Source: Pseudomonadota bacterium (GTDB taxonomy: Bacteria; Desulfobacterota; Desulfobacteria; Desulfobacterales; Desulfatibacillaceae). From it: a DNA stretch of 42,128 bases. The stretch spans positions 1 to 42,128 of the forward strand of contig JAHJUF010000151.1 of assembly GCA_018829095.1 (NCBI GenBank), read 5' to 3'. Positions within the stretch are counted from its first letter, which is position 1. Every line of letters starts with the position of its first letter. Of the stretch, positions 1 through 42,128 are shown piece after piece. A model generated the notes under the pieces. The model saw nothing but the letters and a program-made list of their open reading frames with translations. It made no database searches and was not told the origin of the DNA. Both the position numbers and the translations under genes were made by a program.

Positions 1-1
1 G

Positions 2-97
2 CACGACCTCCCCACCTACCCCCGCCTCGTCCAAGCCATCTCCGATCACCTCAATGGTCAACCCACCGATGTGACCTGGATAGCCGAACTGGCGTAG
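2..97 (+). CDS. C-terminal 31 residues of an unidentified protein
   Basis: An open frame runs in from the window edge and stops at TAG 95-97. The tail begins HDLPTYPRLVQAIS and ends TWIAELA. It lies 25 bp from the stop codon of the convergent moeA. The fragment is too short for family assignment, and reading it as a true gene end rests only on its reasonable composition and its fit in the space before moeA. Confidence 0.4.
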   Translation, partial: HDLPTYPRLVQAISDHLNGQPTDVTWIAELA

Positions 98-122
98 AGA
101 CCCCCTGAACGCTTACAAAAAT

Positions 123-1352
123 TCAAATCAAATACGCCTCCACCCAGGCCCCGGCGTCGGCGCCTTCGGAGTTTTCGGCCAGGGGCACCAGGGCGTCGGC
201 CGCCACCATGGTGCGGATCTCGCCGGACTTGCCGAAGACCGGCTCGGCCCACCATTCGCCTTCGCGTTGGATGAGGCGCACCCGGACATAGTCCACCCGG
301 CCCTGGGCGGCGGCCACGTTGGCGGTGAGGCGGCAGGGGATGGGGAACCGTTGGTCCTTTTCCAGGGCCAGCCCGGCCAGGCGCTGGGTGAAGGGCCGGA
401 CGAGAGCCTCGAACACCACCATGGAGGAGGTGACGTGGCCCGGGAGGCCCCAGACGGGCTTCCCGGCGGCCGAGGCCAGGATGGTGGGCTTTCCCGGGGA
501 GATGGCCACGCCGTGGACCAGGATTTCCGCATCCGGCAGTCGCTGGATGACCGGCACGGTGTAGTCCCGGGCCCCCACGGAGCTTCCCCCGGAGATGAGG
601 AGGCAGTCGCAGGCGGAAAGGCCTTTTTCGCAGGCGGCGAACAGGGCGTCCGGGTTGTCGGGCACCAGCCCCAGGGGCACGGGCGAAAACCCGGCGGCCA
701 GGCACTGGCCCAAAAGGGCGTGGGTGTTCATGTCCCGGATTTTGCCCGGCCCGGGTTTTTCATCGGCAGGCACCACCTCGTCGCCCGTGGACAGGATGGC
801 GCAGGTGACAGGCCGCCGCACCCGGATCCGGGTGATGCCCAATCCTGCCAAAAGGGCCAGCTCCTGGGCCCGGAGGCGGGTTCCGGCGGACAGGACCACG
901 CTCCCTTGGGGCGCGTCCTCGCCTTTGGCAAGCACGTTCTCTCCCGGGGCCACGCTCCGGTACACCTCCACCAGGGTCTCGTCCACGTTCTCGGCCTGTT
1001 CCTTCATGACCACGGCATCCGCTCCAAGGGGGAGCATGCCCCCGGTGGCGATGCGGGCGGCCTGGCCGGGTCCCAGGGGGAAATCCGGGGCCTGGCCCAT
1101 GTCCACGGTCCCGACCACGGAAAGAAGCGCCGCGTTGGCCGGGGAGGCCCCGAAGCTGGACCTGGCGTCCACGGCGAATCCGTCCATGGTGGACCGGGAA
1201 AAGGGGGGCAGGTCCTCCGGGGCGGTGATGTCTTCCGCCAGGACCCGGCCAGAGGCTGCGGAAAGCTCCGATTCCTCGTCCTGGACCACGGAAAAACGCC
1301 CGGCCAGGGAAAGCACCCGGGCAACGGACACCACTTGGAAAAATTCCTTCAT
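123..1352 (-). CDS. moeA: Molybdopterin molybdenumtransferase MoeA
   Basis: MoeA inserts molybdate into adenylylated molybdopterin, the last step of molybdenum cofactor synthesis, in the cytosol. The 409-aa product has the normal length of the family. Visible hallmarks in order are FSRSTMDGFAV near residue 50 (active-site loop), ILSTGDEVV in the middle domain, SGGSSVGARDY (MPT-binding loop of the MogA-like domain), and GLPGHVTSSMVVFE ahead of the C-terminal beta-barrel. The ATG start has a purine-rich stretch (GGAGGAAAGGGG) a little upstream on the minus strand. It is transcribed divergently from the 1536 gene across about 180 bp, in which I see no convincing promoter or Moco riboswitch. It implies molybdo- or tungstoenzymes in the host. 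Family call is secure. Confidence 0.95.
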   Translation of the reverse strand: MKEFFQVVSVARVLSLAGRFSVVQDEESELSAASGRVLAEDITAPEDLPPFSRSTMDGFAVDARSSFGASPANAALLSVVGTVDMGQAPDFPLGPGQAARIATGGMLPLGADAVVMKEQAENVDETLVEVYRSVAPGENVLAKGEDAPQGSVVLSAGTRLRAQELALLAGLGITRIRVRRPVTCAILSTGDEVVPADEKPGPGKIRDMNTHALLGQCLAAGFSPVPLGLVPDNPDALFAACEKGLSACDCLLISGGSSVGARDYTVPVIQRLPDAEILVHGVAISPGKPTILASAAGKPVWGLPGHVTSSMVVFEALVRPFTQRLAGLALEKDQRFPIPCRLTANVAAAQGRVDYVRVRLIQREGEWWAEPVFGKSGEIRTMVAADALVPLAENSEGADAGAWVEAYLI

Positions 1353-1535
1353 GAAAACCCCTTTCCTCCGGCCCCGGCCGGATTTCCTGGACTACCACAA
1401 CCCCGGCGCGGCGGCAAACCAGGGAGCGAAAAGGGAATCCGTTTCCCTTGACTCCCCGCGCTCCCGTGGGTACCGTGATTTCCATCCGTTTTATCAACCC
1501 CTTTGAGAAAGCATTCAACCTTGGGCAAACAGGCA

Positions 1536-2375
1536 ATGGCGGTCTGGTTCTGCCGCTTCCAGGCGGCGGCCGGGATTCTGGGATTCGCCGCCGCACTGGC
1601 GGTCCTGGCCTGGGGGCTTCCCCAGGCCCGTTCAGCGGTGTTCTCCGCCCAAAGCACCCTGAAGGTGTCCTCCTCGCTTCTGGACGCCGCCCAGGAACTC
1701 CTGGCCCGGGTTTCCGTGGTCCTGGCCGAGGCCGAGCGGTCCGCCGGGGCGCTTTCGGAGGCCCTGCCGGGTCTCCGGGAGCTTTCGGCCCAGGGCATGG
1801 AGAACGCCGGGTACTGGAAGGACTACGCGGCCCGGATGGCCGAGACCACCCAGGGGCTTTCCGGGGTCGTGGGCCGGGTGGCGGCGATCCTGCCCCTGAA
1901 GGTGCCTGACGGCCTGGATGTGGAGATGTCCACCCTGGATGTGAAGGTGACGAAAATCCATTATCCCTCGGGCATCAGCCCCACGTACCGCCCGGTCCTG
2001 GAGAAGGAGGGAGAATCCCTTGCCCGGACGGCGGAACGGCTCTCGGAAATCGCGGACCGGCTTTCCGAATCCGCCCGGCTCATGGAGGAGGTGTCCGGGG
2101 AAAACGGCCGTCAGGTCCTGGAACTCGTGGACCAGGCCGTGGAGTCCCTGGCCCTGGCCAAAACCGAGCTTTCCGCCCTGAACGCCCGGTCCCTGCCGGC
2201 CTTGAACCAGGAGCTCGCCCGGGCAAGACGGGCCGTGGCCGACTCCGCCTCCGCCACGGCCGGGGCCGAGACCCTGCTCCTGCCCGCGTTGGTGGGCCTG
2301 GCGTTCCTGCCGCTGCTCTTTTTCGGCAACGCCCTGGTGATGCTGGGCCTGCTGCGGCGCGAGGCGCGGGCATGA
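1536..2375 (+). CDS. Two-TM membrane protein with extracytoplasmic coiled coil, unknown function
   Basis: I do not recognise the family. From ATG 1536 the 279-aa product has a hydrophobic segment at about residues 10-30, a roughly 200-residue Ala/Glu/Leu-rich region with heptad-like stretches (for example LARTAERLSEIADRLSESA), and a second hydrophobic segment near residues 247-273 followed by RREARA. The likely topology is both ends in the cytoplasm with a helical loop outside, the layout seen in sensor or chemoreceptor ectodomains, but no signalling domain follows. An in-frame TTG at 1503 would add 11 residues (RKHSTLGKQ), and neither start has a strong ribosome binding site. Its stop overlaps the Nudix gene start (ATGA at 2372-2375), so the two are translationally coupled. 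Confidence 0.7.
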   Translation: MAVWFCRFQAAAGILGFAAALAVLAWGLPQARSAVFSAQSTLKVSSSLLDAAQELLARVSVVLAEAERSAGALSEALPGLRELSAQGMENAGYWKDYAARMAETTQGLSGVVGRVAAILPLKVPDGLDVEMSTLDVKVTKIHYPSGISPTYRPVLEKEGESLARTAERLSEIADRLSESARLMEEVSGENGRQVLELVDQAVESLALAKTELSALNARSLPALNQELARARRAVADSASATAGAETLLLPALVGLAFLPLLFFGNALVMLGLLRREARA

Positions 2376-2851
2376 GGCTTTCCCACAACGATTTCCTGGC
2401 GGTGGTGAAAAACGCGCCCCTGGTGTCCATGGATATTCTGGCCGCCGATGCCTCGGGCCGGGTCCTGGTGGGCCTGCGAAAGAACGAGCCCGCCCGGGGC
2501 GATTGGTTCGTGCCCGGGGGCTGCGTGCAAAAAGGCGAAACCCTCGCCAAAGCCTTTGCCCGGATCTCCGCCGGGGAGCTGGGCCGGGAGATGGCGTTTT
2601 CCGTTGCCCGGTTCCTGGGGGTGTACGAACACTTCTACCCGGTCAATTTCGCCGGAGAGCCGGGGTTCGACACCCATTACGTGGTTCTTGCCTATCAGGT
2701 GGACGGGGAAGGTCTTTCCCCACCGGCGGACGACGACCAGCACGAGGCCTGGCGCTGGCTTTTGCCGGACGAGATCCTGGCCGACCCCGGGGTGCACGAA
2801 AACACCCGGCGCTATTTCCAGGAGGACCAAACCCATGCCGGTCCTGTATGA
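2372..2851 (+). CDS. gmm: GDP-mannose mannosyl hydrolase (Nudix family)
   Basis: This enzyme hydrolyses GDP-mannose or GDP-glucose to GDP and the sugar with inversion, using a Nudix fold. The 159-aa product matches the Gmm/WcaH subgroup along its whole length: LVSMDIL near residue 17, the modified Nudix box WFVPGGCVQKGETL followed by AFARISAGELG, which lacks the REUXEE signature just as E. coli Gmm does, then YEHFYPVNF, FDTHYVVL and DDDQHEAWRWL. Ordinary Nudix pyrophosphatases do not share these blocks. Gmm genes usually sit in GDP-mannose or colanic-acid loci, but here the neighbours are membrane proteins of unknown role, so the physiological substrate is open. The start overlaps the upstream stop by 4 bp, and the 3' end overlaps the next gene by 17 bp. 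Confidence 0.9.
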   Translation: MRLSHNDFLAVVKNAPLVSMDILAADASGRVLVGLRKNEPARGDWFVPGGCVQKGETLAKAFARISAGELGREMAFSVARFLGVYEHFYPVNFAGEPGFDTHYVVLAYQVDGEGLSPPADDDQHEAWRWLLPDEILADPGVHENTRRYFQEDQTHAGPV

Positions 2852-3185
2852 AGACCCCCTGGTGAGGATCACGGACGATGGCATCCGGTTTTCCGGGTTC
2901 CACTTTTTCGTGGGGAAAAAATTCATCCCCTTTTCCGGGGTGGAAAAGGTGGTGGTGCTGGACAACAGCCTGGCCACGGGCAAGTGGCGGATCCACGGCT
3001 CCGGGGATTTCCGCCACTGGTTCCCCCTGGACTGGCGGCGGCCGGGCCGGGACCGGATTTTTATCCTTTTCCGGAAAGATGCCTGGTGGCGAGTGGGTTT
3101 CACCGCCGAGAGCGGACAAACGGTCCAGGCCATCCTGAAGGCCCGGGTTCCCGTAAGCGACAACCGGAGGCTCCCGTCCCCATAA
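2835..3185 (+). CDS. Small protein of unknown function, possibly PH-like
   Basis: The 116-aa product starts MPVLYEDPLVRITDDG and is rich in alternating aromatic and hydrophobic residues (GFHFFVGKKFIPFSGVEKVVVL, then WRIHGSGDFRHW). That strand pattern is reminiscent of bacterial PH-like membrane-associated domains, which is inference only. No signal peptide or TM segment is visible. It begins inside the last codons of gmm and stops (TAA 3183-3185) just before the SPFH gene, so it belongs to the same plus-strand transcription unit. Its position between a Nudix hydrolase and an SPFH protein suggests a membrane-linked role. Confidence 0.7.
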   Translation: MPVLYEDPLVRITDDGIRFSGFHFFVGKKFIPFSGVEKVVVLDNSLATGKWRIHGSGDFRHWFPLDWRRPGRDRIFILFRKDAWWRVGFTAESGQTVQAILKARVPVSDNRRLPSP

Positions 3186-3224
3186 ATGCGGCCGGGCCAA
3201 GACCCCAAGATGTGGAGGAAAGCC

Positions 3225-4967
3225 ATGGTGTACCTGTTCTTTGCGGCCATCTTCGTCGCCCTGGCCCTGGCGGCCCCCAGCCTGCTGCCCAAGACCCGGT
3301 CCGTCACGGTCCTGGACGAGGAGGGAAACCCCACCATCCGGGAGGACAAGCACCCCGCGGCCACAGCCAGCCTGGTTATCCGGGGGGCGGGCATCCTCCT
3401 GGCCGTGATCTTTGTTCTGTCCACCTCCTTTGTCATCATCGACGCGGACAGCGTGGGCCACATCAACCGCATCTACATGGGCGACGACATGGGCCCGGGC
3501 CAGATCATCGCCCTTTCCGGCCAAAAGGGCCCCCAGGCCGAGATCCTGCCCCCGGGCTTCCACTTCCGCCTGTTCCTGAACGTCTTGAACGATGTGGAGG
3601 AAAAATCCATCATCAACATCCCCGAGGGCAAGTACGGGTTCCTTACCGCCAAGGACGGCGTCCCCCTGGACCAGGGCCAGTACCTGGCCCCCCGGTGGGA
3701 CGAAAAGGCCAAGGCCCACATGATGGACGCTCAGTTCTTCCTCACCAACAACGGCCGGAAGGGCCCCCAGCTCACCGTGCTGCCCCCGGGCAAGTACCGC
3801 ATAAACCGCTACCTCTTTGACGTGGAACTCCAGGACGCCCTGGACATCCCGGCGGGCTTTGTGGGGGTGGTGAAGTCCAATGTCCAGGAAACGCCCGAGC
3901 CTGAAATGGCCGCTCTTCCCAAGGAACTGGCCGGACGCCTGGTGGTGCCCCTGATGAAGAAGGGCTCGGCGGGCATCTGGGTGGACCCCATCAACCCGGG
4001 CCGGTACTACTTGAACCGGGTGGCGTACAACGTGACCCTGGTGGACACCCGGGTCCAGACCTGGAACTACAAGGGCGGATACGAGCGCCGGTACATCGAC
4101 CTCCAGGTGACCCAGGACGGCAGGATCACCCAGAAGGAGCGCGCCGAGCAGATTGTCGTGCCCGAGGACGCGGCTGACGCAGCCATCTTCACCCGCATGG
4201 AAGGCTGGCTCGTGCCCCAGGAACTGCGCGTTCAGGTCCAGGTGGAGCCCGGCGACGCCCCCATCCTGGTGGCCTCGGTGGGGAGCGTGGAAAGCGCCGA
4301 GGACAAGGTGGTCACCCCCTCCATCCGGTCGGTGGTGAGGAACATCTGCGCCGGGGAAAAAGTGCTCTCCCTGATCGACGAGAACCGGGCCGACGTGGAG
4401 GACAAGATCGAGGAGGCGGTGATCCCCGAGGGCAAGAAGGCCGGGGTCACCATCAAGGACGTGCGCCTGGTGGACAGCGTGGTGCCGCCGGAACTTTTGG
4501 TGGCCCGCCTCCGGGAACAGCTGGCCCAGCAGCTCCGGGAGACCTACAAGCGGGAAAAGGACGCCCAGGACCAGCGCATCGAGACGGAAAAGGCCCGGGC
4601 CACGGCGGACCAGCAGCCCGAGCTGGTGTCCGCCGAGATCCGGGTCATGGTGGCGGAAAAGGACAAGCTGGCGGAAAAGCTGAAAGGCGAGGGCGAGAAG
4701 CTGAGGTTGATCGAGGTGGCCACGGGCCAGAAGGCCCAGGTGGAGGTTTTGGGCCAGGACAAGGTCATGCAGCTTTCCGTGCTGGAAAAGGTCCTGGACG
4801 CCGCCGTGGCCAACCCGGACATCGTGAAGGTCCCCAGCGTCCTGGTCCAGGGCCAGGGGAACAGCCTGGAGGGCGCGGCGGCCATCCTGGGGGCCAGCAG
4901 CCTGGTCCAGGGCCTGGAGCAGGCCAGCCGGACCCCGCCCCCCGCCCCGGCCCGGCCAAGGCAGTAG
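3225..4967 (+). CDS. SPFH/band 7 (prohibitin-flotillin-like) membrane protein
   Basis: This is a scaffold-type protein of the SPFH superfamily, members of which oligomerise on membranes and organise protease or lipid microdomains. The 580-aa product has two hydrophobic segments (about residues 2-21 and 51-72), several copies of a beta-rich unit built around PPG-F/Y (ILPPGFHFRL, VLPPGKYRINRY, INPGRYYLNR), the SPFH region, then a long charged coiled coil (about 420-520, with KREKDAQDQRIETEKARA) and an Ala/Gly-rich tail. I chose ATG 3225 because GGAGGAA at 3214-3220 is well placed; ATG 3186, directly after the previous stop, would add 13 residues. It ends the plus-strand unit beginning at 1536. 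A neighbouring NfeD protease or other known partner is absent. Confidence 0.85.
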   Translation: MVYLFFAAIFVALALAAPSLLPKTRSVTVLDEEGNPTIREDKHPAATASLVIRGAGILLAVIFVLSTSFVIIDADSVGHINRIYMGDDMGPGQIIALSGQKGPQAEILPPGFHFRLFLNVLNDVEEKSIINIPEGKYGFLTAKDGVPLDQGQYLAPRWDEKAKAHMMDAQFFLTNNGRKGPQLTVLPPGKYRINRYLFDVELQDALDIPAGFVGVVKSNVQETPEPEMAALPKELAGRLVVPLMKKGSAGIWVDPINPGRYYLNRVAYNVTLVDTRVQTWNYKGGYERRYIDLQVTQDGRITQKERAEQIVVPEDAADAAIFTRMEGWLVPQELRVQVQVEPGDAPILVASVGSVESAEDKVVTPSIRSVVRNICAGEKVLSLIDENRADVEDKIEEAVIPEGKKAGVTIKDVRLVDSVVPPELLVARLREQLAQQLRETYKREKDAQDQRIETEKARATADQQPELVSAEIRVMVAEKDKLAEKLKGEGEKLRLIEVATGQKAQVEVLGQDKVMQLSVLEKVLDAAVANPDIVKVPSVLVQGQGNSLEGAAAILGASSLVQGLEQASRTPPPAPARPRQ

Positions 4968-4984
4968 CCCGGGAGCGGCCCGGG
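4968..4984 (+). terminator. GC hairpin after the SPFH gene
   Basis: A perfect CCCGGG-agcgg-CCCGGG stem-loop starts directly after the TAG stop at 4965-4967. No T-tract follows, so it is at best a weak intrinsic terminator or an RNA 3'-end stabiliser. It lies in the 79-bp gap between convergent genes. Confidence 0.35.
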
Positions 4985-5046
4985 TTGGATTCCCCCGGCG
5001 GCGCAGCCGGTTTCCCGCCCCCCTGCCCGGCTTTGGGGGACCGTTC

Positions 5047-7257
5047 CTATCCGCTTTTCCCCAAGGGGAAACGCAGGAGGATCAGGAGGCACCCCGAAGC
5101 CGCCAGCAAGGCCAGCCAAAGGCCGGATGCCTGCACGCCCAGCACGGCCAGCCCCATGGGACCCACGACCAGGGCCGCAGCAGCCGCGCCCAGGAGATCC
5201 ATGGCATAGACCCGGCCCGGCACGGAGGCATCGGCCGGCCGGGACCGCAAGGCAAGAGACACGAGCAGGGGAAAGGACGCTCCGGTGAGGACCCCGGCGA
5301 TTCCGGACAGCGGATAAAGGACAAGAGGAGAGGAAAGGCCCAGGGCCAGAAGGGAATACAGGGCCAGGGAAATCGCGGCGAAAAGGGCCAGGGCCAGGGT
5401 CAGGCTCCGGGCGGGCCGGGCCGGAGCCCGGGCGCGAAAAAGACCGCTGCCCAGGGCAAGCCCCAGCATGAAGGTGCCCGTGATGACGCCAAGGGAATGA
5501 TAAAGCTCGCCGTGAATGACCGAAAACGCAAAAAGAACAAGGAGTTCATAGGAAAAAGATAAAAATCCGATGATAGCGGAAACGCCCAGGACAAGAGACA
5601 GGTTGGAATCGAAAAACTTCGATACGGAGAAAATCATCAGCAAGACCACTGCCGGGAGGAAAAACAGCAAGATTTTTTTCATCTGGAAAATATTCTGCAC
5701 CACGTGCCGAAGCGGATTGCTTTCGGCAAACAGTCTTGCGAGCCAATCATACAGATAGGCCGTGGGCCGGAATCCGTAATTCGCAGCCACCTCGTCTCCC
5801 AGTTCGGACAAATGGCTCGTAAAGGCCCCTGCCAGGGCGGGGTCATGCATCCTGTAGAGATATTCCATGGCGTCCCCACCCTCGGGCTCCCCGCCCGTTT
5901 CTGCCACAACAGCCACAACAGCTACAGCCCCTTGCCGGGCAAAGAAGACCGCCGTATGACCCGGCATGGCCCGGACGGAAGGGAAGACCAGGGAGAGGGA
6001 TTTTTGGATGCAGGCCAGAAATTTCAGGCGCTGACGGCTGACAAAATGCCGGGTCGAGGCCACCTGGATCACCAACAGGCCATCTTCGACCAGAATCCCC
6101 TTGAGCTGCTCGAAAAAGGGAACGGACAGGAAGACATTGGTGGACAGCCTGAGGGGCTGATTCATGGTCAGCAGGATCACATCGTAGCGTTTTTCCGTCT
6201 CCAGGATGTGTCGGTGCGGATCGCTCACATGAATACGGGCGTTTGAGCTGACTTCCCTATTGTTCAAGCCTCCGGCAAGGGTTTTTGCCAAAACCTCATC
6301 GTTGATGATGAAATCCACGTTGACCGGCTCGTCATCAGGCGGCCATTCGTTCGCATAGCTCCCCAGGATGAGCACATTTTCCGGCGCTTGTTTCTCCTGC
6401 CTGGCGATTTCGTACAGATAATCCATATTGTCATAATGATAATCATTGTAGACCATCCGGGAATTGACATACACGCTCTTCGTATCCCCGATTTTCACGA
6501 CCTCCACCGGGCCATACCGGGAATTTTCCCCCCGGACATCCGGCCTGTTCCCCCAGCGCACCTGCCGGGTCAGGCCATCCGCCCAGCCTGTAACCGCCAG
6601 CAGGATAAACATGGCCATGAGCCCCCCCGCCACGAGGCGGCGCCCTCTCCTTGCAGGCGGGCCCGCCCCGGCCCCCTGAAGGATCAGGCCCGGCGCCAGG
6701 AGCAGGGCGGAAAGGATCAGGGCCAGGGAAACGGGCGGCAACAAGGGGCTGATGAGAAGGATTACGCAAAGGGTTCCTGCGCCGCTTCCCAGGGACTCCA
6801 TCATGTAAACGGCGTAGATCCCCGTTTCCCCCCCATGCGCCCGGGGCCCCTCAAGCAGGAGGGGGAACACCAGACCCACGGCGATGCCCAAAGGCCCGAA
6901 AGCCAGGGCGGCAAACACGAGAAGCTGGCCAAAGGAAAGGGTCACGAAGGGCGACAGGCCCATGAGGGTCTTGGCGCAGGAAACCGCGAACAGGGTAGCC
7001 GGGAGCAGGAAGGCGGCCAGGGCCAGGGCAACGGGAAGGGCTACGGCCGCATCCGGTCTTCCGGAAAGGTACCGGGAGGAAAGGGAATTGCCCGCAAAGA
7101 GCCACAACAGGAAAAAAGCCATTCCCAGGGCGATGGACAGCTCACTGTCCGGAGACAGGCCCATCCATTCCCGGAGAACAAGCACCTGCCCCGTGACGGT
7201 GAACATCCCGTAAAAAAAGGCGGTTACCCAAGTGATCCGTTTGGTAGGGATTTTCAT
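5047..7257 (-). CDS. Membrane protein with embedded, degenerate spermidine-synthase-like domain
   Basis: The 736-aa product has an N-terminal block of about six or seven TM helices (residues 10-225), a soluble domain (about 240-450) and a C-terminal TM block (about 530-735), as in fused MFS/spermidine synthases. The soluble part aligns by eye with polyamine aminopropyltransferases: NSRYGPVEVVKIGDTKSVYVN (245-265), YDVILL (358-363) and EDGLLVIQVAS. The catalytic features are lost: the nucleotide-binding GGGDG is GSYAN (299-303), the DGR motif is DPHRH, and the catalytic D-x-x-D-P block after YDVI reads TMNQP. I infer it does not make spermidine and may be a binding or scaffold homologue. It is the last gene of a four-gene minus-strand operon, 10 bp behind the radical SAM gene, with no clear ribosome binding site. 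Confidence 0.8.
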   Translation of the reverse strand: MKIPTKRITWVTAFFYGMFTVTGQVLVLREWMGLSPDSELSIALGMAFFLLWLFAGNSLSSRYLSGRPDAAVALPVALALAAFLLPATLFAVSCAKTLMGLSPFVTLSFGQLLVFAALAFGPLGIAVGLVFPLLLEGPRAHGGETGIYAVYMMESLGSGAGTLCVILLISPLLPPVSLALILSALLLAPGLILQGAGAGPPARRGRRLVAGGLMAMFILLAVTGWADGLTRQVRWGNRPDVRGENSRYGPVEVVKIGDTKSVYVNSRMVYNDYHYDNMDYLYEIARQEKQAPENVLILGSYANEWPPDDEPVNVDFIINDEVLAKTLAGGLNNREVSSNARIHVSDPHRHILETEKRYDVILLTMNQPLRLSTNVFLSVPFFEQLKGILVEDGLLVIQVASTRHFVSRQRLKFLACIQKSLSLVFPSVRAMPGHTAVFFARQGAVAVVAVVAETGGEPEGGDAMEYLYRMHDPALAGAFTSHLSELGDEVAANYGFRPTAYLYDWLARLFAESNPLRHVVQNIFQMKKILLFFLPAVVLLMIFSVSKFFDSNLSLVLGVSAIIGFLSFSYELLVLFAFSVIHGELYHSLGVITGTFMLGLALGSGLFRARAPARPARSLTLALALFAAISLALYSLLALGLSSPLVLYPLSGIAGVLTGASFPLLVSLALRSRPADASVPGRVYAMDLLGAAAAALVVGPMGLAVLGVQASGLWLALLAASGCLLILLRFPLGKSG

Positions 7258-7267
7258 GGAGTCTGCG

Positions 7268-8536
7268 TCAGGTTGACATCAATCTCAATGTACCAGGGAA
7301 GGGTTTGCCGCAGAATTTGCAATGATAGCCCTCCAAATTATTTACAAGGTAAACCGACGAAAGCCCGACATTGTATTTCAACAACAATTTTCCACAATAG
7401 GGGCAATAGGTTGCGGCAGTGAAATCCGGTTCCGAAAAGATATTGTCGTATCCGAAATAGCTTCCCAGGTAAATATTTACGTTCTTGAGGCCGCAGGATT
7501 CCGAAATTTCCTTGGCCTTTTTCAACGTTTCCATGGGCGTCGGCGGCAAATTCCGCAGGCGGAACGTGGGGTAGAACCGGGAAAAACAGACCAGGGAATA
7601 AGGCCCGAAGTTCCGGTGGATCCAGGTGGCAAAGGCCCTTATCTCCTCCTCCCGGTCGTTCATGGTCGGGATCATCAGGAAGTAATGCTCCAGCAGCACC
7701 CCGCCGTCCCTCAGGACCAGGGCCGCCTGCTTCACGGGCTCCAGGGACCCCTGGGTCAGCTTCCCGTAACTGGCTTCCGAAAAACCCTTCCACCCAAGAA
7801 AGCTCCCGTCCATGTACGGAACCAGTTCCTTCAACGGAGGGACATTGACGTATCCGGCGGTGGAAAGAATATTGTACAGCCCCAGTTTCCTGGCGGCCTT
7901 CGCGGTGTCCAGGGTGAATTCGAAATTGTTGGTGGGCTCGCTGTTCGTATAAATGATGCACGGGCTGCCCGCATCCGCCGTGAACCGGGCGACCTCTTCC
8001 GGGGTAAAAGTCCGGGCGCCCAACTCCTCGGGCCTGGAAAAAATCACGTCCCCGAACAGGCATTGGTCGCAACGAAGACCGCAGCCCACCAGGCCGATGG
8101 ATACCATGGGCTTGTCAGGCCCCTGGAGATGCAGGGGGATCTCCTTGACGTTGGTGGGGTGGGCCCCGGGGTTTGCCAGCCCGTAGGCCAGGGTGTAAAG
8201 GTCGCCGCCCTGGTTGATCCGGGTGTTGCAGATGCCCCTGTCGGATTCATCCAGTTCGCAGAAATGGGGGCAAAGCTCGCATCGCACCCGCTGCCCGGAC
8301 AGCTTTTTGCCATACATCGCGGGGTGAGGGACGACCTTGCGATGGGGGTTTTCCCTTGCGGTCCTTTGCCTTGCCTCCGTGTACAGGGAGGCATCATCAC
8401 GGGTCAGGCTGGAGGTGTCAAAGGTCCGCTCGGAGGAAAGTTCCGCGTAAAGCTCACTGATGGTGTCATCGCCCTGGGAGCAGCCGCCCAGGACTCCTGC
8501 GGCAAGGCAAAGAAAGCATCTTCGGGTGATCTTCAT
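7268..8536 (-). CDS. AmmeMemoRadiSam-type radical SAM protein with Tat-like lipoprotein signal
   Basis: The 422-aa product resembles the radical SAM member of the AMMECR1/Memo/radical SAM system and PflA-like activases. Residues C152, C156 and C159 (GCGLRCDQC) form the CX3CX2C motif that binds the 4Fe-4S cluster used to cleave SAM. Upstream is the family's extra cysteine motif CELCPHFC (86-93) plus C103, and the C-terminus has two CXXC pairs (CPYCGK and CKFCGK), probably a zinc ribbon. The N-terminus MKITRRCFLCLAAGVLGGC combines a twin-arginine-like TRRCFL with a lipobox (LGGC, C19). Taken literally, the enzyme is exported folded and lipidated, which is unexpected for a SAM- and electron-dependent enzyme. 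No AMMECR1 or Memo gene is in the window. Neighbours on both sides are spermidine-synthase-like membrane proteins. Confidence 0.85.
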   Translation of the reverse strand: MKITRRCFLCLAAGVLGGCSQGDDTISELYAELSSERTFDTSSLTRDDASLYTEARQRTARENPHRKVVPHPAMYGKKLSGQRVRCELCPHFCELDESDRGICNTRINQGGDLYTLAYGLANPGAHPTNVKEIPLHLQGPDKPMVSIGLVGCGLRCDQCLFGDVIFSRPEELGARTFTPEEVARFTADAGSPCIIYTNSEPTNNFEFTLDTAKAARKLGLYNILSTAGYVNVPPLKELVPYMDGSFLGWKGFSEASYGKLTQGSLEPVKQAALVLRDGGVLLEHYFLMIPTMNDREEEIRAFATWIHRNFGPYSLVCFSRFYPTFRLRNLPPTPMETLKKAKEISESCGLKNVNIYLGSYFGYDNIFSEPDFTAATYCPYCGKLLLKYNVGLSSVYLVNNLEGYHCKFCGKPFPGTLRLMST

Positions 8537-8547
8537 GGCGGATTCCT

Positions 8548-8571
8548 AAAAGGAACAGGAAGTTTCCTTTT
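8548..8571 (-). terminator. AT-rich hairpin upstream of the radical SAM lipoprotein gene
   Basis: AAAAGGAA (8548-8555) and TTCCTTTT (8564-8571) form an 8-bp stem with an 8-nt loop in the 116-bp gap between the two minus-strand genes. It sits just upstream of the ribosome binding site (AGGA) of the 8536 gene. It could be an intercistronic attenuator, a weak terminator or a processing site. Confidence 0.35.
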
Positions 8572-8652
8572 TAAATATAGGGGCGACCTGGCCGGAGCGC
8601 AAGAATCACCCCCCACCTTCGCGTCTTTCCCGGCCCCATCCGGGCGGCCCGG

Positions 8653-10932
8653 TCAGGAGGCTGCCACCGCCCTGCGCTCATCCCTCCTGCCCAGGGCCAG
8701 GGCCGCCACGGAAAGGGCCACCGTGAGGGCCCAGATCCAGGGAAGCAGGGAGTAATAACCCCCGTATCCGGAAAGGACCGGCATCCAGATCCCCAGGATT
8801 CCGCCGGCGAGGCCTCCCAGGGCGTCCGCCACGAAAAAGTGGATCAAGCGGGCGGGAAAACGGAGCACCAGGAGAGGAAAGAGCAATCCAGTGCCCAGGG
8901 CCATCATGCCCATTCCCAAAAACAGGCCGCCGGGATGAGAAAGCAAAAAGGCCGCCACTCCCGCCAACCCCAGAAGAAGGACCAGGACCACCAGCCCCTT
9001 CCGGTGCAGGGCCAGACTGGAAAGCCCCCAAAGGAGGAGAAATCCCGTGGCGCCCAGAAAAAACGCGGAAAGGGGGTTGGTCAGGTGCCTCACCAGCCAG
9101 AAGATGACGCCGTTTTCCAGGTAGATGGCATTGGCTCCCACCGCCATTCCCGCCAGGAGGAAAAAGAGCATCCCCAGGCGGCTCTCCCCGGGACGCCGGG
9201 CCCTCATCCCGAAAAACAGGCAGGCAAAAACCCCCAAAAGTCCGGCGAATCCCACGGCGAGCAGGCTGATTTTCAGGGGGCCGGGCGGGAGAAAGAGGCC
9301 CTGGATGCCCCAGGTCCAGGGAGAATCATCCCGGATCACCCTCCCTCCAGGCGGCTCGTCCGGGGAAAAATCCGAACGAAACCATCCGTTGGCCGCGAAA
9401 TGGAACACGGCATCCGGGGAGAACCGGAACGTGCGCGGACCGGGCGAGGCCAGCAGGGCGAACGCCTCGTTGCCCTCCTGGCGCGGCTGGTCCATCCCCG
9501 TGACGTGGAACCCGGCTTCCACAAGGGTCCTGGCGTAAGATTCGTATAGCTTCCCGTTCTGGTCCAACCCTTTGAGGATGACCAGGAATCCGTCCGGTTT
9601 CAGGGCCGCTTTCATGGCCTGGAACGCCTCCAGGGTATGGAGGCTGTGGGAGGGCTCGAAAAGGGACCGGAGCATGGCCGCCCAATATTCCGTGTAGGGC
9701 AGGAGGATGAAATCAAATTTCTTCCCGCTGGTCTCGATGTATTTCCGGCCGTCCGCGCCAACCGTCCGGACCAGGGGTGAGCGGTACACTCCGCCGTTGG
9801 CCCAGGCCAGTTCCCCCTTCATCAGGTCCAGCACCTCGGGGATGATGTCCACGGCCACCACGCTCCTGGGGTCCCTGGCCAGGGCCAGTTGGACCTGGGG
9901 CCCACCCCCCGCCCCCAGGATGCAGATGTCCGCCTTGGGGGGTATCAGGTCGAAAATCGCTTTCTCGAAGAAATGGGAATTGTACCCGTCCGGGAACACG
10001 GTCCAGAGCATCACGCCGTTGCTGCATCCGAAGACCGGGGCGGTTTTGCCTTCAAATCCCACAAAGGAAAGATGATTGTACGGGGTCCACAGGGCCTTGA
10101 TGACCCGGGCCGTTTTCGGGGAGTAGGGATCGCTGGCCTGGAGATAAAAATTCCCATCCAGAACATTGCCTACCCCCAGGGGCGCGGCCTGGGGGTAGAT
10201 CCTCCGGATGTAGGAGTCCTCCAGGGGTCGGACCAGGAAAAAGCCCGCCGTCAGAACCAGAATGCCGAGAACCGCGACCAGGCTCTTCTCCCGGCCCCTG
10301 TACAGGACCCAGGCCGCCCAGCCCATGGCCCCGGCCAGGACCAGGGTGGCGAGCCAGCCGGCCCGGGGAACGGACAGGACGCCCAGCACCAGGGCCGAAG
10401 CCAGCCCCCACGCGAAGATCAGATAGAAGCTCCGGCTGATTTTTCCGCTTTGGATGGCGGCTGTGTAGCCCGCGTATTCCGCAGCCCCCCAGGCAATGAA
10501 AAAGGGGCTCGTGGCCAAGGTCTGGTAGATGAGCTGGAACCAGAGATCCCGGATGGACATGGTGCCCATGATCCCCTTCACCACGGGAAAGGGCCCCCGG
10601 GTGGAAATCCAGCCCAGGACCGGGAACAGGAGCACCAGAAAAAAGATCATGGCCAGGGGAAGGAAAAGGCTTCCCTCGGGCCGCCTCCGGGCCCACAGGG
10701 CGCCCAGGGGCATCCCGAAACAGACGTAGAGCATGAAAAAGGCGGTGCTGGACCATGTGAAGCACAGGATGCGGAACAGGCAGACCGAAAGCAGGGCATA
10801 GCCCACCGCCATGAAATAGAGGACCAGGACCAGCCGGAGCCCATCGGGCCCAGGGGATGGCGCCGGGGCTTCCAAAGGGCCGCCGGACGGATGGGAGATG
10901 GGATCGTTCACGGTGTCCATGGAGGCCTTCAC
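8653..10932 (-). CDS. Membrane-embedded spermidine-synthase-like protein with intact SAM-type nucleotide motif
   Basis: The 759-aa product has an N-terminal TM block (about residues 31-235), a Rossmann methyltransferase/aminopropyltransferase domain (about 255-480) and a C-terminal block of about eight TM helices (540-750). The nucleotide-binding loop is intact (CILGAGGGPQ, 337-346), followed by VVAVDIIPEV and GADGRKYIE (392-400). After FDFILL, where spermidine synthases carry their catalytic aspartates, it has PYTEYW instead. It therefore probably binds SAM or decarboxylated SAM but uses another acceptor or chemistry. It is only distantly similar to the 736-aa protein two genes downstream. 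Translation starts at GTG 10932, overlapping the upstream stop (GTGA); an ATG at 10920 with a GAAGG ribosome binding site is an alternative. Confidence 0.8.
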   Translation of the reverse strand: MKASMDTVNDPISHPSGGPLEAPAPSPGPDGLRLVLVLYFMAVGYALLSVCLFRILCFTWSSTAFFMLYVCFGMPLGALWARRRPEGSLFLPLAMIFFLVLLFPVLGWISTRGPFPVVKGIMGTMSIRDLWFQLIYQTLATSPFFIAWGAAEYAGYTAAIQSGKISRSFYLIFAWGLASALVLGVLSVPRAGWLATLVLAGAMGWAAWVLYRGREKSLVAVLGILVLTAGFFLVRPLEDSYIRRIYPQAAPLGVGNVLDGNFYLQASDPYSPKTARVIKALWTPYNHLSFVGFEGKTAPVFGCSNGVMLWTVFPDGYNSHFFEKAIFDLIPPKADICILGAGGGPQVQLALARDPRSVVAVDIIPEVLDLMKGELAWANGGVYRSPLVRTVGADGRKYIETSGKKFDFILLPYTEYWAAMLRSLFEPSHSLHTLEAFQAMKAALKPDGFLVILKGLDQNGKLYESYARTLVEAGFHVTGMDQPRQEGNEAFALLASPGPRTFRFSPDAVFHFAANGWFRSDFSPDEPPGGRVIRDDSPWTWGIQGLFLPPGPLKISLLAVGFAGLLGVFACLFFGMRARRPGESRLGMLFFLLAGMAVGANAIYLENGVIFWLVRHLTNPLSAFFLGATGFLLLWGLSSLALHRKGLVVLVLLLGLAGVAAFLLSHPGGLFLGMGMMALGTGLLFPLLVLRFPARLIHFFVADALGGLAGGILGIWMPVLSGYGGYYSLLPWIWALTVALSVAALALGRRDERRAVAAS

Positions 10933-12644
10933 TCCCCGCTGCCCGGGGCATGGGTCTGCCCGGCCAGGTCATAACGGGTCCCGGCGAACCCTTTTTCCTT
11001 CCAGATGGTGTCGAGATCCAGCCGGAACACCCCGGCCATGGAGTGCACCCACAGGGTCTGGCCCTGGAGATCCAGGCCGTGGGGCCTGCCGCCCACGGGA
11101 ACCTTCCAGAGGTGTTTCCCGGAATCAAGGTCCAGGGCGGTTACCTTGCCGCTCACGTATCCCAACAGGTACATCACGTTGCGTTCACGGTCCAGGCCAA
11201 GGCGCCGGACATGGAATTCCCCCTTGTACTCGCGTTCCATCGTGAAGGTTTTCAGGTCCACCTTGTACAGGGAGTTGAAAAAACCGGACTGGTAGTACAG
11301 TTTCTGGTCTGTCTGGTCCAGGAAAAGGCCGGTTCCTATGAGGTCCCCGAAATCCATTTGGTTCGTGATCTCCATGGTGTCCGGGTCCACTTCCGCCAGG
11401 TCGCCGGGGCCCGGCGCGTTGATGGAATAGAGTCGGCGGGAGGCATGGGACTGGACCAGGTTCCAGACAAACCCCCCCGTGATGACCAGCCCCTTGGAGA
11501 CCAATTCCACGCTGTCCACAAGCTCGCCAGTGTCCAGGTCATAGGTCAGGATGGATGGCCAATAATCTATGCTCACATAGATTTTGTCTTTCTCGAAGTC
11601 CGGCAACACGCAATTCGGCTCCCACCGGATATCGGGAACGGAGACCTGTCTTTCGATCTTTTTTACAACCTGCAGGTTTTCCTTGGACACCTGGTAGATG
11701 TAAGGATGGGTCCAGGGGCCGAAAGAAATGACGTCGCCCGAGTGGTCCAGGATTCGGATGTTGCTCTTGGACAGGATCCATTGGATCTTGCCGGTGGAGA
11801 GGTTCTTCTTGACGATCACGGGGTAGTAATCGCCCACGTTATAGGTCGCACCGTAGACGAGAAAAACCGAGTTGTCTCCCGGCTCGTACCAGACATCGCG
11901 GGGCCGGTTCCTCACGTGGATCTTTTTCCGGGGAATGCTCCGGACATCCAGCCCGGGAATCACGAGGATATCGGCCCAGGGGTCGGTCTGGGCCTCCAGG
12001 GCTTCCGAAAGCTCCCGGCTGTCCATCACCTTCTCCACCCCCGGCTGCCGGGCGATGCTTTCGGTGGACGCCCAACCCGTGCCCCCAAGGTGCCACTGGT
12101 GGAGGAAAAAAAGGTAGGTGATGAGGAAATAGGGCGCAAAGGAGGTGATGATGCGGAACCTGCCCCGCCGGACCGTGAGCGCATAATAAAGACCAGCCCA
12201 CAGGAGAATCGCCGCCACCGTGTACATCCCCATGGATCGCCAGAGGACGACGGTCAGGAGGAAAAAATAGGCGCCGTAAAACCTCAAGGCCGGAGTGAAG
12301 GCCAGCGTGTAATGGACAAAATCCACCCACACCAGGAAAAACATGGCCCAAAGACCGATGTTGCCCGCATAGGTCAGGATTCTGAGAGCCTTTTTCCGGT
12401 GAAAAAGGCTCTCAGGATGCATTCGGATGAAACGGCGGGTAAAAACCATCTCCAACAAGACAACAACAAGGAAAAGGGCGTTTCGTTTGATATTGTTGTT
12501 GACGGGAACGAACAGGGCGAAAATCATGCACAAATGGATGTAAGCGGCCACCAGCCAAGTGGAAAAAAAAGGAAACAGGAGACGGTACAACCTGGACAAA
12601 GGCGTTCCTGCCTTGTTTGTGGTTTCGTTCACGATAGAATGCAT
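10929..12644 (-). CDS. Membrane protein with C-terminal beta-propeller-like domain
   Basis: The 571-aa product has about six hydrophobic segments in residues 15-195, then a soluble domain of about 370 residues made of repeated blades such as LYKVDLKTFTMEREY, ALDLDSGKHLWKVPVGG and TYDLDTGELVDSVE. These resemble YVTN/NHL/PQQ-type propeller repeats. I see no catalytic motif, so a sensing, binding or scaffold role outside the membrane is the simplest inference. It heads the minus-strand operon that continues with two spermidine-synthase-like proteins and the radical SAM lipoprotein. The ATG has GAGG five bases upstream. Its stop codon overlaps the start of the next gene, indicating coupled expression. 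Confidence 0.75.
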   Translation of the reverse strand: MHSIVNETTNKAGTPLSRLYRLLFPFFSTWLVAAYIHLCMIFALFVPVNNNIKRNALFLVVVLLEMVFTRRFIRMHPESLFHRKKALRILTYAGNIGLWAMFFLVWVDFVHYTLAFTPALRFYGAYFFLLTVVLWRSMGMYTVAAILLWAGLYYALTVRRGRFRIITSFAPYFLITYLFFLHQWHLGGTGWASTESIARQPGVEKVMDSRELSEALEAQTDPWADILVIPGLDVRSIPRKKIHVRNRPRDVWYEPGDNSVFLVYGATYNVGDYYPVIVKKNLSTGKIQWILSKSNIRILDHSGDVISFGPWTHPYIYQVSKENLQVVKKIERQVSVPDIRWEPNCVLPDFEKDKIYVSIDYWPSILTYDLDTGELVDSVELVSKGLVITGGFVWNLVQSHASRRLYSINAPGPGDLAEVDPDTMEITNQMDFGDLIGTGLFLDQTDQKLYYQSGFFNSLYKVDLKTFTMEREYKGEFHVRRLGLDRERNVMYLLGYVSGKVTALDLDSGKHLWKVPVGGRPHGLDLQGQTLWVHSMAGVFRLDLDTIWKEKGFAGTRYDLAGQTHAPGSGE

Positions 12645-13065
12645 CCGGCCTCAGGGGAAAGATAGAGATTTGAAAGTCCAGCCCTGTGTATTTTATTTGA
12701 AGAAATACATTATCAAAACAAGGTGCTACCCGCAAGGCGCATTGTATCCGGGAACAAGGTGTCCGGCCTGCTCCCCCTCGTGCGCAGGGGAGGATTTCCT
12801 GGGAAAAGGGATGAAGGAAAACAGCGGCCGGAAAGGGTCCATGCGGGCCGGCGTCCATGACCGCGCCAGGCAGGAACTCCCCATGCCCGGTTGCGGACGG
12901 GGCGGGGAAAGTGTAGTGTCCAGACCTCCAGGGCAACCACGCCTGCCCTGCCGGCAGGTTCCCGTATCAACGGCCCTCGCCCATCCCCGGCTGAAAATCT
13001 TCCCGAAGGGTTCCGTCCCGCCACCCGGGAGGCCGAGGCCGGCGCGAGGAGGCCCCAGGGCGAAC
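12645..13065. other. 421-bp divergent intergenic region
   Basis: This gap separates the minus-strand propeller operon from the plus-strand methyltransferase cluster and must hold promoters for both. On the minus strand TTGATA, a 15-bp spacer and TAAAAT, in the AT-rich patch at about 12690-12714, make a possible but short-spaced sigma-70 promoter. The same patch has a hairpin, GTATTT (12688-12693) and AAATAC (12703-12708). The rest is GC-rich. A frame in register with the methyltransferase stays open through it, but its translation does not look like conserved protein. Confidence 0.4.
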
Positions 13066-13764
13066 ATGATGAACCTTGACCGATTCCTGGCCGTGTACGA
13101 CACCGTGCCGCCCGCCTATTATCGCTGGATGCTGGACCTGTTGCGGCCCCACCTCCGGTCGCCGGTGCTGGAGATCGGATCAGGCCCGGGGATCGTGACC
13201 CGGCTTCTTCTGGATGGGGGATGGGCGGTGACCGGCCTGGATTGCGACAAGGCCGCAGCCGAACGCCTGTCGCAGATGCTGGGAGACCGCGAGGGCTTTT
13301 CCATGCTGGAGGCGGACGCCACCCAAACCTGGCTGGGCGGCCTGCCCGGCGCGCCTTTCGCCACCGTCCTTTGCCTGAACGTCCTGGAGCACGTCTCCGA
13401 CGACCTGGGGTTCCTGAAAAACCTGTACGGGGCACTGGCTCCCGGAGGAAATGCCCTGGTCCTCGTTCCGGCGCACCCCTGCCTCTTCGGCCCCCTGGAT
13501 GAGGAGTTCGGCCATTTCCGGCGCTACCGCCGCCGGGATCTGGAAAGATTGATGAGCCTCGCCGGGTTCCGTTGCCAGGTGCGCCCCTTCAACCTCCTGG
13601 GGGCCGCGGGCTGGTGGTGGCGGTTCAAGGTCTTGAAACGCAAGGATTTCAGCACGTCCCAGAACAGAATTTACGCAGGGATTCTCCCCCTGGCAAGGGC
13701 TTTGGAAGCTTTTGTCCGGATTCCCACGGGACTTTCCCTGATCGCCGTGGGAGAAAAGGACTGA
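13066..13764 (+). CDS. Class I SAM-dependent methyltransferase (UbiG-like)
   Basis: The 232-aa product is a Rossmann-fold methyltransferase. Motif I is VLEIGSGPGIVT (34-45), followed by the acidic end of strand 2 in VTGLDCD, then EADAT, CLNVLEHVSDDLGFLKN and LAPGGNALVLVPAHP. The block GPLDEEFGHFRRYRRRDLE is typical of methyltransferases that sit next to glycosyltransferases and act on lipid-linked or isoprenoid substrates. The start is one of two consecutive ATGs (13066 or 13069), with AGGG at 13057-13060. It is the first gene of a plus-strand cluster, and its TGA is directly followed by the ATG of the FAD enzyme. The substrate cannot be read from the sequence. Confidence 0.85.
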   Translation: MMNLDRFLAVYDTVPPAYYRWMLDLLRPHLRSPVLEIGSGPGIVTRLLLDGGWAVTGLDCDKAAAERLSQMLGDREGFSMLEADATQTWLGGLPGAPFATVLCLNVLEHVSDDLGFLKNLYGALAPGGNALVLVPAHPCLFGPLDEEFGHFRRYRRRDLERLMSLAGFRCQVRPFNLLGAAGWWWRFKVLKRKDFSTSQNRIYAGILPLARALEAFVRIPTGLSLIAVGEKD

Positions 13765-15174
13765 ATGGCGCTGGCGCACGACAACCTGACCGTGGTGGGC
13801 GGGGGCATTGCCGGGCTCACCCTGGCCGATCACCTCTGCCGCATGGGCGCCCGGGTGGTGCTGGTGGAAAAGGAATCCCGGGTGGGGGGCCTGGCCCGGA
13901 GCATCCCCATCAACGGACAGATGCACGACCTGGGTCCCCACAGGTTTTACACGCATGATCCCGAGGTTCTCGCCTACATCGAAGATATCCTGGGGGACAA
14001 CCTGCAGCACCTGGAGAGAAAGACCTCCATCCGCCTTTACGGCAGGGCGCAGCCCTGGCCCCTGACCCGCCGGATCTTCAAGGACATGCCGGTAAGCCAT
14101 GTCGTACGGGTGGGCCTGGAGCTTCTGGGCCGGTCCAGAAAACCGGTGGACAATTACGAGGAATACGTGAAGAGCCGCTACGGCGCCACCCTGTACGGGA
14201 TTTTCTTCAAACCGTTCACCGAAAAGTTTTTCCGCAGCCCGGGGAGGGACCTGCATCCTGACTGGGCCAGGGCCAGCATTGACCGGGCCATCATCGACAA
14301 GAAACCCGACACGGACAGCCTGCACTACCTGATTTCCAGGCTCCTGAGCCCCAAACGGGAAATGCGGTTCGCCTATCCTGTTGAGGGCGGCATCCAGGCT
14401 TTTTCCGACAGGGTGGCCCACCGCCTGGCCACGTCCGGAAGGGCCACGGTGATGACGGGCTCCGCCGTGACCGGGCTCGACATGGAGGCCGGCCGGATAA
14501 CCGGACTCACCCTTTCCTCGGGTGAAAGGCTTTCCCCCGGCAATGTCGTCTGGACCGGCCCCCTGGGCCCGCTCTTTGAAATGGCAGGCGGAGGCGGGTC
14601 CGGCCTGGGCTTCCTGAACACCTCCTTCCACTTCCTGACCGTGAAACATCCCCCCAGGGTCCACGACCAGTGGATGTACGTTCCGGAACAGGAATTCCGG
14701 GCGTTGCGCGTGACCTTTCCGGCCAACTTCCATCCCCGGGAGAGGGAGGGGTGGGCCACGATCTGTGTAGAGGTGACGGCCCCACGGGAAGGGTCAACGG
14801 AAAGGGACCTGGAGGAGGAAACCGTGGCGGTCACAGACGACCTCGTGCGCCTGGGAATCATTTCCCACGGAGACGAGGTGGTGGACCGGCAATCCCGGGT
14901 GGTGGAAAACAGCTATCCGGTGTACACCAAAAACTATCCGGCCGAGCTGCGCCGTTGCCTGGCCAGGCTTTCCGGCATTTCCAACCTGTACCTGACCGGG
15001 CGTTCGGCCACGTTTTCCTACAACAACATGGACCACAGCATCCGCCAGGCCATGGACCTGTCCCAGTGGCTCGGCGACATGGACCGTCCCCCTTCCAGGG
15101 AGGAGAAGTTGAAAAAAATCCTGTCGTCCCGTCCCCGGTACGGCCGGGTGGAATCCGGGCAGGCGACGCCATGA
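13765..15174 (+). CDS. FAD-dependent oxidoreductase, UDP-galactopyranose-mutase/amine-oxidase-like
   Basis: The 469-aa product has an N-terminal dinucleotide-binding fold with VVGGGIAGLTLADHL (10-24), the ribose-binding acidic residue in VLVEKES, and the VGGLARS motif of the protoporphyrinogen oxidase, UDP-galactopyranose mutase and amine oxidase group. DLGPHRFYTHDPEV resembles mutase-like family members. Near the C-terminus, NLYLTGRSATFSYNNMDHSIRQ matches the second FAD-contact region. It starts right after the methyltransferase stop and overlaps the next radical SAM gene (ATGA at 15171-15174). A redox or mutase step on a sugar or isoprenoid is plausible; the exact reaction is unknown. Confidence 0.82.
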   Translation: MALAHDNLTVVGGGIAGLTLADHLCRMGARVVLVEKESRVGGLARSIPINGQMHDLGPHRFYTHDPEVLAYIEDILGDNLQHLERKTSIRLYGRAQPWPLTRRIFKDMPVSHVVRVGLELLGRSRKPVDNYEEYVKSRYGATLYGIFFKPFTEKFFRSPGRDLHPDWARASIDRAIIDKKPDTDSLHYLISRLLSPKREMRFAYPVEGGIQAFSDRVAHRLATSGRATVMTGSAVTGLDMEAGRITGLTLSSGERLSPGNVVWTGPLGPLFEMAGGGGSGLGFLNTSFHFLTVKHPPRVHDQWMYVPEQEFRALRVTFPANFHPREREGWATICVEVTAPREGSTERDLEEETVAVTDDLVRLGIISHGDEVVDRQSRVVENSYPVYTKNYPAELRRCLARLSGISNLYLTGRSATFSYNNMDHSIRQAMDLSQWLGDMDRPPSREEKLKKILSSRPRYGRVESGQATP

Positions 15175-16634
15175 AGGTCGTCCTGATCAATCCTCCCCTG
15201 GTGGGCCAGGTCAACGACTTCATGGGCCATGTCCCGTTCCAGCCCGTGAGCCTCCTGTACCTGGCCGCCTCCCTCCGGGCTGCGGGGATATCCGTGGAGG
15301 TGGTGGACTGCTTTGCCGAGGCCCGGGAAAGCCAGGCCGGGTTCTCCCGAAACCTGTCCCTGCGCGGCCTTTGGGGAGAGGCCCTCCTGGACCGGATTCC
15401 CGGGGACGCTTCCCTGATCGGAATTTCCTGCCTGTTCGGGGTGCAGCATTCCATGGTGGTCCACCTCATCGCCAGGATCAAGGAACGGTACCCGGCCCCG
15501 GTGGTGGTGGGCGGGGATCACGCCACCATCGTCGCGCCGGAATTTATTGCCGCAGGGGCGGACTTCGCGGTGCGAGGAGAAGGCGAACGGGTGCTGCCCG
15601 CCCTGGCTAAGGCCCTGGGCTCCCCGGAACGGTTGTCCCAAATTCCGGGCCTGGTGGGGAAGGATTTCGACAACGGCCCGCCGGTCCCCATCCGGGACCT
15701 GGACGCCCTCCCCTTTCCCGCCTACGACCTCCTCGACCTTCCGGCCTACTGGGAGTTCGGGGACGCCCACGGCCCCCTGGTGGGCCCCTACCTGGACATG
15801 ATCACCTCCAGGGGATGCCCCTACGGCTGCAACTTCTGCGCGAGCCCCGCCCTGTCGGGACGCCGGTGGAGGGCCCGGAGCGCGGCCGGCGTGGTGGAGG
15901 AAATGGCCCATTTCCACCGGACCCTGGGCGTAACCGACTTCCACATCCAGGACGCCAACTACACCGTGAACCGGAAGCGGGCCCTGGAAATCGCCCAGGG
16001 CATCCTTGCGGCCGGGCTCCCGGTCACCTACAGCCTTCCCTGCGGCATCAAGGGGGAGACCATCCGCCCGGAGGACCTGGACATCCTGGCCGCCTCCGGT
16101 CTCCACTATCTTTCGTTGGCACCGGAGTCGGGCTCCCAACGGATGCTTGGCCTCATGAACAAGAAGATGGATTTCCAGCACATGTTCGACCTGGTGGCCC
16201 GGGCCAAGGCCCTGGGCCTGAACACGGCGGCGAGCTTCATCATCGGCTACCCCGGAGAAACCGACCAGGACCGCATGATGACCCTCCGACTGGTCCGGAG
16301 GATGACCCGGGCCGGGGTGGACGAATTCGCCGTGTTCATTATGACTCCCCTGCCCGGGGCCAAGGCGGCCGAGCTCTTTCCCCCGGTGGATTACGACGGC
16401 ATGTGCGTCACCCCCAGGTGGAGGGAGGACTTTGAGGACCTGGCCCAATGGCGCCGCCGGATCCTGACCGCCTTTTTCCTCGCCAAGTTGAGATGGTTTC
16501 CCGGCAGGATGCTCATGCACCTGGTGAACGTGGCCCGGGGAAAGGGCACGGTGAAAGGCGAACTCGTGGCGCGCAGGGCCGTACGTCTCCGTTTGCGCAG
16601 CCTCGCCTCCAGGTTCACCAGGACTCATTCCTGA
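15171..16634 (+). CDS. B12-binding-type radical SAM enzyme (paralogue 1)
   Basis: The 487-aa product has an N-terminal Rossmann domain typical of the cobalamin-binding radical SAM class (VVLINPPLVG, SLLYLAASLRAAG, VVVGGDHATI, VRGEGERVLPAL) without the base-off DXHXXG motif, then TSRGCPYGCNFC with cluster cysteines C216, C220 and C223. Later SPASM-free core blocks are SLAPESGSQRML and SFIIGYPGETDQDR. The C-terminal 80 residues are basic (VARRAVRLRLRSLASR). Such enzymes methylate or couple unactivated carbons or rearrange substrates. It overlaps the FAD gene by 4 bp. The gene at 17520 has exactly the same length and the same block order, so the two are tandem paralogues separated by a methyltransferase. 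Confidence 0.87.
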   Translation: MKVVLINPPLVGQVNDFMGHVPFQPVSLLYLAASLRAAGISVEVVDCFAEARESQAGFSRNLSLRGLWGEALLDRIPGDASLIGISCLFGVQHSMVVHLIARIKERYPAPVVVGGDHATIVAPEFIAAGADFAVRGEGERVLPALAKALGSPERLSQIPGLVGKDFDNGPPVPIRDLDALPFPAYDLLDLPAYWEFGDAHGPLVGPYLDMITSRGCPYGCNFCASPALSGRRWRARSAAGVVEEMAHFHRTLGVTDFHIQDANYTVNRKRALEIAQGILAAGLPVTYSLPCGIKGETIRPEDLDILAASGLHYLSLAPESGSQRMLGLMNKKMDFQHMFDLVARAKALGLNTAASFIIGYPGETDQDRMMTLRLVRRMTRAGVDEFAVFIMTPLPGAKAAELFPPVDYDGMCVTPRWREDFEDLAQWRRRILTAFFLAKLRWFPGRMLMHLVNVARGKGTVKGELVARRAVRLRLRSLASRFTRTHS

Positions 16635-16782
16635 AGGCTTTGCCGAGTCCAGGGACGCCGCATTGGGGACCGTGCCGCATCCAGGCCGGGTATTTGTCCT
16701 GGCGGGGAAAAGCCTTGTGCGGCTCCCGGGCAAGGCCGTATTCTTTCCTTTTCACGACCCATTTTCCGGAAGGCGGCCCGGC

Positions 16783-17523
16783 TTGAACGCGCGGGAGACA
16801 AGAGCCCATTTTGACGCCCTGGCCAGGGAAAAGCGGCCCGCCCGGGGCCTTGGCTGCGGATTCGGCCAGCGATACGATCCCCCTGGCATGAGCCGCCAGA
16901 CCGGTCTTTTCCGTCAACTGGACGCTGTGCTGGAAAACAGCCTGGACGCCTGGGGCGCCCTGCCTCCTGGGCCGGTCCTGGACCTGGGGTGCGGCACGTT
17001 TTTTTACCATTCCCTGCTCGCCAAACGCTTTCCCGTGGTCCTGGGGGTGGATGGCTCCTTTTTCATGCTCTCGGCCGGGGCGGGGAAATCCGGGTTCCCG
17101 GCGGGGACTCTGGCGGCCTGCGCCGATGCCCGAAGCCTGCCCCTTCCCGATGCCGCGTTTTCCTGCGTGTTTTCCCTGGACGTCCTCCACCACCTGGACG
17201 AGCCAGGCCGGGTCATCCGGGAAATCCGCCGGGTGCTGGCACCGGGCGGGCTGTACGTGGCCATCGAACCCAACCTGTTGAACCCCGGGATGCTCCTGGC
17301 CCACCTCCTTCCTCCCGAGGAACGGGACGCGCTCCGGTGGAACTGGCCCGGCCGCCTCCGGGCCCTTTTGAGCCCGATCTTCGGGGAGGTCCGGCTTTCC
17401 TATTTCAACCTGAGCCTTTCCCGGGGCGTCTCCACGGTGGCCAACGCGCTTTTCCCCTTCCGGGCCAACGGCTCGGGGCCCTGGGCCATGCGCATGGTGG
17501 CCGCGTGCAGGAAAAGCCCATGA
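16783..17523 (+). CDS. Class I SAM-dependent methyltransferase
   Basis: The product (246 aa from TTG 16783) has motif I VLDLGCGT (65-72), VVLGVDGSFFML, AACADARSLPLPDAAF (motif II region), FSLDVLHHLDEPGRVI and VLAPGGLYVAIEPN, a standard UbiE/type-11 methyltransferase layout. The start is uncertain: LNARETRAHFDALARE looks like a family N-terminus and GGAAGG precedes it, but TTG 16663 or GTG 16717 would add 40 or 22 residues. The gene lies between two paralogous radical SAM genes and its TGA overlaps the second one's ATG, so it is likely part of the same pathway. It is not a close copy of the methyltransferase at 13066. Confidence 0.82.
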   Translation: MNARETRAHFDALAREKRPARGLGCGFGQRYDPPGMSRQTGLFRQLDAVLENSLDAWGALPPGPVLDLGCGTFFYHSLLAKRFPVVLGVDGSFFMLSAGAGKSGFPAGTLAACADARSLPLPDAAFSCVFSLDVLHHLDEPGRVIREIRRVLAPGGLYVAIEPNLLNPGMLLAHLLPPEERDALRWNWPGRLRALLSPIFGEVRLSYFNLSLSRGVSTVANALFPFRANGSGPWAMRMVAACRKSP

Positions 17524-18983
17524 AGGCAGCTCTCGTGAATCCGCCCCTCATCGGGCACGAAAAGGACCTCTTCGGCCACATCCCCTCCATTCCCGTGGGG
17601 CTGTTGTACGTGGCCGCAGCCGTCCGGGCCCAGGGGCACGAGGTGGATGTGGTGGACGCCTTTGGCGCAGCCCATGAATCCCGGCGGCCCTGGCTTTCCG
17701 GATACATCCTCCAGGGGATGACCCCGGAGGAGACCGCCGCGGCCATCCCCCGGGACGCAGACCTGGTGGGCATCTCCGTGCATTCGGGCCTGGGCTTCAC
17801 CTTTGCCCGCCAGCTCATGGCCCGGGTTCGCTCCCTGGGCATCCCGGTGGTGGTGGGCGGTCCTTTTGCCTCCACCTGCCCCGAGGCCTTTGTGAACGCC
17901 GGGGCGGACCATGTGGTGGTGGGAGAGGGGGAAGAGGCCCTGCCCGCGCTTCTGGATACGATGAAGGCCGGGCGGCGGCTCCCGGGGCGGGTGATCCGGG
18001 CCGCGCCGGTGGCGGACCCGGATTCCCTGGCCCATCCGGCCTACGACCTCATCCGCCTGGAGCCTTATTACGAGGCGGGGAGGGCCCATGGCCCCCTTTG
18101 CGGCCCCTACCTTCCCCTCGTCACCTCCCGGGGATGCCCCCACTCATGCGCCTTCTGCGCAGCTCCCTTTCTGGGGGGCGGAAAATGGCGGCCCCGGGAC
18201 CCGGACAAGGTGGCGGACGAGGTGCGGGCCATGCAGAGGCGCTACGGGGTCCAGGACTTCCACGTGCAGGATGACAACTGCACCGCATCCCGGGAACGGG
18301 CCGCAAGCCTGTTTCGCGCCACAGCCCGCCTCTCCCCTTGCCCCGGCTTCTGCCTGTGCTCGGGCATACGATCCGACGATGTTTCCGGATCCCTCCTCGA
18401 AACCATGGCCAAGGGAGGGGTGCGCCACGTCAGCTTCTCTCCGGAAAGCGGCTCGCCCCGGGTCCGGGCCCTCATGAAAAAACAGGTGGATGTCCCCCAT
18501 CTCCTGGACATGGTAAGGATCGCCAGCCGCCTGGGACTGGGAACCCAGGCCTGCTTCATCCTGGGTTTTCCCGGCGAAACCGGCGAGGACCGGGGCATGA
18601 CACGGGGCCTTATCCGGCGTCTGGTGGCCCGGGGACTGGACGATGTTTCCCTGTTCATCATGGCCCCGGTGCCCGGCTCCGCCTGCGAGGGGACGCTGGG
18701 GCCTGTGCCGGAATACGAGGGACTCTCCTGGTCCCCTTCCTGGCGGCCGGACTACCCGCGCCTGCAAAGGGCGCGGACATCCATGTACCTGGAGTTCTTC
18801 CTAAGGAAGCTGGTCCACCATCCCGCCAGATTCCTGGCCTATTTCGCCCGGGCCCTGTCCGGCCGGTACCGCAACAAGGGCGAAATGGTCATCGGCTCCC
18901 TGGTCCGGCGGTTCGCGGAGGATTCGGGACTCCGGTCACGGCACCGGGCGCGGCCACGGCCACGGCCGGTGAAGGGGGGATGA
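17520..18983 (+). CDS. B12-binding-type radical SAM enzyme (paralogue 2)
   Basis: The 487-aa product parallels the gene at 15171 block by block: AALVNPPLIGHEKDLFGHIP, GLLYVAAAVRAQG, VVVGGPFAST, VVGEGEEALPAL, TSRGCPHSCAFC (cluster cysteines C206, C210 and C213), VQDFHVQDDNCT, SFSPESGSPRVRALM and FILGFPGETGEDR. The N-terminal domain again lacks a DXHXXG cobalamin ligand motif. The tail is very basic (RSRHRARPRPRPVKGG). The shared HVQDDN/HIQDAN block, with a Cys here (DNCTAS) in place of Tyr (NYTVN), hints at related but distinct substrates. Translation is coupled to the upstream methyltransferase (ATGA overlap). Confidence 0.87.
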   Translation: MKAALVNPPLIGHEKDLFGHIPSIPVGLLYVAAAVRAQGHEVDVVDAFGAAHESRRPWLSGYILQGMTPEETAAAIPRDADLVGISVHSGLGFTFARQLMARVRSLGIPVVVGGPFASTCPEAFVNAGADHVVVGEGEEALPALLDTMKAGRRLPGRVIRAAPVADPDSLAHPAYDLIRLEPYYEAGRAHGPLCGPYLPLVTSRGCPHSCAFCAAPFLGGGKWRPRDPDKVADEVRAMQRRYGVQDFHVQDDNCTASRERAASLFRATARLSPCPGFCLCSGIRSDDVSGSLLETMAKGGVRHVSFSPESGSPRVRALMKKQVDVPHLLDMVRIASRLGLGTQACFILGFPGETGEDRGMTRGLIRRLVARGLDDVSLFIMAPVPGSACEGTLGPVPEYEGLSWSPSWRPDYPRLQRARTSMYLEFFLRKLVHHPARFLAYFARALSGRYRNKGEMVIGSLVRRFAEDSGLRSRHRARPRPRPVKGG

Positions 18984-18987
18984 CCGC

Positions 18988-20526
18988 ATGGGAGTATGGA
19001 AAGGCTTGAGCCCGCGAAACTGGGGCCTGGAAGATCATGAAAGGACCCTGAAAAATCTTTTCACCTTCCTCGCCCTCAGCCTGCTGGTCCTCTTCTCCGC
19101 CAAACTTGCCGTGGGCTATATCCGTTCCCTGCCCCTGTTGTTGCCGGACGAGGGCGACATCCTCATTCCGGCCTTTTTTCATCTGGAAAAAGGAATCGGA
19201 TATCCCTTTCAGAAGTATCCCCCTTTTCCCTTCATGCTTTATGAAACCATGCTCTGGGTCTTCAGCTGGTTCCTGCCCCTCAAGACCTCCAATCTCTTCC
19301 TTGCGGGCCGGCTGATCAACCTGGGGCTTTGCAGCGCCAACATCCTCCTCCTTTTCGTGGCGGCCCGGGACTGGATGGAGGACCGATGGGCCCTTTTGGC
19401 CGCCTTCTTCTTTGCGTTCTGCCCCCTGACTCTCCTGTCCTACGCCTTTGTGAAAACGGAAAGCCTCCTGGTGGCCGAAATCCTGGTGGCCCTCTGGGCG
19501 GGTTTCCGGGTCATGAAAAACCCGGAAAGCGCGATTTATAACGGGGTCTGCGCCCTTGCCGCCGCGACGGCCGCAGCCACGAATTTCAATCCCATGCCAG
19601 CCGTGATCTGGCTGGCCTTCGCATCCATGGGTCTTTCCCAATCCGGCATGAGGCTCCGGCGTATTCCGTGGGGCCTGGCCGTTGGTCCCGGGACCCGGTG
19701 GTTTGCCCCCCTATGCTTCCTGTTCCTCTTTTTCCTTTTCCTGCCGGCCTGGGAAGCGCTGAAGGATTTCTCCCTGGAGGAGTTCCGGCAGGATTGCCAC
19801 GCCCTTTCCGCCCCGACCCTTTTCCGGGCCACGGAAAGCTTCCTGGCCTTTCCCTACGGGAGGATCGCTTTCCCGTTCACGTTCCTTCTTCCCTTTGCCC
19901 TGGGCCCCTTGCACTACCTTTTAACCCTCGCCGCCCTGGGGTTGCGGGCGGTTCCTCCCAAATGGGCGGCCTCCTGGATGATTGCCTGCGCGGTGTATCT
20001 TGCCCTTCATATCGCGGTCATCGTCCCCTTGGGTTTTTCTTTTCTCATTCCGTTCGTGCCCGTGGCCTCCGTGGCCCCCGTATTCCTGTTGAAACGGACG
20101 CGAAAAATCCTGGGAAGGGGGGTGTTCGTGCTGGTCTTGCTGCTGATGGGGCTTTCCCTGTACCAGAGCCCCGCGTTGATAGGCATGGTCGGCAATCTGC
20201 AGATGAACCTGAAAAAAATTCCCGAAGATTGCAAACGCCTTGTCAGCCATTGTGACACGGCCAACCAGGGCTGGGACCCCAACGCCCCCTCGGAGGACAT
20301 CCTGACGGACCTCCCCACGCACCTGTTCTATTCGGATTCCTATGGGTCAAGCTTCTGCAAGGCGGGCAATGACAAGGAATGCCGATTTTTCAGGAACCTG
20401 ACCGGCCCGGACAGCCCTTATACGGTCCAATGGGTGAGCCGGACCCAATATCCCTGGAAATGGCTGGCCGTTCGGATCAACCCCGAAGCCTCCTTCAATT
20501 TTTATCTTTTGGAGAGAAAGGAATAG
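18988..20526 (+). CDS. GT-C-fold membrane glycosyltransferase (ArnT/PMT-like)
   Basis: The 512-aa product has about ten hydrophobic segments, beginning at residues 25-43. Just after the first is LLPDEGDIL with D54-E55, matching the acidic pair in the first extracytoplasmic loop of GT-C enzymes that use polyprenyl-phosphate-linked sugars (ArnT, Pmt, GT39/83 groups). The region after residue 390 is a soluble domain with several cysteines (DCKRLVSHCD, FCKAGNDKECRF) that could form disulfides outside. I infer transfer of a sugar to a lipid or protein on the outer face of the inner membrane. It starts 4 bp after the second radical SAM paralogue, with a G-rich ribosome binding site. Confidence 0.72.
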   Translation: MGVWKGLSPRNWGLEDHERTLKNLFTFLALSLLVLFSAKLAVGYIRSLPLLLPDEGDILIPAFFHLEKGIGYPFQKYPPFPFMLYETMLWVFSWFLPLKTSNLFLAGRLINLGLCSANILLLFVAARDWMEDRWALLAAFFFAFCPLTLLSYAFVKTESLLVAEILVALWAGFRVMKNPESAIYNGVCALAAATAAATNFNPMPAVIWLAFASMGLSQSGMRLRRIPWGLAVGPGTRWFAPLCFLFLFFLFLPAWEALKDFSLEEFRQDCHALSAPTLFRATESFLAFPYGRIAFPFTFLLPFALGPLHYLLTLAALGLRAVPPKWAASWMIACAVYLALHIAVIVPLGFSFLIPFVPVASVAPVFLLKRTRKILGRGVFVLVLLLMGLSLYQSPALIGMVGNLQMNLKKIPEDCKRLVSHCDTANQGWDPNAPSEDILTDLPTHLFYSDSYGSSFCKAGNDKECRFFRNLTGPDSPYTVQWVSRTQYPWKWLAVRINPEASFNFYLLERKE

Positions 20527-20564
20527 GAGCGCTTTTGCAACAGGGTGCCGGGCCCGGAGCCGGG

Positions 20565-20602
20565 GCCCCTTGCAATTGCCGGGGGCATGGCCTATTTTTT
20601 TT
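20565..20602 (+). terminator. Possible intrinsic terminator after the GT-C gene
   Basis: GCCCC (20565-20569) pairs with GGGGC (20582-20586); a run of eight T follows at 20595-20602. The stem is short and the T-run starts eight bases after it, so the call is tentative. Confidence 0.35.
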
Positions 20603-20766
20603 GAGTCCCCCCGCGAATCTCCATGCGTGGCACGGAAAAGGAGTTGTTCCTCCCGCCTTCCGGGCAGCTGGACCATCGGAAAGATGCCCGCCTTTTGCGG
20701 CGCCGTTTTCGCTAAACACCGGAATCCGCTTTTTTGGGCAAGAGGAAGCCCCCGCTGACGCCGGGC

Positions 20767-20811
20767 GGAGGGGGATGAAGGCCGCAAGAAAAATTCCATG
20801 ATCCCCCCTCC
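20767..20811 (+). promoter_or_regulatory. Large inverted repeat in the radical SAM leader
   Basis: GGAGGGGGAT (20767-20776) pairs with ATCCCCCCTCC (20801-20811) with one extra C and a 24-nt loop. With the hairpin just downstream it would give a folded 5' leader. Confidence 0.3.
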
Positions 20812-20825
20812 GGGCGCAAAACCGG

Positions 20826-20842
20826 CCTGTCGCCCGGACAGG
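20826..20842 (+). promoter_or_regulatory. Hairpin just before the radical SAM start
   Basis: CCTGTC (20826-20831) and GACAGG (20837-20842) form a perfect 6-bp stem with loop GCCCG. It ends 19 bases before ATG 20862 and so could influence ribosome access. Confidence 0.3.
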
Positions 20843-20861
20843 GGTCTGATCGAGAGATGTC

Positions 20862-22277
20862 ATGCGTGTCGCCTTTGTGCAGAACGTCTGGTTCGACAAT
20901 CTGGGTCCCATCGGCCTTGCGGAAATCCTTGAACGCCAGGGGCACCAGGTCCGCTTTTTCCTGGAAGACCGGAGCTGGGTCAAACGGATCGTTGAATGGG
21001 CCCCCCATGTCGTGGCCTTGAGCGCGACCACGGGGAACCATCTCCCCATGCTGAAAATGGCCGAGATCGCCCGGTCCGCCGTCACGCCCAGGCCCGTTGT
21101 GATCCTGGGCGGTCCCCACGCGACCTTTTTCCCGGAAGTGATCCACCATCCCGCCCTGGACGCGATCTGCCGGGGCGAGGGCGACCTGGCCCTGCCTCAA
21201 TTTTTGGCGGAAATGGAAGGCGGCGGTCTCCCGGAAAAAATCCCCAATTTCTGGATCAAAAAGGACGGGGTCATCCTCAAAAACGAGATCGGCCCCCTGG
21301 TGGTGAACCTGGACGACATCCCGTTTCCCAGGCGGACCCCTCTTTACTCGGAGTACCGGTTCCGGCGGAATTATCCCGTCAAAACCACCGTGAGCAGCCG
21401 CGGCTGTCCCTTTGGGTGCATCTATTGCTACAACAACATCTACAAAAAAATGGTGAGGGGAAAAGGCCCCTACGTCAGGCGGAGAAGCGTCTCCCATCTG
21501 ATGGAGGAACTGTTGTATCTCCACAAGACCTATGGGTTCAGGTCCCTGGAAATCCTGGACGACATCTTCACCATGGACAAGGCCTGGACGCTGGATTTCG
21601 CCCGGGAATACGCGAGGAAAATCCGGCTCCCCTACGCCGTCCTCAGTTCGCCCGGATTTCTGGACCCTGAAATCATCGAGGCCCTGAAGGACTCCAACTG
21701 CCAATGGATCGCCTTTGGTATAGAAAATGGCGATGAAAATATCCGAAGAACCATCCTGAAAAAGCCCTTCCTCAACGAGGATTACCGGGAATTGGCCGGC
21801 ATGATAAAAAAAGCGGGGATCCGGATACAGACCTTCAACATGGTGGGGCTTCCCGGAGAAACCGTGGAAAAGGCCATGGAAACCGTGCGCCTGAACCAGG
21901 AGATACGCGCGGATTATGCCTGGTGTTCCATGGTGCAGCCCTACCCCGGCACGGAGCTGGCGGAAATCTGCCTGAAACAGGGCCTGTTGCGCGAGGAAGA
22001 CCTGGAGTGGGGCGGAATCGCGTCGAAAAGCATCTACGATCAAGGCATGATCCAAAACGAGGAGGGTGCCAGCCTCTCCAACCTCCAGAAGCTGTTCCCC
22101 CTGATGGTGTGGTTCCCGGCCCTCGAGCCCCTTTTCCGCCTCCTGATCCGCCTGCCCCCCAATCCCCTGTTCCGGTACGTTCACCAGGCGACCCTGGGTT
22201 GGCAGGTCAAGAGGCGCGGGAAAATCCGCTTGCTGGAGACCCTCGAAATTTACCGGCGGTTTGCCCGGCACTACTAG
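20862..22277 (+). CDS. B12-binding-type radical SAM enzyme (BchE-like architecture)
   Basis: The 471-aa product has an N-terminal Rossmann domain (VAFVQNVWFDNLGPIGLAE, GLAEILERQGHQV, VILGGPHATF, CRGEGDLALPQFL) and a radical SAM core with SSRGCPFGCIYC (cluster cysteines C182, C186 and C189), ILDDIFTMD, WIAFGIENGDENIRR and FNMVGLPGETVEKA. No DXHXXG motif is present. The C-terminal hydrophobic patch LFPLMVWFPALEPLFRLLIR suggests membrane association. It is more distant from the 15171/17520 pair than they are from each other, and it is separated from them by the GT-C gene and a structured gap. Its stop shares CTAG (22274-22277) with the convergent crotonase gene. Its substrate is unknown; a lipid or isoprenoid fits the context. 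Confidence 0.87.
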   Translation: MRVAFVQNVWFDNLGPIGLAEILERQGHQVRFFLEDRSWVKRIVEWAPHVVALSATTGNHLPMLKMAEIARSAVTPRPVVILGGPHATFFPEVIHHPALDAICRGEGDLALPQFLAEMEGGGLPEKIPNFWIKKDGVILKNEIGPLVVNLDDIPFPRRTPLYSEYRFRRNYPVKTTVSSRGCPFGCIYCYNNIYKKMVRGKGPYVRRRSVSHLMEELLYLHKTYGFRSLEILDDIFTMDKAWTLDFAREYARKIRLPYAVLSSPGFLDPEIIEALKDSNCQWIAFGIENGDENIRRTILKKPFLNEDYRELAGMIKKAGIRIQTFNMVGLPGETVEKAMETVRLNQEIRADYAWCSMVQPYPGTELAEICLKQGLLREEDLEWGGIASKSIYDQGMIQNEEGASLSNLQKLFPLMVWFPALEPLFRLLIRLPPNPLFRYVHQATLGWQVKRRGKIRLLETLEIYRRFARHY

Positions 22278-23047
22278 GGCTCCCTCTCCAGACGAACCTG
22301 GAAGCGTTCGGACATGATGTTCTCCGTGAGGACCTGGTTCTCCCTTTCCAGGAACGCGGAAAGCTCCATGGGAGGAAGGTTGATGAGGCTCTTGGCGCCG
22401 GCGAGGAGGTGCAGGGGCATTTTGCCCAGGCGCCTGGCATGGGCGATGGACTCCTCCTCCAGGAAGGCCGAGGGAACCACCCGGTCCACCAGGCCCATCT
22501 CCAGGGCCTTTTGCGCGCCGATTCCCTCCGGAGAAAGAAGGATCTCCCAGGTCTTGCTCCTTCCCAGATGTTCCAGGAGAAAGTAAATCCCCCCTCCCTT
22601 GGGTATGAGGCCCAGTTCGGGGCTCGTGAATTTCAAGACGGCCCGGTCTCCCATGATCCGGTAGTCGCAGGCCAGGCTGATGTTGAAGAAGGGGGCCTGG
22701 ATCTCCCCGCAGTCCCCGTGGATCACGAACTGGGGCATGGCCCGCAGGCTGAGGACGATCTGGTTCACGGCGTTGAAAACCCGGGCGGTGCGGTATTCAT
22801 TGGCTCCCGGACCCGTGAGGCTCCTGAAAAAGGCCACCGCCTCCTGGTGGGCGACCTTTTCCGGGCAGCCCAAAAGGAGCACCACCTTCACCCTTGGCTC
22901 CCGGGACACGGATTCCAGGTACTGGAGGAAATCCTCCTTGCCGGGCAGTTCGGCCAACTGGCCCAGGAGGTTCTTCTTGAAATGGATGACAACGATGTCC
23001 TCCATGGGCTCGGCGAAAAACAGCTTCGAATCATGGTCCAGATTCAT
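22274..23047 (-). CDS. Enoyl-CoA hydratase/isomerase (crotonase) superfamily protein
   Basis: The 257-aa product has the crotonase oxyanion-hole region (IHGDCGEIQAPFFNISLACDY) and the FTSPELGLIPKGGGIYFL block that carries the second catalytic glutamate (E164 in rat enoyl-CoA hydratase). The first catalytic glutamate, normally in GGGCELA, is absent (FFNISLA). I therefore expect an isomerase, hydrolase or other crotonase activity, not classical hydration. The start has AAGGAG seven bases upstream on the minus strand. It lies 72 bp downstream of the TolC-family gene on the same strand and could be the last gene of the efflux operon, hinting that the exported substrate is acyl-like. That link is inference. 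Confidence 0.8.
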   Translation of the reverse strand: MNLDHDSKLFFAEPMEDIVVIHFKKNLLGQLAELPGKEDFLQYLESVSREPRVKVVLLLGCPEKVAHQEAVAFFRSLTGPGANEYRTARVFNAVNQIVLSLRAMPQFVIHGDCGEIQAPFFNISLACDYRIMGDRAVLKFTSPELGLIPKGGGIYFLLEHLGRSKTWEILLSPEGIGAQKALEMGLVDRVVPSAFLEEESIAHARRLGKMPLHLLAGAKSLINLPPMELSAFLERENQVLTENIMSERFQVRLEREP

Positions 23048-23119
23048 GTTTTTTCTCCTTGTGGATAGTCCGACGGGGCAAGAGAATGAGGTCCAGGACA
23101 GGAGAACCGGGACAAGGGA

Positions 23120-24511
23120 TCATTCCTCCGGCGTTTCCGTGTCCGGGTTCTTTCCCAATGCGCGATCCAGTTGGGCCTGGGCGGTCATGGCCCCGTAGAG
23201 CGCCTGATAATAGTCCGTATCCGCCTGGGTCAGGAAGGTCAGGGCGTTCAAGACATCCGTGGAGGTGGCCGCCTGCTCATGGTACTGGAGCCGGGTGATG
23301 CGCAGGTTTTCCCGGGCCTGTTCCCGGGCCTGCAAGGACGTCTCCACATTCCTGACCGCCACCAGAAGAGACCGGTATGCCTGTTCCACTTCCAGGCGCA
23401 CCAGGTCTTCCAGAGCCAGAATCCGCTGCCTGGCGGCCCGCAGGTCGAAATGCACCCTGGCGACCTCGGCCCGGGTTCTTCCCCAGGCGAAAACTTCCCA
23501 TTCCGCCTTGATCCCCACGGCGGAGTTGTACCGGTTGGAGTAATCGTTTTCATCGGCGGCCGGGTTGTTGCCGTTCTGTTCGTAGGAGGCAAAGGCTCCC
23601 ACCTTGGGATAATAGGCGCTCCTGGCCGCCGTGACGGCTTTTTCCAGGGTTTCCAGGCCCAGCCTGCCCGCCAGGAGCAGGGGACGGCCCCCGAGGGCCT
23701 GGGCGGTGATGGCCTGGAGATCGAAATCCGATTCCGGGACCGAATCCACGTCTTCCGGAAAAACGGGCGCGCCGGACTCCTGGCCGATGAGCAGGTTCAG
23801 GCCCGTTTCGGCAAGCTTATGGGCCGCGGCCGCCTGTTCCCGCTGCTGGCGCGCGCCGGCCAAAGCCACCTGGGACCGGAGCAGCTCGTTGTAGGGGATG
23901 AGTTCCTGGTCGAAAAATTTTCGGGAATCCTCCTCCTGGGATTCCAGGGCCGCCACGGCCTGGTCCGCCACCCGGAGGATCTTGCCGGCCAGGAGAAGCT
24001 GAAAATAGGCGGCCTTGGCATCCCGGACCAGGTCCAGTTCCGCCTGCCTTTGCTCCATCTCCCGGACCCGGGCCTTCAAGCCGGCCATCCGCAGCCGGCT
24101 GGTGAGGCCGAAGCCCGTGAAAAGCGGCTGAATGACCGTGACGTCCCAATGGTACTGGGTGAGGTCCGCCACGGGGATGGTCATGCCGCCGCTCTTCATG
24201 ATGGGCTGTTCGTCCAGGTCGGTCCAGGAGTAATTCGCCGTGACCCGGGGGAGGAAATCCGCCAGGGCGGCCCGGCGCTCCTGAAGGGCTCCCGCCCGGT
24301 CCAGGCCGGCCGCCCGGAACAGGTAGCCGTGCTCCCGGGCCATGCGGACCGCCTGCTCCAGGCTGACGCGGCCGGCCTCCGGGGAGCCGGCCGCCGGATC
24401 GCCCGCCGTTTCGGGTCCGGCCAGGGCCGGAGCCCCTGCCAAGAGAACCAGCATCAGCAGGAAATTCCAGCCGGAAAAAGTCCGGGCCCTCCATTTTCGC
24501 CCGAAAATCAT
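23120..24511 (-). CDS. TolC-family outer-membrane efflux channel protein
   Basis: The 463-aa product begins with a cleavable signal peptide (FLLMLVLLAGAPALAGPE) and shows the TolC/OEP repeat pattern: SLEQAVRMAREHGYLFRA with ADFLPRVTANYSW in the first half, and AYYPKVGAFASYEQNG with KAEWEVFAWGRTRAEVARV in the second. Both halves contain long helices ending in QARENLRITRLQYHEQAAT. Such trimers form the outer-membrane exit duct for RND pumps. The start overlaps the RND pump stop by 4 bp. It is the third structural component of the MFP-RND-OMF operon. Confidence 0.92.
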   Translation of the reverse strand: MIFGRKWRARTFSGWNFLLMLVLLAGAPALAGPETAGDPAAGSPEAGRVSLEQAVRMAREHGYLFRAAGLDRAGALQERRAALADFLPRVTANYSWTDLDEQPIMKSGGMTIPVADLTQYHWDVTVIQPLFTGFGLTSRLRMAGLKARVREMEQRQAELDLVRDAKAAYFQLLLAGKILRVADQAVAALESQEEDSRKFFDQELIPYNELLRSQVALAGARQQREQAAAAHKLAETGLNLLIGQESGAPVFPEDVDSVPESDFDLQAITAQALGGRPLLLAGRLGLETLEKAVTAARSAYYPKVGAFASYEQNGNNPAADENDYSNRYNSAVGIKAEWEVFAWGRTRAEVARVHFDLRAARQRILALEDLVRLEVEQAYRSLLVAVRNVETSLQAREQARENLRITRLQYHEQAATSTDVLNALTFLTQADTDYYQALYGAMTAQAQLDRALGKNPDTETPEE

Positions 24512-27500
24512 GAAGGTTCCTCCCTTTCACCGGATTGCGCCGCCAGGGGCCTTACCCGGTAAAACAGGGCGAACAGGACCGGGACGATGATCAGGGTGAG
24601 CACCGTTCCGAAGGCCAGGCCGCCGATGATGGTGAGGCTCATGGCCCCGAAAAACGGGTCCGGGAGCAGGGGGAACATGCCGAAAATGGTGGTCACCGAG
24701 GCCATGCACACCGGCCGGAGCCTGGAGACCGAGGAATCCAGGATGGCGGTATGGCGCCGTTTTCCGGTCTGGATGTCCTGGTTGATCTGGTCGATGAGCA
24801 CCACGGCGTTCTTGATGAGCATGCCGGAAAGCCCCAGGAACCCCAGGGTGCAGTTGAAGTCAAAGGGCTTCCCCGTCAGGAGGAACGCGCCGGTGACCCC
24901 CACGATGGCCAGGGGCAGGGTCAGGAAGATGATGAGGGTCTGGCGCAGGGAATTGAACATGCCCAGAATGGTGAGCACCATGAGGAGGAAGAACATGGGC
25001 ACCATGCTGAAAAGCCCGGTGTTGGCCTCCACCTGCTTCTCATATTCGCCGCCCCATTCCAGCTGATAGCCCGGCGCCATCTCCAGGGCCTCGATCCTGG
25101 GGCGCAGGCGGCTGAACAGGCCGTTGGCGTCGCCGTCCCCGGGGTCGCACCACACCGAGATGGTGGGCTTCCGGTCATACCGCCAGATGATGGGGTTTTC
25201 CCAGGAGGTGGCCAGCTCCGTGACCACCTGGCCCAGGGGAACCGGCTTGCCCGCGGCAGGGGCGAAAACCTGGACATCCTGGAGGTCCTCCACCCGGTCC
25301 CTCTCGTCCCCGGGCAGGCGCAGGATCACGGGGAGGAGGTCCTCGCCCTCCCGGTACAGGCCCACCGTCCGGCCGGTGAAGGACGCCTGGATGGCCCGGG
25401 CGACGTCCGGGCGGGTGACGCCCGTGCGCCGCGCCGCGCCCTCGGAAATCACCGGGAGAATGGTTTCCACGGGCTGGCGCCAGTTGTCCCGGATGATGAT
25501 GGCGTCCGGGTCCTGGGCCATGATGGCCCGGGCCTGCTCGGAAAGGTTCCTCAGAACCTTGGGGTCGGGCCCGGAAAACCGCGCCTCGATGCGGGCCCCC
25601 ACCGGCGGGCCGTAAAAGAATTCCTTGAGCTTGTATTCGGCGTCCGGGAAATTCTCCCGCAGGTGGTTTTCCAGATCCGGCAGGATTTTCTTGATCTTCC
25701 GGAAGTCGTCCACCGTGGCCAGGACCTGCCCGTAGGCCGGGTTGGGCTGTTCGGGGTTGTAGGTGAGGATGAACCTCAGGGCGCCCCGGCCCACGAAGGT
25801 GGAGGTGGCCGTCACGCCCTCCAGGCCCTGGATGTATTCCGCGATGCGCTCGAGGTCCCGGGAGGTCTCCTGGATGTGGGCCCCCTCGGGCCGCCAGAAA
25901 TCCACCATGAACTGGGGCCGGTCCGAGGCCGGGAAGAAGGACATTTTGGTTCTTCCGAAGCCCAGGACAGCCAGGACCACCACCGCGGCCAGGACCGCCA
26001 GCGTGACGAGCCGGCGGCGGAGGCACTGGTCCAGGAACCAGCGGTACTTGCGGAAAATCCGGCCCGAATAGGGGTCGTTCTTCACAAAGCCCTTGGCGCT
26101 GGGCAGGAACTGGACGCAGAACAGGGGGGTCAGGGTGAGGGCCAGGACCCAGGACAGGCCCAGGGAAATGGCCATGACCTTGAACAGGCTGCCCAGAAAC
26201 TCGCCCGTGACGTCCTGGGACGTGCCGATGGCCGCGAAGGCCATGATGGCCACGGCCGTGGCCCCCAGGAGGGGCCAGGCGGTCTTGGCGCAGGTCTCCA
26301 GGGCTGCCTGGCGTCTGGGCACGCCGCTTTTTACCCGCACCAGGATGCCCTCGGTCACCACGATGGCGTTGTCCACCAGCATGCCCAGGGCCAGCACCAG
26401 GGCCCCCAGGGAGATGATCTGGAGGCTGATGCCCATCCACCGCATGCCGAGGAAGGTGCCCAGGATGGTGAGGACCAGGATGACGCCCATGAGCATGCCG
26501 CTGGCCAGCCCCATGGCGGCGAAGAGGACCAGGAAAACGATGGCCAGGGCCTCGGCGAAATTCACGACAAAACCCCGCAGGCTCCGGGTGACCGTTTCGG
26601 ACTGGAAGGCGATGACGCCCATTTCCATGCCTGTCGGGGCCAGTTGTGAAAGCTCGCTGATGCGTTTTTTCACCGCCTCGCCCATGGTCACCACGTTGCC
26701 GTCGGAGGTGGTGGCGATCCCCAGGCCCAGGGCGGGCTTGCCATTGTACATCATGAGGCACTGGGGCGGCTCCAGGTAGCCCCGCCGGATCCGGGCCACG
26801 TCCTTCAAATGGATTTCCCCGCCCTGGGGGCCGCAGTGGACGATGAGGTTTTCCATGTCCTCCAGGGTGGTGAAGCCGCCGGTGGGCAGGACGCGGATAT
26901 AGTCCCCGCCCACCTGCACCCGCCCGCCGTCCGCCACCTGGGACTGGTTGTTTAAGGTGGCCACCACGTTCTGGACGCACCCGCCCAGCTCGGCCAGCCG
27001 GGCCCGGGAGATCTCCAGGTAGACCGTTTCCGGCTGGTCGCCGTAGATTTCCACGCTGGCCACGTCCCGGACCAGCAAAAGCTCCCGGCGGAGCAGCTTG
27101 GCGTAATCCTTCAGTTCCCTGTAGCTGAACCCGTCTCCGTAAACGGCGAAAAACACGCCGTACTCATCCCCGAAATCGTCATTCACCAGGGAAGGTCCGG
27201 CCCCGGGGGGAAGCCGCATCTGAATATCGCCCACCTTGCGGCGCAGCTCGTCCCAGATCTGGGGAATCCGGGCGCTGTCGTACTGATTCTTCACATCCAC
27301 AAAAATGATGGACAAACCCGCCCGGGAGATGGACCGGATCTCCTTGACCTGGCCGAGCTGCTGGATGGCGCTCTCGATGGGTTCGGTCACCTCCTGTTCC
27401 ACCTCTGCGGGGCTCGCCCCGGGGTAGGAGGTGATCACCAGGGCCGTCTTGATGGTGAAGGCGGGGAATTCGAGCCGGCCGAGATTTTTGTAGGCGAACA

Positions 27501-27576
27501 GCCCCCCCACCAGGAAGCAGAAAGCCATGACATAGGCGAAGGTCTTCTTTTCCAGGGCGTATTCCGTGAGTTTCAC
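24508..27576 (-). CDS. RND efflux transporter permease (AcrB/HAE family)
   Basis: The 1022-aa product has the normal length for an inner-membrane, proton-driven RND pump. Features include TM1 near residue 12, the porter-domain start SYPGASPAEVEQEVTEPIE, the TM4 motif ALGMLVDNAIVV, GLSGMLIKNAVVLIDQIN in the C-terminal TM block, and TTIFGMFPLLPDPFFGAM near the end. AcrB has D407-D408 in TM4, and here the pair is D-N, a variant seen in other HAE-like pumps, so proton relay details may differ. It is coupled at both ends: ATGA overlaps with the membrane fusion gene (27573-27576) and the TolC gene (24508-24511). Substrates are unknown. Confidence 0.94.
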   Translation of the reverse strand: MKLTEYALEKKTFAYVMAFCFLVGGLFAYKNLGRLEFPAFTIKTALVITSYPGASPAEVEQEVTEPIESAIQQLGQVKEIRSISRAGLSIIFVDVKNQYDSARIPQIWDELRRKVGDIQMRLPPGAGPSLVNDDFGDEYGVFFAVYGDGFSYRELKDYAKLLRRELLLVRDVASVEIYGDQPETVYLEISRARLAELGGCVQNVVATLNNQSQVADGGRVQVGGDYIRVLPTGGFTTLEDMENLIVHCGPQGGEIHLKDVARIRRGYLEPPQCLMMYNGKPALGLGIATTSDGNVVTMGEAVKKRISELSQLAPTGMEMGVIAFQSETVTRSLRGFVVNFAEALAIVFLVLFAAMGLASGMLMGVILVLTILGTFLGMRWMGISLQIISLGALVLALGMLVDNAIVVTEGILVRVKSGVPRRQAALETCAKTAWPLLGATAVAIMAFAAIGTSQDVTGEFLGSLFKVMAISLGLSWVLALTLTPLFCVQFLPSAKGFVKNDPYSGRIFRKYRWFLDQCLRRRLVTLAVLAAVVVLAVLGFGRTKMSFFPASDRPQFMVDFWRPEGAHIQETSRDLERIAEYIQGLEGVTATSTFVGRGALRFILTYNPEQPNPAYGQVLATVDDFRKIKKILPDLENHLRENFPDAEYKLKEFFYGPPVGARIEARFSGPDPKVLRNLSEQARAIMAQDPDAIIIRDNWRQPVETILPVISEGAARRTGVTRPDVARAIQASFTGRTVGLYREGEDLLPVILRLPGDERDRVEDLQDVQVFAPAAGKPVPLGQVVTELATSWENPIIWRYDRKPTISVWCDPGDGDANGLFSRLRPRIEALEMAPGYQLEWGGEYEKQVEANTGLFSMVPMFFLLMVLTILGMFNSLRQTLIIFLTLPLAIVGVTGAFLLTGKPFDFNCTLGFLGLSGMLIKNAVVLIDQINQDIQTGKRRHTAILDSSVSRLRPVCMASVTTIFGMFPLLPDPFFGAMSLTIIGGLAFGTVLTLIIVPVLFALFYRVRPLAAQSGEREEPS

Positions 27577-28880
27577 CGGGCGGCTCCCCCCTTCCCGTCC
27601 AGGAGCCGGATCTTTTCCCCTTCCCGGAGGAAACGGGCGCCCGCGCCCACCACCAGGTCGCCCTCCCGGACGCCGTCCAGGATGAGGACTCCCTCTTCCC
27701 GGGGTTCACCCGTGGAGACCCGGGCCCGGCTCACGGTCATGGCGCTGGAATCGATCTTCCAGACGGAAGGCTCGCCGTCGCTGCCCGCGAAAATCGCCGA
27801 GCCGGGCAGGTACAGGGCCGGGCGTTCCTCTTCCGGGGACCGGAGGGAGATGGAGACCTCCGCCGCCATGCCGGGGAGGATGACCAGGCCGCCGGGAACC
27901 ACCACCTGGACGATGAGGGGATAGCTCATGCCGGGCCCCTCGGTCTTCCGGCCGATTTCCTCAAGCTCGCCGGGGAGGGTGACGCCCGGATGGGCGTCAA
28001 AGGAGCAGGCGAATCCTTTCCAGTCCGCCATGCGCGCCATGAGGGTCTGGGGCACGCTGGTCCGGACCTGCATGGAGGAGAGGTCCAGGAGGGACACGAT
28101 GGGGTGCCCCGGGGCGACAGTCTCGTAATTGTCCACGTACTTCCGGTTCACCATCCCCTGAATGGGCGACCGGAGTTCCGTGTCCCCCAGGGCGTTTTTC
28201 GCCGCCTCCAGGTCCGATCGAAGGAGGCGGACCTGGGCTTCCATGGCCTCGACATCCTCCTTCCGGGCCCCGGACCTGCCCATTTCCAGGCCTTTCTGGG
28301 CGGCGGTCACCTGGGCCTGGGCGTTTTCCCGGCCGGTCCGGGCCGAGTCGAAGGCCGCCCGGGCCACGGCTTTTTCCTCGTAAAGGGTCTTGTAACGCCC
28401 GAAATTGCTCTCCGCCTCCGAAAGCTGGGCCCGGGCCGCCTCCAGGTTGGCTTCCATCCGGGCGATGTCCTCGGGCCGCGCCCCGGTCTTCATGGCCGAA
28501 AGGTTGGCCATGGCCTGGGCGATGGCCGCTTCCAGGCGCTGGATGTTCAGCAGGAAATCCCGGGGATCGATCCGGGCGATGATTTCGCCGATGGAAACCC
28601 GCTGGCCGGTTTTCACCCCCACGGAGATGAGGGGGCCTCCCACCCGGAAGGAGAGATCCGTCTCGCTGTCCACCTGGGCCACCCCCGGAAAGCTGCGGGT
28701 TTCCCAGGCGTCCGCCCGGGTCACCCTCACGGCCTTCACCAGCCGGGTTTCCCGGAGATCCGGGGCAGGCGCCTCCCCCGCCATGGAGCTTTGCACCGGC
28801 AGGGCCACGGCCAGAAGCGCCGCCCAAAGGACGGCCCGGACGACCCAAGGTCTCAACGCATTGATTTCATTACGCGCCAT
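27573..28880 (-). CDS. Periplasmic membrane fusion protein of the RND pump (AcrA/HlyD family)
   Basis: The 435-aa adaptor joins the RND pump to the TolC-like channel. An N-terminal hydrophobic signal or anchor (residues 11-30) is followed by the first half-lipoyl motif, VGVKTGQRVSIGEIIARIDPRDF, a long coiled-coil hairpin (QRLEAAIAQAMANLSAMKTG to AAKNALGDTELRSP), the second half-lipoyl (SPIQGMVNRKYVDNYETVAPG) and beta-barrel regions. The hairpin is interrupted by two similar GARPEDIARMEA and GARKEDVEAMEA segments. It overlaps the preceding 103-aa gene by 11 bp and the pump gene by 4 bp. Confidence 0.92.
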   Translation of the reverse strand: MARNEINALRPWVVRAVLWAALLAVALPVQSSMAGEAPAPDLRETRLVKAVRVTRADAWETRSFPGVAQVDSETDLSFRVGGPLISVGVKTGQRVSIGEIIARIDPRDFLLNIQRLEAAIAQAMANLSAMKTGARPEDIARMEANLEAARAQLSEAESNFGRYKTLYEEKAVARAAFDSARTGRENAQAQVTAAQKGLEMGRSGARKEDVEAMEAQVRLLRSDLEAAKNALGDTELRSPIQGMVNRKYVDNYETVAPGHPIVSLLDLSSMQVRTSVPQTLMARMADWKGFACSFDAHPGVTLPGELEEIGRKTEGPGMSYPLIVQVVVPGGLVILPGMAAEVSISLRSPEEERPALYLPGSAIFAGSDGEPSVWKIDSSAMTVSRARVSTGEPREEGVLILDGVREGDLVVGAGARFLREGEKIRLLDGKGGAAR

Positions 28881-29181
28881 GCTTGGCTCCTTGTTTGGTC
28901 AGGAGGTTTTCGTTTTTCCACAAGGAATGGATGACCCAGCCGAATTGGGAGAAAACCTGGCTCATCTGGAGGCCGATCCAGGTTTTCTCCCGGGACTCCT
29001 GGTCCGAGTCCCAGTGAAGCAGGAGGCTCAGGTCCGTGGGAAGGTCCGGGTTGGTCCACAGGGAGATGGATTCGGGCAGGTCCGATGAACGGGCCATGGG
29101 CAGTTCCCGGGCCTCCCGGAGGGCAAGCTCGTAGCAGGGGGAATCAAAAGCCCGCAGCTGTATGACTTCCACCCATTTCAT
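28870..29181 (-). CDS. Small protein of unknown function heading the efflux operon
   Basis: The 103-aa soluble product begins MKWVEVIQLRAFDS and ends SLWKNENLLTKQGAKHGA. The order of elements (MKWVEVIQLR, LLLHWDSDQESREKTWIG, FSQFGWVIHSLW) looks like a small alpha/beta fold of the dimeric ferredoxin-like/ABM type, but I cannot name the family. Its 3' end overlaps the membrane fusion gene by 11 bp. A sigma-54-type promoter at 29257-29272 lies about 75 bp upstream, making this the first gene of the regulated operon. A role in sensing or modifying the pump substrate is possible. Confidence 0.75.
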   Translation of the reverse strand: MKWVEVIQLRAFDSPCYELALREARELPMARSSDLPESISLWTNPDLPTDLSLLLHWDSDQESREKTWIGLQMSQVFSQFGWVIHSLWKNENLLTKQGAKHGA

Positions 29182-29256
29182 GGCGCACCGGTTCCGCCCG
29201 GGGGCAGGGGAAGGGAGTGGTTCCTCTTGTTCATGACGGCTTGTGCGTTCCAGAAT

Positions 29257-29272
29257 AGCAGGAAGGGTGCCA
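29257..29272 (-). promoter_or_regulatory. Sigma-54 (-24/-12) promoter of the efflux operon
   Basis: Read on the minus strand, the sequence is TGGCACC-CTTC-CTGCT. It has the invariant GG and GC with the required 10-bp separation and matches TGGCACG-N4-TTGCW at all but two positions. The expected transcription start is near 29245, leaving a leader of about 60 nt before the ATG at 29181. A sigma-54 activator gene is divergently adjacent. Confidence 0.75.
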
Positions 29273-29325
29273 AGGTGAGAAAATGAATCATATAAGCAGG
29301 TTAAGAATTTTTGAGCCCGTAAACC

Positions 29326-29387
29326 GTTTTATTTGACGGATCATATCGTCTTATTTGACACTTTCAATCGATTCTGTCAAATAAGAC
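29326..29387. promoter_or_regulatory. Three-half-site operator/enhancer for the sigma-54 activator
   Basis: GTCTTATTTGACA (29348-29360) and TGTCAAATAAGAC (29375-29387) form a perfect 13-bp inverted repeat with a 14-bp spacer. A third copy, GTTTTATTTGACG (29326-29338, two mismatches), lies exactly 22 bp upstream of the first, in the same orientation. The array is about 55-130 bp upstream of the -24/-12 promoter, the usual range for enhancer-binding activators. It also overlaps a possible sigma-70 promoter of the activator gene (TTGACA 29355-29360, 16-bp spacer, TCAAAT 29377-29382), which suggests autoregulation. Confidence 0.7.
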
Positions 29388-29427
29388 ACTTCCGGATGCC
29401 GGGAAACGGGACAGGGGGAATTCCGCC

Positions 29428-30987
29428 ATGGACGAGAACCAATTTTTCCGCGAAGCGACCCTGAGGATCTGCGGAAGCCTGCATCTCCGCCAGGCCATGG
29501 AGCAAACCCTCGAGTATATCCAGGGGGTTGTCCCGGCGGACTGCCTGTACATCGGGCTCTACGACCCGGACCGGAAGGTGGGCCGGACCCTGATCCATAT
29601 CGCCCCGGCCCACTGGCCGAGATTCCCGGAAACCCTGGTCATCTCCGACGAAGCCCAGGAGCGGCTTCTCTTCGAGTGGAGCTCCAAGCCCAAGTTCGGC
29701 CTGTTGAACGACATCCGGGAAGAGGACCCCGCCTTCCGGGATCTCCTGCTGATGATGTGGCCCGGGAACGCCTCCCTGCTCCACACGGACCTGGAACTGG
29801 ACTCCAGGAGGATCGGCGTGCTGCTCCTGGCCGTGGAGGGGAGGCACCAATACCGGGAGGAGCACGCCCGGCTCATGAGCCTGTTGAACGAGCCCTTTTC
29901 CGTGGCCCTGGCCAACGCCCTCCAGCACCAGGAGGTCCTGCGCCTGAAGGAAATGCTGGAAGACGAGAACCGCTATCTCCACACGGAGTTGCGGAACGTC
30001 TCCGGGGACACCATCATCGGGGCGGACTTCGGCCTGAAAGGCGTCATGGAGATGATCCGCCAGGTGGCCCCCATGGAAAGCCCGGTCCTCCTCCTGGGGG
30101 AAACCGGCACGGGCAAGGAGCTTCTGGCCAACGCCGTGCACGCGGCCTCGACCCGCCGGGACGGCCCCTTCATCAAGGTCAATTGCGGGGGGCTGCCCGA
30201 AAGCCTCCTGGACAGTGAGCTCTTCGGCCATGAAAAGGGGGCCTTCACCGGGGCGTCCGCCCGGAAAAGGGGACGTTTCGAGCGGGCCCACGGGGGCACG
30301 ATCTTCCTGGACGAGATCGGGGAGCTGGGCCAGGCGGCCCAGGTGAAGCTCCTGCGGGTGCTCCAGCACCGGGAGATCGAACGGGTGGGCGGGACCGAAA
30401 CCATCCCCGTGGACGTCCGGATCATCAGCGCCACCCACCGGAACCTGGAGGAGATGGTCCGCCAGGGGACGTTCCGGGAGGACCTCTGGTTCCGGCTGAA
30501 CGTGTTCCCCATCATGATCCCGCCGCTCCGCCAGCGGCCCCAGGACCTCCCGGCCCTGGTGGACCACCTCATCCGGAAAAAAACCAAGGAGATCAAGATC
30601 ACCCGGCCCGTCCGCCTGGCCCCCCGTTCCCTGGAAGTCCTGAGGCGGCACCCCTGGCCGGGCAACGTGCGGGAACTCCAGAACCTGGTGGAACGGTCCC
30701 TCATCCAGGCCCAGGCGAACCCCCTGGGGGACCTGGTCCTTGACCCGGACCCCGGCGGAACCCCTTCCTCCGCCGCCCAACCGGGCCGGGCCCGGGAAAC
30801 CGAAATCCCGCCCCTGGACGAAGCCGTGGCCCGGCACATCATCCGGGCCCTGGAAAAGACCGGAGGCAGGGTCATGGGGCCAAGAGGAGCCGCCGAGCTG
30901 CTGGGCGTAAACCCCAGCACCCTGAGGGGCAAGATGCGGAGGCTCCGCCTGCTTCAGGAGGCCAGGCAAATCCGGGGACGGCCGTGA
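29428..30987 (+). CDS. Sigma-54-dependent activator with GAF sensor domain (Fis-type HTH)
   Basis: The 519-aa product has an N-terminal GAF-like domain (about residues 5-165) with no receiver domain, a short coiled linker, the AAA+ domain and a Fis-type HTH. In the AAA+ part, Walker A is GETGTGKE (224-231), the sigma-54 contact loop is GAFTGA (271-276), and Walker B is GGTIFLDEIGE (289-299); RRHPWPGNVRELQNLVERS follows. The HTH lies in GAAELLGVNPSTLRGKMRRL. The GAF domain makes it a likely small-molecule sensor, as in FhlA or NorR. It is divergent from the RND operon, whose -24/-12 promoter and putative enhancer lie between them. A ribosome binding site (AGGGGGA) precedes the ATG. Confidence 0.93.
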   Translation: MDENQFFREATLRICGSLHLRQAMEQTLEYIQGVVPADCLYIGLYDPDRKVGRTLIHIAPAHWPRFPETLVISDEAQERLLFEWSSKPKFGLLNDIREEDPAFRDLLLMMWPGNASLLHTDLELDSRRIGVLLLAVEGRHQYREEHARLMSLLNEPFSVALANALQHQEVLRLKEMLEDENRYLHTELRNVSGDTIIGADFGLKGVMEMIRQVAPMESPVLLLGETGTGKELLANAVHAASTRRDGPFIKVNCGGLPESLLDSELFGHEKGAFTGASARKRGRFERAHGGTIFLDEIGELGQAAQVKLLRVLQHREIERVGGTETIPVDVRIISATHRNLEEMVRQGTFREDLWFRLNVFPIMIPPLRQRPQDLPALVDHLIRKKTKEIKITRPVRLAPRSLEVLRRHPWPGNVRELQNLVERSLIQAQANPLGDLVLDPDPGGTPSSAAQPGRARETEIPPLDEAVARHIIRALEKTGGRVMGPRGAAELLGVNPSTLRGKMRRLRLLQEARQIRGRP

Positions 30988-31038
30988 ACGCTTCCCCGGC
31001 AGGTCCGATCCCATCAGTTCGGACGCCGTTCTGGAGCG

Positions 31039-31071
31039 ATCTTATAAGATTTTGGACCGATCTTATAAGAA
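31039..31071. promoter_or_regulatory. Tandem palindromic operator upstream of metK
   Basis: ATCTTATAAGAT (31039-31050) is a perfect 12-bp palindrome. A second copy, ATCTTATAAGAA (31060-31071), differs only in the last base and lies 21 bp away, two helical turns, in otherwise GC-rich DNA about 200 bp before metK. Both are followed or preceded by GGACCGAT/GAGCGAT context. This is the layout of a cooperative dimer-binding repressor site. A partial relative, TCTTATAGAA (35925-35934), occurs before the radical SAM fusion gene. The cognate regulator is not identifiable. Confidence 0.5.
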
Positions 31072-31262
31072 AGGACGACAGGAAGCCTTTCCTGGGGGAT
31101 CCGATAGGCGCGGCCAAGGGATTTCGCCGGGTCCGGGAGGGTTTTTTCCGACCGTCCGGGCCGAGCCGAAAAAGCGCAAACAGGCCTCATGGCGCAGGGG
31201 TTTTGCGGCCGGGGTGGAAACGGAACCAGGAATTGGGTTAAAAGAAAGGGGAGAACGGGCTC

Positions 31263-32423
31263 ATGGGCGAAACGCATTTCTTCACATCCGAGTCGGTGAC
31301 CGAGGGACATCCGGACAAGGTGGCGGACGCCATCTCCGACAGCATCCTGGACGCCATCCTGGCCAGGGACAAGGCCGCCCGGGTGGCCTGCGAAACCCTG
31401 GTCACCACGGGGCTGGCGTTTATCGCGGGGGAAATCACCACCGAGTGTTACGTGGACATCCCCGAAATCGTCCGGAACACCATCCGGGAAATCGGGTACA
31501 ACTCCTCCCATATGGGGTTCGACTGGCAGACCTGCGCCGTGGTAACAAGCATTGACCGCCAGTCCCCGGACATCGCCCTGGGCGTGGACGCCGGGGACGC
31601 CAAGGAGCAGGGGGCAGGGGACCAGGGGCTCATGTTCGGTTTCGCCACGGACGAAACCCCTGAATTCATGCCCATGCCCATCCTTTTCGCCCACAGGCTG
31701 TGCAAACGCCTGGCTGCGGTCCGGAAAAACGGGGCCATCGACTTCCTGCGGCCCGACGGCAAGAGCCAGGTCACGGTGGAGTACCAGGACGGGGCCCCCA
31801 GGCGGGTGGACGCGGTGGTGATCTCCACCCAGCACAAGCCCGACGCCACCCAGGCCGAGATCCGGGAGGCCGTCATCGAGGAGGTCATCAAGAAGGTCAT
31901 CCCCCGGGAGCTCATCGACGGGGACACCCGGTACTTCATCAACCCCACGGGCCGCTTCGTGGTGGGCGGGCCCATGGGCGACTGCGGGCTCACGGGGCGC
32001 AAGATCATCGTGGACACCTACGGCGGCCAGGGCAGCCACGGCGGCGGGTGCTTCTCGGGCAAGGACCCCTCCAAGGTGGACCGGAGCGCCTCGTACATGG
32101 GCCGTTACATCGCGAAAAACATCGTGGCCTCCGGGGCGGCCCGGAAATGCGAGGTCCAGGTGGCCTACGCCATCGGCGTGGCCGAGCCGGTTTCCATCCT
32201 CGTGGACACCATGGGAACAGGCCGGGTGCCGGCCTCCCGGCTCAAGGAAATCGTCACCGAGGTATTCGACCTCCGTCCCGCGGCCATCATCCGGCAACTG
32301 GACCTTTTGCGGCCCATCTACCGGAAGACCTCGGCCTACGGGCACTTCGGGCGCAACGACCCGGACTTCACCTGGGAAAGGACCGACCGGGCCGAAGCCA
32401 TCCGGGCCAAGGCTGGCCTGTAA
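31263..32423 (+). CDS. metK: S-adenosylmethionine synthase
   Basis: MetK makes SAM from methionine and ATP. The 386-aa product has the usual length and signatures: [17 protein letters not shown] at the N-terminus, [15 protein letters not shown] (methionine-binding hexapeptide GAGDQG) and the phosphate-binding loop, here [16 protein letters not shown], in which Cys replaces the usual Ala. The ATG has AGGGGAG upstream. It opens a plus-strand series with MTA phosphorylase 47 bp on and apt, which links SAM supply directly to by-product recovery. The 275-bp upstream region carries tandem palindromes, but no SAM riboswitch class that I recognise. Confidence 0.97.
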
Positions 32424-32470
32424 CGGAGAAACGCCGGCCGGCATCAACCTTTTCGAGGAAAGGCGGCACC

Positions 32471-33217
32471 ATGATCAAGATTGGCATCATTGGAGGTTCA
32501 GGGCTCGATGATCCCGGCATCCTGGCCGACGGCGAGGCCGGGGTCCTGAAGACCCCCTACGGGCTGCCCTCCTCCCCCATCACCCAGGGGCAGATCAACG
32601 GGGTGCCCGTGGCCATCCTGGCCCGGCACGGCAAGGAGCACAGCCTGTCGCCCTCCCAGGTGAACTACCGGGCCAATGTCCATGCCTTGAAAGAGGTGGG
32701 GGCCACCCATATCATCGCCACCACGGCCTGCGGGAGCCTGCGCGAAGAGATCGGCCGGGGTGATTTCGTGATCCCGAACCAGTTCATCGATTTCACCCGG
32801 CTCCGGAAGAATACGTTCTTCGATTCCTTTGAGCAGGGCGCCAGGCACTGCGCCATGGCCGACCCTTTTGACGAGAGCCTGCGCCAGGCCCTGGTCAAAA
32901 CCACCCGGGACCTGGGATTTACGGCCCACAACAAGGGGACGCTCATCACCATCGAGGGCCCCCGGTTTTCCACCCGGGCCGAATCCAACATGTTCCGCCT
33001 GTGGGGCGGGGACATCATCAACATGAGCATCGCCCCGGAGGCCTGCCTGGCCAACGAGGCGGAAATCCCCTACGCCGCCATCGCCATGAGCACGGATTAC
33101 GACTGCTGGAAGACCGACGAGAAGCCGGTGTCCTGGGACGAGATCCTGGAGGTGTTCCACCGGAACGCGAAAAACATAAAGGCCATCCTCGTGGAGGTGG
33201 TCAAGAGGATCAAGTGA
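32471..33217 (+). CDS. mtnP: S-methyl-5'-thioadenosine phosphorylase (MTAP family)
   Basis: This enzyme phosphorolyses methylthioadenosine to adenine and 5-methylthioribose 1-phosphate; members can also accept 5'-deoxyadenosine. The 248-aa product shows IGIIGGSGLDD (phosphate-site glycine loop), ILARHGKEHSLSPSQVNYRAN, ATTACGSLREEI, IEGPRFSTRAESNMFR, INMSIAPEACLANEAE and STDYDCWK, where the two aspartates recognise the adenine base and mark it as an adenosine-type, not guanosine-type, phosphorylase. It lies between metK and apt. The plus-strand order metK-mtnP-apt implies recovery of adenine from SAM-derived nucleosides. The start follows an AAAGG ribosome binding site. Confidence 0.93.
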   Translation: MIKIGIIGGSGLDDPGILADGEAGVLKTPYGLPSSPITQGQINGVPVAILARHGKEHSLSPSQVNYRANVHALKEVGATHIIATTACGSLREEIGRGDFVIPNQFIDFTRLRKNTFFDSFEQGARHCAMADPFDESLRQALVKTTRDLGFTAHNKGTLITIEGPRFSTRAESNMFRLWGGDIINMSIAPEACLANEAEIPYAAIAMSTDYDCWKTDEKPVSWDEILEVFHRNAKNIKAILVEVVKRIK

Positions 33218-33261
33218 CGGACGATCCCAGGTTTTCCCCTTCACCCGGAAAGGAAAAAGAG

Positions 33262-33783
33262 ATGAACCTTGCCGAAAAAATCCGGACCGTGCCCAACTGG
33301 CCCATCAAGGGCGTCATGTTCCGGGACATCACCACGCTCCTTTCGGACCCGGAGACCTTCAAGGCCACCATGAACGTCTTCCACGAGCGCTACCGCGAAA
33401 TACACGTGGACAAGATCGTGGGCATCGACGCCCGGGGCTTCATCTTCGGCGCAGTGCTGGCCCATATGATGGGGGTGGGGTTCATCCCCGTGCGGAAAAA
33501 GGGAAAGCTGCCCCACAAGTGCATCCAGGCGGAATACACCCTGGAATACGGCTCCGACGTGGTGGAGATGCACGAGGACGCCATAAGCCCGGGGGAAAAG
33601 GTCCTCATCGTGGACGACCTCATCGCCACCGGGGGCACCGTGTCCGCGGCCGTGAAGCTGGTGGAGCAACTGGGGGGCGAGATCCTGGAGTGCGCCTTTG
33701 TGGTGGAGCTTCCGGACCTGAAGGGCCGGGAGAGGATCGCCAGGCACAAGGTCTTTGCCCTGTGCGAGTTCGAGGGGGACTGA
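33262..33783 (+). CDS. apt: Adenine phosphoribosyltransferase
   Basis: Apt converts adenine and PRPP to AMP. The 173-aa product matches the family throughout: IRTVPNWPIKGVMFRDITTLL, IDARGFIFGAVLAH, VRKKGKLPHK (the flexible-loop region), EYGSDVVEMHEDAI, and the PRPP loop VLIVDDLIATGGT. It lies 44 bp after mtnP, which releases adenine, and the same gene series later contains prs, which makes PRPP. The ATG at 33262 has an AAAGGA ribosome binding site. Confidence 0.96.
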   Translation: MNLAEKIRTVPNWPIKGVMFRDITTLLSDPETFKATMNVFHERYREIHVDKIVGIDARGFIFGAVLAHMMGVGFIPVRKKGKLPHKCIQAEYTLEYGSDVVEMHEDAISPGEKVLIVDDLIATGGTVSAAVKLVEQLGGEILECAFVVELPDLKGRERIARHKVFALCEFEGD

Positions 33784-33906
33784 CCTGGCCCGGCGGCGGG
33801 CATACCGAAAAACAAGAAAGCTCTTTTTGCCGCGGAAAAAGGGAGCATAACGCGAAAATCATTGACCGGGGGGCCGGGGACGGCTTCCCCACGCAAGGAG
33901 GCGTTC

Positions 33907-34692
33907 ATGGACTGGGGAATGGAAAACCGTTTGTCCCGTTTGTTTCAGGCGGACGGGCACTGCATGTTTCTTCCCATTGACCACGGCTATTTCCAAGGCC
34001 CCACCCGGAAGCTGGAAAAGCCCGGCAAGACCATCGAGGGGCTCACCCAATACGCGGACGGGCTCTTTATCACCCGGGGGGTGCTCCGCAACTGCATCCC
34101 CGCGGACAGCACGGTCCCCGTCATCCTCCGGGTCTCCGGGGGCTCGTCGGTCATCGGCGCGGACCTGGCCAACGAGGAACTCTTCACGGACATGGAGGAG
34201 ATCCTCCGGTTGAACGCCACGGCCGTGGGGATCTCCATCTTCGTGGGCACGGACTACGAGCGCCAGTCCCTCATGAACCTGGCCCGGCTGGTGAACGAGT
34301 GCGAGCGTTACGGCATCCCGGTCATGGCCGTCACAGCCGTGGGCAAGGAGTTGGAAAAGCGCGACGCCCGGTACCTGGCCCTGGCCAGCCGCATCGCCGC
34401 CGAGTTGGGGGCCCGGGTGGTGAAGACCTACTGGTGCGAGAACTTCGAGAAGGTGGCCGACGGCTGCCCGGTGCCCGTCATCATGGCCGGAGGCCCCAAG
34501 GTGGAGGACCGGGGCGTGTTCGAGTTCGTACACGACGGCATGACCCGGGGGGCCAAGGGCGTCAACCTGGGCCGCAACATCTGGCAGCACGAGCATCCCA
34601 AGGCCATGGCCAAGGCCCTGTGGGCCGTGGTCCACCAGGGCGCGGACCCGGGCACGGCCATGGAAATCTTCGAGGCGGAAAAGAGCGCCTGA
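33907..34692 (+). CDS. LsrF-like class I (Schiff-base) aldolase, DhnA/COG1830-type
   Basis: The 261-aa TIM-barrel product closely follows the LsrF pattern: FLPIDHGYFQGPT (22-33), GLFITRGVLRNCIP, LRVSGGSS, ASRIAAELGARVVKTYWCENF with likely Schiff-base lysine K173, GCPVPVIMAGG, and GVNLGRNIWQHEHP. LsrF cleaves a 5-carbon 5-phosphate with a terminal methyl group to DHAP and a C2 unit. No other lsr genes are present, so an AI-2 role is unlikely. Next to mtnP and apt, a better inference is cleavage of 5-deoxy- or 5-methylthio-ribulose 1-phosphate to DHAP plus an aldehyde. I chose ATG 33907 because AAGGAGG lies five bases upstream. Its stop overlaps the dehydrogenase start. Confidence 0.85.
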   Translation: MDWGMENRLSRLFQADGHCMFLPIDHGYFQGPTRKLEKPGKTIEGLTQYADGLFITRGVLRNCIPADSTVPVILRVSGGSSVIGADLANEELFTDMEEILRLNATAVGISIFVGTDYERQSLMNLARLVNECERYGIPVMAVTAVGKELEKRDARYLALASRIAAELGARVVKTYWCENFEKVADGCPVPVIMAGGPKVEDRGVFEFVHDGMTRGAKGVNLGRNIWQHEHPKAMAKALWAVVHQGADPGTAMEIFEAEKSA

Positions 34693-35720
34693 TGCGGGTC
34701 GCCACCTACTACAAAAACAATGACCTGAGGATCGAGGAGCGGCCGGTGCCCGGCATCGGGCCCGGCGAGCTTCTGGTGAAGGTCCTGGCCAGCGGCATCT
34801 GCGGCAGCGACGTCATGGAATGGTACCGCGTGAAAAGCGCCCCCCGGGTCCTGGGCCACGAGATCGCGGGCCAGGTGGTGGAGGCCGGGGAGGGAGTCAC
34901 GGAGTTCGCGGCCGGGGACCGGGTGTTCGTGTCCCACCACGTGCCCTGCGGCGTGTGCCCCCTCTGCCTTTCCGGCCACGCCACCGCCTGCGACCTGTTG
35001 CGCTCCACCAACTTCGACCCCGGCGGGTTTGCCGAGTACCTCCGGGTGCCGGCCGTGAACCTGGAGAAAAAGGGGGTGTTCAGGATCCCGGACGAGGTCT
35101 CGGACGAGGACGCCACCTTTGTGGAGCCCCTGGCCTGCGCCCTCCGGGGCCAGCGGGCCGCGGGCATGGCCCCGGCAAAGAGCGTCCTGGTCCTGGGGGC
35201 CGGGATCTCGGGCCTGCTCCACGTGGCCCTGGCCCGGGCCCTTTCGGCCGGACGGATCATGGCCACGGACCTTAACCCCTTCCGCCTGGACATGGCGAAA
35301 AAGTTCGGCGCGGATTTTGTGACCAATGCCGGGGGGGACGTCCCGGCCCGGCTCCGGGAGGCCAATGGCGGAAAAGGCGCGGACCTCGTCATCGTCTGCG
35401 CCGGGGCGGTTTCCGCCATGGAACAGGCCCTTGCCTGCGTGGAGCGGGGGGGCGTCATCCTGTTCTTCGCCCCCTTGAAGCCCGGGGAGACGCTCGCCCT
35501 GCCGGTCTGGGACATCTGGAAGGACGGCGTGAGCCTGGTCACATCCTACGGCGCGGCCCCGGTGGACATCCAGGACGCCCTGGCGCTCATCCGCTTCCAA
35601 CGGGTTCAGGTGAATGGCATGATCACCCACCGGCTTCCCCTGGCGGAAACGGGCAAAGGATTCGGCCTGGTGGCCCGGGCCGGGGATTCGATGAAGGTGG
35701 TCATCCTGCCCCAGGAATGA
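34692..35720 (+). CDS. Zinc-dependent medium-chain alcohol dehydrogenase
   Basis: The 342-aa product is an MDR-family NAD(P)-dependent dehydrogenase. The catalytic zinc ligands are C37 (SGICGSDV) and H56-E57 (GHEIAG); the structural zinc ligands are C86, C89, C92 and C100 (PCGVCPLCLSGHATAC). The Rossmann motif is VLVLGAGISGLLH, followed by the cofactor residue D in MATDLNPFR. It resembles sorbitol/threonine dehydrogenases. Because ATG 34692 overlaps the aldolase TGA, the two are expressed together, and reduction of the aldehyde released by the aldolase is the obvious hypothesis. A hairpin follows the stop. Confidence 0.9.
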   Translation: MRVATYYKNNDLRIEERPVPGIGPGELLVKVLASGICGSDVMEWYRVKSAPRVLGHEIAGQVVEAGEGVTEFAAGDRVFVSHHVPCGVCPLCLSGHATACDLLRSTNFDPGGFAEYLRVPAVNLEKKGVFRIPDEVSDEDATFVEPLACALRGQRAAGMAPAKSVLVLGAGISGLLHVALARALSAGRIMATDLNPFRLDMAKKFGADFVTNAGGDVPARLREANGGKGADLVIVCAGAVSAMEQALACVERGGVILFFAPLKPGETLALPVWDIWKDGVSLVTSYGAAPVDIQDALALIRFQRVQVNGMITHRLPLAETGKGFGLVARAGDSMKVVILPQE

Positions 35721-35744
35721 GGCTTTTCCGGGGCCGGAAAAGCC
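35721..35744 (+). terminator. Perfect 10-bp hairpin after the alcohol dehydrogenase
   Basis: GGCTTTTCCG (35721-35730) and CGGAAAAGCC (35735-35744) form a perfect stem with a 4-nt loop, directly after the TGA. No T-tract follows, so it may mark an mRNA 3' end or pause and is not a classical intrinsic terminator. Confidence 0.5.
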
Positions 35745-36062
35745 GCCCGGCCCCGGAAAAGCCCGGTCAAAAACCCGGCTTTCGGCCTGCCGCCCCCTCC
35801 AAGCGCCCTTCCAGGCCCGTCCCGGGAGGAAAATACGCCTGGCCATGCCCGGCTGGCCTGCGGCCACGTTTCTCCAGGTATTCCAGGAAGTAAACTGGCG
35901 TCCGAAATCAACGGGGAGGTCCGGTCTTATAGAATCGGACAATAAAATTGGCCCGGACTTATCGGCCCGGGCGACTAGTCAAACTTTTTCCGGGAAAATT
36001 GAGCCATTCTTTCAGGGAGGCTTTTTGGAAGTCACCCGAAACAGGAATGAAGGGGGCTCAAG
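35721..36062. other. 342-bp intergenic region before the radical SAM-hydrolase fusion
   Basis: After the hairpin at its 5' end I see no coding frame with gene-like content. The 3' half is unusually AT-rich for this window and contains TCTTATAGAA (35925-35934), similar to the palindromes before metK, a -10-like TAAAAT at 35943-35948 and a GCCCGG/CCGGGC stem (35951-35956 with 35967-35972). It probably holds the promoter of the 36063 gene. Confidence 0.45.
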
Positions 36063-38744
36063 ATGAAAAGAATTCTTTTGGCCAATTCCCTGGGGCCCTA
36101 CGAAATGGGCTGGGGCGAGGACGTCAACGACCTTTTCGCGGCTCGCCTCACCCGGGGCCAGGGCCCTTTCACCCTGAAGAGCCTGTTTCCCGCCTTTGCC
36201 CTGCACCTGCTGTCCGAAAACCTGGACGCCGACACCGTGGTCATGGAGTGGCCCACGGAAAAACTGTTCGCGGCCGAACTGAAGAAGGGCTACGACTTTC
36301 TGGGCGTCCAGGTTAAGTCCATCCACATGGACAACATCGCCCGGATGGTGAAGATGGCCCGGGAAGTCTCGCCCAAGACCCAGATCGTCCTGGGCGGCTA
36401 TGGCGTGACCCACATCTTCAACCCCTATCCCAACGACCCCCAGGACGCGGCCCGGTATCTCAAGGAAAACGCGGACCATTTCTGCTTTGAGGAAGGCGTC
36501 ACCTTCTTCCGCAGGCTCATCGGCCAGTCCACGGACGACCCCGTCACCCAGAAAAAGCAGCCCTTTTTCGAGGCCACCATCCAGGGAGCCGAGTACCTGG
36601 CCCGCTTCCCCCTGTCCTCCACCCTGGTGTCCCTGGGCTGCCCCAACGCCTGCGAGTTCTGCAACACCTCCCACTTCTTCAAGTTCAAGAAGATCTCGGT
36701 GTGCACGCCCGAGCAGGCCTGCGCCTCCCTCAAGGCGGCCCACGAGAAGATGGCCGGCCAGCCCTCCCTGTTCAACATGGTGTGGGATGAGGACTTCTTG
36801 ATCGACCGGCCCTACGTCCTGCGCCTGGGCGAGCTGCTCCAGAAGGAGGGCCTCATCGGCAAGGTGAACCTCTTCTGTTTCGCCTCCATCCGCTCCATCT
36901 CCCAGTTCACGGTGGCCGAGCTGGCCGCCTGCGGCATCGGGGTCCTGTGGATCGGGGTGGAGTCCAAGTTCACGGACGAGGTGGTGGCCAGCCACAACTT
37001 CCAGAAAAGGATGGGCCGGGACGTGCGCGAGGTCTTCGAGGACCTCCACGACCACGGCATCCTCATCGTGGGCTCCAACATCCTGGGCCTGGATTTCCAC
37101 AACCACGAGAACATCATCGAGGACATCGACTACTTCGTGTCCCTGAAGCCCGATCTGTACCAGGTGTCGCCGCTCCGCCCCTGCCCGGGCACCACGCTCT
37201 ACGAGAGGATGATGGAGGACGGGCGCATCGAGGAGGAAATGCGGGCCGCGGACACCATGCTCTGGAGCGACATCGGCCTGAAACACCCCAACTTCAAGCG
37301 GGGCGAGATCCAGAAGTACTTCCAGATCGCCCACAAGAAGCTCTTCGAGACCAACGGGCCCACCATCCTGAACACCCTGGACGTCTGGACGCGGGGTTAC
37401 CTCAACATGCGCCACTCCCCCAACCCCTATCTCCAGGTCCGGGCCGAACGGTGCCTTTTCCTGGCCACCAAGCTGGGCGCAGGGCTTTTGCCCGCCGTCC
37501 GGCTCCATGCCCCCAGCGAGGCGGTGCGGGAACGGGCCCGGGAGGTGGAGGACCGGTACCGCCGGCACATCGGGGATTTCGGCCTGGGGACCCGGGTGAT
37601 CCAGGGTGCGGTCAACCGGCTCACGACCACCAAGGCCGGGAAGGAAAAGGCCGAGCCATCCGCGCCGCCCTGGAGCGTCACCCGCATCAAGGGCCTGGAC
37701 GGCGAGCCCCGGGTGGTCCGCAGGGAAAAGCCCGTCCGTCACGCCCTGAGCAAGGTCTCCATCGGGGTCCTGCGCCGGGTCCTGGGCCTGAAGTACAAAC
37801 CGGCCTTCCCCATCAAGCTCGCGGACATCGACGATTTCCCGGTGCAGTTCAAGACCATGGAGATCGAGGGGCACCGCATGAACTACGTGGACGAGGGCGA
37901 GGGAGAGACCCTGCTCATGCTCCACGGCAACCCCACCTGGTCGTACCTCTACCGCCACATGATCGCGGACCTCAAAAAGGACTTTCGTTGCGTGGCCCTG
38001 GACCACCTGGGTTACGGGCTCTCGGACAAGCCCCGGGACGGGGACTACTCCATGGAGGCCCACATCCGCCGCCTGGGCGTGTTCGTGGAAAAGCTCGGGT
38101 TGGAGAGGGTGACCCTCATCTGCCAGGACTGGGGCGGCATCATCGGGCTTTCCTATGCGGCCCGGAACAAGGAGCGCTTTTCCCGCCTCATCCCCATGAA
38201 CACCACGGGCTTCCTGCCCCATTCGCCCGAGGAGTTCATCAAGTGCCTAAAGGCCTGGGCCTTTCCCTACCTGTGGTCCTTCAAGACCCCCATCCTGGGG
38301 AAAAAGATGGCCATGGACTGGAACATTTTCCTCACGGCCGGGATGCGCCTGGGCACCCACAACACCCGGCGCATGATGACCCAAAAGGCCATGGCCGGCT
38401 ACCTGTACCCCTTCCAGCGGAAGGAGGACCGCACGGCCATCATGAAATCCGTGCGCCAGGTTCCCATGGGGCCCATGGACAAGGTATGGTGGCTTTTGCG
38501 AAGAACGGAGAAGGAGCTTGCCGGCTGGAACGTCCGCACCCGGGTGATCTGGGGCATGAAGGACCCGGTCTTCGTGCCGTGGTTCATCGAAAAGTTCGAG
38601 GAGATACTGCCCAACCACGCCCCCACGCTCAAAATCCCCACGGCGGGCCATTTCCTCCAGGACGACGAACCGGAGCTCATCATCCTGGGCATCCGGGAAT
38701 TTCTCCGGGAAAAGGGCCTGAAGGGCAAGCGGCAGGCGGCCTGA
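36063..38744 (+). CDS. Fusion of B12-type radical SAM enzyme and haloalkane-dehalogenase/OleB-like hydrolase
   Basis: The 893-aa product has an N-terminal Rossmann-like domain (1-150), a radical SAM core with [12 protein letters not shown] (C193, C197, C200), [15 protein letters not shown] near 380, a linker, and from about 595 an alpha/beta hydrolase. The hydrolase has [13 protein letters not shown] with N623, [13 protein letters not shown], nucleophile D689 in CQDWGG followed by W690, acid D834 in GMKDPVF and base H863 in AGHFL. This Asp-His-Asp set plus the Asn/Trp pair is the haloalkane dehalogenase/OleB signature. No frameshift or stop separates the halves, and the joint is a basic Pro/Lys-rich linker. 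I infer that the radical product is passed to hydrolysis or decarboxylation. A ribosome binding site (AAGGGGG) precedes the ATG. Confidence 0.88.
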
Positions 38745-38756
38745 CGCGAATAAACG

Positions 38757-38774
38757 CCCGCCCCGCCGGGCGGG
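38757..38774 (+). promoter_or_regulatory. GC hairpin between the fusion gene and prs
   Basis: CCCGCCC (38757-38763) and GGGCGGG (38768-38774) form a perfect 7-bp stem with loop CGCC in the 43-bp gap. It ends next to the prs ribosome binding site (AAAGGGG), so it may tune translation or be a processing signal. No T-tract follows. Confidence 0.4.
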
Positions 38775-38787
38775 AAAGGGGTTTGGA

Positions 38788-39732
38788 ATGAACGGAGACC
38801 TGGTCATCTTCACCGGAAAAGCCACCCCGGCGCTGGCGGGAAAGATCTGCGCCCACCTGGATCTTCCCCTGGGAAAGTCCATGGCCAAGGCTTTCTCCGA
38901 CGGCGAGACCCGGGTGGAGATCCAGGAGAACGTCCGGGGCAAGGACGTGTTCGTGGTCCAGAGCACCTGCCCGCCGGTGAACCACAACCTCATGGAGCTT
39001 TTGGTGATGCTGGACGCCCTCAAGCGGTCCAGCGCCAAGCGGATCACGGCGGTGATCCCTTATTACGGCTACGCCCGCCAGGACCAGAAGGTGGCCCCCC
39101 GGGTTCCCATCAGCGCCCGCCTCGTGGCTGACCTCCTCACCGTGGCCGGGGCGAGGCGGGTCATCACCATGGATCTCCACGCGGGCCAGATCCAGGGGTT
39201 CTTCAACATCCCGGTGGACAACCTCTTTGCCGCGCCCATCCTCCTTTCCGACATCCGGGACCGGTTCACGGGCAAAAACCTGGTCATCGTGTCCCCGGAC
39301 GCGGGGGGCGCCGAGCGGGCCCGGGCGTTCGCCAAGCGGATCCACGCGGACCTGGCCCTCATCGACAAGCGCCGGAGCGCCCCCAACCAGGCCCGGGCCA
39401 TGAACGTCATCGGAGAGGTGGCCGGCAGGACGGCCATTCTCCTGGACGACATGGCGGACACGGCCGGGACCCTGTGCGAGGCCGCCCGGGCGCTCATGGA
39501 GCAAGGCGCCGAGGCGGCCCACGCCTACGTGTCCCACCCGGTGCTCTCCGGCCCGGCCGTGGAGCGCATCGCGGGGTCGGCCATCGAGTCTTTGGTGGTC
39601 ACGGACACCATCCCCCTTTCCCCGGAGGCGGAAGCCACCGGCAAAATCCGGGCCCTGTCCATCGCCCCCCTGGTGGCCGAAGCCATCATCCGCAGCCACC
39701 GGGGAGACTCGGTGAGTTCGCTTTTCGTCTGA
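38788..39732 (+). CDS. prs: Ribose-phosphate pyrophosphokinase (PRPP synthetase)
   Basis: Prs makes PRPP from ribose 5-phosphate and ATP. The 314-aa product has normal length and class I signatures: [32 protein letters not shown] (ATP-binding arginine and flexible region), [24 protein letters not shown], and the PRPP loop [13 protein letters not shown]. It supplies the co-substrate of the Apt encoded upstream. It lies 43 bp after the fusion gene and 18 bp before the chelatase gene, all on the plus strand. Confidence 0.97.
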
Positions 39733-39750
39733 AGCCGCACCCGGAGGACC

Positions 39751-41778
39751 ATGAACCCGACCTTCCCGTTTTCCGCCTTCGTGGGCCAGGAAAGAATGCT
39801 CACCGGGCTCCTGCTGAACGCCGTGAACCCCCGGATCGGCGGCATCCTCATCCGGGGCGAGAAGGGCACGGGCAAGAGCACGGTGGTGCGGGCCCTGGCC
39901 TCCCTGCTTCCCGAGATCGAGGTGAAGGAGGGCTGCCCGTTCGGCTGCGATCCCGGCGAAAAAGCCGCGGCCTGCCCTCACTGCGGTCAGCTCTCGCCGG
40001 ATGAGGCTCCGGCCACGGTGAAACGTCCCACCCCGGTGGTGGATCTTCCCATCAACGCCACCGAGGACCGGGTATCGGGAACCATGGACATGGAGCACGC
40101 CCTGACCTCCGGGGAAAAACGGTTCGAGCCCGGATTGCTGGCCCGGGCCAATCGGGGTATCCTGTACGTGGACGAAGTCAATCTCCTGGACGATCACATC
40201 GTGGACATCCTCCTGGACAGCGCGGCCATGGGGGTCAACACCGTGGAGCGGGAAGGCATGAGCGTCACCCACCCGGCCCGGTTCATCCTGGTGGGCACCA
40301 TGAACCCCGAGGAAGGGGACCTGCGCCCCCAGCTCCTGGACCGCTTCGGCCTGTGCGTCGCGGTGAAGGGTATAGCCGACCTGGACCAGCGGGACGAGCT
40401 TCTCCGGCGGTGGGAGGCCTTCGAAGCCAACCCGACGGCGTTTTGCGGCCAATGGAAAAAGGAGGAGGCCCGGCTCAGAAAGCGCATCGTCCAGGCCCGG
40501 AAGCTCCTGCCCAGGATCAAGGCGGACGCCGGGATCATCCGCATGATCACCGATCTGGCCGTGCGCATGGGCGTGGATGGCCACCGGGCTGACCTGGTGA
40601 TCTTGAAGACCGCCAAGACCCATGCCGCCTTCCGGGGAAACCGGGAGGTGACGGAAGAGGACGTGGCCCTGGCGGCCAAGTTCGCCCTGTATCACCGCAT
40701 GCGCCGCCAGCCCTTTGACGAGATTCCCGACGACATGGGCATGGTGGACAGGATCCTGAGCCAGCCGCCGGAAGGCGGTTGCCACAAAAAAAAACTCCTG
40801 AGGCCTGAGGCGTCGAAAAAAACCTCCGAGCCCGCCCGGGAGCGGGAGCCTGTCCGGGAGGCCCGGCCCCCCGAAGGCAAACCCTGCGACCGGCTGGCCG
40901 GCCAGGGGGAATGGGGCCAGATTTTGGAGGCCGGAGGAATGGCCGAGCTTGACCTTGAGGAGGAAAAGAGACGCCGGTCCGCAAAGCCCAGGCCCGAGAA
41001 GGGGCGCCTCTCCCCGGCCAGGGCCCTGCCCAAGAGGGGGCGCTACGTCCGGCCGACCCCGGCGGGCGGGCTGTTGGACCTGGCCCTGGACGCCACTTTC
41101 CGGGCGGCGGCTCCCTTTGCCCGGAGCCGGCCCCCCAGTCACCTGGCCATCCCCATCCTCCCCCAGGACTGGAGGGACAAGATCCGGACCCACAAGACCG
41201 GGGCCCTGTTCGTCTTCGTGGTGGACGCCTCGGGCTCCATGGGCACCCACCTCATGAGCCTCACCAAGGCAGCCATTCTCCAACTCCTGGACAAGGCCTA
41301 CAAGGACCGGAGCGAGGCGGCCCTGGTGGCTTTCAAGGCCCGTGGGGCCGAATTGCTCCTGCCCCCCACCCGGAGCATCAGCCTGGCGGAGAAATGCCTC
41401 CGGGACCTGCCCACGGGCGGGGCCACGCCGCTGGCTGCGGGCATTTCCCTGGGCCACCGGGTGGCGGAAAGGGCCCTGGCCGGGATCCGGCATTCCTGGC
41501 CCCACCTGGTCCTGGTCACGGACGGACGGGGCAACGTGGGCATGGACGCAGCCCGCCGGGGGAGCGGGTTGATGGTCCTGCCCCTCCACGAGGAGGTCTT
41601 TGCCGTGGCCCGGAAGGTCCGGAAGGATACGCGCATCCGGTCCCTGGTCCTGGACACGGAGGAAAAACACCCCGGCAACCTGGACATGGCCCGGGAAATC
41701 GCCATGCACATGGGAGCCCGGTACGTGGCCATGGGCAACCTCCAGCCGGGGGGCATGATCCGGGCCATCATGGAATGA
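39751..41778 (+). CDS. Fused AAA+/VWA magnesium- or cobalt-chelatase-type protein (BchI-BchD-like)
   Basis: The 675-aa product joins an AAA+ motor (about 1-340) to a VWA domain (about 480-675) through a charged Pro/Arg-rich linker. Walker A is GEKGTGKST (36-44) and Walker B is GILYVDEVNLL, with VVDLPINATEDRVSGTMD and VGTMNPEEGDLRPQLLDRFGL typical of chelatase I subunits. Four cysteines (C62, C66, C75, C78, in GCPFGCDPGEKAAACPHC) suggest a small metal site. The VWA MIDAS begins DASGSMG (D492, S494, S496). In tetrapyrrole synthesis such proteins power metal insertion with a large H/CobN subunit, which is not in the window. The ribosome binding site is GGAGG. Neighbouring cobalamin-type radical SAM genes make a corrinoid role possible, but not shown. 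Confidence 0.87.
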   Translation: MNPTFPFSAFVGQERMLTGLLLNAVNPRIGGILIRGEKGTGKSTVVRALASLLPEIEVKEGCPFGCDPGEKAAACPHCGQLSPDEAPATVKRPTPVVDLPINATEDRVSGTMDMEHALTSGEKRFEPGLLARANRGILYVDEVNLLDDHIVDILLDSAAMGVNTVEREGMSVTHPARFILVGTMNPEEGDLRPQLLDRFGLCVAVKGIADLDQRDELLRRWEAFEANPTAFCGQWKKEEARLRKRIVQARKLLPRIKADAGIIRMITDLAVRMGVDGHRADLVILKTAKTHAAFRGNREVTEEDVALAAKFALYHRMRRQPFDEIPDDMGMVDRILSQPPEGGCHKKKLLRPEASKKTSEPAREREPVREARPPEGKPCDRLAGQGEWGQILEAGGMAELDLEEEKRRRSAKPRPEKGRLSPARALPKRGRYVRPTPAGGLLDLALDATFRAAAPFARSRPPSHLAIPILPQDWRDKIRTHKTGALFVFVVDASGSMGTHLMSLTKAAILQLLDKAYKDRSEAALVAFKARGAELLLPPTRSISLAEKCLRDLPTGGATPLAAGISLGHRVAERALAGIRHSWPHLVLVTDGRGNVGMDAARRGSGLMVLPLHEEVFAVARKVRKDTRIRSLVLDTEEKHPGNLDMAREIAMHMGARYVAMGNLQPGGMIRAIME

Positions 41779-42080
41779 GGAGGAAGCAAAAAAAGGAACG
41801 CAGATTACGCAGGCAACTTGCAACAAACAATAGATTTCAGATGGTTAGGATTGGCGGCCCCGCAATAAATCGTCATCCCGGCGAAGGCCGGGATCCAGGA
41901 CTTTTGCAAGGCATTGAAAAAACTGGATTCCGGCCTTCGCCGGAATGACGGGCACAAGGGCTTTCGACCTGCTGCATGGCCGTCAGGATTACAAAAATCT
42001 GGAGGCTCTTGATCCGCGATGGATCATCCTGGGAACATGAATCTGCGTAATCCGCAGGTTCTGCCTTTTTGCAGCCTCAT
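41775..42080. repeat. MITE-like element with imperfect terminal inverted repeats
   Basis: About 40 bp at each end are imperfect inverted repeats: 41775-41813 and 42041-42080 share ATGAGG, a GCAAAAA block, AAC and the exact core GATTACGCAG (41803-41812; complement at 42043-42052). The left end overlaps the chelatase stop codon. The roughly 300-bp interior has no gene and contains a REP-like pair. Sequences with GCAGATTACGCAG ends recur between genes in many bacterial genomes, to my recollection. No transposase is encoded. Confidence 0.5.
41871..41950. repeat. Pair of facing REP-like hairpins (REPIN/BIME-like)
   Basis: The arms 41871-41898 and 41923-41950 are 28 bp each and 26/28 complementary. 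Each arm is also a hairpin by itself: CCCGGC-GAAG-GCCGGG on the left and TCCGGC-CTTC-GCCGGA on the right. The two positions that break the long pairing form compensated pairs inside each small hairpin, so the individual hairpins, not just the long stem, have been maintained. The 24-bp middle is AT-richer. Confidence 0.75.
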
Positions 42081-42128
42081 CATGGAACAGGTAGCATAAA
42101 GAAGAGAGGAGCGGCCTTTTGGGAACCC

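Follow-up and report, generated by a model that had tools for sequence, protein, structure and literature searches.

The window that we studied (the whole 42,128-nucleotide stretch of DNA) contains a single gene, at 36063-38744 on the forward strand, in which a B12-type radical SAM (RSAM) enzyme is joined to an alpha/beta hydrolase of the HLD-III/OleB type (HLD-III is subfamily III of the haloalkane dehalogenases). We are nearly certain of the fusion and of its conservation. We found no description of a fusion of an RSAM enzyme with an Asp-nucleophile hydrolase in the literature that we searched, which agrees with an earlier, sequence-only reading of this DNA. That reading did not mention a ChlI/ChlD-type gene that lies 1 kb downstream. 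Tentatively, and without much surprise if we turn out to be wrong, we propose a three-part anaerobic system: the RSAM-hydrolase fusion would be the client of an orphan ChlI/ChlD motor and would carry out an undescribed conversion, by radical chemistry and hydrolysis, of an acyl-type substrate.

The fusion gene and its conservation

The gene runs from ATG to stop without a break and encodes 893 amino acids, as the sequence-only reading had described, and the residues that it had named are all where it placed them. Residues 1-180 (36063-36602) make up a B12-binding-like domain, and residues 181-430 (36603-37352) are the radical SAM core with its CX3CX2C motif (C193, C197, and C200). The C-terminal part of the RSAM and a linker follow (residues 431-585; 37353-37817), and then the hydrolase (residues 586-893; 37818-38741) with its pentad of N623, D689, W690, D834, and H863. 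GC3 is alike in the two halves (0.91 and 0.90). An Rfam scan of the window gave no match, and a search for a sigma-70-like promoter in 35600-42128 found none.

Two Pfam domains score above their cut-offs, Radical_SAM (189-357) and Abhydrolase_1 (616-870), while the B12-binding match (58-116) is below cut-off in this protein. Among 19 proteins that are related to the RSAM half, 18 match the B12-binding domain (best E 5e-12), so the "B12-type" label is valid at the level of the family. The B12-binding-like domain has no DxHxxG motif; the protein's sole D.H..G is at 327, outside of the domain. The lack of this motif does not settle whether cobalamin is bound and used. The N-terminal domain that would place the protein among the cobalamin-dependent RSAMs is weak in the window's member and clear in its relatives. 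The three cysteines are invariant across 33 homologues, and their position within the radical SAM core places the protein in the radical SAM superfamily. The closest solved structure to the RSAM half is AprD4 (6fd2). Like AprD4, BchE, and HpnJ, the fusion has an N-terminal B12-type domain followed by a CX3CX2C core, but it is distant from these enzymes (67 bits for HpnJ, with a cut-off of 578, and 38 bits for BchE, TIGR02026, with a cut-off of 481), and it has a long extra C terminus besides the fused hydrolase. Unfused relatives at 45% identity, of about 580-610 amino acids, still align up to about residue 558. The window also encodes a second, ordinary B12-binding RSAM protein (20862-22277) with strong matches to both domains.

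The hydrolase half matches a solved HLD-type alpha/beta hydrolase over residues 591-883 (E 1e-43); 8ooh and 8ckp are the closest, followed by many haloalkane dehalogenases at E values of about 1e-43. Its pentad (an Asn and a Trp that form the halide site, an Asp nucleophile, an Asp acid, and a His base) is identical to the one described for HLD-III, the subfamily that includes OleB (PMC10503415). The fusion shares the N-D-W-D-H pentad with the HLD-III/OleB hydrolases DhmeA and XcOleB, and the alignment spans nearly the whole hydrolase fold. However, those proteins stand alone, whereas the window's hydrolase is fused to an RSAM, belongs to a clade of its own, and is found, in the main family, in genomes without OleC. 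Together, the Pfam hits, the matches to solved structures, and the pentad uphold the earlier assignment of both halves, with the B12 part holding at the family level.

Is the fusion an assembly artefact or an isolated joining event? We reject both explanations because full-length fusions at 71-74% identity are present in independent assemblies, including that of the isolate Desulfatibacillum alkenivorans DSM 16219. The others at this level are in Desulfatibacillum MAG7, two more metagenome-assembled genomes (MAGs) from the family, and G003 (genomes are numbered G and loci L; L009-L014 correspond to G002, G001, G005, G006, and G004). A sixth relative, G004, has a fusion gene that is interrupted at a contig end. 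G117, from another family, has a copy at 58% identity, and the window's own genome encodes a second fused paralogue (L069) at 64% identity. Altogether, seven genomes contain full-length fusions, in eight open reading frames, and in an eighth genome the gene is cut by the contig end. (Genes in the relatives were called with a simple codon-usage script, so some starts may be off.) No further fusions were seen in samples of the order, the phylum, and the class (about 1,100 overlapping genome searches, with the best few candidates per genome). Judging from these identities, which span 58-74% across two families, the fusion is real and old.

Purifying selection acts on both halves, and the linker is looser: pN/pS is 0.17-0.43 for the RSAM core, 0.20-0.33 for the hydrolase half, and 0.44-0.81 for the linker, which together with the C-terminal part of the RSAM evolves fastest of all the parts. 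The pentad is invariant in all nine fused hydrolases. We therefore reject the idea that the hydrolase is a pseudo-enzyme; a decayed hydrolase half would have undermined the earlier reading, and these data show that it has not decayed.

Separate genes for the RSAM and the hydrolase

A search for homologues, which had been suggested as a check, found both proteins with the two halves and adjacent split genes in other genomes. In a tree of RSAMs, all of those that are fused or linked to a hydrolase fall within one clade (support 100/100) that is separate from 16 other RSAMs. A separate hydrolase gene lies 4 bp from the clade RSAM at L072 and 11 bp from it at L134. At L139, the two genes overlap by 4 bp and their order is reversed; at L071, the order is RSAM, chlI, chlD, hydrolase. 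The window's own genome has a split pair as well (L135, with 26 bp between the genes), although a contig end cuts this locus, and its place in the clade comes from an identity of 61% with one of the members and not from the tree. If the fusions are collapsed to one lineage, then 6 of 10 lineages in the clade are hydrolase-linked versus 0 of 16 outside it (P = 0.0009, Fisher's exact test). Counting an ole cluster near the L081 RSAM changes this to 6 of 10 versus 1 of 16 (P = 0.005).

The split hydrolases are of several kinds. In a tree of the hydrolases, the L134 hydrolase groups with OleB, and the L133 hydrolase groups with HLD types near DhlA. The hydrolases of L072, L135, and L139 keep the Asp nucleophile and lack the halide-binding Trp; those of L072 and L135 have HGIP and HDQGG motifs. 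At L133 (472-2430), the DhlA-type-HLD-like hydrolase gene adjoins chlI and chlD but has no RSAM neighbor, and two RSAM-hydrolase pairs are found elsewhere in that genome. In another family (f74), RSAM relatives at 43-45% identity lie beside penicillin-acylase-like proteins, which we named by eye from their sequences. At L140, L142, and L109, this neighbor is about 810 amino acids long, and L140 and L142 have an esterase-like gene too (also named by eye). Given the other hydrolase subfamilies in the split relatives and the acylase-like neighbors in f74, the type of hydrolase is not fixed. The constant theme is a clade RSAM that is paired with a hydrolase.

An orphan ChlI/ChlD-type protein and other neighbors

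The downstream gene (39751-41778, forward strand) encodes a fused ChlI/ChlD-type AAA+/VWA protein of 675 amino acids. It scores 707 bits against TIGR02442 (cut-off 779) and 446 bits against TIGR02030, and its motifs are intact: Walker A (36), Walker B (140), and the MIDAS motif DxSxS (492). Like the ChlI/ChlD chelatase subunits of TIGR02442, it combines AAA+ Walker A/B motifs with a VWA MIDAS, and it is fused as in putative cobaltochelatase subunits. ChlI/ChlD-type genes, either fused or as separate chlI and chlD, are present at every fusion locus except that of the window genome's own paralogue (L069). Within the order, all 10 of the genomes that we know to have a fused pair, or the split pairs of G112 and G207, contain them, versus 32 of 282 others (P = 1e-9, or P = 2e-4 with lineages collapsed). 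However, shared descent clusters these counts, and we picked the groups for comparison after the neighborhoods were seen. The RSAM-linked ChlI proteins form a separate clade (98/97), L133 excepted.

What these genomes mostly lack is the large subunit of a chelatase. The CobN/ChlH family (PF02514) is absent from G000, G003-G006, G117, G112, and G207, of which G000 is 87% complete and G004 is 83% complete. D. alkenivorans (G001) does encode CobN, along with a second, separate ChlI/ChlD pair, and one CobN fragment is present in G002, to which it is closely related. CobN is adjacent in 12 of the 20 other ChlI/ChlD loci that we examined and was seen at none of the 10 loci that are linked to RSAMs or hydrolases. 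A magnesium or cobalt chelatase would be expected to have CobN or ChlH in the same genome, and, as judged from gene content, most of these genomes do not. For most of these genomes, we therefore rejected a CobN-type chelatase role for the ChlI/ChlD-type protein: it differs from the chelatase subunits in that it mostly occurs without CobN/ChlH and is tied genomically to the RSAM and the hydrolase. ChlI and ChlD without a large subunit have been noted before, and their function was stated to be unknown and unexplored (PMC9227772). In magnesium chelatase, the integrin (VWA) domain of ChlD binds its client, ChlH (PMC6604950). Because the large subunit is mostly missing here, the RSAM/hydrolase protein is a natural candidate for the client. 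From genome context, this motor-client relation is a reasonable guess, if one on which we would stop just short of betting.

Between the fusion and the ChlI/ChlD gene, with gaps of 43 bp and 18 bp, the window has a ribose-phosphate pyrophosphokinase gene (38788-39732, forward strand). This gene is in that position in two genomes only, the window's and G004 (the L138 copy is at 1473-2417). An acyl-CoA dehydrogenase gene follows ChlI/ChlD at L009, L011, L012, L067, and L138, and a relative of this dehydrogenase (36% identity) is near the L141 RSAM. The linkage is missing at L010 and L068 and directly beside L069. The window's contig ends just past ChlI/ChlD. This linkage hints, weakly, at an acyl-type substrate, an idea that we hold loosely and would not rely on. 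Ferredoxin-domain proteins recur near L011, L012, L068, L069, L139, and L140, and they could supply electrons.

Upstream of the fusion (31263-35720) are metK and genes for a purine/MTA-type nucleoside phosphorylase, an APRT-like protein, a DhnA/LsrF-type aldolase, and a threonine-dehydrogenase-like alcohol dehydrogenase. These might form a set for recycling SAM and 5'-deoxyadenosine. We rejected this set as a part of the system because the relatives do not have these genes beside their fusions. In a Desulfatibacillum relative, the aldolase and alcohol dehydrogenase pair is at another locus (L225).

What the fusion protein may do

Going by the chemistry of their families, the two halves might work as follows. 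The [4Fe-4S]/SAM site at C193/C197/C200, probably with cobalamin in the N-terminal domain, would generate a 5'-deoxyadenosyl radical (or make use of methylcobalamin) and would functionalize an unreactive C-H position on a hydrophobic, probably acyl-derived molecule. Given the intact pentad, D689 would then attack a carbon of the substrate while N623 and W690 stabilize the leaving group, and H863 and D834 would activate water to hydrolyze the Asp-ester, so that the product is opened or released. The ChlI/ChlD-type protein would act as an ATP-driven motor for remodeling or for loading a cofactor, in place of its work on CobN/ChlH. We think it quite likely that the two halves are functionally coupled, and we infer that both active sites act on the same substrate. 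As to the fuller picture, in which a bifunctional enzyme performs radical functionalization and Asp-ester hydrolysis, in either order, on one, probably acyl-type, substrate and is serviced by an orphan ChlI/ChlD motor, we are evenly divided.

Several observations count against this picture. The AlphaFold model of the fusion, from a seven-sequence alignment, has a mean pLDDT of 43 and a pTM of 0.32 and is unusable for judging channeling between the active sites. The hydrolase subfamily varies among the split relatives, and f74 has the acylase-like partner instead. The paralogue at L069 has no adjoining ChlI/ChlD; D. alkenivorans has CobN with a separate ChlI/ChlD pair and G002 has the CobN fragment; the co-occurrence is phylogenetically clustered; and the acyl-CoA dehydrogenase is missing from some loci. 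In a rival explanation, the halves would be independent, two genes of an operon would have been joined neutrally, and the ChlI/ChlD linkage would be a heritage of that operon. The fast evolution of the linker suits this explanation, as do the clade RSAMs without an adjacent HLD-type hydrolase (L073 and L141). But the pairing recurs in both gene orders and with several hydrolase subfamilies, and a second fused paralogue has been maintained, so we consider neutral joining to be unlikely, though not far-fetched.

The sequence-only reading had raised two known chemistries for the hydrolase, OleB-type decarboxylation of beta-lactones and dehalogenation, and neither is established. If the hydrolase half were an OleB-type decarboxylase in the head-to-head olefin pathway, then the RSAM would modify the lactone or the hydrocarbon. 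The shared pentad and the 33-39% identity to OleB from ole clusters are in keeping with this, and six of the fusion genomes have a stand-alone OleA-like thiolase (39-40%; L225 8602-9642, with equivalents in G001, G003-G006, and G207) that is absent from G007 and G008. This thiolase gene is not clustered with OleB, OleC, or OleD genes or with the fusion, though, and G000 (despite its 87% completeness) has no OleA match. No main-family fusion genome encodes an OleC-like protein at E <= 1e-60, which makes a canonical Ole role unlikely, and we rejected membership in the OleB pathway on the basis of the missing OleC and the unclustered OleA-like gene. Also, G117 carries the fusion plus a separate ole cluster. 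The comparison of the C-terminal half with OleB and the dehalogenases by phylogeny, another check that had been suggested, places OleB proteins in their own clade and the fused hydrolases in a different one, and the split relatives use other Asp-nucleophile subfamilies. Overall, an OleB-type role seems quite improbable. We give even less credence to dehalogenation, with the hydrolase removing halide and the RSAM half activating or repairing the substrate. Of the family models, those for haloalkane dehalogenases match best, and the N/W pair that would bind halide is preserved, but the score of 177 bits is below the curated cut-off of 241 (NF002938). Furthermore, HLD-III members have low activity as dehalogenases, so that "dehalogenase-like" is the better name for them (PMC10503415), the split partners at L072, L135, and L139 do without the halide-binding Trp, and we recognized no halogen-related gene nearby.

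The gene content at the fusion loci also parallels known gene sets, bchE and bchI-D-O, so we considered a tetrapyrrole-modifying cassette that is analogous to BchE (a B12-type RSAM cyclase), BchO (a hydrolase), and BchI/BchD. The weak BchE-like score of the RSAM, the ChlI/ChlD-type genes, the hydrolase, and a GGR-family-like flavoprotein in G117 would all fit. However, the RSAM is far below the cut-off for BchE, and the hydrolase is of the HLD type (35 bits for the BchO model versus 177 for HLD). Without ChlH or CobN, most of these genomes have no porphyrin-binding subunit. We think that such a cassette is very unlikely.

If our proposal of a bifunctional enzyme that is serviced by a ChlI/ChlD motor is correct, then one polypeptide would combine radical chemistry at C-H bonds with hydrolysis through a covalent Asp-ester, and there would be a concrete partner for the ChlI/ChlD proteins that occur without a large subunit. 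The fusion is present in an isolate, D. alkenivorans DSM 16219, which opens the question to tests in culture. The host family consists of anaerobic bacteria of the sulfate-reducer type, and the fusion suggests that they carry out a biochemical step that has yet to be described.
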